Assembly (NCBI GenBank): GCA_001606155.1
Contig: LODT01000034.1
Coordinates: forward strand, 287,665-351,664
DNA: 64,000 nt
Source: Tieghemostelium lacteum
Lineage: Eukaryota > Evosea > Eumycetozoa > Dictyosteliales > Raperosteliaceae
Direction of reading: 5' to 3'
Positions 1 to 64,000 of the stretch are shown here, in pieces. Made by a program: the position numbers and the translations under genes. A model generated the notes under the pieces. The model did not search any database and was not told where the DNA came from. It worked only from the letters and a program-made list of their open reading frames with translations. Numbering within the stretch: the stretch's first letter is position 1; each line of letters starts with the position of its first letter.

Positions 1-1783
1 TATTCTTGTCAACTCTATTAACAGAAGGAACCCACGATTCCTGAGAATCTTCTTTGGATACTATAAAACTCTTTCCACCAAATGCAGGAATTTCACAATA
101 GAAATCCAATTGAATAAACTGTTTTTTTGGTTTTCCTGGTGAATCCAAGAATATTTCATCTCTATATGTGCAATCAAATGGTAGTGCATCTTTACTATCT
201 TTGTCTTTCAGAGTAAATGGACATTTTGTAAGACTTGCACCATCTGTATTCTTTGGAAGATCCAATCTAATAGAAAATACATCATTTCTCTGCCAATTTA
301 GTGAATTTGTTAAAAGAATGGGAACTGATTTCTTTCCATTAATAACAGCTCCAATAGTTTCAAAATCCAAAACAGTACTGTTATCTTCAGCTTTAAGATA
401 AATTTCAGAACCTGCAAGTTTGTTTACGTAATGTGATATACTAGTTTGTGTAAGGTGGTCTAAACCTCCATTAGCATGATACAAACGACTAAAGTAATCT
501 TGAACAACAGGTTGTCTAGCAGTACCTGTAATAGCATCATGATGTTGAAGAATAGAACAATTTTTAGAAGCATCTTTTATAGCCCATCCAAAGTCTTCTT
601 TTTGTTGAAGAGAATGATAAATCTCAGCTGATCTTAATTTGGATGAAATGGTTCTAGAGTCACCCTTTAATTTTGGTCTACTTGTGTAGTAACCAGTCCA
701 ATAATGGTCAACTTTATCAGCATATGGGAAGAAGTCATAGTCATGATAGTTCATAGGAACATTATTCTTTTGGTGCCATTCCAAAGTCTCTGCAAAGAAC
801 TGTTCAAGTGTACTATAGACTACCTTTACATTGGTCTTTTTCTGATTGTACATTTCCTCGAACCTCTGTACAATCAAATCGATTCTGTCCATCCAAGACT
901 CTGCCTTTTTGAAAAAGAAATCACCTCCCATTGGAAACAGAATATGTGGTGATTTGAAATAGGCAGTCTTATTATTGGCATAGGTTATAATATCTGGAAT
1001 GTTCCTTTCCAGATTATAATATTCAATATTACCTGGTGGTTCAAAATATAGTTTTTCAGGTGAGAAATAAAAATCATCTAAAGTGTGTGCTAAAATATCA
1101 GATTTTGCACCGACGGTATCTGGTGAACCTCTCCATAGAAACTGTAAATCCTTATTATTCCCCATTTGTTTTTTAATTTTGTAATGTATACGATCTAATA
1201 CTATATGTTTATAACCCATTTGTGCTTGAATATATGCAGATAGAGTACTGTGACCAAATGGATCAATTTGCCATCCTGATCTTGGAAGAAACTCCTCTCC
1301 AAAATGATCAGTAATGAATCGGTGTCCATCTGCCAAATGTCTAATCACAGCATCAACTGTTGGATTAGCTTCATCATTCATTACCCAACCACCATTTATA
1401 ATCTCAATTCTCTTTTCCTTTATCATCTTTGTAAATCTATCTCTGTAATCTGATGTTGTTGAATTCCACCATCTCTCTAAAAATCCCATTTCTGACCACA
1501 CAAATCTTCTCTTTTCGTTCTTACTCACTGCATCTACTACATGTGTTAAAATGGTATTCACATCTTGAGTATAATAACCTTCAAATGTTTTTAACCACCC
1601 TAATCAAAAGTATTTATAAGTGTGTGTTTTTTTATAACAAGTGGGTGATTAAAAGGATAGCTTACCTGCATCACAATGAGAATGGCATATAAAATGAATT
1701 TTAATTAAATCTTGATCTGCACTAACAAATACACCATAGAATAGTAATATTATAATATTTAGTAATACAAATATTTTGTACAT
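1..1783 (-). CDS. Lysosomal-type alpha-mannosidase (GH38), 3' part outside window
   Basis: Glycoside hydrolase family 38 enzyme that removes alpha-linked mannose from N-glycans, probably in lysosomes or secreted. Exon 1 is 1666-1783 and exon 2 runs from 1599 past the left edge. The join restores HSHCDAGWLKT, with the zinc-binding His and Asp of GH38. The start is followed by a hydrophobic signal peptide of about 20 residues. The catalytic nucleophile motif WQIDPFGHS is present (about 1260-1290), as is HHDAITGT (about 530-545), another family hallmark. About 570 residues are visible of a protein usually near 1000, so the beta-sandwich C-terminal part is missing only because of the window edge. 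It faces the Arf-like copy at 1971 across a 190-bp AT-rich spacer. Family assignment is secure; which of the several dictyostelid mannosidase paralogs it is cannot be said. Confidence 0.93.
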
Positions 1784-1970
1784 TATGTCAAGAGAAGATA
1801 TTTTTATAATAAACTAAAGTTTTTAGTTTTTTTAAAATCAGTTTTGAAAGATTCTATTCAATACCAATTTATAAAAAATTAATTTAAAAAAATAACTTCT
1901 TTTAACTTTAAACGTTTCTTAAATAGTGATTATCAATAATTAGTGTTTATTAATGAGTTAATTATAATAA

Positions 1971-2521
1971 ATGGGTAATATTTTTAGAAAATCAGCAACA
2001 TTAATACCAATGTTGGGATTAGAAGGTGCTGGAAAAACAAAGTAAAGTGAATTTATTAATTTGGATTGACTATTATTGGATAATCACATTATCTCATTCT
2101 ATTTTATTTATAAAATAGTATAATACGAAGATTAAGAGATGAACAAACACCATTGCCTGCTAGTGGTGCAGAAGGTATAATATTTAGAAATTTCTAGCTT
2201 GGGATGTTTTAGACATTAATTTAAGGCCATTATGGTACTCTATTTAAACAGTCGTGCATTAATTTGGGTTGTAGATTGTTCAAATAGAGATAACCTTCCT
2301 GAATCAATCCAAAAATTTAATGATATAACGAATGAACAAAACATTAGAAAGCCTATACTGATATTTGGCAACAAACAAGAGGACCCTAATGCTCTTACAC
2401 TCTCAGAAATCACAGATCACTTTGATATCAACATTTTGAGTAATGTAATATTCAACTTTGTTGTGCAATTACAGGTGATGGTGTTCTTGAAGGAGTATCG
2501 ATTTCCTCCAAAAAGCTCTAA
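1971..2521 (+). pseudogene. Broken Arf/Arl-family GTPase copy
   Basis: Starts as MGNIFRKS with a P-loop LGLEGAGKT, then an intron at the same place as in the intact gene downstream (inside the codon after GKT). The rest of an Arf protein is recognisable but spread over several frames: WDV...LRPLW in one frame (about 2200-2245), the RALIWVVDCSNRD, GNKQEDPNAL and EITDHF stretch in another (2232-2440), and a C-terminal GDGVLEG...SSKKL ending at the TAA at 2519-2521 in a third. The switch I region is shortened and at least three frame changes are needed. Known Arf structure makes one functional reading improbable. I infer a decayed tandem duplicate of the neighbour at 2794. Unusual tiny introns could in principle explain some breaks, but none has acceptable length and sites. 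Confidence 0.72.
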
Positions 2522-2793
2522 AATAAATGTTTTCTAGTTATTTTCTAAATTAAACTCGACTTTAATTTAAAATTTCAATTCTCCAACTCTTTTCTAAAAT
2601 TTCATTGAATTTTTATTTTTAATATTGTTTTTTCAAAACCTACGTGGTGAAATGCATTAAATTTTTGACATTGCAATATTGACAAATCGATCTGATTTCT
2701 TTAATTATTTAATCGAATCAATTTCAAAATGTAATCATTAAAAAGTAATATAATTTAATTAAATATAAAAATACAAAAGTTACAGTTATTGAA

Positions 2794-3389
2794 ATGGGAA
2801 ATTTACTATCAAGTATTTATGAATTATTCGATCCAAAGAAAAGTTATAGAATTTTAATGATTGGTTTAGATAATGCGGGTAAAACAACGTATGTGTTTGA
2901 AAATAATCATTATTCAGTAGAATTGTTTTATTAATTAAATGAAATAGAATTTTATATAAATTAAAGATTGGTGAAATAATTACAACTTTACCAACAATTG
3001 GGTTTAATGTAGAGAATATTGCATATAAAAATTTAGATTTTAATGTTTGGGATGTAGGTGGTCAATTAAAACTTAGATCATTGTGGCGTCATTATTATGA
3101 AAGTAGTTCTGCAGTTATATTTGTAGTTGATAGTGCTGATAATGAAAGAATGATTGAAGTTAAAGAGGAAATTGAAAATTTAATGAATGAACCATCTTTA
3201 AGTGGTGCTCCACTACTGGTACTTGCAAACAAACAAGATTGTCCAAATGCCATGTCTATAGCTGAGATTTCTGAAAATTTAAATTTATATTCAATTAAAG
3301 ATAGAAAATGGTTTGTTCAATCTACTTGTGCTACAAGAGGTGATGGAATTTACGAAGGTTTAGAATTCCTCTCCAAAGCTTTAAAATAA
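2794..3389 (+). CDS. Arf/Arl-family small GTPase, intact
   Basis: Small GTPase of the Arf family, acting in vesicle coat recruitment or membrane traffic. Exons are 2794-2888 and 2948-3389 (59-bp intron); the joined protein has about 178 residues. Gly2 (MGNLLSS) is positioned for N-myristoylation. Visible motifs are GLDNAGKTT (P-loop), PTIGFN (switch I Thr), WDVGGQ (G3 with the hydrolysis Gln), NKQD (G4) and CAT (G5). The G3 region reads [11 protein letters not shown] where most Arfs have VGGQDKIRPLW, so it is somewhat divergent and may be an Arl rather than Arf1. A broken copy lies 270 bp upstream on the same strand. The 3' end meets the convergent actin gene after 64 bp. Confidence 0.9.
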
Positions 3390-3453
3390 ATTTGTAAATA
3401 AATCTAAAATATATAATATATCATATAAATACAATAAGGTGTTTTATGTTTTT

Positions 3454-4581
3454 TTAAAAACATTTTCTGCCCCTAATTATTGTGGGTCCTGATTCGTCGT
3501 ATTCTTCTTTGGACACCCACATTTGTTGAAATACAGCTAGAGATGCTAAAATAGATCCTCCAATCCAAGTTGAATATTTTCTTTCAATTGGTGCTACAAC
3601 TTTTAATCTAACAGTTGGAGGACACAATAATTTAAGTTCATTGTATAATCTCTTTTCAAAATTTGGGAAAAGAGTTGATCCTCCATTGATAACAACATCG
3701 CTATAAAGCGATGACCTAGAATCTATTGATGATCCCATTATAGAGTCATAAACTAATTGGTGAACTCCGCATCCTTCATAACCAACCAATGAAGGTGTAA
3801 ACAGTATCTCTGGTGCTCTAAACCTTTCACTTCCCACCAAAACCTTATTTCCATCGCACAGCTCATACTGTGTATACATCTTCGAACTTGACAAAGCCTC
3901 TTGACAATCAGCTTCATAATCCAACGACACAAACCCATGTTGTTCTTTAATCATATTTACAGTTTGCATCTCAGCCCTAGTTCCAAAGTTATATCCACGT
4001 TCGGTCAATAAACTAGCCATACAATTACTAACCTCCTTACCACCAAAATCCATTCTCTTTACACTATTCAATGGCATGTAACCAGTATCTATAGATATGG
4101 CATTCGTCACACCATGACCTATTGACAATACAGTTCCTGAAACTCTCCCACTTGCATACAATGCCAATACAGAATCCTTTGCAACATATAGCGCAGGTGA
4201 ATTAAAAGTCTCAAATGCAATTTGAGTCAGTTTCTCTTTGTTTGCTTTTGGATTCCAGGGTGGTTCAGTAAATAACACCGGATGTTCTTCAGGTGCAACT
4301 TTTAATTCATTATAAAAAGTATGATGCATTAGATGCTCAAAATCATCCCAATTGTTTACAATACCATGTTCAATCGGTGAATTTATATCTAAAATACCTC
4401 GTTTATGCTCTGCTTCATCACCAACATAAGTACCCCTATAACCAGTGCCAACCATTACATTCCTATACTTAGGTTTACCAACAATGGAAGGGAATACAGC
4501 TCTTGGGCTATCATCTCCTGCGAAACCAGCTTTAATAAAACCAGTTCCAAAATCTGTAACTAAAGCTTGTACTTCTGACAT
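3454..4581 (-). CDS. Divergent actin with altered ATPase residues
   Basis: Actin-fold protein of 375 residues, the normal actin length, colinear with conventional actin from QALVTDFGTG to a C-terminal RKCF. PRAVFPSIVG, YVGDEA, RGILDI, PIEHGIV and ERKYSTWIGGSILASL are conserved, so the fold and much of the filament surface are kept. The residues that drive ATP hydrolysis differ. Using rabbit actin numbering, Gln137 is Asp (AKDSVLALYASG), Asp154 is Ser and Asp157 is His (LSIGHGV), and His161 is Asn. The phosphate loop is DFGTG instead of DNGSG. I infer slow or absent hydrolysis. It is intronless and forms a tandem pair with 4762-5877, which shares some of the same changes. It is not one of the Arp1-Arp11 types as far as I can tell. 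Confidence 0.88.
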   Translation of the reverse strand: MSEVQALVTDFGTGFIKAGFAGDDSPRAVFPSIVGKPKYRNVMVGTGYRGTYVGDEAEHKRGILDINSPIEHGIVNNWDDFEHLMHHTFYNELKVAPEEHPVLFTEPPWNPKANKEKLTQIAFETFNSPALYVAKDSVLALYASGRVSGTVLSIGHGVTNAISIDTGYMPLNSVKRMDFGGKEVSNCMASLLTERGYNFGTRAEMQTVNMIKEQHGFVSLDYEADCQEALSSSKMYTQYELCDGNKVLVGSERFRAPEILFTPSLVGYEGCGVHQLVYDSIMGSSIDSRSSLYSDVVINGGSTLFPNFEKRLYNELKLLCPPTVRLKVVAPIERKYSTWIGGSILASLAVFQQMWVSKEEYDESGPTIIRGRKCF

Positions 4582-4761
4582 TTATATATTCAATTTTTAT
4601 TATTTCTAATTTATCATTATAACTATACAATTTTTAAATTAAATACATAAATTCTTCGATTCACTCAACTGATCACAAATTAAAAAAAAAATCCCAACAA
4701 CAAAATTGGGTGTAAAGTGGGTTTTTGGTAAACTATTTATAAATAATTTTTTTGAAAATAC

Positions 4762-5877
4762 TTATAAAAAGCATTTCCTGTGTATAATTTGTGTACCTGT
4801 TTCTAGATATTCTTGAACAGAACACCAAGTACCACTATGATAGGTATTAAAAAGAGAAGCCAATATGGATCCACCAATCCATGTTGAATATTTTCTTTCA
4901 GGTGGTGAAATAATTTTAACTTTACATCTATTTGATAGTAGTAATGTGAGATCGTTATATAATCTCCGATCAAAGTTATTCGTCAATGTTGTACCACCAG
5001 ATAGCATTATATTCTGAAATTGATTAATTCTACAATCAATATCCATTTTCATTATTGATTCATACAGAAAATTACTTATACCAACTGAATCTACTCCAAC
5101 AAGGGATGGTTGAAATAGTATTTCAGTACATCTATATCGTTCTGAATCTAAAATAACTTTGTTTCCGTCAGGTAATTCATAGAAACGTTCATTGGCAATT
5201 TTTGTATCTTTTTTATAATTTAGAGATGTGGTACAAAACTTCTCTTTTATATCACTGAGTAGTATTTGGTCTTCTATTTGGTACCCTCTTTCTGTTAATA
5301 AATTGGATAGAGTATTATTAATATCTTGACCTGATAGAGGAAACTTATGAATAAGTGAATGTGAAGTGTAACCCTCTTGGAAAGATAGTAGACTACAATT
5401 TCCATGACCTATATCTAGTAAAGTACCAGTAGTACACCCATTTGAATACAATGCTAACATTCCATCTAATGCCATTTGTATTGAAGGTACTTGAAATAGT
5501 TCAAAGAACATCTGAAGAATAGCTTCACTGTTATGTTTAGGTAACATTGGTGACTGTGATATAAATACTGGATGTTCTGCTGAATTACATCCTAAATCAT
5601 CATAGATTTGGTTATAGAGAAACTGTATATCTTCCATACTATTAACTACACCTCTTGTCAATTGATCATCTATATTCAATATAGATCTTCTCTGAATGGC
5701 ATCTTTACCAACATAGATTTGTTTAGGTCCCGAAGCATTATGTGGCATTACCAATTTATACTTTGGTCTACCTATTACACTTTCTATAGTAAATCTAGGT
5801 GAGTCATCACCAGCCCAACCAACTTTCATACTATGGGAACCATGATCTATAACAATTGGAACGTTATCACCCATCAC
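4762..5877 (-). CDS. Divergent actin-like protein, tandem paralog
   Basis: Actin-fold protein of 371 residues, more divergent than its neighbour. Conserved landmarks are GWAGDDSPRF, VIGRPKYK, RSILNI, LLTERGY, ERKYSTWIGGSILASL and a C-terminal RKCFL. The nucleotide site has drifted: phosphate loop 1 reads DHGSHS rather than DNGSG, Gln137 is replaced by Asp (ALDGMLALY), phosphate loop 2 is LLDIGHG (Asp154 kept, Asp157 to His), and His161 is gone. The shared Gln-to-Asp and Asp-to-His changes suggest that the pair arose by duplication after the site had changed. The spacer to the next actin is only 180 bp. Function is unknown; a capping, regulatory or non-cycling filament subunit is possible. Confidence 0.85.
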   Translation of the reverse strand: MMGDNVPIVIDHGSHSMKVGWAGDDSPRFTIESVIGRPKYKLVMPHNASGPKQIYVGKDAIQRRSILNIDDQLTRGVVNSMEDIQFLYNQIYDDLGCNSAEHPVFISQSPMLPKHNSEAILQMFFELFQVPSIQMALDGMLALYSNGCTTGTLLDIGHGNCSLLSFQEGYTSHSLIHKFPLSGQDINNTLSNLLTERGYQIEDQILLSDIKEKFCTTSLNYKKDTKIANERFYELPDGNKVILDSERYRCTEILFQPSLVGVDSVGISNFLYESIMKMDIDCRINQFQNIMLSGGTTLTNNFDRRLYNDLTLLLSNRCKVKIISPPERKYSTWIGGSILASLFNTYHSGTWCSVQEYLETGTQIIHRKCFL

Positions 5878-5986
5878 ATAATTAATTTACTTTTGAATCC
5901 CAACAGTGGTTTTATTAAATACTAAAAAAATCAGAAAAAAAAAGAAGGAATAAGGGTCAATTTGGGGGGAGGTTTTATTCAATTCC

Positions 5987-7012
5987 TTATTTAATTAATA
6001 AGGAATCTTTTTCATGTTCAGAATCATTAATTTGAATGGATATATTTGATGCATTAGTTAATGGTGACATTGGTTTGAATAATTGAGGTTGTTTAGATTG
6101 AAGATTAATTAGGAATTCCCCAATTTCTTCATTGGAGGTGGTAGTGATATGAAAGATATTTCTTCTTTTGAATCTTTCGATAGTAGTACATTGCTTATAT
6201 TTTATATTTACATATTCTGAAAAGAGTTTGTGGAATACTTTTATATCCATTTCCAATAACTTTGGAAACTCTTGGAATTGACTTGGTGAGATGGTATTCA
6301 TTTGGTTTCTGAAATCCATGTCATTGAGATAGTTCATGAAGCCGGCAAGCATACCAAGTGACATGAGAAGATAGATGACACCAGCTTGGATTACATTACC
6401 CAAATAAGTTGATAGGTTAAATGTTAGAGTCATCAGATAGTCAACTCCACCACACTGCAATTTTGTATAAAATACTGATTTATTCCAGAAATACAATAGT
6501 TTACAAGCAACATAGACTGAAGCCATTGCAACAAATGACAAAACCATTGCAAATTCATTTGTCTTTTTACCAAATACATATACACCTGATTCACCTAGAA
6601 TATCTTGAATTCTCTTTTTCTTTAGATATCCCAATACAAAATAAAACTGATAGACTGTAATCATGGTTGGGAATCCAATAGCAACAGAAGTACCAAATAT
6701 TCTACCCAGGTGATCAGATTCAACACCATTAAAAGGTACAGTAAAACTCAAAGAATCATTATTTCCAGTTTTATAGGTATTGTACAAACAAGTTTGTATA
6801 TCATATTCCACACATGCACTTATAGTATAGGTTGGATTTTTACTTGACAATGCACAACCTGATGCCTGTAACTGATCTGTTGATTTAAATGTAGCATATT
6901 CACCATACATAATCAAAGATGCACCAATGATCACCATCAAAGCAATTCTGATGATAGGTGGTTGAACTCTTTTTAAAAAATCTTTAAAATCTGATTGAAA
7001 TTGACTATTCAT
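5987..7012 (-). CDS. Four-span membrane protein, paralog of 28010-29056
   Basis: Unrecognised integral membrane protein of 341 residues. Hydrophobic segments lie at about 21-41, 108-130, 154-175 and 203-226. The loop after the first segment carries several Cys (CALSS, ACVEYD, QTCLYN) and possible N-glycosylation sites, so it probably faces the lumen or outside. The second cytosolic region contains GYLKKKRIQDIL, and the C-terminal tail contains FKRRNIFHITTTS followed by EFLINLQSK. All of these are repeated in the paralog 21 kb away. It lies downstream of, and on the same strand as, the ML-domain gene at 7556. The repeated pairing with an ML protein suggests, without proof, a membrane partner for a lipid carrier. 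Confidence 0.82.
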   Translation of the reverse strand: MNSQFQSDFKDFLKRVQPPIIRIALMVIIGASLIMYGEYATFKSTDQLQASGCALSSKNPTYTISACVEYDIQTCLYNTYKTGNNDSLSFTVPFNGVESDHLGRIFGTSVAIGFPTMITVYQFYFVLGYLKKKRIQDILGESGVYVFGKKTNEFAMVLSFVAMASVYVACKLLYFWNKSVFYTKLQCGGVDYLMTLTFNLSTYLGNVIQAGVIYLLMSLGMLAGFMNYLNDMDFRNQMNTISPSQFQEFPKLLEMDIKVFHKLFSEYVNIKYKQCTTIERFKRRNIFHITTTSNEEIGEFLINLQSKQPQLFKPMSPLTNASNISIQINDSEHEKDSLLIK

Positions 7013-7555
7013 ATTTATATCTCTAAAAATTCAAAATTAAACAGTTGTAAATTCATTGTTTCAAAAGACTCTATATATCTCAGATGAATATATACCTACT
7101 ATATTTTTTTTTTAAAAAAATAAGGTGTGTTGATGGTATTTAAAACACTATTTTAAATTTAAATCTATAAATATTTGTGCTGTGGTGTTGAAATGAATGT
7201 ATTTTCAATTTATATTTAAATTTCTTTGTAAATTTAAATAACATGCAATTCCGAGGCCGAATTTCATTCTAAACAGTTAATATTTTTTTTTAATTTTAAA
7301 GAAAAAAATATCTTTCAATCATAAACATTGACCAGGAAAAAAAATTACCACTTTCTGACGTTTTTGGTAAGAGAAAAATAAAAATAATTTTTTTGATGGC
7401 TATTTTGATGATTACATGATTGGGCAATTGCAGTCACCATGCAAAATATGTGAGGTCACATCTTTGATTTTAAATTTGAATTTTTTTTTTAAATTTTATT
7501 TTTAAATTACATGCTAGGATGTGGTAATTGCATGTGTCATTGGGATTTTCAGACC
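7013..7555. other. AT-rich spacer between membrane-protein and ML genes
   Basis: About 540 bp of very A+T-rich DNA with long A and T runs. It should contain the promoter of the membrane-protein gene (minus strand, immediately left) and the end of the ML gene (right). I see no open frame, RNA gene or convincing repeat in it. Confidence 0.6.
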
Positions 7556-7981
7556 TTATATATCCATTACAAAATTAACGCAAGCGATTTGAGAACCATC
7601 AGTACCTTTTGAAATAAATTGACCTGTGTAATGACCTGGATAAATTGAAGGTGGAGAGACTTTATAGACTAATGTAGTTGGACCTACACTAATTGGACAG
7701 CTATTTACTGAACATACACTTTTTGAATCACTATATGCAGTTGATCCACCTAATTTAATTACGATAGAAGAAGTGCCACCTGTTATAGTACTCTTTACTT
7801 TTCCACTGACTGTAAATTGTATATCTCTACCTGATTGTGGAGGGTTTGGAGAGATTTGAACATTTGTAGTTTCAAATATAAGATTGCCTTGACAATTTGA
7901 CCAAGAAAAGCCTTGTATTTCACTTGAAACTGTATTTATAAGTAGAACTACTAAAATACTTAGATAAATTAAATTTCTCAT
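7556..7981 (-). CDS. Secreted ML-domain (MD-2/NPC2-like) protein
   Basis: Small secreted lipid-recognition protein of 141 residues. A signal peptide (MRNLIYLSILVVLLI, cleavage near residue 20) precedes an ML-type beta-sandwich. The paired Cys pattern fits: one in WSNCQG near the mature N terminus, two in CSVNSC in the middle, and one in ACVNF near the end. The hydrophobic IYPGHYTGQF strand resembles the YPSGKY...G strand of NPC2-like proteins. ML proteins bind sterols or phospholipids in the lumen of endolysosomes or outside the cell. The ligand here is unknown. It is paired with the membrane-protein gene at 5987-7012, and the same pairing recurs at 28-29.5 kb. Confidence 0.8.
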   Translation of the reverse strand: MRNLIYLSILVVLLINTVSSEIQGFSWSNCQGNLIFETTNVQISPNPPQSGRDIQFTVSGKVKSTITGGTSSIVIKLGGSTAYSDSKSVCSVNSCPISVGPTTLVYKVSPPSIYPGHYTGQFISKGTDGSQIACVNFVMDI

Positions 7982-8210
7982 TTCTTTAGTCTTTGTATTT
8001 TATTGTAATATATATATTAAAAGTAATCCATATATTTTAAATTAATACTATTTATATAATTATATAAATTTGTATACTATTTATTAATAGTGCAATCTCA
8101 AGATTATAAATGTGGGTAGTTTTGTATTATGTACTTAAAAAAAAAAAAGTGAATCGTGTTGACAATAAATAATCTCTGTAAAGATAAAAGATATTTATAA
8201 TATAAATTTG

Positions 8211-8819
8211 TTAACAGAGATTAAGGATTTTGTTACATGTCCTCCAATTTCTAGTGGTATGTGGTATTTTCACAAGAAGTTTTGTAAGATTTTTGTATTC
8301 TTTACTATCTTTATAGGATCTTGCAAATTTAAAAAATAAAACTTCATCAATTACTTCCCATTCATCTCTATGCTTGCTTTTATTACTATTCCCATCTTCA
8401 TCATCATCGTCATTATCATCATTTTCATCTTTTTCAACATCTGTTTTTTCGTCCTCACTAAACTGTTGTTTCAAGTGACCTATAGTTTTATCAATTGGGA
8501 AATATACCATAATCTTACAATCCTTTACACCAGAATCTTTATAGGGATTATTTTCTAATACTTTTTTGTATCCCTCTAAATCAAATACTGAAATTTGTGG
8601 TGACTTTACTTTAAATTCTTTTTCTAAAATGTATGAAATCTCAAGCTTAACTCTAGAGTGATCATAGGTATCACAATCCAATATGATATTCCCAGTTTGT
8701 ATATATGTTTTTACATTCTGAAATTCTTTAATTTTCTCTAAAGATGATCTTAACTCAACCATCTTGATTATATTCTGACCTGCAATATTTATAGCTCTAA
8801 GGAATAATATAAATTTCAT
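8211..8819 (-). CDS. DUF1697-family protein
   Basis: A 202-residue protein matching the DUF1697 family, which is common in bacteria and sporadic in eukaryotes. The N terminus FLRAINIAGQN...MVELRSSL and KTYIQTGNII follow the family pattern LRGINVGG...M..L...TYIQSGN, and the C terminus TTRNWRTCNKIL matches the conserved TxRNW motif. Unlike bacterial members it has an acidic Asp/Glu/Asn-rich insertion at about residues 122-150, encoded by a repetitive GAT/GAA stretch typical of dictyostelid genes. The biochemical role is unknown. It is intronless, which fits but does not prove transfer from bacteria. It is divergent from the SET gene at 9064 over about 240 bp. Confidence 0.82.
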   Translation of the reverse strand: MKFILFLRAINIAGQNIIKMVELRSSLEKIKEFQNVKTYIQTGNIILDCDTYDHSRVKLEISYILEKEFKVKSPQISVFDLEGYKKVLENNPYKDSGVKDCKIMVYFPIDKTIGHLKQQFSEDEKTDVEKDENDDNDDDDEDGNSNKSKHRDEWEVIDEVLFFKFARSYKDSKEYKNLTKLLVKIPHTTRNWRTCNKILNLC

Positions 8820-9063
8820 TTTCTATTGTTATTGGTAGTAAAAAAGTGATAGTTAAACTGTTTAAATGTTCTTTAAACATCTTATTTATCACATCATCAA
8901 AAATTTCTTGGAAAAAAACTCGGATCAACACATCTAAAACGTTATAATCCAAAAAAACCTTCAATTATGATAATAGATTCAGATATTAATTATTTTTATA
9001 AATGACTCACTTTTTAGATATTAAATTGAAATGAAAAAATATTTTTTTTGAAATCACTTTAGA

Positions 9064-10509
9064 ATGAACAAAATATTATTAATATTAGTCATTTTAGGAC
9101 TTGTTCTTATTGTTCAAAGTGAGACACAAGAAATTAGTAGATTAGATAGATTTGTAAAGTGGTCGAGTTATTATAGAAAAGCACCAGCACTTGTAAAGGA
9201 ATTTAGTCATGATATTAGTAAACAAATTCAAAAGAGTTTAGGATCAGAAGAATCATTAGACATTAAAGAACGTGGTTTATTTGCAACTGACAATATCAAA
9301 GAGGGTAGTGAAATTGTTAGTATACCATGGGTTAGTATACTTTCAATGAACTTGGTATCCGTTGAAATCAATCAACTCTATGATAATATAAAATCATTGA
9401 ATATAACATCAGAAGATGCTCTGGCAATTGGATTGATGGTTTATAGATATTGTATGGATCAAGAGTCATTTGATATCAAACCATGGATACATATACTTCC
9501 TCAGAGTTACAATAACGCATTATATTTCGAGGAAGAGGATTTTGAATATCTTAAAGGAAGTCCAGCATTTGTTCATGCTCGAATCGAACAAGAGGAGACT
9601 AAGTCTAGTTTTGAGACTCTGGATAAACAGTTGTTTAATCACCCTTATTTTTCAAAGAGATGTCCAAAGATTCCAAAATTCACATATGATCACTTTAGAT
9701 GGGCTGTTGCTACTATAACCACTAGAAAAATCTATGTATCTGACGAAAACGATGATGAATCACAGGGATTAGCAGTTATAGTACCACCTATAGTTGACTT
9801 TGTAAACTATAACGCTGACCCAAATGCCTACTATGAAATGAGTGATGATGGAGGAAATCTTAAGGTATTCTCAAGTAAACGTATAGTTAAAGGAGAACAA
9901 GTTACATTTAACTACGGTTCACAGGAATGTAATAGTGACTTGTTTATTGATTATGGTTTTGTAGATTTCTCTGAAAATGCATTACAATGTGTAAATATCC
10001 TCTACGATGAACTTTTAGAGACTATTACCAAAGACGATAACAAGAGAATAGATAAACAATTGATTCTTAGTAAATTCTTTTTTGATTCTCCACAAGGTGC
10101 ACCCAGACTGAAACTCTTTAAGGATTCAATGACTGAAGAGTTACTAAAAATATCAAAATATATGGCATATAAATCATCTTCACTTCTTCCTTATCTAAGA
10201 TCACTAGTTGAAATGAAATTATCACATTATCCAACTAGTGTAGCTGCTGATATTAAATTCTTAGCATCTCCAGAATATCAAAAACTATCTTATCGTTCAA
10301 AATTGGCATTCCAAGTAACCTACAGAGAAAAACTAGTACTTCAAGAGATTGATAAAATGTTAGAAAATCAAATTGATGAAACACATCAAGAAACAACTCA
10401 ACAACCTACTCCAACACCAACACCAACACCAACACCAACACCAACACCAACACCAACACCAACACCAACCCCTAACCCAACACACTCTTCTAGAAAAGAT
10501 GAACTCTAA
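9064..10509 (+). CDS. SET-domain protein with signal peptide and KDEL tail
   Basis: Protein of 481 residues with three parts. Residues 1-20 (MNKILLILVILGLVLI...) are a clear signal peptide. Residues about 75-430 are a SETD3/Rubisco-LSMT-type SET methyltransferase plus substrate-binding domain: RGLFATDNIKEG, SIPWVSI, then PIVDFVNYNADPN and VTFNYGSQECNSDLFIDYGFV. Residues about 445-472 are a Pro-Thr repeat, followed by SSRKDEL at the very end. KDEL is the standard ER-retrieval signal, so the sequence predicts an ER-lumenal lysine (or histidine) methyltransferase. The canonical Asn-His of the SET cofactor pocket appears as NY (VNYNAD), which could change activity. The gene is intronless. The domain call is firm; substrate and activity are unknown. 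Confidence 0.88.
   Translation: MNKILLILVILGLVLIVQSETQEISRLDRFVKWSSYYRKAPALVKEFSHDISKQIQKSLGSEESLDIKERGLFATDNIKEGSEIVSIPWVSILSMNLVSVEINQLYDNIKSLNITSEDALAIGLMVYRYCMDQESFDIKPWIHILPQSYNNALYFEEEDFEYLKGSPAFVHARIEQEETKSSFETLDKQLFNHPYFSKRCPKIPKFTYDHFRWAVATITTRKIYVSDENDDESQGLAVIVPPIVDFVNYNADPNAYYEMSDDGGNLKVFSSKRIVKGEQVTFNYGSQECNSDLFIDYGFVDFSENALQCVNILYDELLETITKDDNKRIDKQLILSKFFFDSPQGAPRLKLFKDSMTEELLKISKYMAYKSSSLLPYLRSLVEMKLSHYPTSVAADIKFLASPEYQKLSYRSKLAFQVTYREKLVLQEIDKMLENQIDETHQETTQQPTPTPTPTPTPTPTPTPTPTPTPNPTHSSRKDEL
10411..10470 (+). repeat. CCAACA hexanucleotide tract coding Pro-Thr repeats
   Basis: About ten copies of a CCAACA unit inside the SET gene. They encode a Pro-Thr linker just before the KDEL tail. 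The tract is nearly pure, so its length probably varies between strains and would change the spacer between enzyme and retrieval signal without shifting the frame. Confidence 0.9.
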
Positions 10510-10633
10510 AAACACTCAAACACAATTATTTATTTTTTGACAAATAAAGCTTAAAACTTATAAATTATTACTAATATATAAATATATATATGTTTAAATT
10601 TAATTAGTATTTATTATTAATCGAAATCTAATC

Positions 10634-12208
10634 TTACTTGGGTAAGATAAATGCATAGTAATTGGAAAGTGCTACATTGAATTTGATGAAAGTTATTGGT
10701 TTAGACCAAGTATTCTCAGAGATATTATATGTATAGAGATCTTTACTAGCTGATGTGAATAAATGTAGAGTATTATCACCATCATAGTAGAACTTGGCTT
10801 TGTGATATTGAGAAGGTCCGATAATGTTTATAGTTGAGAGATCATAGATCTTTACCAATTGCTTAGTTTCTAGAGAGTATTGGTAGAATCTGTTTTCATC
10901 TAGAATATAGACACAATTCAATTTGTGAACATAAACACCAACAAATGATAATTTAATTGGGAATCCAACATCTTTGAGAATACAAATATTGGTGACTGTT
11001 TTGGTTGTTGTATCCAAAACATCTATACGATCAATAGCACCTCCATATGCCTTACCATAACCACCGACAACATAGATCTTATTTTCATGTACAGACAATG
11101 AGAATACACATCCTGCAACTGGAAGTGTACATGGCAACAATTCAAATTTCTCAGTTTTTACATTGAACCTCCAGATACTGTTCAAATGGGTTGAAGTAAG
11201 ACCATCAAATCCACCAAAAATGTAAATGGAATCTACGCCATCATAGATGGTAGATAGAGCACTATGAGGAATTGGTGATGCTCTGATTATCCAGCGTGGT
11301 TTAGCATCATCGTGATTCAACTCCCAAAAGTTGTTCTTAAAGAAACAATAGGTCTTATCAGCAAAGGAGTTACTTTGGTACATGTAATAAGTGTTCTTTT
11401 GCATAGAACATTCATTAGGCGACCCATGTGGCAACAATAGAGTCTTATTATAAATAGAATCTCTACCCCGAGTGAAAATCTCAGTACCTCTTTCACCAAA
11501 GACAATGATTCTGGTGCCCTTGGATTTTGATTTTTGTAAAAACAGTGAATCCAATAGAGTATTACTATTAGTTTCTGTGGCCTTGAGAAAATATATTTGA
11601 TATTTATCCAATTCCTCTTGTTTATCTTGATTCTTAGTCTGGGTTTCGGTTTCGGCAGTACCAATTTCATTTTTTTCTTTAAATATTTTTTTCGAGGAAA
11701 AATAAGACTGAATTAGATCAAATTTAATATTTAACTCTACATTTTCAGTTGGTAAATTGGAGTTGGATATTCTTTGAATGAACTGATGTGATTCTGAGAT
11801 TTGGTTATCCAATTTTGACAATTGTTCAGTGTAATACTGAATGTTATCGTCGTGATATGATTTCAATTCTCTTTTTAGTTCTACTTCTTTGTAATGCAAA
11901 GAATCATGTAGATTTCTAAAGTAATCAGTAATGGTGCTTAGTTGATTGTCATAGTGAGTGGTTATAGAGGTTTCAAATATAACTTTATTCTTTTCTTTTT
12001 CTTCAGTTTTCTGAGTGATTGCTGTTTTTATATCTGATGCAACTGTCTTTATCTCTTTGAGAACATCTTCATAGATATCGTCTAGTGAACCTACTTGATG
12101 TTGTAAATGCCCTGAGAAACATCTAGAACATACTAAACACATACATGATGAACAATAGAGTTCTGCAACTTTTAAATGTATATTATTTTGACACTTTGTA
12201 TCTGCCAT
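10634..12208 (-). CDS. B-box / coiled-coil / kelch-repeat protein
   Basis: A 524-residue cytosolic protein. The N-terminal zinc finger of B-box type (residues about 5-45) has the C..H...C..C...C..C...H..H ligand order (YCSSCMCLVCSRCFSGHLQH). Residues about 45-160 form a coiled-coil stalk with the marker YFRNLHDSLHYKEVELKREL. The C-terminal half has kelch-like blades with IYIFGGFDG and IYVVGGYGK signatures. This architecture resembles a TRIM protein lacking its RING, so a scaffold rather than a ubiquitin ligase is likely. It is intronless and 240 bp from a paralog of the same architecture (12447-14030). The same stalk appears in two SH3 proteins at 46-48.5 kb. Confidence 0.85.
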   Translation of the reverse strand: MADTKCQNNIHLKVAELYCSSCMCLVCSRCFSGHLQHQVGSLDDIYEDVLKEIKTVASDIKTAITQKTEEKEKNKVIFETSITTHYDNQLSTITDYFRNLHDSLHYKEVELKRELKSYHDDNIQYYTEQLSKLDNQISESHQFIQRISNSNLPTENVELNIKFDLIQSYFSSKKIFKEKNEIGTAETETQTKNQDKQEELDKYQIYFLKATETNSNTLLDSLFLQKSKSKGTRIIVFGERGTEIFTRGRDSIYNKTLLLPHGSPNECSMQKNTYYMYQSNSFADKTYCFFKNNFWELNHDDAKPRWIIRASPIPHSALSTIYDGVDSIYIFGGFDGLTSTHLNSIWRFNVKTEKFELLPCTLPVAGCVFSLSVHENKIYVVGGYGKAYGGAIDRIDVLDTTTKTVTNICILKDVGFPIKLSFVGVYVHKLNCVYILDENRFYQYSLETKQLVKIYDLSTINIIGPSQYHKAKFYYDGDNTLHLFTSASKDLYTYNISENTWSKPITFIKFNVALSNYYAFILPK

Positions 12209-12446
12209 CTTATTGAAATACCAACAACAACAACAACAAGAACAAACACAATTAATTGATTAAAGTGGTTTAAAAAATGGATTCTAACTGATTCAAATCT
12301 AAAAAAATAGAGAAAAAAATTGGAGTTTTATTTTTATGTGGATATTTTTGTAAATCCAAGAAAAATCATAAATGATCAACTCAATATAATGGGATCTCCC
12401 AGAGGTGAACAATTGTTGTGAATAAAAACATTTATTTTACAAATTT

Positions 12447-14030
12447 TCATTCATTTTGATTTATAAAAGAGTAGTAATATGAAAATGTGACATTATTGGT
12501 AAGGAATGGTATCTTAAGCCATGTATTATCAATAATTGAGTACTGGAATAAATCAGCAGATGCAGTTGTGAGGAGATAAATGGTATCGTGACCGTCAAAA
12601 TAGAATTTACTTCTGTGCACTTGATTCTTATTGATATCAAATAGTGTTGAGAGATCACCCAATAAAGTCATCGATGAATTGGATTGTTGATACTTGTAGA
12701 ATTTAAAGAAATCTAAAATGTAAAATGTTTGTGTCGTTCCTATATATATACCAGTATTAATGTAGGAATGCTTCTGAATAAGTTCTTTCAGTTTACCAAT
12801 GTTTCTAATAGTTCTAGTATTGATATCAAATTCATCTATTCTGTCTATTGCTCCTGTTGGTTTACAATACCCTCCTAAAATATAAATTTTATCATTGTAT
12901 ATAGATAAATGAAATACACAACCTGCAATCTGAAGATTACCAACTAATTCAAATTTCTCAGTGTGGATATTAAAACTATAGATTGTGGATACATGTTGAT
13001 TTACAGATTCATCAAAACCACCAAAAATGTATATATGGTCACGACCATCATAGATTGTGGATAATGCGCTGTAGGGGATTGGAGAGTTGGTGCTAATTTT
13101 CCATTTGGTTTTAGCATCTTTGTCTGTGGTGTTGTGTGAGAGTAGCCACCATTTAGTTTTAAAGAACAAGTAGGTACGATCACGAATACTATTGCTCTGG
13201 TAGAGATAATAGGTGTTATGTTGACCTGAGAATGAAGGTGACTCAGGTGAGTCTTTAACCAACAGTGGCCCTTCTCTCTCAAGTTCCTGATTATTAGTGA
13301 GATTGTATTTCTCTACACCATTCTCTGAGTAACAGATAATGGCACATTTACCTTTACTTGCAATTGAACTAGTCTTAAACAGTTCAATACTATCCAGTAG
13401 TTTATTAGTGAGAAGATCAGTCTTTTTAAATGTATAGATTTGGTATCTGAAATCATTTACATTTTTGATATACTGTTGTTGATTGATATAGTTTCTAATG
13501 AATGCTGATTTCTCTTCATTGTTATTACTGCCATTGAGTGTAGGTGACGATGGAGTAGCAAGTTCTTTATTACTCTCTAAAGTCTGAAGTTTTTCAATGA
13601 ATTTATTAGATTCAGAAATCTCATGCTCCATCTTACTGATCAAAGTGGTAAAATGTTCAATATTATTGTCGTGATAGGATTTTAGTTCTCTCTTAAGATC
13701 AACCTCTTTGAAATGCAATTGATCGTGAAGTTCTCTAAAGTATTGACTGATAGCATCCACCTGTTTGTCATAGTGCAGTTGAATCTCTTTTTCAAACTTA
13801 TCTTTATTCATATCCTTGTCTGTCACCTTTAGTTGTATAGATTCTCTAATTTCCTGTGAAAAATCTTTGGATTCCTTCAAAACCTCTTCGAATATATCTT
13901 CTATACTTGTAACAGGGTGCTTGTGTGTGGATACACATTTTACACATACATTACAATTACAACTCTTACAATACAATTCTGGTGGTTTTAAATGTTTTTG
14001 TAATGTTGGGTTACACTTGTCGACATCCAT
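12447..14030 (-). CDS. B-box / coiled-coil / kelch-repeat protein, tandem paralog
   Basis: A 527-residue paralog of 10634-12208. The B-box reads CNPTLQKHLKPPELYCKSC then CVKC...H; the stalk has YFRELHDQLHFKEVDLKREL, followed by a Ser/Asn-rich insertion near residue 160 absent from its neighbour. Kelch blades contain IYDGRDHIYIFGGF and IYILGGYCK. Head-to-tail orientation, equal length and alignment from end to end point to tandem duplication. A role in cytoskeletal or membrane scaffolding is plausible from the architecture only. Confidence 0.85.
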   Translation of the reverse strand: MDVDKCNPTLQKHLKPPELYCKSCNCNVCVKCVSTHKHPVTSIEDIFEEVLKESKDFSQEIRESIQLKVTDKDMNKDKFEKEIQLHYDKQVDAISQYFRELHDQLHFKEVDLKRELKSYHDNNIEHFTTLISKMEHEISESNKFIEKLQTLESNKELATPSSPTLNGSNNNEEKSAFIRNYINQQQYIKNVNDFRYQIYTFKKTDLLTNKLLDSIELFKTSSIASKGKCAIICYSENGVEKYNLTNNQELEREGPLLVKDSPESPSFSGQHNTYYLYQSNSIRDRTYLFFKTKWWLLSHNTTDKDAKTKWKISTNSPIPYSALSTIYDGRDHIYIFGGFDESVNQHVSTIYSFNIHTEKFELVGNLQIAGCVFHLSIYNDKIYILGGYCKPTGAIDRIDEFDINTRTIRNIGKLKELIQKHSYINTGIYIGTTQTFYILDFFKFYKYQQSNSSMTLLGDLSTLFDINKNQVHRSKFYFDGHDTIYLLTTASADLFQYSIIDNTWLKIPFLTNNVTFSYYYSFINQNE

Positions 14031-14266
14031 TTATCTATTTGAAATTCAAAAAAAAAATAAGAGATACTTATTGAAAGTGTTAAATAAAAAAAATTAATTT
14101 AAAACAAAAATAAAAATTCTAAAAAAATATGATTTGTGGTTTGGGGAGGCTTTTTTAAGTTACTCAATTTCGGAATTTATATTTTATTTATATTTATATT
14201 TATTGTTGTTGTTGTTGTTGTTGGTAAAAGTAATCGTTTCTAAGAAAAGTGAGAGTTGTGGTTGGT

Positions 14267-17200
14267 TTACTTTTTAGTTGTACTAGATGGTGAGATTCTA
14301 AGATTAGAAAATTGATTCAAAAATAGTTTTGCTTGTTCAGAGAGAATATTACAACAGTCAGTGGAGGCAAAAGTCTGTAGAGATTCAATTATCAATTTAA
14401 GAGACAAATCAGTGGACTCTGATAGATTTTCAAGAAGTTCAATTTGTTTAATAGCATGTGTGAGACTTTGGAAATGTTTGTCCATATCAACATTGGATGA
14501 GCTGCTTGCTGAGGCACTTAATGACTGAATAGATGCAATATCTGTAGATACCTTCTCTTCAAGGCTGGTACAAGCTTGTCTTATATACTGATCATTATCC
14601 TTCTCACGAAGGAATGCCTTGATAATGGAGAAATACTCTTGATCTTGTAGAATATGAATATCAGAGAGTGCCATAGTGGAGAGTGATTTCTTTTCCTCTG
14701 GTTTCAAGAGTGTTAATACCTTAATGAGAGTTTGTTTACTTTGTTCAGTGGAGATAGTTTGCAAGTCTTTGATAATCTTTGTTAGAGCAATAGAGGCTTT
14801 GGCAGCGTCGTGTGGATATTGAGTACAGAGCATCACAACATCAAATGCAGTCTTTAAGTATTTTTCATTGACTTGTTGTTGTTGTTGTTGTTGATGATGT
14901 GCCAAAACATTTTGGTGATGTTGTTGTTGCATTTGTTGTAATAAACTATTGTTATTGTTATTGTTATTTCCAGGTACATATCTTTGAGTTGAGATATGTC
15001 CATCCTGTGGTTGATCAAAACCTTGAGTGACCATCATTGGTGATAATCTAGCAAGTTTGGCTTTCTTAGCATGGTGATCTAGGAATTGGAGAATGGTAAA
15101 ATCTGCAATTTCACAGGCAAATAGGTTAAGTAGTTTAACAGCTTTTCCATTGATACCATCAAATTGGTCTACAAAAGTCAAGAGAATGTGCAATAGTGGT
15201 TTGAAAGTTTGTTCGTTTTGTTGTACCATTTGGGCAACTTCATGGTCTGGTGATTGTTCAAGATTACCAACTACACCACTACCAGAAGCTACAGATGCAC
15301 TAGTAGATTTTGAACGCAATAGATTGAATAGTTTATAGAGTAAATCCAAAGCCTTCTCCAGTGAATCTTTCTGTACATTTTCACTGGTAACCTCTTTAGT
15401 AAGGAACTTGGATAATACAGTAATACCATGGTTCTGTACAAATACCATAGCCTCCTTCTTGGTAGGTGTCAAGATATCTAGTAGATGCAAACTGTTTGGT
15501 GAATAGAAGAACAAGTTGGAGAAGGAAAGATACCCATTCAAAAGTTTTGGAATGGCTTTAGGTCTCTTGGAAGCAACCAATTCAGCAAGCTTAAAGAGTT
15601 GAACGGCAATCTCAGTGTAATCACCACATTCACAGACAAGGAATTTGTTAGCCCATTCAAAGTTAGCACTGGATGTAATATAATCTAGATACTCATTATT
15701 TTGGAATGATGCAAGAGTATAGAGAATCTCGTAGAAATGTGGAAGTGATTTCTGATTAAACTGTTTCAATTCCTCTTTACTGGAGATACTGATAAAGTAG
15801 TCCATGAGTTTCTGTGAGATTTGCTCATTCTGGAACAAGATGGTGGTATTCTCTGTGGAATCTTTAATGGCATCGGCAATAAAGTGTGTGAGTTCTTGAC
15901 GATTACGATCGACATCAAAGTTACAGAACATCAAATCAGTAGTGATCTTGTAGAATTGATCAGCATATTCCTTTGCAAATACATCTTTACATTGTGGAGC
16001 CATAAGACAAAGTCTCAAGAGTTTAAAGTAATTGTCGAACTTGGGGTTTCTAGGATCACGTTCCTTCTTAATCAACTTCTTGCAACTCTTTAGTATATCC
16101 ATAAAGCTTCTAAACAACTGTACAACTTTCTCTTGTAATACCAAAATGTGTTGTTGCTGAGCTGGTGTTGGAGGTTGATCTTGTTTCATCAAACTAATAA
16201 ATGGATGTAAATCAGTGAGTTTGATAATCAAAGTGAAGGCTTCTGAACGTACATCAGGATGATCAGATTCAATAAGCCACAATGTCAACCAATCATTAAC
16301 ATTCTTTTTGAACCATTCAGCTGTTACAGGTGACTCTAAAATGTGGTCAATAAGTGCTTTAAAGTATGGGAAGTTAGACTTCTGACGTAACAGTAATTCT
16401 AGGTTCTGTAAAAAGGTTGGAACAATGAGATCCATACGAGTAGTTGCAAATTGGTCGTCTATAGTAATGAGACATAATAAAGCTTCCAAAGTACATTTAG
16501 TAGGTTCCATGGCGTCAATGTATACTACAAATTTCTCAGTAGTCTCCATATCATATTTACAAAGGTACTGAAGAATCTCAGTGGTTGCTTTAATATTCAA
16601 ACCCTCTCTTAAAGCCTTGCTAATAAAGATTGGGTTATAAACCAATTTGAGATCTTCATCTGGCATTGGAGTTTTTTCATCTTGATCATCGCCGTTTCCA
16701 TAGGTAACACAAGATCTAACAAGAATAGATATGGCATCCATCATCTTATCTAGAATTGGACTATTGTACTTGTCACCCATCTTGGTCTTCTTTTGTGGTG
16801 GATGTTTGATAGGTGACTCATCACCAAGATAGAAATCAATGAGTCTTCCAATGACTTGTCTTTCAATCATATATTTTCTCTCTGGGAATCCCAAAGTTGC
16901 AATCTCTCTAATCAATTGGAAGTAGTGACTAAAGTGTTTCCAATAGAATGGTGCTTCTTTAATGAAACTCAAATAAGCTTCCAAAAACTGTAGAATAATA
17001 GATTGTGGTCTATGATAACTTCCTTGACTGAACTCTTGACCATCTTCATCAACCATCTGATTCTTTGCCTTTTGTTTCTGACCTTGTTTTGGAAGATCTT
17101 GATCTTCAATAGATACCATTTCAGCATCTTGTGGCTTTTGTTGTTGTTGTTGTTGTTGTGGTTCAAAGTCTTCTTCAATTTCCTCCAATTCATCAGAATA

Positions 17201-20200
17201 ATTGGATTCAGAATCTTCAAGATACTGATCATAACGTTCTCTTTCTAGAGGAATCAAAGTTTTAATTACAGCCAAAATCAACTTCATCAAGGCTTCTCTT
17301 GGATCAATTGTAATACAAACTAAAAAGTTTTGTTTAATCCATGCACTGTCTTCAATAAACTGTTCGAGTAACCAGTAGCAACCTGCAGTGTGTTTCTCGT
17401 AGAGTCCAATGAGATAATTTACAACATCACCAAGAAGTTTTCTGTCCTTACTGTGAACTAAAGTCTCAATTAAGAATCTAGTACCCAGTTCAATGCTCTG
17501 GAATACCTGATCAAACTTCTCATCTTGTTGAGACCCTTGTGAATGTTGACTGGCACTCAAAGCACTCTTTTGGATAGCACCAGCAGTTGGAGGAATAGGC
17601 TCAAGTCTAATAATAGCATTAATGAAATTAAAGTAATTGCTATCAAAGATATTCTTATCATTTAAGAATTTCATATTCTTCTTCCAAACACTGCTAAAGA
17701 GGTCTCTTGGAACTAGAGAAGAAGCTTGAGATGGTGGAACATGTTGATACTTCTTAGTAAGGTCACCTTCAATAAAGGTACGCTCATAAAAGAGCATATA
17801 GGCGTTATTGACTCTTGGAGTGGAACGATAACTAATTTTACCTTGGTCTAGAGATATCTGATCATAACCACCAAAACATGCTTTACTGATATCCTCAGGA
17901 TTGAAAATCTCAGTTGCCTGATCGTTAAAGAGAATCCAACGTCTTGGTTGACCTTCAATCAGAGGTTCTCTCTCCTTGATATAACTGTAATAGTGACCTG
18001 AATCAGCAGTACCTGTATGAACGAGAATACCAGCTAGATCGTATTGGTAGTATCCAGGTGGATGTGAAGGTGTCTCTTCTGGAATTGGTTCACCTTGTAA
18101 CTTGGCCTTCTCTATTCGTTCCTTACGTTCAATAAACTCTTTAGTATAAGGTGACATATCAATAGTCATTGGGAACTTGAGTGCATCATTGAGTTTGGTT
18201 CTCTTCATTAAATCGAGATCAAATTCAAAACGCTTATTATGGATAATCAAGTTGTTTGGAAGGTTTTTGATACAACGTCTCATCAAGGCTTTGACTTTAG
18301 CGTTACATTGGGAACAGTGGTACTTATTGTCACCATCCAATGTCTCGGACTCTACAAACAATTGTAATGACTCTTGAATCTCCTTCTTGTTCTTGACCTC
18401 TACACTTAGAGTGTAGAATGGTTCTTCTCTCTCTGAAACATGGTTACACTCTTGAGAGATAAACTGATTGACATTTGAACCTCCAAAGAAATCCTGTAAG
18501 AGTTTCTCTTGTGAGGTACCTTTGAGTTGGTTCTCCAATCTGTCAAAAAGCATATTGAAAAACTCATCAACATCCATCTGTACATTAGTGTTTATAGGCT
18601 GACCATCATACTTGTAAGCCTGACAAAACTCTTTGGGATCATGTGACTTCTTTTCAGATTCTTGAAGATTACTAAATATGACTCTCAACTGATATAATAA
18701 GGATTCTTGTTGTTCTTGGATATCCTTGTATTTCTCTTCGGCTTGAACAATATTGAAACGGAACCCTGGAATCATAAAGAGCTGTTGCATAAGAGAATTG
18801 ATATAACAAGTGGCACCAAGGTTCTTTAAGCCTACATAACCACATTGTGATTTCTCATTGCCAGCTGGATAGTAACTCCACAATGTTCTCTTTTCATCTG
18901 GTTTGTGATGTTCCATTAGGAGACATGTCAACTCTCTAAAGTTCTCTTCTTGCTCTTTGGCTAACTCTAAAAGTACATCAAAGCAGATATCTCTGCTTTC
19001 CTTAACCTTGCATTTTGGTGGGCATTCAGGACCATGATTCTCAGCAGTTGCGATATCAAATAGACAGTTATGGAAAATCTCTTGAACTAGACCCTCCTTA
19101 TGACCAGCAATCAATTTGAATTCAACACCTCCATAGGTAATGAGAATCTTAACTAAAGAAAGGAACCCCATCAACACATAATCAGGTTGATACAATGCAA
19201 ATACTTCGACAATAGGTTGATTCTTGATCATTTTACAGAGTTTAAGTAACAGTTCTTCCAATTGTGCTCTGGTGAGTTTGTTTGTGGATTCTATAACAGT
19301 GGAGTTAAGATTCTCTTTCAAGAGATTACACAAGAGTTCAAAGTACTGTGAACATGTACCCAATGTTCTCTCCTTGTCAACAGTTGAAAACAACAAGGTA
19401 AATAACTGATTCAAAAAGAATGGTTGTGATCTAGCTGGTAATATCTTTTGACAAATTTCGTGAATTCCATAGGTTACACGGTCACGTATAAAAGTGTCAT
19501 TCGACTGTAATACCAAAGCACTGATCCAGACATTGATATCCTTGTGTGTGAAGAGTGTATCCAATAACTGATTTTGACTCTCCAACAAGATCAACATGAA
19601 TCTAACTAAATGTCCAATGACAATTGCATCTTCAGTCTCATGTGCCTGGAAGATCTCTACCTCTAAAGAATGACTAGCTTGCATATAAGTCAATGAAATT
19701 AGTCTATTCAAAATGTCAGCTGGGTTGGTTGTGATAACATTAAGATTACCCTTCTCAATAAATACCAAAATGACACGAAGAATCATATAGAAACAGACAT
19801 TTCTCTTCTGTCCCCTAGATGCAGATTGTAGATCAAACTGCATGAGAATGTTGACTAAATGTTGAAGACCACCTGTAGTTATAAATCTCTGTTTCCAAAG
19901 TAATCTTTCATTCTCAACATTTTCATCGGTAAATGGTGTGCTAGATACCAAGAATGAATCAATAATCTGAAGGGTATAGAGTAAACGGAAACTTGAAGTA
20001 GGATCTAATAGCTGATTCCAATTAAGAGTGCTTGTAACACCATTGGAAGAGGAATGGTCATCACTTGAACCTGTGGACAGGGTTGTAATCTGTTCCAAGA
20101 CCTTTTTGTTGACTGGAAGCAACATTAAAAGATCCCAAACATCTTGAGTTATAACAGGATCTGAATTATTAAGTAACTGGAATAATGTAGAGTAATGTAC

Positions 20201-23199
20201 CTGTTCAAAATGAATTTCAGTAGTGAGGAATGGTTCAACAGTTCTAGGTGTATCAGGATGTTCGCTGAAGGTTATAGAATCACCATGATGAATCTTATGG
20301 TCCTCCAAAGACTCATAGTCATCATTGAGATTCTTGTTTTGATTGTACAAATAGATAGTCTGAGGATTCTGTGAACCAATCTTCATAGCTACCAAATGCT
20401 TGACATTGAGAATAGTCTCATTGGACTTTACATCCAACTTGAACTTATCCTTCAACCCAATGACATTGATGGTGATCATTGGAGAATAGTTTCTCTTGAA
20501 TGAATCTGCAATTCTAGATCCAAAGTCTTCCAAGTACTTTTTGATAACTGATAAACAACGAGATTTAGCCAAGTTATCTGGAGATTTCTGAGCAAGATTA
20601 GACATGCAGATATTGAGGAACTCGTCAGGTTGCATCATTAGATGTTTCATGTACTGTTCAATCAAGAATGCAATAGAGTTTCTACCGACATCTTCATTGT
20701 GTGATTCCAAAACAATTCTCCAGAGATCATCAAGACCGATAATCTCTTGTTGCTGTTGAGATGTACCATCCATTTGATGTTGTTGAACAGCAACTTTCAA
20801 AGCATTCATTATGTATATAAAAAATTGAAGAGCTTGGAATTCAATGTTTTTAAAAGACAATGATTTAAAGAGAGCTAAAAGTCCGAGTAAGTGATGTTCA
20901 GAGAGTGAGACTTGAAGTTTCTCAAGGATAAATGTGTAGAATGCCATACGATCAGAGATTGTAAGACCACGAACTACAAAACAATCCCAAAGTACAGCAA
21001 AGTTTTCAGTGGTAGGTACTATATTAGGACATTGATTGTAAATGAATGCCAAGAAGGAGAAATAGTCATTTACATGATTCTGGTGAGAATGTTTACCAAC
21101 TAAGGCCATTTGGTCAATAGCCTGATCGTCGAGATCCATCATTTGCTTATCACGAATTATTTTACATTGACCAGTGTAGTGACTGATCTGTTGGTACAAC
21201 GAGGATACCAAGTGATATTGTGCGTCTACTTGTTCGACAATCTGTGTCAGTTCTGCCATTTGATCCTGACCACGATTCATCACTGGTGATTTCTTTCTAT
21301 TTAGACTTGACATGATATTATAGATCAGACGTAAACTGAATATCACAGTAGTATGTTTCTTTAAATTTTCAAAACATTTATCCAAATAGTGTCCTTTCAA
21401 TTGACCATACTTATTCAATGAATCTTGTAATAACTGTAATGCCTGTTCTGATAAATCTAAATTTACATCACATTCATCTTGGAAGAGATTCCAAAATATT
21501 TCAATACCTTTTGGTAAATATTGTTGTTGTTGCTGTTGTTGTGGTTGTGGTTGTGGTTGAGATCCCTCACTTGTATTATTATTGTTGTTATTATTATTAT
21601 TATTGTTATTATTTGACAATTGTTGTTGTTGTTGATAGAGTTGTACTAACTGTGGAGAGGGTATAAGAGACTGAATCAATTGTAATGTATGATGAGTATA
21701 GTGATCATATGGAATCTTTTCAATTTTTTCAAAGAGATATTCCATATCTTCAATTTGAAGATAGTTCGCAATTTTACCAATGGTATCATAAATTTCATTT
21801 TCAATAGTCTCATGTTTACCCAAACCAGCATTCCAAATCATATCTAAATATCTTCTTTCAAATGCCTTTTGTTCAACCAAGAATTTTAATATTTCTGTAC
21901 ATTTTTGAATTAATTGAATGTGCATTGTCTCTCCATACAGTTGATCAACTAATTTATTCTCTTTAATCCAATCTACAATTTTACTATATATAATAAGTTT
22001 AAAAATAAATATGTATGAATAAAGTTAGTTTTAGAGGGTTTCACAAATCATTTAGAGTTCTGAGAGATTGTAAACATACGCTGGTGGAACTGTATTATAG
22101 CTAGAGTAATGTGAATAGGAAGACATATTTGAAAATGGTTGATTCATATTTCTATTCATGTATTGACCACTTTCATATCTAATATATCTAATAATATCAT
22201 TTAGACCTGCATTTCTCTTTTCGAGTGATGGTGATTTAAAACACTTGAGTGATACCTCTAGATTGTGTTGTGAAAGTATTTCTGAAAGTGAGCTCTCATA
22301 ATCTAGGTGATTGGTAATCTCACAAAGATACATGTTGATACCTTCCAAATCCTTTTTACTTTCATTCTTAAACTCTTCATCAGAAGTTCCTAATATTTTT
22401 TGATATACAATACTAACAAGTTCTTCAATTACCTTGACATCAATCTTTTCAGCAATTCGTTTTGTCAACTATTAATTTAAAAAAAAAAAAATAAGAATAT
22501 ATATTAATACACCAGATATTACCTCTCTCTCTCTCTCCTCTCTTCTATTATACTATACCTTTTTAATAACACCAATAATCTTTTTAATAGTTTCAAATGA
22601 ACATTTGAAATTTCTAATTCTATCAATGAGAATATCAAGACCATGTTCATCAAAGAAAAAGGTTGCCTCATGTTTGGCAATTTTTGATTGGTAGTCGTCC
22701 ATTTGTTGATGGTGATATCTGTAATCTCTAAGATATTTTGGTGAAAAGATGAATGACAATGTCTTTAAATTGTCTGAATTGAATTCCTCTTGTGTTAATT
22801 TATAGAGTACAACCTTTATACAGGATTTAAAGAATTGATCTATTTTCTGAATGGTTTCATTTTGAATACCTGGGCTATAAAGATGATAACAATATATATA
22901 GATAAGAAAAAAAAAAAAGAAAAATTAAGGAAATTGGAATGTGTGAGTTTTTTTTTGATGATCACATTAGTTGATGTTGAATAGTACAACACTTACATTT
23001 TATACCAAATAATTTCAATCATGTCACCTAATTTCTCTGGATTGGTAAAGTAGTCAACTACAGGGCCTTCTGTGTGTTGTGGATCAAGTTTGAGCTTTTC
23101 AGTCATGTGCTCTAATATCTTTCCAATGTCTTTATCCTCCATGCCTTTGAGAACATCAACAAAATATGCTACATCTCTTAGATTTTCATTGTTTGACAT
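14267..23199 (-). CDS. Giant ubiquitin-specific protease, USP9X/USP24/USP34 class
   Basis: Deubiquitinase of about 2874 residues in four exons: 22997-23199, 22559-22874, 22080-22468 and 14267-21983. All junctions have GT/AG ends and compatible phases, and the summed length is an exact codon multiple. Exon 3 encodes CFKSPSLEKRNAGLNDI, typical of the N-terminal helical repeats of this class. A ubiquitin-like fold lies at about residues 800-880 (ITINVIGLKDKFKLDV...), followed by the catalytic UCH domain at about 1350-1700 with the Cys box NLGATCYINS (Cys near 1362) and His box SGHYYSYIK (His near 1633). Paired CxxC (CSQC) suggests a zinc-binding finger. Both catalytic residues are present, so it should be active. 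Poly-Asn/Gln tracts interrupt the N- and C-terminal alpha-solenoid parts. It is a single housekeeping-type gene, divergent from the regulator at 24651. Confidence 0.9.
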
Positions 23200-24650
23200 T
23201 TTATAAAATGGTGATGATCAGATGTGTTTTTGTATGTTTATATAAATATATCTATTTTTGTGTTTTAGTATAACTTTAATTGACTGTTTTCAAAAGATAT
23301 ATAAGTTTTAATGTATATAATGTGGTGTGTGTGTGTGATAGTAAATAGAATATTACTATTCAATTGTCTATAATCTAATATAGAGAATGTGTGTAAAGAT
23401 AAAATAAAACAAAAAAAAAAAATCAAAAAAAAATTTAATTAATTTTTTCTCAATTTTTTAATTTAAAAATTTCAAATCAATAAATTCACTTTACAATGAA
23501 AATAATAGAAATTATTTTATATATTGCTTATAAAAATGTATATCCTGAGGATATTACTATAAAAATAATAATAAACTAAATTAAATTAGATAGATATAAA
23601 TAAACAATTCATAATCAAAGAAAAACTTTTTTTTAGATATTTTAAAATTATTTTCAAAGTGTTATTTTCAAAAAAAAAAAAAAAAAGAATTAAATGAACT
23701 TTATGTTTGATGTTCTCTTAATTTTAAATTCCCACATCTCTTTAGTTAAAAGAAATAATATCTTAAGAGATTTGTGATGAAATTATTAAAAATTAAAATA
23801 ATAATAATAATTTCTAAGTTCAAAAAGTTTTTGAAAGGTGAATGAATTACAAACCCCCAATTTTGTGATAAGAATAATTAATATTTAGAAATTGTAAATA
23901 TGTGTTTGTGATGGATTACAATTGTAAAATGTACTTTTGACATTGTTATTTGTAAGTGTGTTAATTCCATTAATCTGGTGTATGGATTGTAGATTTCGTG
24001 TTTTGTGGGGGGTATTGTTTGGTAGAGATGACATTGTACAATTATAGTAATATCCATGGTATTAACACTGGTATGGTGGAAATAGTAAAACAAATGATAC
24101 ACCGATGATTCACCATCGCCCACTATATTTCCCCTTTCTTTCACAACAATAATCGTAGAGATATAAGTACATCATATCAAACTCCAAAAAATCTTTGTGT
24201 TAAACACACACCCACATTTCACACACATTAGTGAGAACACAACATTGTTTTTATACTATCACTCCCCACACCCACACTCACAATCTCAAAAAACCAAATA
24301 AAAACTATAACACACTGCGTACTGGGTATCATTTTCTATTGTATAATAACCCAATAGATTATTGTTATTGGTTAGATAGGGTATTTTATTTGACGACCAA
24401 TTTATTATAATTATATGAGAAAATATGTGTGTGTTTTTTTTTAATTTCTACCTTTTTTTATTTGTATTTCTATTCTCAATTCATTAATTTATTCAATCCA
24501 CTTTCCTATCTTTTCTAGATTTTATTAATATTTCATTGTTGTTTCACCAGATAGAAATTATATCTAATTTTCCATTTCTTTTTCTCCAATCTTTTTCCCA
24601 ATCTCTTTCCCTCCGTCTCTATCTATCAATCACACCTTCGAATCACTAAA
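23200..24650. promoter_or_regulatory. Long divergent intergenic region with CA-rich G-box-like sites
   Basis: 1.45 kb between two divergent genes, much longer than most spacers here. The left half is A+T homopolymer-rich. The right half, upstream of the 24651 gene, holds CA/GT clusters: CACACACCCACA at 24205-24216, and CCCCACACCCACACTCAC from 24264. They resemble the GT/CA-rich elements (complement GGGTGTG) bound by G-box binding factor at developmental promoters in Dictyostelium. The last roughly 100 bases before the ATG are strongly pyrimidine-rich. A small minus-strand open frame at 23878-24144 has no domain or codon support. Confidence 0.4.
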
Positions 24651-26114
24651 ATGAATTATAACTTTGATACCACAAATATAATGGGCAGTCCAATGCCACT
24701 GATTAATATCAGTGGGGGACTTCCCATTGTCTCTAAACATCATATTAGTGGCAGTGGGTCTAATGTTAAGAAATCAAAATTTCAAATTTCACCTCCAACA
24801 GATGAGGAGACATCTCCCAATATGTATACAAAGAAATCTAAAGCATTAAATAATGCTAATATGTCACTGGTTCCATGTAAAGTACCTCAAAAGATTAATA
24901 CCTATCCAGTGACTCCATCATCAAATATGAATACTCCCATCATAACAAATAGCCATTTGAATCTAAACCCAAATAGTACTGCCTATATGATAAACAATAC
25001 CTATTCTAGTATACTTCAAGTTGTCGAACAGGAATCCATTTCCACTGAAAATGTAATTATAAATAACCGTAATGCTAGTGCACACATTGTTGTCAAAAAC
25101 ACATGTTTTGTAGTAAAGATAAAGTCCATGGACATGAATATTCTAAATTTCTCAAATAACTGTTTGGTAAAGGCAGCTTTATTCTACGCTAATGAACCTT
25201 TGAAAGAGGTTAGTTACATCCAGACACCTCCAATAAACTATTTTGGAGCTTCCACAGGTCAAGGTGAATACTTTGCATTGGATATTAAGATTTCTATACT
25301 TTCGAGCCAACATCAAGGAAATATGTTTTATATAATGTTTTATGTATCAGATCCTACAAAACCAACTCAACAGCCATACCAAGTACTCTCCCACCCCATT
25401 CGTGTAGTTTCCAAAGTCGATCACATTAAAAAGGATGGAAATGGAGGTTGTGAAAAGAAACAAACTTTTATTGATATCTTAACTGACCGATTAACAACTT
25501 TGGAGAATATTCACATGTCGCAATCTAATATTCTATCCATAATGATGAAACAAAGAGGTCTACCATTCAACGACATTGTTCTCACTGAATTTGACGATGA
25601 ATCCATTGTCCAATTCACAGAAGGACTACAACAAAAACAAATACCCAAACAACAAATACCACAACCACCACCACACAATAGTAATTCAAAACAAACAGCA
25701 GAAAGATTTTTAGATTCATTTAATAAGGTCATTAAAGTTTATAAAAAGTATAAAGAAGATCAAATAGCAATAGTAGATCAAAATGATCAAGTTAATAATA
25801 ATAATAATAATATATTAAATAGCGATCCTCTTTTAAATGAATTAGAAAATCAAGATCAAATCGAACAACAAAACAAAAATAGTAATAGCAATAGTAGTGT
25901 AGTTCCAAGTAGTCCAAAACCAATGGAACTAGCTAAATTCCTTGATAGCTTAACAGAAAGTGAAAAATCAATACTTTCTGATCTATTAGATTCTTTGACT
26001 TTTAATGAACCAAATCTACTTAAAGGTCAAGAAGAAAACTGTCAGTGTGATAATTGTCCACATAGAAAATTATTTATGGAGCATATAGCCTATAATAATC
26101 ATGCCAGTATATAA
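24651..26114 (+). CDS. Possible CudA-like transcription regulator
   Basis: A 487-residue intronless protein. The N terminus (about 1-120) is low-complexity Ser/Asn/Thr-rich with short basic patches (KKSKF, KKSKA). Residues about 125-265 form a predicted beta-rich domain ending HPIRVVSKVDHIKK, followed by DILTDRLTTLENIHMSQSNIL, probably a short helix. I recall this order (beta-rich core, PI-VVSK segment, basic stretch, then an LxxLE helix) from CudA-type DNA-binding proteins of dictyostelids and Entamoeba, but I cannot align it here. The C-terminal half has Gln/Asn runs and ends with a CxCDNCPHRKLF motif, possibly metal binding. The long upstream region with G-box-like sites fits a developmental regulator. 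An unrelated dictyostelid nuclear protein is the main alternative. Confidence 0.5.
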   Translation: MNYNFDTTNIMGSPMPLINISGGLPIVSKHHISGSGSNVKKSKFQISPPTDEETSPNMYTKKSKALNNANMSLVPCKVPQKINTYPVTPSSNMNTPIITNSHLNLNPNSTAYMINNTYSSILQVVEQESISTENVIINNRNASAHIVVKNTCFVVKIKSMDMNILNFSNNCLVKAALFYANEPLKEVSYIQTPPINYFGASTGQGEYFALDIKISILSSQHQGNMFYIMFYVSDPTKPTQQPYQVLSHPIRVVSKVDHIKKDGNGGCEKKQTFIDILTDRLTTLENIHMSQSNILSIMMKQRGLPFNDIVLTEFDDESIVQFTEGLQQKQIPKQQIPQPPPHNSNSKQTAERFLDSFNKVIKVYKKYKEDQIAIVDQNDQVNNNNNNILNSDPLLNELENQDQIEQQNKNSNSNSSVVPSSPKPMELAKFLDSLTESEKSILSDLLDSLTFNEPNLLKGQEENCQCDNCPHRKLFMEHIAYNNHASI

Positions 26115-26243
26115 ATATCTCATTAATAAATTTATTTAGATACATTAGCAATATAAATGATCTTATTTTTTTTTTATTTTAATTTTACAATTTTATATGA
26201 ATTTGCGTTTATAGAAATTCAATGAAAAAGATACTCAATAGAT

Positions 26244-26829
26244 TTAAAAAGCACCTCCAAGACGTAACTTATTAATGTTTACATAAACACTACCAGTTTC
26301 TTTGGTTTTTTCTTCATCTTTGTAAACTTTAATAGTTTCTTGTACTCTAATAAGATCAGTTACTTTTGAGATATCAATATAAGCTCTACCAATAAAATCA
26401 TTTCTAAAAGTATCTTTATCCCAAAGCTCCAAAACTAATTTTGTAAGTTTCTTATTGACTATAACCTCCTCTTCAAAATTCCAAGTTGGGGACAATGTCT
26501 TTTCTTGTACTGGAGTTTCACATAACCAACGTGATGCAAAAATACTATCATTTTCAGCTTTTCCAATTCTAACATATGGATCACTTAAACCTAAATCCCA
26601 AACATTTTATATTGAATAGAATTAATAAAAAAAACAAATTAAAGTCTATATTTTAAAAGAATTAATAATTACCATTTGGATCAGTAGCCTCATTAACTTT
26701 TCCACTGATGATTTGAACAATCATGATATCATGTTTCTTTGGGTCAGCTTTTCTTCCACTTTCCTTTTTCTCTTTTGGTTCTTGATAACCTAGAGCTTTA
26801 CGTACTGCTTTACTTTGATATACTGACAT
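26244..26829 (-). CDS. C2-domain protein
   Basis: Small cytosolic C2 protein of about 167 residues. Exon 1 is 26673-26829 (start MSVYQSKAV) and exon 2 is 26244-26590, with an 82-bp intron inside the Asn-Gly of TDPNGLSDPY. The C2 fold is evident: an N-terminal beta-strand, DPNGLSDPYV with the first calcium-binding aspartates, LSPTWNFEE, then LWDKDTFRNDFIG with the second set. C2 domains bind phospholipids, often with calcium. About 45 basic residues precede the domain (KKESGRKADPKKHD). It lies head-to-tail with a paralog at 27051. Confidence 0.86.
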
Positions 26830-27050
26830 TTTAATAATATATTTTTATTTTTTTAAGGATATGAATGGACTTAAAAAGAAATCGAAAATAAAAATATCTT
26901 TGGTGAGACAAGGGTCACATTATAAATTTCCATGAATTTTACACAACACAAAAAAAACATATCAAGAGAATGGCTTTAACAAAAAATTTTGTTAATGGTT
27001 TGGTAAATTTTATATTTGATAATAATACAAGAATGATAATACACAAGGTG

Positions 27051-27515
27051 TTAGGAAGAGTCACTGAATGTTGCTGATTTGCTAATGATAACCCAAACAG
27101 TTCCTGCTTCTTTTTTGTCACCTTCATTCTTGTATATTTTAAAACCTTGATTTATAAATGACTTGTAATCTGATAATTCTGAGATATCAACATAGGCTCT
27201 ACCTATATAATCATTTCTAAAGGTATCTTTATCCCAGAGTTCAATGATTATTCTGTCAATGTCTTTTCCAATGATAACCTCTTCCATGTAATTCCATGTT
27301 GGTGACAATGTCTTTTCTTGTACTTCTGTCTCTACCAACCAACGAGATGCAAATAAACTGTCACTCTTAACCTTTCCTATTCTTACATAGGGATCACTTA
27401 GACCATTTGGATCAGTAGCTTCCAATACTGTAGCATTCAATATATTAAATGAGATTACATCATATTTTGTTGGGTCAATCTTCTTTTGTTCTACTCTTTT
27501 ATCTTTGGTTTCCAT
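27051..27515 (-). CDS. C2-domain protein, tandem paralog
   Basis: A 154-residue single-exon C2 protein. DPNGLSDPYVRIGK, LSPTWNYMEE and LWDKDTFRNDYIGRAYVDIS match the neighbour at 26244 almost word for word, with calcium-ligand Asp residues in both loops. It lacks the intron that the neighbour has in the same DPNG codon. The two therefore differ by intron loss or gain after duplication. A phospholipid-binding role is inferred from the domain. Confidence 0.86.
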   Translation of the reverse strand: METKDKRVEQKKIDPTKYDVISFNILNATVLEATDPNGLSDPYVRIGKVKSDSLFASRWLVETEVQEKTLSPTWNYMEEVIIGKDIDRIIIELWDKDTFRNDYIGRAYVDISELSDYKSFINQGFKIYKNEGDKKEAGTVWVIISKSATFSDSS

Positions 27516-28009
27516 CCTACTTATCTTGCAACAACTCTAAAACTAATAATAAATAATTTAAATTCATCAAAAAAATATCTTTTTCATTCTTTTCACATCT
27601 TTATTATTTGAAAAATGACCTTTTGAATTTCTATAAATCTTTAAATTTTAAAAAAGTACTTTCAATTACTTTTTTTATCTTATTAATAAACATACTCATT
27701 ACTCTATATGATCAATCAAATAATTTTTTAATTTATATAAGTCCACTGCTGGGCAAAAATTCAACTAAAAAACTAAAAAACCCCCATTACGCACCAAAAA
27801 AAAAAAAGTGAATGCGAGGGTTATAACTCAAAAAAATTTCAACAGCATTGCGAATACAACCCTTATCCCTAGAATTCAAAGAGCTTAAATAAAAAAAAAC
27901 TATTTAAAAATATGATGATTATATTTAATACATCTATATTTATTTATTTATTTTTAATTTATTTATTAATTATTTTATCATTATATTATTTATATATTTA
28001 ATTTATTAT
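27516..28009. other. AT-rich divergent spacer
   Basis: About 490 bp between the C2 gene and the second membrane-protein gene. The open stretch around 27608-27811 has no ATG start and ends in Lys codons from an A run, so I do not call it a gene. The last 110 bases before 28010 are almost pure A/T and probably contain the promoter. Confidence 0.55.
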
Positions 28010-29056
28010 ATGAATAGCCTGTTTTCTACAGATTTTAAACAATATTTGTTAAAATGTCAGCCATCCGTAAAAAGAATAACATTGATGGTTTTAATATCAA
28101 CTTTTTTGATAAGTTATGGTGAATATACATTGTTTGTGCAAGATGATCAAATTAGAGCTACTGGATGTTCTGTGCCGTTGCCTGGAGGTGACTACTCTGA
28201 TTCTACACTCAGGAATTGTTTTGAAGCTGGGTTATTTAAATGTATACAGTCAACTTATTCAACAAGTTCGAATGAAACATTGGCTTTTCAAGTACCATTT
28301 CTAGGTACACCTGATGACAAGGTATCGAGAGCTACTGGTACTCTATGCATTCTATTTTTTATAAATTTTATGATTTCATTTCAGGTGTCATCTGTATTGG
28401 GCTATTTGAAAAAGAAAAGAATTCAAGATATACTGGCAGATTCTGGAGTGTTTTTGAAAGGAAATCTTCAAAATGAGAATAGGAATCTAATGTATGTCAT
28501 GGGAAGTGGGATATGCTACTTGATTATAAAATTGGTGTACCTTAGAAACAAGATTGTTTATTATGGTAAATTGGAATGTAATGGAGATCTAATGTATGAA
28601 TTGGAGCTTACACTTACTATGGGGTCAATTGTTGGTACTCTCATAACTTCGGGTCTATTTGCTATATTCCTTCCATTGTCTTTGGTTGGTAATTATATAA
28701 ACTATCTTAGTGACTTGGATTTCAAGAATCTAATGTACACTTTCACCTCTGACAATTTTATACAATTTACAAAATTACAAGAATTCGATTTGAATTTATT
28801 TAAATTACTATTTTCGGACTATGTCAATCAGAAATACAGATATTCAACCTATTTGGAAAAGGTTAAAAGAAGAAATATATTTCATTGTACCACTACATCA
28901 ACTGGAGAAATATCCGAATTTCTCTTAGATTTACAATCCAAAAACACACATATTTTGGTATTTAAGCCAATGACTTCACTGCAATCCAATACATATACAA
29001 TCAACAATCAAGAAGGTGCCAATGAATCTTTATTAGTTTTAAAAGAATTAAAATAA
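28010..29056 (+). CDS. Four-span membrane protein, paralog of 5987-7012
   Basis: A 348-residue membrane protein colinear with the one at 5987-7012. Shared features are the N terminus MNS.F..DFK, the first membrane segment ending SYGEY, a Cys-containing lumenal loop (ATGCSVPLPGG, RNCFEAG, FKCIQST), GYLKKKRIQDIL after the second segment, and KVKRRNIFHCTTTS plus EFLLDLQSK in the tail. The strongest conservation lies in the two predicted cytosolic segments, which suggests binding sites there. It converges on an ML-domain gene with only 14 bp between stops. No function is known to me. Confidence 0.82.
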   Translation: MNSLFSTDFKQYLLKCQPSVKRITLMVLISTFLISYGEYTLFVQDDQIRATGCSVPLPGGDYSDSTLRNCFEAGLFKCIQSTYSTSSNETLAFQVPFLGTPDDKVSRATGTLCILFFINFMISFQVSSVLGYLKKKRIQDILADSGVFLKGNLQNENRNLMYVMGSGICYLIIKLVYLRNKIVYYGKLECNGDLMYELELTLTMGSIVGTLITSGLFAIFLPLSLVGNYINYLSDLDFKNLMYTFTSDNFIQFTKLQEFDLNLFKLLFSDYVNQKYRYSTYLEKVKRRNIFHCTTTSTGEISEFLLDLQSKNTHILVFKPMTSLQSNTYTINNQEGANESLLVLKELK

Positions 29057-29070
29057 ATTTATTTTAAGTT

Positions 29071-29499
29071 TTAAAGGTCAACTGAAAAGTTTACACATGT
29101 TATGGATTCTGATGATCCATCTTTTGCAGAGATTTCTCCATAGAATTTACCAGATGGTAACCAAGGAGGTAGACTAGATGAATAGGAGAAAACAAAGGGT
29201 CCTATTGGAATTGGACATTCTAGATCTTTTGAACAGATATCTAATTGCTCGTTAATGACTCTAATGAATAGGTATTTTCCAGTAATTCTAACACTACCAT
29301 GTTCAATTGGTTTAATTAATTTACCTTGAATTTGTAATGTTACATTATGACCTGGTACTAATGGGTATGGTTCAACAGTGACATTACTAATCTCTAAATA
29401 TTTTGAAGGTGTATCATTACAAAGTTTAGTTGTATATGCACTTTTACATATAGATATATTAAAAACTAATAGTACTAGTATATAAAAATACTTGTTCAT
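29071..29499 (-). CDS. Secreted ML-domain (NPC2-like) protein
   Basis: A 142-residue protein with a signal peptide (MNKYFYILVLLVFNISICKS) and an ML fold. PYPLVPGHNVTLQIQGKL matches the strand order of NPC2-like proteins. The Cys pattern is one near the mature N terminus (KLCND), a pair in CSKDLEC, and one in ITCVNF. The ending SITCVNFSVDL parallels QIACVNFVMDI of the ML protein at 7556. Several N-glycosylation sequons (NVT) fit secretion. It is convergent with the membrane-protein gene on its left. Confidence 0.8.
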   Translation of the reverse strand: MNKYFYILVLLVFNISICKSAYTTKLCNDTPSKYLEISNVTVEPYPLVPGHNVTLQIQGKLIKPIEHGSVRITGKYLFIRVINEQLDICSKDLECPIPIGPFVFSYSSSLPPWLPSGKFYGEISAKDGSSESITCVNFSVDL

Positions 29500-29775
29500 T
29501 TCAATCTATAAATAAATTGAAGAGGTATTTTTAATTAATTTTATACACATTATAATGTATTTTCATTTTTGCAGATTTTTGTAAAATGTGGGGGATGGGG
29601 GGGTGTTTTACACCAATCGACAATAGATTCTCTATATCGATAAAACTGATATTCAAATATTTATAAGATGGGTTTTACACTTCATAAAAACCGCCTTTTT
29701 TGTTAATTAATTATATTCAATAGAGATTGAAAAAATGAAAATTTTATTTAATTTTTGTTTTAATATGGAGCTTAC
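29500..29775. other. Spacer, no gene seen
   Basis: About 275 bp containing a short G-run (GGGGGATGGGGGGG near 29588-29603) that is unusual in this A+T-rich sequence. It should hold the promoter of the ML gene on the minus strand. No open frame is convincing. Confidence 0.5.
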
Positions 29776-29966
29776 CAGAATAGCACCAAAGAACCAAACC
29801 AGATGTGGAACCTTTCAACGTCTAATCTATGATCAGCTGCAAGTATTGGATCCCAGTAGCCCAAACTTTCAAGTTCCTCCTCTATAAATCTCTTCTCATT
29901 AATTGGCACCAAGGGTTTTGGAACTTCCTCCAAAGATTTAGTAGAAATAGAGATTTGAATATTTTG
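29776..29966 (-). pseudogene. Isolated coding fragment, possibly complex I ESSS/NDUFB11-like
   Basis: An open stretch of 63 codons ends at a good splice donor (TTCTG then GTAAGC at 29775). The core residues GYWDPILAADHRLDVE are followed by FHIWFGSLVLF, the start of a membrane segment. The order Gly-Tyr...Asp-Pro...Asp...Phe-hydrophobic resembles the single-span complex I subunit NDUFB11/ESSS, but this rests on a short motif. Neither a start exon in the same frame nor a downstream exon completing the membrane span is found nearby; an ATG at about 30044 opens another frame. I infer a gene fragment or the remains of a moved gene. A real gene with exons I could not join is the alternative. Confidence 0.35.
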
Positions 29967-30499
29967 TTAATGAGTTGGTCATTAACGGATGGTTTACAAT
30001 GATCTTGGATAACGCATTGTTTACTATTGCCACTAATTGCTGACATGTCACTACTTTTTGGAAAAACAATTAGTAATATACAGATTTGATGCTTTCTAGA
30101 CGTGGTTCATCTAAATTTTTATTCAGGATAGTTGTTTTAATGGCATCTATATATTTTAATATTCACTATTCTGTTATATCTATTTTTTTTTTTTGAGTGC
30201 TCACAAATTTTCTTTGAATCTAAAAGTTTTTTATTCAATAATTATTTTCATTTTTTACAATATTTCAAAAACAAAGTAAGCAAAAAGTATTAAAAGCAAG
30301 TATGTAGCCTTTAGACCTATAACTGCAGGAGTTTGAAGATACTTATGTTTTTGAATTGTCAAAGTGTGAAAATGGCGAATTAAATAATCAATTCTATTAG
30401 TGACCACTTTTGTACAATGAATATCTTTTTGTGGAATTTTAGACTAAAACATGTTTTAAAAGTAAATACAAAAAAAACGGGTAGTTATTTATTTTAAAC
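29967..30499. other. AT-rich spacer
   Basis: About 530 bp between the fragment at 29776 and the hydrolase gene. The left 80 bp can be read as MSAISGNSKQC... on the minus strand but does not join the fragment in frame without an assumed intron. The rest should include the hydrolase promoter. Nothing else is seen. Confidence 0.45.
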
Positions 30500-31504
30500 A
30501 TGAATATTAAAGGTATTGAATTAACTATTCCTGTAGGAAATGGTGTAAATTTTGTAGCTAAAGCATATGGTCCCACAGATTCTAAACACAGAGTTATTGC
30601 ATTACATGGATGGTTAGATAATGCCAATTCATTTGATTTGATTGCACCTGTATTGGCAGAGGCTGGCATTAGAGTGATTTGTCTTGATTTCATTGGTCAT
30701 GGGTTATCTGTACATAAAGCACAGCGGACAAATCTATATTACACAGATTATATTACACAGGTATTAGATGTAGCTGAGGCATTGAGATGGAAGAAATTCA
30801 CATTGTTAGGTCACAGTATGGGTGCTGGTATCTCTGGTTTACTAGCATCTGTTATGCCACACATGGTAGAGAAGGTTATATGCCTGGATTTCATTGGTAT
30901 CCTAACGAAGGAATTTGCCACACAAAACAGAGAAATGATAACCAACAGAAAAAACCACCTCTATCAAAGTAAACAAGCTATTTTTGATAAATTTAAGACC
31001 AATAATCCATTCATTGCAGATGAAGCAGCTCACAGTTTACTTAATAGGGCTGTCGAGACTGTTATTGGACCTCATGGAGAGCAATTATATAAACTTCGTC
31101 ATGACCCAAGACTTATAGGACCAAGTATATTCACAATGAGAGAGACAGAGGTTATCAAAGTTCTCGAAGAGATTAAATGCCCTGTTTTATTGATTTGGGG
31201 AACTGTCTCTGCACAGCAATTTGCATTCAAAAGAGATTGGACTTCCACAATGGAGAACAGAATGAAATCAGTAAAGAATCTTAAATTCTTACATGTGGAT
31301 GGTTCCCATCATTTCCATATGGAAACTACATCATTTTGTCCTGATATCTTAGATTTTATATTCTCAGAAGCCTCTCTAATGAAATTCAATCCAGATTTAA
31401 ATTTAACATTCCCCACACCACAACCTGAAAACCACAATCAAATTGCAGAGACTGCAAACTCTGAGGACATTGAAAAAATTAAAACTTTAAAACCAAAATT
31501 GTAA
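30500..31504 (+). CDS. Alpha/beta hydrolase, serine-hydrolase-like
   Basis: A 334-residue alpha/beta-hydrolase. LHGWLDNANSF supplies the oxyanion HG motif, LLGHSMGAG the nucleophile elbow (Ser within GHSMG, near residue 112), and DGSHHFHME the catalytic His, with an acid expected near LLIWGTVSAQ. The HGWLDN and HSMGAG spellings match the SERHL (serine hydrolase-like) branch, also related to bacterial hydrolases of this type. It has no signal peptide or membrane segment, so it is probably cytosolic or peroxisomal; the C terminus TLKPKL is not a canonical PTS1. It is intronless, with gene fragments on both sides (29776 and 31662). The substrate is unknown. Confidence 0.88.
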   Translation: MNIKGIELTIPVGNGVNFVAKAYGPTDSKHRVIALHGWLDNANSFDLIAPVLAEAGIRVICLDFIGHGLSVHKAQRTNLYYTDYITQVLDVAEALRWKKFTLLGHSMGAGISGLLASVMPHMVEKVICLDFIGILTKEFATQNREMITNRKNHLYQSKQAIFDKFKTNNPFIADEAAHSLLNRAVETVIGPHGEQLYKLRHDPRLIGPSIFTMRETEVIKVLEEIKCPVLLIWGTVSAQQFAFKRDWTSTMENRMKSVKNLKFLHVDGSHHFHMETTSFCPDILDFIFSEASLMKFNPDLNLTFPTPQPENHNQIAETANSEDIEKIKTLKPKL

Positions 31505-31661
31505 CTTCTATATCTATAAATCTAGATATTTTCTAAATTTTAAAATTTGAAAATATCTAATTATTGATATTTTTTGTTATAAATTAAATATATTTATTTA
31601 ACGAATTACTGATTAAGGATAATCTATAATAAAAGATTAAACTCTTTGTTGTTTGTATTAA

Positions 31662-31955
31662 TTAATTCCTCCATATTTTAACTAATCTATCTTTACTTCC
31701 AGAAACTGGTGACCAATCTACTGTGTAAACTTCATCTGCATGTCCTGGTAATTCATTTGCCATTTTTTTCAGTTTTGGCATTCGAAATCTTGAGATCACC
31801 ATCTTTGCTACCTGATACCAGATATCTACTATCAAAAGACCAACAAACTTGATAAACTGAACCAAAATGCTCTGATATTACCTAGTTTAAATTTAATTTA
31901 ATTTGGTAACCACTTGCTGAATCCCATAGTTTTGTGGATTTAAAAAAAGAAGCAC
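31662..31955 (-). pseudogene. Truncated Notchless-type WD40 gene copy
   Basis: The C-terminal WD repeats of a Notchless (NLE1/Rsa4) homolog, a 60S ribosome-assembly factor. Going along the minus strand: ASFFKSTKLWDSASG, then HFGSVYQVCW with DSRYLVSGSKDGDLKI, then NELPGHADEVYTVDWSP and SGSKDRLVKIWRN before the stop. LPGHADEV and KDRLVKIW are hallmarks of the Notchless C terminus. The reading frame changes at an A run near 31770, a short segment expected after DWSP is missing, and everything upstream of about 31955 is absent. I infer a non-functional 3' copy; a full gene should exist elsewhere in the genome, as it is essential in other eukaryotes. Confidence 0.75.
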
Positions 31956-32134
31956 TTTAACTTCTTGGTATCTCTTTTGAAAATTTTATTTGAAAAAGGA
32001 TTTTGTGTTTTTGGCTTTGTTTTTTTTTCGACCACTGTTAATCATTTTATTGTACCTCTATTTATATATTTTGTTGTTGTAATCTTATCCTATAGTTTTA
32101 GAGAAAATAATCTCTAGAATACCTATATATAAAA

Positions 32135-34016
32135 ATGTCTAGAATACCAGAAACTCTAGTGAAGGATTCTTCATTACCATCTACACCAATTGGATTCTAT
32201 GAAAGAATGAAAAAACAAAGATCAATGGTTTCAATGACTGAGTTCCCTCCAGAAGCACCACCAACTTCTATGGTTCAGAAAGCAATCAATGAAACCAATA
32301 ACAATCTAGACACATCAAAACTCTTAAATAGCAGTGACATTAAATATCAACAGACTCCAATATACCAATCTTCATCATCTTCACCTCAATTATCAACTCT
32401 ATTAGACAATAATAATAATAACAATAGTAAAGATGATGAAGAAATTGTATTATACAGGCCAAATAAAGATGTAAATAGATTGACTGCTAAAAGAAGGGCA
32501 TGGGATGACTATGCCTTTCTATTCAATAGAGAAGAGGTAAGAGCTTGGTTAGAAATGTGTTTTGATCAATCTTTTGATACTGAAGATCTATTTGAAGATT
32601 TAATGGATGGTGTAGGTACCATAATGTATTGAATATAGATGTTTATATACTAATTCAGAGTTTATTTGGAATATTTAGATATGGTTATGTAAATTAGTTA
32701 ATTTGATTAAACCAGGTATTGTAAAAAAGATACATAGAAAGAATTCACAGTCCTATTTGAAATTGGAGAATATAAATTTCTTTTTATGTGCTTGTATGGA
32801 ATTGGGTGTTCAACCTGAATGTTTATTCTTACCAACTGATCTATATGAGAAAAAGAATTTAAAAAAGGTTATCTATTGTTTATTGGCTTTGTCATTGGAA
32901 GGTGGTAAAAGAGGTTTTAAACATCAATTAAATATCACTAGATTTAAAAATGAAAGTAAATCATCTTCTACTTCATCTTCTTCATCTTCATCTTCATCTT
33001 CAATTTCAGCCAATGTTGGTTCAATATTCTCACAATCTAAAGGAACAACGGCATCAACATCATCTACATCACTAGACAGTACTAAAACCCAACCTCCAAC
33101 AGAAGATATACCATTACCACCAACCCTGGTAATGAAAAAGAGAAAAAAGAGAGTTAAAAAAATAGTATCATCAGTCTCTGAATCCAATTTAAATTCACAT
33201 AGGGATTCTTCATCTTCTCCTCAAACATCCACCATAACTCAACCAGAATTAGAAACACCAGTGTCTACACACCATAATATAACACAATCTGAATCCAATG
33301 TCAATAACAAGAATATTTTTAGTAGTAATTTGGTAATAGATCAACAATCAGTAGATACTGAACTTAAACAGACAACAATATCTAATGACAACTCAACAGT
33401 TGAATTAACACATGTAAATACACCTTCATTACAAAATAATGAAAATATCATTTCAACTATTGATTTTCAAAAGGAAGCTTCCTCAACTACAGTATCAACT
33501 ACAACTAATACTACAGAGGAATTAGTAAAAGAAACTACTACCACTTCTACATCTGAAGACTCAAAAGACTCTAAAGAGAATAATATAAATAACAGTGCAG
33601 ATGATTCTAGTGATGATAAAGTAGTATCAGTTTCAAATTTTATAAAATCCAATAGAGATCAACAAACAACAACACAAGAGGGAAACAGAAATAACAGTAA
33701 TAGAAGATCTGGTATATTTTTATCTTCACAAAGAGGTAGTGGTAGTTATACACCACAACAAATTAACGAATTATCAAAACAATTAAATAGTAGTACTGAA
33801 TCATTAACTAGTGATAATACTGTTTCTGATGCTGAATTATTAAATAATGATAAATCTAAAAAGAGACATGGTGTATCTATTTCTTCTCAAAGATTATCAT
33901 TTAATTCTCAACAATTGAATGAATTATTATTACAAGAATCTCAAAATTACAATAATGAGTTAAAGAATTCAAATAACAACATAAATTATGATGAAAATAA
34001 TAATAATACAAATGAA

Positions 34017-34087
<71 letters not shown>

Positions 34088-37000
34088 TCATCATCAACAA
34101 GATCAACCAAAGAGAAGATCAGGTATATTCTTGTCATCACAGAGAGAAAATAGTTTACAAGAAAACTCACCAATTGAGGTAAATCAAAATGTTGGTGGTG
34201 TATTTTCAACTAATCAAACAACATCAATACCCACTACTAGTAATGTTGATAATAATAATAACAATAAGAGAAGATCTGGTATTTTCTTATCATCCCAAAG
34301 AGGTACCTTCTCATCAAAACAATTTAAGGAATTATTGGAAAATTCAAATTCAGACCAGGAATCACCTGTTAATGAATTAAATAACACTAGTAATAATAAT
34401 ATTAATAATAATAATAGTAGTGAACCAATATCACTTTCATCATCATTGCCAATGTCAATGAATAATAATATTGATACAATGAAAAAGAGATCAGCTTCTA
34501 GTTCTGGTATATTTTTATCATCACAAAGAGGTACATTATCCTCTCAACAATTTAAAGATTTAATTTCAGATAATAACTCTACTACTACTAGTAACAATAC
34601 TTCTGATATAATTACAACTACAACTACAACTGATACAAATACAACTACAACCAATAGTGTATCTGAATTGAAAACTGATACATTACAAGATTCTATCACA
34701 CAAATTAACTCAGTTAAGGCAAATGACTATAATAACCAATCACAAAAAGGTACATTTACAGCACAACAGTTAAAAGAATTGATGCAATCTAATAGTGGCA
34801 ACAACACCTCCTCCACTTCTGATATAAACGATGAAAGTCAATCGACTACTACAACTACATCTTCTCAAGATAATACATCCACGTTTATTAAATCAATGAA
34901 TAATAGATTATCACAAAGAGAAACATTTACATCTCAACAATTTAAACAATTAATTTTGGAAAATAGTAATAGCAGTGATGTAAAACCATCTGACAATATA
35001 AATAATACAAATTCAGATTTAACTACATTAAATGGTGATAATAATATTGATAATAATAACACACATAATGGTATTAGAGCTGGTATGTTTGTGTCAACAC
35101 AAAGAGGTACCTATAGTGCACAGGAACTAAACAAATTAATATCACAACAAATGAATGGTGAAGCACAATCAACATCTAGTAGTACTACATCACAAACATC
35201 AGCTGGAGTAACACCAACTAGCTCTAATTTGAATATAAGTTCTGAAAAGAAATATGTGTCTGAAACTAGTAGCGAAGATGGTGATGATAATGAAGATGGT
35301 AGTAGCGAATATGAATCTGATGAATATGAAACTGACTCTGAAGATGAAGATGATACTGAAGATTTAGAGAGAATTGAAAACACAGAGAGATCATTAAGTG
35401 ATATCATGAACTTTATGAATACCGTAACTAATGAAGAGACTGACACTGATTTGATTGTAGAGGATGAAACTGATTTATTATTAAAGAATTTAGAAGTAGA
35501 AGATATAGATCTAGATGAAGCATCAGCTAATGTAAATTCGAAATCACCTTCTGTAACCACTAGTGACACAACTGAATCAGATGTAACAACTACCAAAAAT
35601 GATGCAATTGATCAACTAAAAAATCTAATCATAAGTGATCTAGATTCAAACTCATCTGCTGATTACTCCATTAACACCAATCAATCTGAGCAAGATTCAA
35701 ATGTATCTTCTTCATCTTCAGTACATGATGATTCATCTCTAGTGGTTGTAGTAACAAACAATGATTCAAAATCAATTTTAGAACAAGAACTATTAAAAAA
35801 TAGTACTGATTCTATTTCTAATGAACTCATAGTTGATTCTGAATCCAGTAAAACTATTCATAATGAATCTATTCAACTACCACAAACAGTAGATATAAAT
35901 AGAGATGAAACTAAAGATAGTAGTACCAAAGACGATACTATTTTAAATAGTGATCATTCAGCTGTATCAGTTATAGTTGATATTAATAATGAGAAACAAA
36001 GTTCAATTACTAGTGATACTAATGAAATTAGTAATTATAAGAGTAATAATGGTGAAAATAGTAATGTAATTGAAGAAGTCAAAATAATAGAAACAGTTCA
36101 TCACATTGAAAAAACAATTACAACTATAATAGAAAAACAAATTATCATTGAAACTGTTATTGATAATTCTCAAAATGCTGAAATTGAAGATAATCTAAAT
36201 TGTGACCAAGGTAGTACAACAACAAATAGACAAAAAGAATCATTACTAAAATCACCATTACAAAAAGCAATATTACCTGATACTAGAGAATTTAATAAAT
36301 CACCAACTAGTACCTATCCAACTAGTACTTCACCTACTAGTACCTCACCACCAAGTCAACAAAAATCACAGTTGAGACAACCTACACAAGTCAATGTACA
36401 GAACAAAACCTATATAAATAATACTATTCTACCTACTATATCTGCTATTAGTGGTAATGATGTAAAGAGTAGTGTAAATAGCCCATCTAAATTAAAACCA
36501 AAGTTACAATCTAATACTCAGCTATCCAGTGAACAGTTGTATAGTAATCATAAAAACTCAAATTATCCAAAAGTAATTGAAGATGATGAGTCTTTTAATG
36601 CTGATCAATATGATGTTGATATTGATTTAGAAAATGTTAGTAATGTAAAATCATTGCCAACAGTGGAACAACAAGAATCAGTAGTTGTTGAACAAGTTGA
36701 AGAAAAACAAAAAATTCAAATTGAAAAGAAAGATTATTCCTATCACCGATCATTCCATATGGTTTATAATCATCCAACTTATAAATCCAATAGTTCTGAT
36801 TTGACAGATAAGGTATTTGGTGAATTTATAAATAACACAATGAAGAAAGTCTTACCACCATCTATACTGTTACCAAAGAATATTGAACGTATCTCTGCAA
36901 ACAAATATAAATGGGGTGATACTATAGTCAATATGCGTTGTGTAAATAATATGATTGTAGTTAGAGTTGGTGGTGGTTGGATGACACTAAAGGATTTCTT

Positions 37001-37697
37001 AGTGAGATACAATTCTGTCATTCAAGCCAGTGAAATGGAAAAACTATCTCCTGACCAAATACAAAATCAACAACAACAGCAACAAACACAAAAAGATGAA
37101 ATGAAAAAATTACAAATTCAAAAATCCTATACAACTAAAGGTGGAGAAATTAAGACATCTCAATCTTTATCTCCTGTAAAGGGTAATGTAATTAAAGCAA
37201 CTAAAAATATGACTTCACCATCTACCTCCAACACTACTAGCAATAGTAATAATACTAGTCAATTGAGATCTGGTACACCAGCACCTTATTCAAATTTAAG
37301 ATCAGGTACACCATCACCTTACTCAGGACGTGATAGTGAAAACAGTGAGGAAAATAGTGATGATATTCAATTTAAAATGGGAGTTCACAGAACCAATGTT
37401 ACTAGTGGTACATTGAGAAATGTAAATTCTAGAATTCAAGCACCATCTAGTAGATCAGCTCCAACAACACCTACTAAATCACTAAATCAATCACCATATT
37501 TATCCACTTCAAATTCCACTCCAAATTCTCCATCATCAAGAATTATTCCACCAAAGAAAATTACTACACCACTTACATCATCTCCATTGAAAACATCTAC
37601 AACAACTTCTTCAGGTACTCAATCAAATCTAAAGAAACCATTGTTGTCGACAACATCCACCAGTATTAAAACACCAACAACTAGTACTAGAAAATAA
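32135..37697 (+). CDS. CH-GAR (Gas2-like) cytoskeletal protein with internal repeats
   Basis: Large protein of about 1831 residues. Exons are 32135-32611 and 32679-37697; the 67-bp intron lies inside the CH domain, and the join gives DGIWLCKLVNLIKPG. An actin-binding calponin-homology domain spans about residues 121-235, and a microtubule-binding GAR (Gas2) domain about 1511-1608, ending VRVGGGWMTLKDFLVRY. The combination is that of Gas2/GAS2L and spectraplakins, which link actin to microtubules. Between them are about 1280 mostly disordered Ser/Thr/Asn/Gln residues with acidic patches and eight copies of an SSQRG-type repeat (about 500-980). The N terminus MSRIPE contains an SxIP-like sequence of the kind bound by EB1. 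A Pro/Ser/Thr basic tail follows the GAR domain. Confidence 0.88.
33703..35140 (+). repeat. Eight-copy protein repeat in the CH-GAR linker
   Basis: Diverged copies of a unit built as basic residues, SGIFLSSQRGT, short gap, QQ(F/L)KEL. Copies start near 33703, 33868, 34110, 34267, 34486, 34735, 34900 and 35074. The clearest are RRSGIFLSSQRG (33703, 34267) and AGMFVSTQRGTYSAQEL (35074). The spacers are low-complexity and not conserved, so the unit itself is under selection. I know of no named domain with this motif. Confidence 0.75.
34022..34086 (+). repeat. CAA microsatellite coding poly-Gln
   Basis: About 22 nearly uninterrupted CAA codons inside the CH-GAR gene. The opposite strand and other frames read as poly-Val or poly-Asn, which explains long spurious open frames here. 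Length variation between strains is likely. Confidence 0.9.
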
Positions 37698-38849
37698 ATT
37701 CATTTGGCGTTAAAGTAAATTAATATTAGTGTGCTAACAAATTCCATTTCCTTAGAATCCTACTAGCACCATTCATTTTTACAAAACATTTTTTTCAATT
37801 GAAAAATCATCTGAATTTTGTTTGATGGGTTTGGATTTTGTTGATTTAAACGACTTTTTATTATAATATTTTTTTGATATCTCCAAGAGTCTCATATGTC
37901 ACAAACAAAAATATAAAATCTCTTCTTTAATTTTGGGACAATGTGATATTAAGAAATCGTGGACAATGTCCCCTTATATTTTAATAATTAAAATTTATCA
38001 TGAAACTTTTCTAAAATAAAGAGACAGATGAATTTGCAAATAAGACTATATAAACAAATAATAATATTTTATTTAAAATAATAAAACAATAAAAACAAAT
38101 AATATATTTTTTAAAAAAAATTAACTAAAAATTTAATTGATTTTATTAATCAAATTTTACTTTGAGTTATCGAATTTCTCAATGGCAACATTTGAGAAAT
38201 TTTTAAAGGATTCCAAATTGGAATCTATGTATATATATATTGTTGTTTAGAGTTGGTGAGTTGAGATTGAAAAACCAAATGAAAAAAGGTGATTTGTAAA
38301 AACTTTTGGATTCCTATAAAGAAATTAAAAAAGTGATGATAGATTGTTGTATAAAGGAGAGGAATGATTTAAATATTTCCTAGATTTTTTTGATGAAAAA
38401 GTAGGAGAATATTTTGATTATATATATGGGGAGGGGGAGCGATTGTGTATATATGGTGAAGGAAAAAAAAAATTATATATGAATTATATGATGAATTGGA
38501 AAAAACAAAACAAATTGAATTCTATTTTGTCAATTTCGATTTGAGGAATTCGAATCATTTGAGATTGAAATCTACAAACTATGAGAATTGACTAGAATTT
38601 GAATTTGGTTGTAGTTTAAATTGGAGGTGGAGGGATATTAACTAATTGGTACTACTACACTATTAACAATTTTATAAATTATTATAAAAAGGGTAAAAGT
38701 AATTTGTACAACAGTGAATACTGATTGTGTTGTTGGGTATCGAAATATCGAAGTTGGGGGAGTGTGTGAATGATGAATTGATTATATATGATGACTATTA
38801 TTATATTATTATTATATTATTATTATATTATTATATTAATGGTGATGGT
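37698..38849. other. Large AT-rich spacer, convergent gene ends
   Basis: About 1.15 kb between the convergent ends of the CH-GAR and cyclin-like genes. It contains A/T homopolymers, a TATATA run near 38230, a G-rich patch near 38430-38440 and an ATT/TTA trinucleotide run at about 38797-38840. No coding stretch, RNA gene or repeat with a second copy is seen. Confidence 0.55.
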
Positions 38850-39891
38850 TTAACACATGGGAGAAACCATTTGAGTAATAACCATTGCATCAGAGTAGTT
38901 AGATTGTGAGTTTTGGTATTGTTGTTGGTGATGGTGTTGCAATTGTTGTTGTTCTTCAATAAATTTTTGTTGTTGAATTTTAATTTGGAGTTGGTAGATT
39001 TGGTGTAATTGTTGTTCATATTGAATGAGTTCAATTGGTTTCTGGAGGAATTGTGGAGCATTTTCAAATGGTTGTTTGAAGAGAGTGAAAAATTCATTTT
39101 GATGATCATACAATTCCAATAGATAGTTACTGACATGTGTGTTGGTTAGAAATAGGTTGTAGTCTACACCAGTTAGGAATCTTCTTTCCATAAGGTTCAT
39201 ATCTTTCAAAGAGAAATTAAAAATATCAGCAATAATGGCATTATTGACCTGAGTTGATTCTGACCAGAATTTTAGAGATACAACAGAACTGTACGAAATC
39301 AAAAAAATTTAGAGATTAGATATTTTGTTCTTTCTTTTAATTCATTTGATTTTTTTTTTTTTATAATTCAGAGTGAAAATTTTTACAAAACAAATAAATC
39401 ACAAAGTCATCTGATAAAATAAAATATCTTGATGATGATTTATGCAACAATAAAAATTTTTAAAAAATATGAAAAAATAATAAACATGAGGGAATATGAA
39501 ATGAGGGTTAGAATATTTACCTTGTCAATAATAAATTGAATAGTTGGTTGTGTTTGATTCCACTTCTTGCGACAAATCTATCGGCGTATATAATGACTGG
39601 CAACAGTAGGTTGGAAGAACATTTCATCATATCTAAAATAGCCAAAACTATATCAAAAATTTCATCAATGGCAACTAGTACTTCTCTTCTAAAGGCAGTG
39701 TGTTTATAAGCTGGATCATGTTGAATTAACCAACTGTATATTTTATAAGAAGCAACTATTCTTTCTTGTACCAATGGTTTTTGTACAAGTGATCTATTGT
39801 GTAATAATTTTCTAAACATTCTTTGGTAAGCATGACTTCTTTGTTGGTGTTGGTGTTGTTGTTGTTGTTGATATAATTGTTGTTGGTCCAT
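38850..39891 (-). CDS. Cyclin-like protein, Pho80/PCL type
   Basis: About 269 residues in two exons, 39521-39891 and 38850-39288 (232-bp intron, long for this genome; the phase is restored). After a Gln-rich start comes a cyclin box: an N-terminal helix IDEIFDIVLAILDMM, then LLLPVIIYADRFVARSGI, NQLFNLLLTSSVVSLKFWSE, a FNFSLKDMNLMERRFL stretch and VDYNLFL. This order matches Pho80-like cyclins, where the last motifs read ...N.LE..FL..LDF.L. A Gln/His-rich tail follows. A partner CDK of the Pho85/CDK5 kind is expected from the family. A CNPPD1-type cyclin-fold protein is an alternative. Confidence 0.72.
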
Positions 39892-41364
39892 TATTTTGTC
39901 TTAAATTTAATATTAATATTATTATTATTTATGAGTGTGGGAGAGAAGGAAGATATTTTAAAAATGTAAATGAAAAAGGGAAAATGGTGAATTAAAAATT
40001 CGATTCGATATTTTTCAGTATATCAACTGTGAGTCCAAGATACAAATATATTTGTATATTTAAAAAAAAATGAATAGAAATAAAAATAATTATTAAATAA
40101 TAATAATAATTAAAGTTTTGATATTTTGATAAATAGAAACAAAAAAAAAAAAATGAATGCTTTTAAGCAAATGAATATCTGACAATCAAAAAATTGGCCC
40201 TTATCCCTATTAATAACGAAAATTTTACTTTTGATGGTGCAATGATATTTTTTTTTTTTAATCAAGATGGGCCGTTGAAAAAAAATGAATGAAAAATGTA
40301 GGATATTGGGGCATGCAATGACGAAAATTTGAAGGATTTTAAAAATAGTGATAGTTAATATACTGAAAACGAGAGATTCAACGAGTTAAATTTTCCCAGC
40401 ACATCATATAAAAATTAACAAAATGGTTGGGTAGTTGCAAAAAAAAAACTTTATATGCGATATAATTATTTCGGGACCGATCATAACGATACAAATATAT
40501 ATTTAAGATTCCTACTAAAGGTCCAACCACATTACAATAAATTAGATTGTGGGTAGAATAAATAGGAGGTTTCCGGAACCAAATTTTAAAATATGGGTGT
40601 GAAATAAATATATTATATTTATAGTGGATGTAGGTTTTGGATGTTGGACCTTGTTTTTGTGAGAGATAAATAAAATGGGTGTTTAATGATTTTCCTTTAT
40701 ACTTTACAATAATATAATTGATAATTTGATATTTTGTTAGGATAGTTATTTAAAATATCTATTTTGATTTATCTTTATAGAGGGTTGATGTTGTGAAGTA
40801 ATTTTAATGTTGTGTTGTTTAATGTACAAAAAGGGTTGGTAATGGAATTGTGAATTCGATTTAATTATTTAAATATACAAAGTGAAATGAAATTACTATT
40901 TTTTTTTTTAGTTTTATATTTATTTTTAATTTCTTCACCCAGATTGATCAGTTAAATCATATCATTGTGTTACCAATGGAAGGGGGAGAGAGATCTTGGA
41001 ATTTCATCTAATATTAGTATGTTAAATATGAAAAAAAAAAAAGACATGTTCGTTGCTTTTTTTAATAATTAATGTCGTTTCATCGTCATTGGATTCTAAA
41101 AATTGCAGCACATTAGATCTTTGTTTTTTTATTTCGAACTCAAAATATCTTGCAAATTTAGATTAAATTTTAATTAAAGATATTTTTTTTTTAAAGATTT
41201 TGCAATGGTTCCCACTCACAAATAGGGGCAAGTTGACAAAATTTTGTTTTTTTGCAAATTAATTTTTTTCATTAAATTTTTTAATTTAAAATATTTTCAG
41301 GTAGGTGGTTGTTTAATGCCAGATATTGGGGGGTGTACTAGAAGTTGGTTGTTTAGTCTCTCAA
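39892..41364. other. Large AT-rich spacer with one inverted repeat
   Basis: About 1.5 kb. It should contain the cyclin-like promoter on its left. A 10-bp perfect inverted repeat, AAGGTCCAAC at 40518-40527 and GTTGGACCTT at 40643-40652, encloses 115 bp; nothing in between resembles a transposon or RNA gene. The right end (41298-41364) stays open on the minus strand in a second frame, reading ...PISGIKQPPT then TGA, which may be real 3' coding or chance. Confidence 0.45.
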
Positions 41365-42488
41365 TCACATTTGATTCTGAGATATCAATATTGATGAAAC
41401 TACTATTACTCCAACCAGACCAATTAAAAATATCCACACTAATGACAACACGTTATTCTGGAATTGTGGTGTTTTGTTAGTGGTACTAGCAACACGCTGT
41501 GCCTGTTTAATGGTGTGGTTGTTTAATTGTTCCTTTCTCTTTTGATTAATTATTGTTATTAAATTATTAGAATATCATTACCGGTTTATGTTACACTCAA
41601 AGTGCAAAAAGTGTGTATATAGTGATGATGTTTTTTATAATTAAATGGTGATATCAGGACACGTTATAGTGATATTTTAAATTTATGACGTCCTTCATAC
41701 AGGGGTGAATGTGAAAATAGAGTAGGATAAGGTTGTTGGGGGAGAGGTGAGGGTTTGTGTGTGATTGTAAAAACTGTTAAGGATTGTTAAAATAAAATCT
41801 TACTCTTTCAAATTGACGTTTGAGTTCACTCAAATCTCTCAATACTTTATCACATGTAAATAAATCATAGTTCAATTGTGTGTGGTTGTTATACACTTTT
41901 CTAACCTATACATAGTAATATTTGTGGTCATGGTAAGTGACTTGTGTAGGGGTGGAATTGAATTTTTTTTTTTTTTAATCTGTGGTTAGTAGTGGGTGTG
42001 TTGTTGAATAAAAAAATCAGTAGATCAACAGACACCCACCTGTTTTAACAGATTAAACAGCAACTATATATTTTAGGAAGTGCTCTGTTGAGGTTTTTTT
42101 TATACTACTGTTTTCACTTACTTTTTGATAGTAGATTGGAATATTTAACATTCTGTGGCAAACAGATTCCAGAATGTGATCAAATTCAAATTTCATATTG
42201 TCATATCTTGTGATTTCATCGTCATTTAATAATAAAATTGGTAGAGATCTTTCAAATAAATGTAGTGACTATTAGCAATACAATAGAAATAAATTTCTAT
42301 TAGTTAATAAACTCTATATCTCTCATAACCAACTCTAAAGTATCTATGTAAATATATACAGTTGTAAACTCTTCAAAAAGATTATCTAACAGCGGGTATT
42401 TGGAGACATTATCCTTTATGTATTGGTTTAAACTATTAACTGTGTCAATGGAAGAATGTATAAATTCTTCAGTTTGCATTTTATCCAT
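41365..42488 (-). CDS. Small multi-exon gene, possible tail-anchored coiled-coil protein
   Basis: A spliced gene inferred from exons too short to stand out alone. The first exon starts MDKMQTEEFIHSS at 42488; its donor is uncertain (about 42325-42362). Exon 2 ends at about 42122 (FERSLPILLLNDDE...NIPIYYQK, donor GTAAGT). Exon 3 is about 41807-41914 (VRKVYNNHTQLNYDL...LSELKRQFER, donor GTAAGA). The last exon, about 41365-41500, begins AQRVASTTNK. Exons 2-4 are all in phase 0. The last exon ends in a hydrophobic stretch IFLIGLVGVIVVSSILI just before TGA, suggesting a tail anchor. A second open frame in that exon is an alternative ending. No family is recognised. It is divergent from SMC6 over 180 bp. 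Confidence 0.45.
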
Positions 42489-42666
42489 TATTCAGAATAA
42501 TCACATGTAATTTTAAGTGCGCGATATGAATGTTTAAAATTTTTATTTCCCGCTTTTTGTTATCAAATTCAAAAATTTTTTTTCCCGTTTTGTTTTACTA
42601 GTTTAGTGCGAATCAGTTGGATGGAAATTACATATACAGTGGGGAAATCCGTTACAGTGTAAAGCG

Positions 42667-45600
42667 ATGTCAAATAAGAGAAATTTAAACGGGTTTACAA
42701 AACATAACCAAATTGAAGTGGATGAGGAGGATGATGATATTAACGACAGACCACAGAAATTGAGAAGAACAGTTAATAGAAATAATGTAATTCAAGAAGA
42801 TGAAGAAGAGGAAGAAGTACTAAATGGTAACCACAGTGAAGATGAAGACGAATTAGAAGATGATTTCGATGCATCTCAACCAGTTACACAATCACAAAAA
42901 CAAAAACAAACTCAAAGAGAACAGAAAATAAGAGGACAACTTCCAACTACCTCTCAGTCTAGGAAATCTCAACAACAGAATGGTCATAGAACTACAACTA
43001 CAACAACTACAACCACACAGAGTAGTAATGCACAGGTTGAAACTATAGAATCAGATTCTGAATCAGATTACGAAGAGGAAATGAATGATGATGTTATGCC
43101 AGTCAATAACACAACATCAGAATCTGGTATCATTGTTTCCATATCCTTAGAGAATTTCATGTGTCACAAGCATTTTGAAATTAAATTAGGTCCGAATGTT
43201 AACTTTATCTCTGGTTCAAATGGTAGTGGTAAATCTGCTGTATTAGTCGCACTTATCATTTGTTTAGGTGCTAAAGCAGGTTTTACAAATAGAGGTCATA
43301 AACTAACTGATTTAGTTAGACATGATGCCAAGTATGTGTTTTATTCTTCCTGTTTATATTTATTATATATTTTATTAACAATGTAAATTTTATGTGATTT
43401 TAGTCAAGCAATTATAACTGTGAAACTTAGTAATAAGGGATCAGAGGCATATAGACCTGATAAATTTGGAGATGCAATTATCATTGAGAGAAGGATCAGT
43501 AAGACAGGTACAAATGGGTACAAGTTGAAAGACGCAACTGGTAAACATACCATTTCAGATAAATTTCAAGATTTGCAATTGATTTTGGAGCAGTTTAATA
43601 TTCAGGTTGACAACCCATTGTCCATTCTGATGCAGGATACTTCTAGACAGTTTCTAAACAGTGCAACACCATCTGATAAATATAAACTGTTTTTGACAGC
43701 TACACAATTGGATCAGATTACCAAGGACTATGAACATATTTACCAACATTTGGAAGCTATAAAGTCAGTGTTGAATAAGAAGAATGCAATGTTAGAGGAG
43801 ATGGAGAAGAAGGTGATGGAATATGAGACTGTTTATGAGGAGTTGAAGAAATTGGTTGGCTTGGAGAAGAGAATTGACCAATTGAAGGACAAATACGTGT
43901 GGTCTCATGTTATAACACTTGAGAGATCATTGGCACAGAAAATCAAAGCTGTTGAGAATCACAAGAATGACATGAACCAAAAGAGTAATAAACTAGCTCA
44001 AATTGGTGACAAATTGAAGAGGGAGGCTGATGAGATTATTAAAGTCAGTCAAGGACTTACAGAGACCCAAAATAAGAGTGAAAAGATTGGAGAAGAGAGA
44101 CAAGCTCTCTATGACAAGATTGCTGAGATTGAAAGAGAGGAATCTGCTCAAACCAGTAAGGCATCCGAAACTGAAAAGAAATTTGAACTCTACAAAAAAC
44201 GTAGAAATCAACAAAAAAACGTTATTGAAGAGACAAAGAGAAAGAATGCTCAGATGAGAAATCAACAACCTAAACAACAGGATCTCGAGAGAAAACGTGG
44301 TGAACAAGAGAAGATTAACACTCGTCTAGAGAAAATTGCTCAAGAGAGACCCGATAGAGAACAAGAGTCTCAACAATTTAAACAGGCACTCGATGATGCT
44401 TCCAGATCAAAATATGGATTGCAGCAAGAGTATAATAAACTTGCTAAAACACTTTCAGTTGCCAGGGCTAGTAAAACTGATAATACTGCTGTTTTTGGTG
44501 ACAAGGTTAATGAGTTGCTTGCCAGTATCAAATATAATGCTCGTATGTTCTCAAAGCCTCCTATTGGACCTGTTGGTTTGCTACTCAAGATTGGTGATGA
44601 TAAATGGTCATTTGCAATTGAGAATTGTATTGGTAGAGGTACATTAAGAGGTTATCTAGTAGCTACCTATGAAGATGGTAAAGCTCTAGATGATTTGGGT
44701 AGACGTTTGGGTATCCAAGTTGAGTATACCAAATGTTCATTTTTAGATAGAGTCTATAAAGAGGTTGAAGATATCAATAACCGTACTGACCAGAATCTTC
44801 TTACCATCTACCGTGCAATCAGTAGTGAACAACCTGTGGTGTTGAACTATCTAGTGGATAGCAAGAAAATACATTTAACATTGTTGGTATCCAACAGACA
44901 AGAAGGTGAACGTATATTGCATACTGGTAAGCCTCCACCTGGCATCTACGATTCTTATGTTGCAGATGGTGCACAAGTTAAACTCTCCAAAGGTGGTGGT
45001 AATATTTATATAGGCTCAAAAGGTGGTTATGCTACCATGTTACGTGCCAATACCGATTCTTTAATTGTTCAAACTGAACAGGAGTTGAGTGCTCTCAAAC
45101 CTAGACTAGACGAAAAAGTTAGAACTGAAAATGACCTAAGTTTAAAATACAAGAAAGTCAATGATACCTTAATGGGAATGGATAGAGAGAGTAACCAACT
45201 TAAGAGACAACAACTGGCCATTGAAAATGAGATTAGAACGATAGAGGAATCTATGAATTTGGAGATTAACGACGATACCACTGATTTAGAAGCTGGTCTA
45301 CAGGAGATGGAAGACACTATCAAAGACATTCAAACTCAATTACAACAGTTTAGAGAGATAAAAGACACATTTAATCAAAAGAAGATACCATTCCAGAGAG
45401 AAATTGAAGGTTTAGATAAACAAGAACGTTCCATTAGAGGTGGTGCTGATAAACTCGAGAACCAACTCAAGAGATTGGCTCAGGCTGAAAGAGAGTTGAA
45501 ACGTGAAGAAAACAATATGAAAATTAATATGATAGAACAGGAGAAACTTAAACAAACCCTGTTGGCTGAAGTTGAGGAATCAAAATCACATATGGAATCA

Positions 45601-46341
45601 GAGTCCTCTAAGGCATTGGAGATCTGTCAACGTGTACCCGTTGATGAGGATGAGACTCCTGAGATTTTAAATCAGAGAATTAAAGATACTCAAAGACAGT
45701 TGGATAAAGAAAGAGGTGGAAAGAAAATGAATAGACAAGAGGCTTTGAAACTCTATAAGGAGTCCAAAGAGAAACTAGACGATATCAGAGACAAATGCGA
45801 GAGCATGCAAAAATTCCGTACACAGTTGAGTGAGAATCTCAATAATCGTTATATTAAATGGCAGAAACTACGTAAACGTATTGCCACCAGAACTGGTTTG
45901 TACTTTAATATATTCCTTACTAGAAAAGGGTACAGTGGTTCATTGGTTTTCACTCACGAGGAGAAGGGTGGTAAATTGGATATTCAAGTGCAATTACATA
46001 AAAACAGTAAAGGTAACGAAGGTAAAGGTGATACCAAGACACTCTCTGGTGGTGAACGTTCGTTCAGTACTGTATCATTACTGTTGGCTCTTTGGGAGGC
46101 TATGGAATGTCCATTCAGAGCAATGGATGAGTTTGATGTATTTATGGATGAAGTCAATCGTCGTATTTCCATTGACCTTCTACTAAGTAAAGCCAGAGAA
46201 AATCTATCGAAACAATATATCTTTGTAACTCCACTCTCCTTAAACTCAATTCAACCTGGTCCATTTATCTACATTCATAAAGTGAAACCACCAATCAGAG
46301 GACAACAAACAATTATTGAAACATCTCAACACAACAGTTAA
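42667..46341 (+). CDS. smc6: SMC6, structural maintenance of chromosomes protein 6
   Basis: ATPase of the SMC5/6 complex, which acts in DNA repair and replication-fork restart in the nucleus. Exons are 42667-43331 and 43404-46341; the joined protein has 1200 residues. After an acidic, Gln-rich N-terminal extension (about 1-155) comes [23 protein letters not shown] with Walker [10 protein letters not shown], then [15 protein letters not shown] matches the Q-loop region of SMC6. Long coiled coils flank a hinge at about 640-800 ([12 protein letters not shown]..., GRGTLRGYL). The signature motif [15 protein letters not shown] and Walker [20 protein letters not shown] are specific to SMC6 rather than SMC5. 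All catalytic motifs are intact. Confidence 0.95.
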
Positions 46342-46459
46342 TTTAATCAATATGTATATTTTTCTTTAAACCAAACATTACTTAATAAAATTAGTAATGA
46401 TTTTACTATTAGAATTACAATTTGGGAGATATATATATATATAAATATTATTATTATTA

Positions 46460-47329
46460 CTAATCTAATTCTTTACAATAGTTTGAAGGGAACCAACCTT
46501 TTTCATGACCAAGTTTACCTTCCCACCAACCACCAGAGTATGTATCTTTGGTGAGTACTGTTATAATATCACCTTCTTTGAATGAAAGTTCATTATCTCC
46601 ACCTGATTTGTAATTGTATAATGCTACTACAACACTTTGAGGTTCAGCACCTAAGAATTTAACAGGTCTCCAAGTCTCTCGTTTCATTAGATTTAAAGTC
46701 TCTAGTGAGTTTACAACTTGTTTACTAATGGTTGGGTTCACTTTAAATTTATGATAATCACTGTATATATTGTTTGGTGATTTAACTTGTAAAAGGTGTC
46801 TTGCAACTTGAATGTATTTTTCCACAAATATCATTTTGTCAGGTTCAGATTGTTCTTTCATAATGTTAATTTCCTTTAGAAAATCATTGGAATGTTGTAT
46901 TTCCATATCTAATTTGGAGAGACATTCTACTAGTTTCTCAGTGTTATCGTCGTGGTAGCTATTCAGCTCTCTCTTCAACTCCACTTCCTTTACATGTAAC
47001 TGATCATGTAGGTCTCTGAAATACTTTGATATAGATTCAATCTCCTTGTCGTGTTCCTCTTGAATATCTTTTGTAAATGTTTTTTGTATTAATACTTTAT
47101 CAGATTCCTTCTCCATTATAGATTTTTTCAATCTCTCAATTTCTCCAGATTGGTTGACAACTTCTACAAAAAGATCGTCTATATCTATAATGGTATGCTT
47201 ATGATGTGATTTCAGACATTTCTTGCATAGCACTGCTGCACATTCTCTGCAATACATATCTGACTCTTTTAGGTGTATTGTTGCTGTGCATTTCTCTGAA
47301 TTCTTTTCTTTAGAAAATAATTTTAACAT
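46460..47329 (-). CDS. B-box / coiled-coil / SH3 protein
   Basis: A 289-residue adaptor-like protein. It has a B-box zinc finger (CTATIHLKESDMYCRECA, CKKCLKSHHKH) at about residues 12-50, a coiled-coil stalk with YFRDLHDQLHVKEVELKREL shared with the kelch paralogs at 10.6-14 kb, and a C-terminal SH3 domain at about 228-286. The SH3 shows ALYNY...ELSFKEGDIITVL, GGWWEGKL and GWFPSNYC, all peptide-binding positions intact. It should bind proline-rich partners through SH3 and oligomerise through the stalk. It is intronless and in tandem with 47540-48463. Confidence 0.88.
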   Translation of the reverse strand: MLKLFSKEKNSEKCTATIHLKESDMYCRECAAVLCKKCLKSHHKHTIIDIDDLFVEVVNQSGEIERLKKSIMEKESDKVLIQKTFTKDIQEEHDKEIESISKYFRDLHDQLHVKEVELKRELNSYHDDNTEKLVECLSKLDMEIQHSNDFLKEINIMKEQSEPDKMIFVEKYIQVARHLLQVKSPNNIYSDYHKFKVNPTISKQVVNSLETLNLMKRETWRPVKFLGAEPQSVVVALYNYKSGGDNELSFKEGDIITVLTKDTYSGGWWEGKLGHEKGWFPSNYCKELD

Positions 47330-47539
47330 TATATATACAAGTAATTATACACCTTGAAATCAATTAAAGAATATGAAAATCTAAAGCTTTCACTCTTTCA
47401 AGTAAATTAATTAATATAAAAAAATTAAAAATTTTAATAGGGTTCAAAATAGTGTATGATTGATTGGGATATTTAAAAAAATAATATTCAATGAAAATAA
47501 TTAAATAAAATTTTATATTTAGATTTTTAAATAAATAAA

Positions 47540-48463
47540 TTAATATACTCTAGCTACATAACTGGATGGTATAAGTCTACCATTTAAAAATATAAAAATG
47601 AATATTAATAATAGATATCTATATTTAATATAAAGTAGAACATACCCTCTTGTGTTATTCATCTCAGCTTCCCACCATCCATCAAGTGTATGATAGTTAT
47701 TGACTATCAATATATCACCTTCAAAAAAACTCAATTCATCGTCATTAATACCAACAAAATCATAGAGAGCCACTACTTTAATTCTGTCGAAATCCTTTGA
47801 CTTTCTTTTAGATAAAGTAAGGTTACTTACATATTGATTAGATTGTTTTGATTTGGTTGTGTCTAATTGATATTTATGATATTCTAAATTCTTTCCAGAT
47901 TTTACTTGTAGAAATTCTTTTTCCATTTGGCAATAATGTTGAATGAGTTGAAGTTTATCAGCATTTGGTTGGTCTTTATGTGAGTTTAAATCTCTCATAA
48001 ATTCATTGGAAATTTGTATATCTTGGTCCAGTTTAGTTATGTTGATTACAAGAGTCTCTGAGTTTTCGTCTTGATAACTATTGAGTTCTCTCTTGATTTC
48101 AACTTCTTTAAAATGAAGGAGATCATGTAAATCTCTAAAAAATTTAGAAATATTCTCAATTTCCTTATCATGTACTTCTTTAATTTCTTTTTTATAAGTT
48201 TCTTGAATTAAGATTTTTTCATTTTCTTTATCTTTAATCATACTCGAAAGTCTTTGAATGTCACCAGAGTTATTTGTAATTTCAGAATACAATTTATCCG
48301 TGGATATATTAATATGTTTTTGATGTGGTTGAACACATTTCGGACACAAAATAACAGAGCAAGTTTTACAATATACATCTGGAGTCTTCAAATGAACTGT
48401 AGAACATACTTTCTCTTTTCCTTCACTTTTTTCCTTATCTTTTCCTTTAAATAAATTTAACAT
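47540..48463 (-). CDS. B-box / coiled-coil / SH3 protein, tandem paralog
   Basis: About 284 residues in two exons, 47646-48463 and 47540-47576. The 69-bp intron falls in the SH3 domain, and removing it gives NTRGLIPSSYVARVY, the expected last SH3 strand; unspliced, the frame still stays open, so an automatic model could include intron codons. The B-box has YCKTCSVILCPKC; the stalk has FFRDLHDLLHFKEVEIKREL; the SH3 has ALYDFVGINDDELSFFEGD and GWWEAEM. The neighbour at 46460 has the same layout without the intron. Function is inferred as a scaffold. Confidence 0.86.
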   Translation of the reverse strand: MLNLFKGKDKEKSEGKEKVCSTVHLKTPDVYCKTCSVILCPKCVQPHQKHINISTDKLYSEITNNSGDIQRLSSMIKDKENEKILIQETYKKEIKEVHDKEIENISKFFRDLHDLLHFKEVEIKRELNSYQDENSETLVINITKLDQDIQISNEFMRDLNSHKDQPNADKLQLIQHYCQMEKEFLQVKSGKNLEYHKYQLDTTKSKQSNQYVSNLTLSKRKSKDFDRIKVVALYDFVGINDDELSFFEGDILIVNNYHTLDGWWEAEMNNTRGYVLLYIKYRYLLLIFIFIFLNGRLIPSSYVARVY

Positions 48464-48584
48464 TTAAATTATACAAAAATAAATTTAGTTATTTCTATCA
48501 AATCTTTAATTTTTAAAATATCTAACCTTTTTTTTTTTTTATTTTATCATTTTTAGTTTACAGTTTGTTTAAGATAAATATACA

Positions 48585-49067
48585 ATGCAAGTAGGTATTT
48601 TAATATCATTAGCTATTTTTAGACTCAAGATGATTAATACAGTGATATAACATAAAGAATTCAGCTGAAAAAGAAGAATATAAACAATATTTAGAAAAAA
48701 GTGGTGTTATTGATGCCCTCTCAAAAGTACTTGTAGGTTTATATGAAGAATCAGAGAAACCATCTGATGCATTAGAGTATGTTAACAGTATTTCAGTAAA
48801 ATTAGGATACCTTTTGAATATGTTATTCATTAAAAATTATAAAATATCTATAGATTTATAAAGAAACATCTAGGTAACTCTTTGGGTGTTGATGTAGATG
48901 CCCTGAAACAAGAAAATGCTGATTTAAAAGCAGAAGTTGCAGTTTTGACTCAAAGAGTCGATGATTTATCTAAAAAGGTATGTATAACAGGCATAATCTA
49001 CCAAAATCATCTCAAAATATATTAACCCCCTATTTAATAGTTGGAAGCAGCAAATAAACAAGCTTAG
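48585..49067 (+). CDS. mycbp: MYCBP (AMY-1) homolog, four small exons
   Basis: A 91-residue homolog of c-Myc-binding protein, which in animals works with A-kinase anchoring proteins and in cilia or centrosomes as well as with Myc. Exons are 48585-48590, 48658-48776, 48854-48977 and 49041-49067; all introns are GT-AG and the phases fit. The product reads MQNSAEKEEYKQYLEKSGVI..., with EYKQYLEKSGVIDALSKVL, LYEESEKPSDALEF and KKHLG matching the animal protein, then a short coiled coil (ENADLKAEVAVLTQRV). The first exon supplies only two codons. Dictyostelids have no cilia and no Myc, so its partner here must differ. Confidence 0.88.
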
Positions 49068-49151
49068 GTTATTTATTCTCAATTTTTTATAATAAATTAA
49101 TCAAATGTATTATTTAGCATCCCCTCTTAGAGATATAGTGTATCAAATCCT

Positions 49152-49950
49152 TTATTTATTCAAATTTAAATTAACAGGTAGCATAGTTTGATTTTTCATT
49201 GTATCTATTAATTTCATAGTTTCATTGACTGTATTCACCCAAACTTGACTACCCAATGCCTCACCTCTAATTCTAAATCTATCTTCAAATGATTTATAAG
49301 GCCACTATAAAAGAGATTATACCTATAGGTTAATATATAATTACAAAATGGGAATATATGGTATAGAGTATACATACCAAATGAACTACAGTATTTAAAG
49401 CACCAAATTCAGAGTAAAATACACCAACAGGTTCAGAGAATTTCTTTCTTTCTGGATAACCTTTTTGGAATTCAGCTGCCCAATTATTGACTTGACCAGG
49501 TTTAGTTTGATACATTCTCAATTCCCAAACTTTGTTGCTATCCATTTGTTCTTGAGAGATTTTTTTGAATGGTGCCCATGGAAATTCACGTAATACCATA
49601 TTCTCTTGTTTTACAAGAAGTGGTCTCATTTTATTCATGAATTTCTCATTCCAATCTTTATCTTTTGCAAGAGTTTCTCTGATGTTTGCTCTTTCATCTA
49701 GACTTTCGTATTCCCATAAATGTACTACTTGATTCAAACCATCACCTAACTCAGATGCCCAATAACCAAGTAAAGGTGAGTGTTTAACACGCATATGCAT
49801 ATGTTCTTTACACAATCCAATAAATTCTCCATATTTTTCTGGTTTTACTAGATAGGTTCTTAATTCATAACATTTAGTACCACTACTTTTGGTACTGTAG
49901 TATCTAAATAGATTAGAAGTGTTAACATTGAAAACAAGGTTTTTGATCAT
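49152..49950 (-). CDS. nipsnap: NIPSNAP-family mitochondrial protein
   Basis: About 241 residues in two exons, 49378-49950 and 49152-49304, joined in phase 0 to give VVHLWPYKSFEDR. The N terminus is basic and hydroxylated (MIKNLVFNVNTSNLFRYYS), like a mitochondrial presequence. Two ferredoxin-like NIPSNAP repeats are visible: CYELRTYLVKPEKYGEF...VVHLWEYESLDERANIR and VWELRMYQTKPGQVNNW...VVHLWPYKSFEDR. Family members are mitochondrial proteins linked to mitophagy signalling and possibly branched-chain amino-acid metabolism. Confidence 0.93.
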
Positions 49951-50106
49951 TCTTTTTTATCAGATGGGGTGAATTTCAAAAATATCTAATAAACGAAAAA
50001 AAACTTAATTCAATTTGAGGTTGGGTTAAATATTGATTTGCTTTTTTATAACTTTTGTAAAAGATATAATGCAAAACAAAGAGATGTTATAATTTAATTT
50101 ATGAAT

Positions 50107-50934
50107 TTAAATGATTGATAGACCACCATCAACAACTAAGCTTTGACCAGTTACAAAAGAGGAGTCATTGGATAGCAAGTAAACTACTGATTTAGCAATT
50201 TCATTTGGTTGAGAAAGTCTACGTAATGGGGTATGTCCAATCAATTGAGCTCTAGCTTCGTCAGTTGGAATATATTGTTGAAGCATTGGGGTATCACTGG
50301 CACCTGGCAAGACACTGTTACATCTAATTCCCATACATCCATACTCAGCGGCAGTGGATTTGGTGAGACCCAAGATGGCGTGTTTAACGGCAGAATAACC
50401 AGAATTATAAGGAAAACCTAGAATACCTGCAATACTTGATATATTGACAATAGAGTAATTGGATGGACCTTGTTTCTCCATTTGTTGAACTTGTGATTTA
50501 ATGCACAAGAAGGTACCCATAACGTTGATATTTAGCATTTTAGTGAACATTGCTTCGTCGTAGTCACCGATTCTACCCATAGATCCTAGAATACCGGCAT
50601 TGTTGACGGCACCATCTACACGTTCAAATCTTTTGATGGTTTCACTCATCATATTAGTGACTTGATCACTCTTGGAGATATCACATAGAACTGCGAAACC
50701 TTCTGAGCTAGGTTCAGCTTTTTTCATCATTTCAATGGTTTCAAGACATTGGTCATAATTAATATCAGCAACTACAACTTTACATTTCTTTAATGCTAAT
50801 TCTAAACAAACTGATCTACCAATACCTGATGCTCCACCTATTGTTTGTGTATCTTCATTAGACTACTTGTTTCATTTCTACAAATTTAAAATAATTTAAA
50901 ACTTACCAGTAACTATGATTACTTTTCCTTCCAT
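50107..50934 (-). CDS. Short-chain dehydrogenase/reductase
   Basis: A 252-residue classical SDR in two exons, 50907-50934 (MEGKVIIVTG) and 50107-50837. The join rebuilds the NAD(P)-binding motif TGGASGIG. Asp follows the second strand (VVVADINYD), which usually favours NAD(H) over NADP(H). NNAG is present, the catalytic Ser is in NISSIAG, and the Tyr-Lys pair is YSAVK. The C-terminal GQSLVVDGG is typical. The enzyme should oxidise or reduce an alcohol/ketone substrate that cannot be named from sequence. The AAEYG and IRCNSVLPG segments resemble bacterial-type SDRs. Confidence 0.9.
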
Positions 50935-51334
50935 GTTTATTGTTATTTATATCTCTGTTGAGTGATTATAATGAGTTTTTTTTTTTTTTCATCAAAAGAC
51001 CTTATTTCAAAGGTTTTTTCATTTTGATCGTTTCATTTTCTTTATTTTTGTTTTCAACATGACAACATAAGTGCAACGAAAAATGAGACTTTGATTTCAT
51101 TGTATCAGTTGTAAAACCATTTAAATTTAACCTTTCAAGATATATTCAATTTAAAATAAATTGAAAACAAATAAAACTTTGCTTTAATAAAATTTAATCA
51201 ATTTTTAGTGTAAAAACTTAATTACCAAATTGGTATACTAGATCTAAAAATGTTTTTCACAATTTTTTTTATTTTTAATTAAATAAATTCACAATCACAT
51301 CTTCAAAAAGTACATTGAATACATACAAATAACA
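50935..51334. other. AT-rich divergent spacer
   Basis: About 400 bp between the SDR start and the Thr/Ser-rich frame at 51335. It contains homopolymer T runs and probably both promoters. No open frame or repeat is seen. Confidence 0.5.
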
Positions 51335-51823
51335 ATGATCTACACTTTATTTTTTGTAATTTTCTTTCTTAATGCTTTAGTAGCATTAATTAGATTTTTT
51401 AAAAAGATTTTAAATTTATTGGACGATAGTGATGTTAGCTATGATACAGATAGCAGTTTTGAAGAAGTATTAGAAGCTTCTTCACTACATCCTCAACCTT
51501 CACTCAGTAACACTAGAACATCTCGTAATTACGAGACAACTACCAACACTAAAAGAACAGAAAACACAATAACAACTGTTACTGTTAAAATCTGTAAAAT
51601 CTTAACAACCACATCCTCTTCACTATCAACTACATCCACTACAACATTTATCACCTCAACTTAAACTACAGTCTCCACACCAACTTCATCAACAACAAAA
51701 TCTGATATAAAAACTAGAGAGATAAACACCCTCTCAACTATATCTGGTTATTACACAACCACATCAGATTTTGACACCACACACATTTCCGCCGAACCTC
51801 ACCAATTACCCTGGGTTTTCTAA
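51335..51823 (+). pseudogene. Thr/Ser-rich membrane-anchored protein with internal stop
   Basis: An ATG-initiated frame begins MIYTLFFVIFFLNALVALI, a signal anchor, then an acidic stretch (DDSDVSYDTDSS) and a long Thr/Ser-rich segment. A TAA at 51662-51664 ends it after 109 residues, but the same frame stays open for 52 more codons of the same Thr/Ser-rich character (PTSSTTKSDIK..., GYYTTTSDFDTT) to a second TAA at 51821. Composition continuing across the stop suggests one original protein interrupted by a single nonsense change. A short functional protein, or readthrough, remains possible. No family is recognised. Confidence 0.5.
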
Positions 51824-52550
51824 TGCTATAGTATCTAGGTCTCCCTCCTATGATTCTTTTAATGATTTACTAATAGGATTCTTAATTATAATAACAAATA
51901 TTAATATTAATTGACTATTAAGCTCTTTGGTATATAGTTCTATTTAAGAAAATTTATAATTATGAATATTATTCTAATATTTATTTTTTTTTTATATTAG
52001 GCGTTTTTAGCTAAAGGTGTTTTATTGGAATATAGGTTGTTCTTTATTTACAATTATAAGAGTATTCAATGAAAACCATAGTAATAATTTTAGCATTGAT
52101 ACTCAGTTAAATTCTGGTACATGGATTATTTGTATATCATATTTGAATTACATTTAATCATTAAGTATCATAACTTTTATTTAATCATATTTATATATTT
52201 TCTTTCGATTGAAGACCCTCAGTAACTTCAACTCAATCTAAGATTTAAATGGTTACAACTGCCATTTAAATAATTTCATCAATATTAGTTTTTGCTATTT
52301 ATTTTAAAAAGAACAACAATTAGAATATAGAATCAATTCTTAATTTATAACAATCCAATTCCTATTCCAATCTAAAGTCCTCCTGCCTTCTGAATCATAT
52401 CAAAATATAAATTTTAAAAATAAATATTATCTAATTGTCAATAGTGTGGCATTTTATTATAAATATAGTATTGATTTTTTTTTTACATTTTATTCATTAA
52501 TTTGTGACATTAAAAAAGAAATTTATTTTATACATTAAAAAAGCTTTAAT
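51824..52550. other. AT-rich spacer
   Basis: About 730 bp of A+T-rich sequence between a broken frame and the 3' end of the GTPase gene. A short stretch near 52350-52385 (TCCAATCTAAAGTCCTCC) resembles one near 55752 on the far side of the GTPase gene (TCCAATATAAAATCCTCC). The similarity is too short to call a repeat family. No gene is seen. Confidence 0.45.
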
Positions 52551-54847
52551 TTAGAATGTTAGAGTAGAAGGAGAAGAAAATACTTTTTTTTGTTTGATGA
52601 TCAATTTGGTTTCAAATTCTTTGGCAACAATATAGATTGGTGTTGTATCTGAAATGATTGTACCAGACTCTTTACAGATATTGTAATTTGCTAATACAAA
52701 TGTTTCACCAAATGGTTCTTCAGATAATATCCTATCTTTGATATCAGATAATAGAGTTGTACCTTTACAATGATATTCAACTTGATCTTCACCAAAAACA
52801 ATTACTAGATTTCTATCGGATTCATTTGATAATGCTGTTGAAATGGTTTTTGAAATACTTTCATTACTACCAATAACAGCATCACTAGAAAACAGGTTAT
52901 TATTGCTACTAAAGATATCAGTATTATTCATTAGTGGTGTCTTTGGAGTTGGTGGTGTTGATTCTTCAGATTTAATTGGAGTACTATGGTAACTAACACT
53001 GTATGAGTTATTACCTACAACTGGAGATGGAGATGAATAGTATTGTGTTGGTGGTTCATATGGACGATTAATTATTTGTTGTTGATGTGGAGATTGGTAT
53101 GGGTTGTAAGATGATGAAGATGGTTGGGTACTGATTGACTCTGGATTATCTAATCTGGTATTAGTTAGAGAAACTGCTGATTTTAAGATTTTATAAAGAG
53201 ACAAGTCTTTTTCAATAGATTTATAGGTATCAAATTGAGTGTAGTTCTGGACTGTGAATATATGGTTATCAGGTAATGCTAATGGATTTGATGATCTTAA
53301 CTGTCTAATCATTTCAGGTTGTGTCTTGTAATCGTCAGTAAAGGTAATAGCAACCAATGGCATAACTCCAAATTGAATAACTTCTTGAATCTTGTCATTG
53401 ATCTTTTTGATTTTCTCAGCAACTTGGAAGGTCTTGATGGAGACAACAAAAATGAACATATTAACTGCAAATTGCTTGTTTGGTGCTTGGATGATATTGT
53501 TATCTTTTGTGGTACCGTGATAGATTTTACCTTCATAGAGGTTCTTCAAAGGACCATCTATATCAGTCATACCCCATTTATCACATAATACCATCTTTAT
53601 ATCCTTCATTGAGTCGAAGAGAGGATGTTTACCAAGTGATCTATTAACCATCGCTTGAATAGATTGGAACTCCACTTTACTAGTACAATGACCATGGCCA
53701 TTACTAGCAATGAAAGGGCTAAGAAGTTCACTGAATGGGCTAAATAGATTATAAAAACCATTAAGAATGGTAGATTTACCATTACCTATATCACCAACTA
53801 CATTAATTTTAATTTCATGAGTGCTCACCAGATCTTTAATGAAATAGGCAATGTTTAATTTAACGTAACCAACATAGGTCTTACCACCAGTTTCAATACG
53901 GAATTTCAAACGATTAGGAATATCATTAGCAACACTGGTTTTAACTGAAACCAATTTAAAGGTTTCAGTATAACTTGAACCTGGTTCTACATCCTCTTTA
54001 ATGAAACTAGTGTAACAACCATAACATCCAGTTTTCAAAATTTCAATCTTTGTACCAGCTTTAACTTTTTCATAGTTATTAGTTGACTTAACTTCAACAT
54101 CCAGATAGAGGTCATCACGCATTGATTGTATCTTTTGTTCATGGTGTCTGAATTCAACAGCAATATTTATACCATCAGTTTTAGAGAGTGATTGTATTGA
54201 TTCTGTAAATTCCAAGACATTTTCACTCTTGGTCATATCATAGATTGGTGATGTTGGTATCAAATTCTCTAAGTTTTCCAGGGTTTCATCATCAGGTTTA
54301 TTATATACAAGACCATAAGCCTTACCATTATTTCCAATGAGACCAAAGATACCATCACATGGATCATCTTCAATAACACCATTACCAATAATCAATAGAA
54401 TGGAAAGACTATTAGCTGAATCATCTCTCTTTTTCTTTAGTTCAAGTTCTTGAGCCATCTCTTCACAAATCCTCTCCATCTCACATTTGTTACTGGTACT
54501 CTTTTTAATTTCTATTATTAAATATTTAATAAATAATTAGTAATGATTTAAAATTGAGTGAATAGGAGTGAATACATACTAGTTCTAATAGCATCGTCAA
54601 AAGAGTCTTGAGAATCATCAAATTTTAAGACAATAGAGCAAATACCAATTTGGGTGAATACTTGTTCAAAAGGTGATAATTGTTTGTTGATAACATCAAT
54701 CAATAAAAATTTAATTTTTTGAATTGAATTACCTATTTGAGCATTATTACAAATGATAATATTAAGATAACATACATCCTCTTTATCATGAATTTCAGAG
54801 GTTAACGGAGCAATGTTAAAGTTTGAATTACTGTGACTAAATACCAT
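52551..54847 (-). CDS. Large GTPase, IFI44-like, with extra terminal domains
   Basis: About 742 residues in two exons, 54580-54847 and 52551-54511. The GTPase core at about residues 320-530 has P-loop GDIGNGKST, G3 CDKWGMTD (DxWG) and a candidate G4 ITFTDDYK. Spacing and sequence (GDIGNGKSTILNGF, LCD.WG) resemble IFI44/IFI44L, the interferon-induced GTP-binding proteins, rather than Ras or dynamin. About 320 residues precede it, with two predicted alpha/beta regions I do not recognise. A Pro/Ser/Gln-rich linker follows, then a C-terminal beta-grasp-like segment (NLVIVFGEDQVEYHCKG...LLSDIKDRI). Amoebae have no interferon, so any immune role is speculation; dictyostelids do have several such genes. 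Confidence 0.72.
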
Positions 54848-56259
54848 TATTCTATTTTATTTTTTATATTTTTAATTTATCATCATTAAAAATTTTAATT
54901 TATTTATACTCTATTGGTCACTTATAATCATAAGTCAAACTCATATAAATAAGTAATTTAAATATACCTTAAAAATTTAAGTAGGTACATTTTTTTATAA
55001 ACTTAAAAAATTAACCTATATAAAAATTACAAATTCGAAAAAATCTTCAAAGAAACTAACTAGTTTCTATAATTATATTTATCCTACTATACAATATAAA
55101 ATTCCTTTGAATCGTTATTGGATCATGATTTCTCTGTTCTTTTAGATACCTCCGCCACTCCAATACCAAACAACAAAAACAATTGTGAAACATCCACTAA
55201 ATCAAAATTAATTAACAAAGTCAATTGGATGGTATAATTATTGTTAGAGTTGGATTTGTACTTCTTGTAACTATACACAACGTATTATTTCTACAAGATC
55301 ACTTACTCAAATTATCAAAAAGTTTGCATCTGCAACATTGAATTAAAAGAACATTAATAAATAAAGTATATCATTTTTTAAAAAAAATTGATTTTATTTA
55401 TTAGTTATTTGAATATGAGTTGAATATGGATAGGTGTAGATTGTAATTGGATTTTAATTTTTTGATAATCTATCCAACCTACACCCTTCAGGTATGTAAA
55501 TAAACACTCATCACTAATTACAACACCTTTTGTTCATTTATAAAAATAAATTTTTATATAAACTTTATAAAATTTAAACACCTGTAGGTGTAAACTATAC
55601 AATAGTTACCCAGGTAAAGCAAGGTATGTAAATTGTTTAAATACCCCAAATGAAGAAATCTTTAATAATATTCTTTTTACCATTGATCTCAAGTGATAGA
55701 GTTTAATCTAGCTGATACCAAGCCTATTCTCAGCTCTTGTTCTCCAATATAAAATCCTCCTATCCAATTGTAAATATCATAACAGATTTCAGTAAAATAC
55801 AAATCCAGAAAATAACAATGAGATTTAGAAATTAATAATATCATGTGCAGTAGATACTCCTTCAACAGCCTATGAACTCATGAAAATGTCAATGAGAAAT
55901 CTAACCCCCATTTTACCATTAGGTTAACATCGACTCGAAAATGGCACATTCGAAGTTCAAGTCGACTCTTCCAATTTCGGATCACATTTTGGATCCATTT
56001 GAAGGGTCGACTTGAACTTCAAATCTTCCAATTATTTAACGAATGAGGATTATTATTCATTTTAATATTTAATATATGTAGTTCTAGTGGGTAGATTTTA
56101 AATGCCATATTGAATAAATAATTATTTGTTTCATGATTAATATTAGTTTTAAAGATACAAAGAATTTTGTTATTTATAAATTTATTTTTATTATTGTATT
56201 GTGATTTGAGGGTATTGGCAGTGTTATTATTATTAGAATATATACATAAAAAAGATTTT
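54848..56259. other. Large AT-rich spacer with a 15-bp inverted repeat
   Basis: About 1.4 kb upstream of the GTPase gene and downstream of Rpt3. An open stretch around 55150-55240 (after TTTTAG; DTSATPIPNN...) and one around 55235-55345 could be exon remnants, but they are in different frames and match nothing I know. A perfect inverted repeat is listed separately. The rest is A/T-rich with no other signal. Confidence 0.45.
55952..56020. repeat. Perfect 15-bp inverted repeat with 39-nt loop
   Basis: GAAGTTCAAGTCGAC at 55952-55966 and its exact reverse complement at 56006-56020 enclose a 39-nt loop. TCTTCCAATT follows the left arm (in the loop) and recurs just after the right arm. The arms contain two CpG-bearing GTCGAC sites, unusual in this A+T-rich spacer. 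The transcript of either strand would form a strong hairpin. It could be an RNA hairpin, a terminator or the relic of a small mobile repeat. Confidence 0.7.
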
Positions 56260-57569
56260 TTAACGATAGAAAGTAAAATCATTGGTATTCTTTTTAACAG
56301 CAGCTTTGTAGCCCTTTTCAAAATCTTTTGGTAAAATGACATATCTATTCTTTCTGATTGCGTGCATACCTGCTTCTTGACAAATTGAGGTAATCTCAGC
56401 ACCTGATAATTTATCTGGTCTTGATACATAATCTTCGAGATCAACTTCATCAGAGAGATTCATTTTTGAGGTGATAACTTGGAAAATTAAACGTTTTTGT
56501 CTACGATCTGGGAGAGGGAATTCAATCTTTCTATCTAATCTACCAGGTCTCAAAAGAGCTGGATCCAATGTATCTTGTCTGTTTGTTGCCATGATGACTT
56601 TAACATTTACAGAGACATCAAAACCATCCATTTGATTGAGAAGTTCCATTAGAATTCTTTGAACTTCTCTATCTGCACCAGTTTGAGCATCAAAACGTTT
56701 AGTAGCAATAGCATCAATTTCATCAATAAAGATGATAGCTGGAGCATTCTCTCTTGCTAAACGGAAGACATCTCTTACAAGACGTGGACCTTCACCAAGA
56801 TACTTTTGAACAAATTCCGAACCAACAACTCTAATGAAACTTGCAGAGGTGTGATGTGCGACGGCTTTAGCTAACATGGTCTTACCTGTACCTGGTGGAC
56901 CATACAATAAAACACCTCTAGGTGGATCAATACCAATCTGTTTGTACAAATTGTGATGTGTCAATGGTAACTCAACAGCTTCTCTCATCTCCTGTTTTTG
57001 AATATCTGAACCACCAATATCAGAATAACTCTCGGTTGGTTTCTCATCAGCACCCAATAAATGAATACTGCTATCTGATTCTGGTGGTAATGTATCTACC
57101 AATGCATGTGAATGTCTTTGCAAAGCAACTGATGCTGATGGTTTTAATAACTCTCTATCAATAGTTGATAAAATTCTCACACATAATGTTGATCCTGATG
57201 TTGACTGTACAATACTAATATATTATTAAGAATTTATGTAGTAAATTAAAAAAAAAAATGTGTCAATATACTATACTATATAGCTAGGTATTAGAATTTA
57301 AAAAATAGTTACCCTGTATTACCATCAACCATTTCTAAAAGTTGACCAATTAATAAAGGTACAGATCTAATACGTTTAACTTCCTCTTGAGCATGTAATA
57401 ACTCTCTTTTTAGGTTTTTAAATTCATATTTGATATATTCTTCTTGAATGCTGAAATAATCTAATTTACTCTCTAAATTCTTCATTCTAGTGTAAAAATC
57501 TGTTTCTGTTATTGTACGTTCATGTTTATTAATAGTTGGTACCTTAGGTACCAATCCTAACTCTTCCAT
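56260..57569 (-). CDS. psmC4: 26S proteasome ATPase subunit Rpt3 (PSMC4)
   Basis: AAA+ ATPase of the proteasome base ring that unfolds substrates and opens the 20S gate. Exons are 57313-57569 and 56260-57214; the product has 403 residues. The N-terminal coiled coil reads [19 protein letters not shown]. The OB-fold contains [20 protein letters not shown]. The ATPase has Walker A GPPGTGKT, Walker [15 protein letters not shown], sensor 1 MATNR and arginine fingers in [26 protein letters not shown] identifies Rpt3 among the six Rpts. The C terminus FTFYR retains the HbYX form (Phe-Tyr-x) used by Rpt3 to dock into the alpha ring. Confidence 0.96.
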
Positions 57570-57615
57570 GATAAATTATAAATAATTAAAGAAATAAATT
57601 AAAAAAAATGAACAT

Positions 57616-57651
57616 AAAAAAAAAAAAAAAAAAAAAAAATTTTTTTTTTTT
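57616..57651. repeat. A24-T12 homopolymer palindrome in a divergent promoter
   Basis: A run of 24 A directly followed by 12 T, in the 160-bp spacer between the divergent Rpt3 and RAB5IF-like genes. Such poly(dA:dT) tracts disfavour nucleosomes, so this probably keeps the shared promoter open; it can also fold back. Its exact length is prone to sequencing error. Confidence 0.8.
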
Positions 57652-57730
57652 GATGAAGTTTGGAAATTCATTTTTTTAACAATTTTTCATTTTCTTTTTG
57701 TTCATTGACACACACAATCATTTTTATGCA

Positions 57731-58136
57731 ATGTCTTCATCAGATTCCACAAAAGAAAGATCACATTTATTTTTATTAAAAAATGCATTCAATAGGGATA
57801 TAAAATTCACAAATGTTAGTTATGATAATAGTTTTGAAGAAAGTGTGATATGGGGGATATACTTACAATTTCATATAAATTTAATAGAAAGAAATAACAG
57901 TAAATGTGCATTGGTTAAGACAGATATTAGGTGTTATATTAGGAATTTTATTTGGAATGATTCCCTTGAAAGGTTTCATCAGTTTTGGTAGTTTTTTTAT
58001 AGCAAATGCATTATTTACATCATTTTATTATAGTAAGATTTTAGAAGTTGAAGACCCAGATTTCAAGTGGGAGTTATTCCAAGAAGGATTTATGACTTCA
58101 TTTGCAATGTTTTGTGTAAATATTATCAGAATTTGA
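57731..58136 (+). CDS. rab5if: RAB5IF/C20orf24-like small membrane protein
   Basis: A 115-residue protein in two exons, 57731-57842 and 57901-58136 (58-bp intron, donor GTGTGA). The join gives FEEINVHWLRQILGVILGILFGMIPLKGF, matching the WFRQI..V.GV..G..PL.GF core of RAB5IF (respirasome assembly factor RCAF1, also described as an ER translocon/EMC6-like component). Two hydrophobic hairpin segments are followed by WELFQEGFMTSFAMF, closely matching the family C terminus. In animals the protein has been placed in mitochondria and in the ER multipass translocon. It is divergent from Rpt3. Confidence 0.85.
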
Positions 58137-58272
58137 AACAACCAAAACACATTGATAATATTAATTAATTGAATTGATTTATTTACTCGATTTAGATTTC
58201 ATGGATTTTATTTTATAATGTATTTCATATTTAAATTTATTATTTAAATATTTTCATTATTCTCACTCTATT

Positions 58273-58847
58273 ATGGAAAAAATGAATAATAATAATAATA
58301 TTAGTAAAAAGAGAACTTTTACTAATTTTTTAAATGAAGCTAGTGAAGAGTTAAATGAAAATACTAGTAGTATAAAGATAAAAAAGCATAGAGATTTTTC
58401 AACACAAGAACAACAACCAAATTTTGGTGAAAAGAATAAACAAGTCATTCAAGATAATGAATTGTATTTATTAAAAATATTAATATAGGTAGAAATGTTT
58501 ATATTTACTCTATTTTACATTTTATTTAATGTTATACAACATCAATTAGAAATATTGGAGATACTAGTATTGATTCTAAAATCTCTTCAATATCAGCTGC
58601 AACATCTGGTATATCTTCTATTTCTACAATATCTTCTACAAGTGGTTACCCTACATCATTTGATATTTTTACATCAATTCAATTTATAAATGATATTGAA
58701 AGTTTAAATCTTCAGTTGAGAGATTCCAATGAATATGTAAATAAGATTAGTTTTGAATTGACAACTTATGAAACTAAATTAAAGTCGATGATCAATACTA
58801 ATGTTCTTTTGGATCTCAAAGAAAAAGATATGGATGGCTCACAATAA
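58273..58847 (+). CDS. Unknown Ser-rich coiled-coil protein
   Basis: About 162 residues in two exons, 58273-58463 and 58550-58847 (86-bp intron GTATTT...TTAG); the phases fit. The N-terminal half is polar and basic with a KKRTF patch and an Asn run. The middle is Ser/Ile-rich (ISSISAATSGISS), and the last 70 residues look helical (FINDIESLNLQLRDSNEYVNKI). No domain is recognised. Its 3' end converges on the 3' region of the selenophosphate synthetase gene, whose SECIS-like hairpin begins about 60 bp after this stop. Confidence 0.6.
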
Positions 58848-58908
58848 TAAATGTATTCAATGGTGGAATATTTCTAATTATTTTGTTTTATTTTAATTCA
58901 AATATAGA

Positions 58909-58978
58909 TAAACTATAGATATCATTTTAAACTTGAACACAGTGGTTTTAAAAGTTTAAATTTCATTACAATAATTTA
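58909..58978 (-). promoter_or_regulatory. SECIS-like element in the selD 3' region
   Basis: On the minus strand, about 235 nt after the selD stop, ATGA (58966-58963) is followed by arm TTTAAACTT (58960-58952), an apical loop beginning TTAAAACC, the complementary arm AAGTTTAAA (58934-58926), and TGAT (58924-58921). This is the eukaryotic SECIS core: an AUGA/UGAU non-Watson-Crick quartet, an 11-13 nt step and unpaired A residues in the loop. Outside the quartet, 58967-58978 and 58909-58920 can pair over about eight positions with one wobble, giving helix I. It recruits SBP2 and the selenocysteine elongation factor in known systems. Confidence 0.75.
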
Positions 58979-59211
58979 GAATCTACACTGTTTAAAATAA
59001 GACCATTATAATCATTACAATTGATTAAACCTTCTGCTCTCAATTTAATCATTTCTTTACATTATAATGTTGGTAAAATAATATTATTATTATTGTTAAT
59101 TGATTTTGTTATTTGTTATTTGTTGTTGGGAGTTGTTTTGATAATTGATTTTGTTTTGTAGTTTTGTGTATTGTTGTTTAAGGGGTTTTAATTTCATTCA
59201 CTAAAGTATCA

Positions 59212-60349
59212 TTAGAAATTTGAATTCCATTCAGCTTCAATGATATTTGGGTTTTCTAATATAATAGAGGTGTTTTCAGATTGAGGTAAATCCGATGCTA
59301 AAACTTTACCTACAATCCATGCAGGTTGCTTATCAATTTCTTGAATCTCTTTAATAAAGAGTTCAGCTTGATCAGGTGGCATTGCAATCAAGAGTCCACC
59401 AGAGGTTTCTGCACTTGTACCTTTATATAGGTTATAAAATAGATTTAATTTCTCTTCAATCTTCTTTACACCTTTTATAATAGGTAGTGTATGGATCTCA
59501 AATTTAACAGGAAGTAATTGGTTCTTTGCAAGGTTTGTAGAGTGACCTAGTATACCAAACCCTGTAACATCAGTAGCAGCATGTGCTTGATACTTTCTCA
59601 TTAATCTAGCACCAGTTCTATTCAAACGTGCCATTGAATTCATTGCAAATTGAAATACAACTTCACATTCCTCACGTGTAGTAATAGAATCTATTCTCGC
59701 CCATTTCTCAGGAATACCTAACCACTGATGATAATTTGCACATATCTGAGTACCCAATGGTTTAGTAAGTACCAACACATCACCAGGTTGTGCATTTACA
59801 GGTTTAATAAAGTCACTAGTCTTTAGAATACTAGTTGCAACACCACCTATAATAGGCCATGGATTCTTTACAGTTTGTCCACCTGTCACCTTAGTACCTG
59901 CAATTTTACATTGATCATTGAAACCCTCTATCATCTTTCTAGTTGACCAACTTCTCTGTTCAGGTGTCATATCAATAGAAGCTGCAAGTAACATTAACAT
60001 ATTATCACAATCATCTATACCAAAACTATAAAGATCTGATAAAACATTAGCACATGCAATTTTACCTTGAATATATGGGTCATCTACATTTGGGAAAAAG
60101 AACTTTAAAAACAATATATTAATACCAATAACTATTTATCTATATATATACAACAGGGTGTTATTAAGCACATACATCAGTTGTTGAAATTTGAACTATA
60201 TCAGGGAATTTAGTTGGTGTTATACTACAATCAAAACCTATACCATCACCAATACCTTCAAGAAGGGAGAGCAGTTCCTTCTGAGGTATTTTACATCCTC
60301 ACCCTTTTAGTTTTGTAAAATCTGTTAATTTACAAAGTGGTTCTGTCAT
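59212..60349 (-). CDS. selD: Selenophosphate synthetase, selenocysteine-containing (SPS2 type)
   Basis: Makes selenophosphate from selenide and ATP, the selenium donor for selenocysteine synthesis. Exons are 60176-60349 and 59212-60102, giving about 354 residues. Exon 1 reads MTEPLCKLTDFTKLKG, then UGA, then GCKIPQKELL. The UGA at 60299-60301 sits exactly where SPS2 proteins have the catalytic selenocysteine (KGUGCK), and the following Lys is the conserved phosphate-binding Lys. The exon join gives STTDFFFPNVDDPY. Then come GKIACANVLSDLYSFG, GGQTVKNPWPIIGG, ATDVTGFGILGH and GTSAETSGGLL, all family motifs. An annotation that treats UGA as stop would lose the first exon and the active site. Confidence 0.94.
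60299..60301 (-). other. In-frame UGA read as selenocysteine
   Basis: The codon between GGG (Gly) and GGA (Gly) of the selD active-site loop. Flanking sequence is conserved coding sequence on both sides, and a SECIS-like hairpin lies in the 3' region, so recoding rather than termination is the natural reading. Confidence 0.9.
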
Positions 60350-60445
60350 AGTTATGTGGGACTAGAAAGACTTTGAAAAATATCTAAAAAAAAAAAAAAA
60401 AATTAATTAAATTTATATATCTACAAATAAATAATAAATAGATAT

Positions 60446-62261
60446 TTATTTTAATGTAATATCCGAACTTTTACTTGATTTGAAGGAATATGAACCCATT
60501 TCACTAGTTTCAATTTCAAAATATTTGTGATGAAGTTTTGGGAAATATTTTCTAAGGAATAGAGAGTCGCTGTATAGTTGTTTGAATAGAGTAATGTCAT
60601 AGAACTGAACTGAAACAATACCAACCATTGCCAAACACAAGGCATTAAGGAACCGTATTGGAAAATCAGGTATTTTTAAAGTACAATTTTGTTCACCGTT
60701 TACAGCAGCACATTTCATCCAATCTGAAACGATATTAAAATATTCATCTTCTTTGCTCTCCATATAGAATTTATACATTGACAAAAATGTGAATTCAAAT
60801 ACTACAATAATCATAAAAACAACAGTTCTTAAATTAAAATATAATGCTTTTCTATTTGGAGATACTCTATACATAGCCAGAGTTTTGTAAATGAGATATG
60901 ACAATAGTATTAACATTAATGTTAAACTTATCCACATTGGAACTATATTTAAATAATTGTAAAAATTAATATTAAATTCTTTGAATAACTACTAAACTCA
61001 TTAAATACTTACTAAATAGTAAAACCAATTGCCAAGCAGAATTATCATCACTATTTATCCAACATCCACTAGTACCTAAAGAACTTGTATATTTTTTACC
61101 AATGGTCGGTATAATAGCTGTTATTAATATAAATGCCCATAATATATATTTTGATAATCTAAAGTATTCATTTTTTTCTAAAATATTTAATTAATGTTAA
61201 TTTATAATTAAAATAGATATGTTTCTGGGGTATAGGGTACATACTCATTTTAATAGTTAGATAAAAATCAATATATATCATTGTAAACCATATAATACAA
61301 CCTAGTGCTCCAATTTGAAATACAAAGCCATTTAGACCACATATTCCATCTGATTGACCTTTGTATCTTGCGAGATCATCAGTACATTGATTGGAATTGA
61401 CTTCAAATAAGAATGATAGTATAAGTAATAATTCACATATACAGTAAAACAGAATCAATTCCATTCTTTCTGCTATGGTGTTGGATACTACGGAATAAGT
61501 AAATATTAAAATTACAATTAAAAAGAATGATATGGTATATAATGTAATTTTAAAACCATCTAGTACCCTGTATTCGTAATCCTGGTAGATTTTAAATGGA
61601 CATCCAAGTGCACAATCACTATCTTCTACAAAATAATATATACCATTTTCAACTCTTTGACTTTCATTTACATAAACCAATGGTTTTATACACTCAAATG
61701 GTTCATTAACCATATTTAAATAGTTTTCATTTGAACAAGTCACTGTTTCATTTCCTTGATATGTTGTAGAATTTATAGGAAATGTTGGAAACCCGTCAGG
61801 GTCAATTCTGGTACACGAGAAACTTGGAAGATAATTTTCTATAAATGTTTTACAATTTATAACTGTATTTTCACAAATTGACCTACAAGGGTACCTTGCC
61901 AAATTTGTATTATTTACAACAACACATGGTTTAAACGTCTATGTTTATATTTTTTTAAAATATTAATATATTTAATATAATTTTAAACTTAATTTGAACT
62001 TACATTTAAACAATATAATGCAGTTGCAGATGATAAACATTCAGGAGTGGTAGCTTTAAAAAATTGTACAGTGGTATATAACATATCCTCAATTTCAGAT
62101 TGAGTTTGGTTACTTGGTATATAAATGGAAGTGTAGTTTAAAAATGGCGAACATAATGATGAAGTATTTAGAACTTCACATGTACCATTGTAGTCAAACG
62201 CATTAACTTGAATTGAAATAAAATACAAAAAAATTATACATAAAATATTAAACTTTATCAT
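60446..62261 (-). CDS. Frizzled/smoothened-like receptor (family F GPCR)
   Basis: A 537-residue seven-span receptor in four exons: 62004-62261, 61245-61938, 61013-61177 and 60446-60942. Phases agree, and the total is a codon multiple. I prefer the start MIKFNILCIIFLYF because it begins the signal peptide; an upstream in-frame ATG at 62300 is possible. The extracellular part has a Cys-rich FZ-like domain (CEVLNTSSLC, PECLSS, YCLN, KPCVVV, YPCRSICE) and N-glycosylation sequons. Seven hydrophobic segments follow from about residue 250, with a loop Cys in SGCWIN. The C-terminal tail is short and lacks a KTxxxW motif, as in dictyostelid fsl receptors. Ligand and coupling are unknown. Confidence 0.87.
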
Positions 62262-62770
62262 GACTGAATTGACAAGTTCTGTTAGAGTATTTGGTGACAA
62301 AATATTTTAGTTTTGTATCAAAAGTCGTCTTTCTACGAAAACTTGAAAAAAAACATAAATATCAAATGGAATCTCGGAAATTTCGTGCTTATGACCCACT
62401 TTAAATCACAAATATCTTTTAAACAAAACCCATTTTTTTTTTTTAATAAAAAATCATTAAACTTAAATACGAATATATATTTCTGTTTTCTATTAATATA
62501 ACTTTGTAAAATTAATAAAAAATAATTTAATTAAGTTTAAATTATTTTTAATTCAAATTTTCGTGTTTAGATTACATGGTGTAAGTCTTTCAATCTTGAT
62601 TGTATAAAAATTCACATAATTAGATAATCAGATCATCAGACAAAAAATAAAAAAATCTTTTCAAAAATAACACCACGTTAATTTCCGTTTGAGAAATCAA
62701 AGAAAAATAAAGTTTTTTTTATCTTTTATCTTTTATTTTTTAAAATTGGAGTAAAAGTGTAGACTTGAAT
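62262..62770. other. AT-rich divergent spacer
   Basis: About 510 bp between the receptor and the choline-transporter-like gene. The right end has poly-T and A/T tracts expected of a dictyostelid promoter. Open frames here (around 62313-62501) are compositionally noise. Nothing else is seen. Confidence 0.5.
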
Positions 62771-64000
62771 ATGGGTGCCTATAAAGATGAAGATCACGCA
62801 GAGACAGCCAATGAAGTCATTGCAGCCAAAGGTGTATATCTGAAAAGAAAGTGTCAAGATTGTTTCTTTTTACTTTTATTTTTAGCATTTTGGGTTGGTA
62901 TGATTGTTATTGCCGGTATTGCTGGTAAAGAAGGTAATCCACAAAGGTATATTATTTGTGAAATTTGATTTCGCACAAAAAAAATGAAAACTAATATGAT
63001 TTTTGAAATTTATTTTTAGATTGGTTGCAGGTACAGATTCATATGGTAATATATGTGGTACTGATAATATAGCAGATGGTGTACTATTACATAATCAATC
63101 TAGAGATTTAAGTAATGCCAAAAATGTTTATTTTATTTATTATACAACATATGCAGTCTATAGAGTTATATGCGTTGAGGCATGTCCAGATGTAACAGTA
63201 GATGTACCTGTAAATGCTAGTGATTTGATTTGTGATTATGATACTGTTCCATCACTGGACCAGATCTATCCAAATGGTACATGTTGGCCAAAATATGCAG
63301 CATCACCAGTACTGAATAGATGTCTGCCAACAGCTCTCAGTAACACTTCAGAGACAGTCGCTGATAAGGTATTCCAAATTATCAATGACAGATTCTCAAA
63401 GGATACAACAGTAAAGATTCTATCCGATTTGGTTAGATCTTGGAAATACTTGATCATTGGTGCTGCCATTGCATTGGGTATCGGTTTGTTTTGGATCTTT
63501 TTAATGAGATTCTTTGCAGGTGTCATTACATGGACTACTATTCTATGTGCATTGGCATTTATGGCTTTGTTGACTGCACAGGTTTACTTCCAATGGCAGA
63601 AGGCACAGGACGCAATTGACACTATTCCACCACAACAAAGACTAGAGATGCAATATGACAATGTAAAAGCACTTAAAGTTATTTTTATCATTTTATGTGT
63701 ACTTTCTGGTTTGTTCCTTTTGATTGTAGTTGCAATGTTAAAGAGAATTAAGCTGGCAATTCGTATTATAAAGGAAAGTAGTAGAGCTATAGGTACAATG
63801 CCATCTATATTCTTTTTCCCAATATTTATATTCTTTTGGTTATGTGTATTCATTATCTATTGGGTAGTTGTAGGCTTCTATTTGGGAACTGCAGGTGAAC
63901 CTACCTATTCCTATAATGCTGAATACGATGTCTATACATTTACCGGTTATGAAGCAAACAAAAAGATTAGATATTGTCAGATTTACCATTTCTTTGGTTT
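62771..64000 (+). CDS. Choline-transporter-like protein (CTL/SLC44), 3' part outside window
   Basis: Exon 1 is 62771-62946 and exon 2 runs from 63020 past the right edge; the join gives NPQRLVAGTDSYGNICG. After a short cytosolic N terminus is a membrane segment (FFLLLFLAFWVGMIVIAGI), then a large lumenal or external loop with paired Cys (CVEACPD, LICDY, GTCWPKY, NRCLPT) and sequons, as in CTL proteins. Further spans follow at about 200-225, 240-260, 290-310 and 335-360. The family motif region GTDSYGNICG is clearly recognisable. SLC44 proteins transport choline or related amines at plasma or organelle membranes. About 385 residues are visible of roughly 600-700 expected. Confidence 0.9.

Follow-up and report, generated by a model that had tools for sequence, protein, structure and literature searches.

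The selenoproteins of Dictyostelium discoideum are the closest described system. Lobanov et al. (2007) reported five of them, namely the selenophosphate synthetase SPS2, SelK, Sep15, MSP and a deiodinase homologue (DI), and labelling with 75Se gave four bands matching SPS, MSP, DI and Sep15 (PMC2375036, in the available part of its text). According to the same part, the SECIS elements of that species carry UGUA before the core, then a U-U mismatch, and AAA in the apical bulge; in the deiodinase element, the mismatch lies further away. In the accessible portion of Mariotti et al. (2015), SPS2 is described as scattered within the Amoebozoa, and UGA-containing SPS1 genes without a SECIS are known in insects (PMC4561486). 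Within the open-licence literature, we found no paper on selenoproteins of Tieghemostelium and, for those of Polysphondylium pallidum, only one tRNA paper, which is weak evidence of absence in both cases. Both the SPS2 selenoprotein class and its occurrence in dictyostelids are therefore already published, and an earlier note on this DNA had rightly called the class not new. Since the gene described below is an apparent orthologue of a published D. discoideum selenoprotein, it counts as an expected family member and not as a surprise.

Our analysis of the window (the whole 64-kb stretch of Tieghemostelium lacteum DNA) identified a selenophosphate synthetase gene on the minus strand (60349-59212), which encodes a protein of 354 residues and approx. 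39 kDa in two exons when spliced as homology indicates. We consider this locus to be the dictyostelid SPS2, a selenophosphate synthetase which is predicted to be itself a selenoprotein, with a probability of roughly 0.96. The enzyme very probably would carry selenium at its own active site by way of an in-frame UGA. The features of the locus are as follows.

60176-60349, minus strand: SPS2 exon 1, 58 codons, with the Sec UGA as codon 17
60299-60301, minus strand: in-frame UGA at the catalytic position, predicted to be read as Sec (KG-U-GCK), from the sequence and PDB alignment
60103-60175, minus strand: SPS2 intron, 73 nt, GTATGT...TTAAAG, GT-AG, phase 0, splice predicted from homology
59212-60102, minus strand: SPS2 exon 2, with the stop TAA at 59214-59212
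58921-58969, minus strand: SECIS core with GUA, the AUGA side of the quartet, a 9-bp helix II, an A-run with a short apical stem and UGAU, from geometry scan and folding
58909-58978, minus strand: the SECIS with a predicted 8-bp lower helix I, from RNAfold only
58887-58892, minus strand: AATAAA, a hexamer resembling a poly(A) signal, 28 nt beyond the SECIS core

Exon 1 translates as MTEPLCKLTDFTKLKG-UGA-GCKIPQKELL, and the UGA at 60301-60299 is the sole stop in its coding frame, while the other two frames contain 6 and 9 stops. Across the predicted 73-nt GT-AG intron, ISTTD at the end of exon 1 is joined to FFFPNVDDPY at the start of exon 2. The earlier note had proposed that this join restores the family, and indeed the spliced protein scores 224.9 bits with the NCBIfam selD model TIGR00476 (cut-off 125); the prokaryotic SelD models NF010705 and NF002098 also match it, with scores below their cut-offs. 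Phmmer searches against the PDB aligned residues 6-348 with 3fd5/9hjt ('Selenide, water dikinase 1', E ~7e-104) and residues 7-325 with 5l16 ('Putative selenophosphate synthetase', E 5e-92), which agrees with the claim of conserved coding sequence on both sides of the UGA and extends SelD/SPS homology across nearly the full length. We take 3fd5/9hjt to be human SPS1 and 5l16 to be the SPS of Leishmania. Both belong to the same family as the protein described here, with Thr (3fd5/9hjt) or Cys (5l16) aligned to the UGA codon, so that codon 17, directly preceding GCK, corresponds to the Cys of 5l16 and the catalytic site KG-UGA-GCK stands as it had been read before. Taken alone, the exon-1 piece (60 residues, with the UGA read through and two intron codons included) gave a weak match (E 6e-5). 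In a collection of prokaryote genomes, none of 160 pattern matches to the spliced protein was confirmed by a method that detects close relatives only. Automatic annotation will probably truncate SPS2 at the UGA or lose exon 1.

Eukaryotic type II SECIS elements combine an AUGA...AA apical bulge...GA quartet with a basal helix of about 9-10 bp and an extra apical mini-stem. The hairpin past the SPS2 stop, for which an AUGA, a 9-bp stem, an A-rich apical loop and UGAU had been noted, has this arrangement and position: it reads UUGUA-AUGA-AA-UUUAAACUU-UUAAAACCACUGUGUUC-AAGUUUAAA-A-UGAU, its core occupies 58969-58921, and its AUGA lies 245 nt beyond the stop. The 9-bp helix is formed by TTTAAACTT and AAGTTTAAA (58960-58952 paired with 58934-58926), the A-run is unpaired and lies on the 5′ side of the apical stem, which is very short, and UGAU is found at 58924-58921. 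When the extended stretch was folded with RNAfold, a lower helix of 8 bp (58978-58971 with 58916-58909) was predicted, together with an internal loop containing UGUAAUGA and an apical stem of 2 bp; because this predicted mini-stem is so short, the type II label is tentative.

For the inner 38 nt of the element, all nine basal pairs were reached by only 3 of 2000 dinucleotide shuffles. Its folding energy was equalled by 310 of 2000 shuffles, which is ordinary for the composition, so that folding energy by itself proves nothing for this hairpin. A scan for SECIS geometry gave seven matches on both strands of the window, and only the SPS2 element is preceded by GUA; the thresholds of the SECIS scans were set after four elements were already known, and match counts are therefore descriptive and not blind. 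Three AUGA sites in the same 3′ stretch upstream of the SECIS (59197, 59052 and 59015) fail the geometry scan. Rfam returned no match at the gathering cut-off in the 64-kb window and, even with E values up to 10 allowed, no SECIS family in 58600-60500; recognition by a curated Rfam covariance model, which the hairpin thus lacks, is not a defining criterion for SECIS elements.

The selenocysteine machinery that the earlier note had taken to be implied by this gene was found in the genome (a 23.33-Mb assembly of 43 contigs). The absence of tRNA-Sec, which had been named as grounds for doubt, does not apply: one tRNA-Sec gene with the anticodon UCA scores 65.6 bits against a cut-off of 47 bits. 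It is located on another contig than the window, in which ARAGORN detected no tRNA. SepSecS is present (E 1.8e-125), as is domain III of eEFSec, and one of six genes with an L7Ae domain encodes an SBP2-like protein with SBP2 as its best PDB match (E 8.4e-19). These genes make up the set by which the eukaryotic Sec trait is recognised (tRNA-Sec, SepSecS, eEFSec, SBP2). The PSTK candidate is weaker, with 72.6 bits for TIGR03575 against a curated cut-off of 382.35; it also matches KTI12, and its match to L-seryl-tRNA(Sec) kinase in the PDB is weak (E 3e-4).

Besides SPS2, five genes of the genome combine an in-frame UGA with a SECIS-like hairpin. Three of them were found through Pfam models, and each is followed by a GUAAUGA hairpin: a deiodinase-like gene (UGA context GSFTUPPF, hairpin 23 nt after the stop), Sep15 (CKURLGAFP, 34 nt) and SelK (SGSUAK, 62 nt). 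We presume these UGA contexts to be the known active-site contexts of the three proteins; the putative Sec of SelK, placed by a short last exon (SGSUAK), is the least certain assignment. A fourth gene, for an MSP-like membrane protein (locus L004, 452-1550), was picked by eye among the listed matches of a pattern near the published motif, which gave 166 matches against 42 in a reversed control. It contains two UGAs and is followed by a hairpin 241 nt after the stop; the second UGA arises as a split codon at the splice junction TG|A of a 77-nt phase-2 intron. Its membrane-protein appearance, the two UGAs and the SECIS make it a probable MSP-like gene, and the protein has no Pfam match above cut-off. 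In the 284,916 bases of the loci (both strands counted), the SECIS scan yielded 28 matches, and the six with GUA represent five distinct elements, one each for SPS2, the deiodinase-like gene, Sep15, SelK and the MSP-like gene.

A second pattern, fitted to these five elements, matched 117 times against 49 times in the reversed control, and 100 of the 117 matches were listed and examined. Together with the deiodinase element these made 101 candidates, of which 7 passed a fold filter. Six of these lie downstream of a gene with an in-frame UGA. At the remaining one, C23:1373175, no selenoprotein-like frame was seen. The search yielded the fifth gene (locus L046, C23:19000-25000, minus strand), which encodes a secreted-looking glutathione peroxidase (GPx) whose catalytic codon is UGA (NTASFUGMT). 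Its two mapped features are as follows.

C23:21139-20861, minus strand: GPx domain in locus L046
C23:20578-20530, minus strand: GPx SECIS, a hairpin 81 nt after the stop that passes the fold filter

In the alignment with PDB 1gp1 (E 5e-46), the UGA faces a non-standard residue (X), presumably the Sec of bovine GPx. No GPx other than this Sec-type enzyme was detected in the genome. As for the structural evidence in these elements, the helix count was matched by 468 of 2000 shuffles for SelK and by 317 of 2000 for MSP, neither of which is unusual, and with 22-nt flanks the best fold of SelK and GPx differs from the SECIS hairpin. When three elements were used to build a covariance model, the held-out Sep15 element scored 20.1 bits (E 0.46), compared with 21.9 bits for a chance match, and the model is thus a weak detector of this element.

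Could the UGA be read through without selenocysteine? Such genes have been described, since the hymenopteran SPS1-UGA genes have a UGA at the same site and are without a SECIS (PMC4561486, as far as its text is available). The locus described here differs from them in its SECIS past the stop and in the Sec machinery of its genome. Five other genes with UGA and SECIS also speak against readthrough of this kind, as does the detection of only one SPS gene in the genome (43 contigs, 23.33 Mb), and we regard this explanation as very unlikely. That SPS2 is a decayed gene with a genuine nonsense TGA, or that the TGA is a base error, has still less to recommend it: exactly one stop occurs in 354 codons, it falls on the Sec/Cys residue of SPS2, and it is followed by further conserved coding sequence, as it is preceded by it, and then by a SECIS of correct geometry. 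Moreover, no second SPS gene was detected, so that a null allele would deprive the Sec system of its own enzyme.

The true SPS protein might also begin downstream of the UGA or use another first exon, with the hairpin being a product of chance. Exon 2 alone is indeed an open frame of 296 codons, which is compatible with a downstream start, but its product would be without the active-site segment KG-x-GCK. Another first exon would find little room in the 96 nt between exon 1 and the stop codon of the preceding frame, 60446-60937, and a chance hairpin is at odds with the GUAAUGA element being the sole such match to SECIS geometry in the window. We therefore judge this alternative to be extremely improbable and retain the reading of the locus as an SPS2 selenoprotein.

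For this SPS2 selenoprotein, we propose a spliced mRNA in which the catalytic codon is UGA and the 3′ UTR contains a SECIS hairpin. Through this hairpin, the SBP2-like protein and eEFSec would be brought to the message together with Sec-tRNA(Sec), whereby the UGA would be read as selenocysteine. If the enzyme is active, its product selenophosphate would feed the synthesis of Sec-tRNA(Sec), and the pathway would loop back on itself, since the enzyme depends on its own product. Read in this way, the gene would indicate that a selenium pathway operates in the lineage and would extend the picture of D. discoideum selenoproteins to a lineage that probably represents another major dictyostelid group.

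The two species appear to have SPS2, SelK, Sep15, MSP and DI in common (PMC2375036, available text). In both, SPS2 has a Sec, here predicted, and a 3′ SECIS assigned, here tentatively, to type II, with UGUA before the core and an A-run in the apical bulge. The MSP-like gene has two UGAs, and D. discoideum MSP is said to carry two Sec in the part of that paper available. Sec-type GPx is a difference worth keeping, being absent from the D. discoideum selenoprotein list as published in that part of the text. A second difference concerns the SECIS itself. GUAAUGA is common to six elements, those of SPS2 (58921-58969), L004, L034, L035, L036 and L046. The base preceding GUA varies, giving UGUA in SPS2, DI and MSP, AGUA in Sep15 and GPx, and CGUA in SelK. 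Directly after AUGA, SPS2 has an A and the five remaining elements have a C, whereas the D. discoideum query motif contains TGTAATGATT with U at this position (a comparison with the motif and not with a D. discoideum gene; PMC2375036, available text); hence a U-U mismatch directly after the core is seen in none of the six. Four of the elements were found through protein homology and are unbiased at both of these bases. The pattern that led to the MSP element prescribed TGTAATGA and left the following base free, and the one behind the GPx element prescribed GTAATGA and allowed only A or C after it.

We put at about even odds a broader reading of these comparisons, in which a dictyostelid, probably of group 3, would possess six selenoproteins or more, among them a secreted GPx of the Sec type, which has no other detected GPx beside it and no counterpart in the published D. 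discoideum set. In this reading, C mostly comes after the GUAAUGA of the SECIS elements (in 5 of 6), at a position that is U in D. discoideum, and the unpaired base next to the core would have shifted jointly in unrelated genes, as though following an altered SECIS-binding protein. The small SECIS set from one genome could be used to ask which of its bases are truly constrained.

At the 3′ end of SPS2, there is no AATAAA between the stop and the SECIS. This interval does contain ATTAAA, a weaker variant, at 59192 and 59049, and transcripts could in some cases end ahead of the SECIS at these sites. The SECIS nearly abuts a convergent neighbour, as had been observed before: the TAA of an open frame on the plus strand occupies 58845-58847, at a distance of 73 nt from the SECIS core, which places the two 3′ ends nearly tail to tail. 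AATAAA is found at 58892 on the minus strand for SPS2 and at 58846 on the plus strand for the convergent frame, and the 3′ UTRs of the two genes therefore probably overlap or abut. Upstream of the SPS2 SECIS, another hairpin, TGATTAAA...TTTAATCA, is located on the minus strand at 59010-59052. The same stretch holds a second TGTAATGATT at 59019-59010, which is identical to the first part of the query motif for D. discoideum and is without a correctly spaced AAA, possibly a relic or a product of chance.
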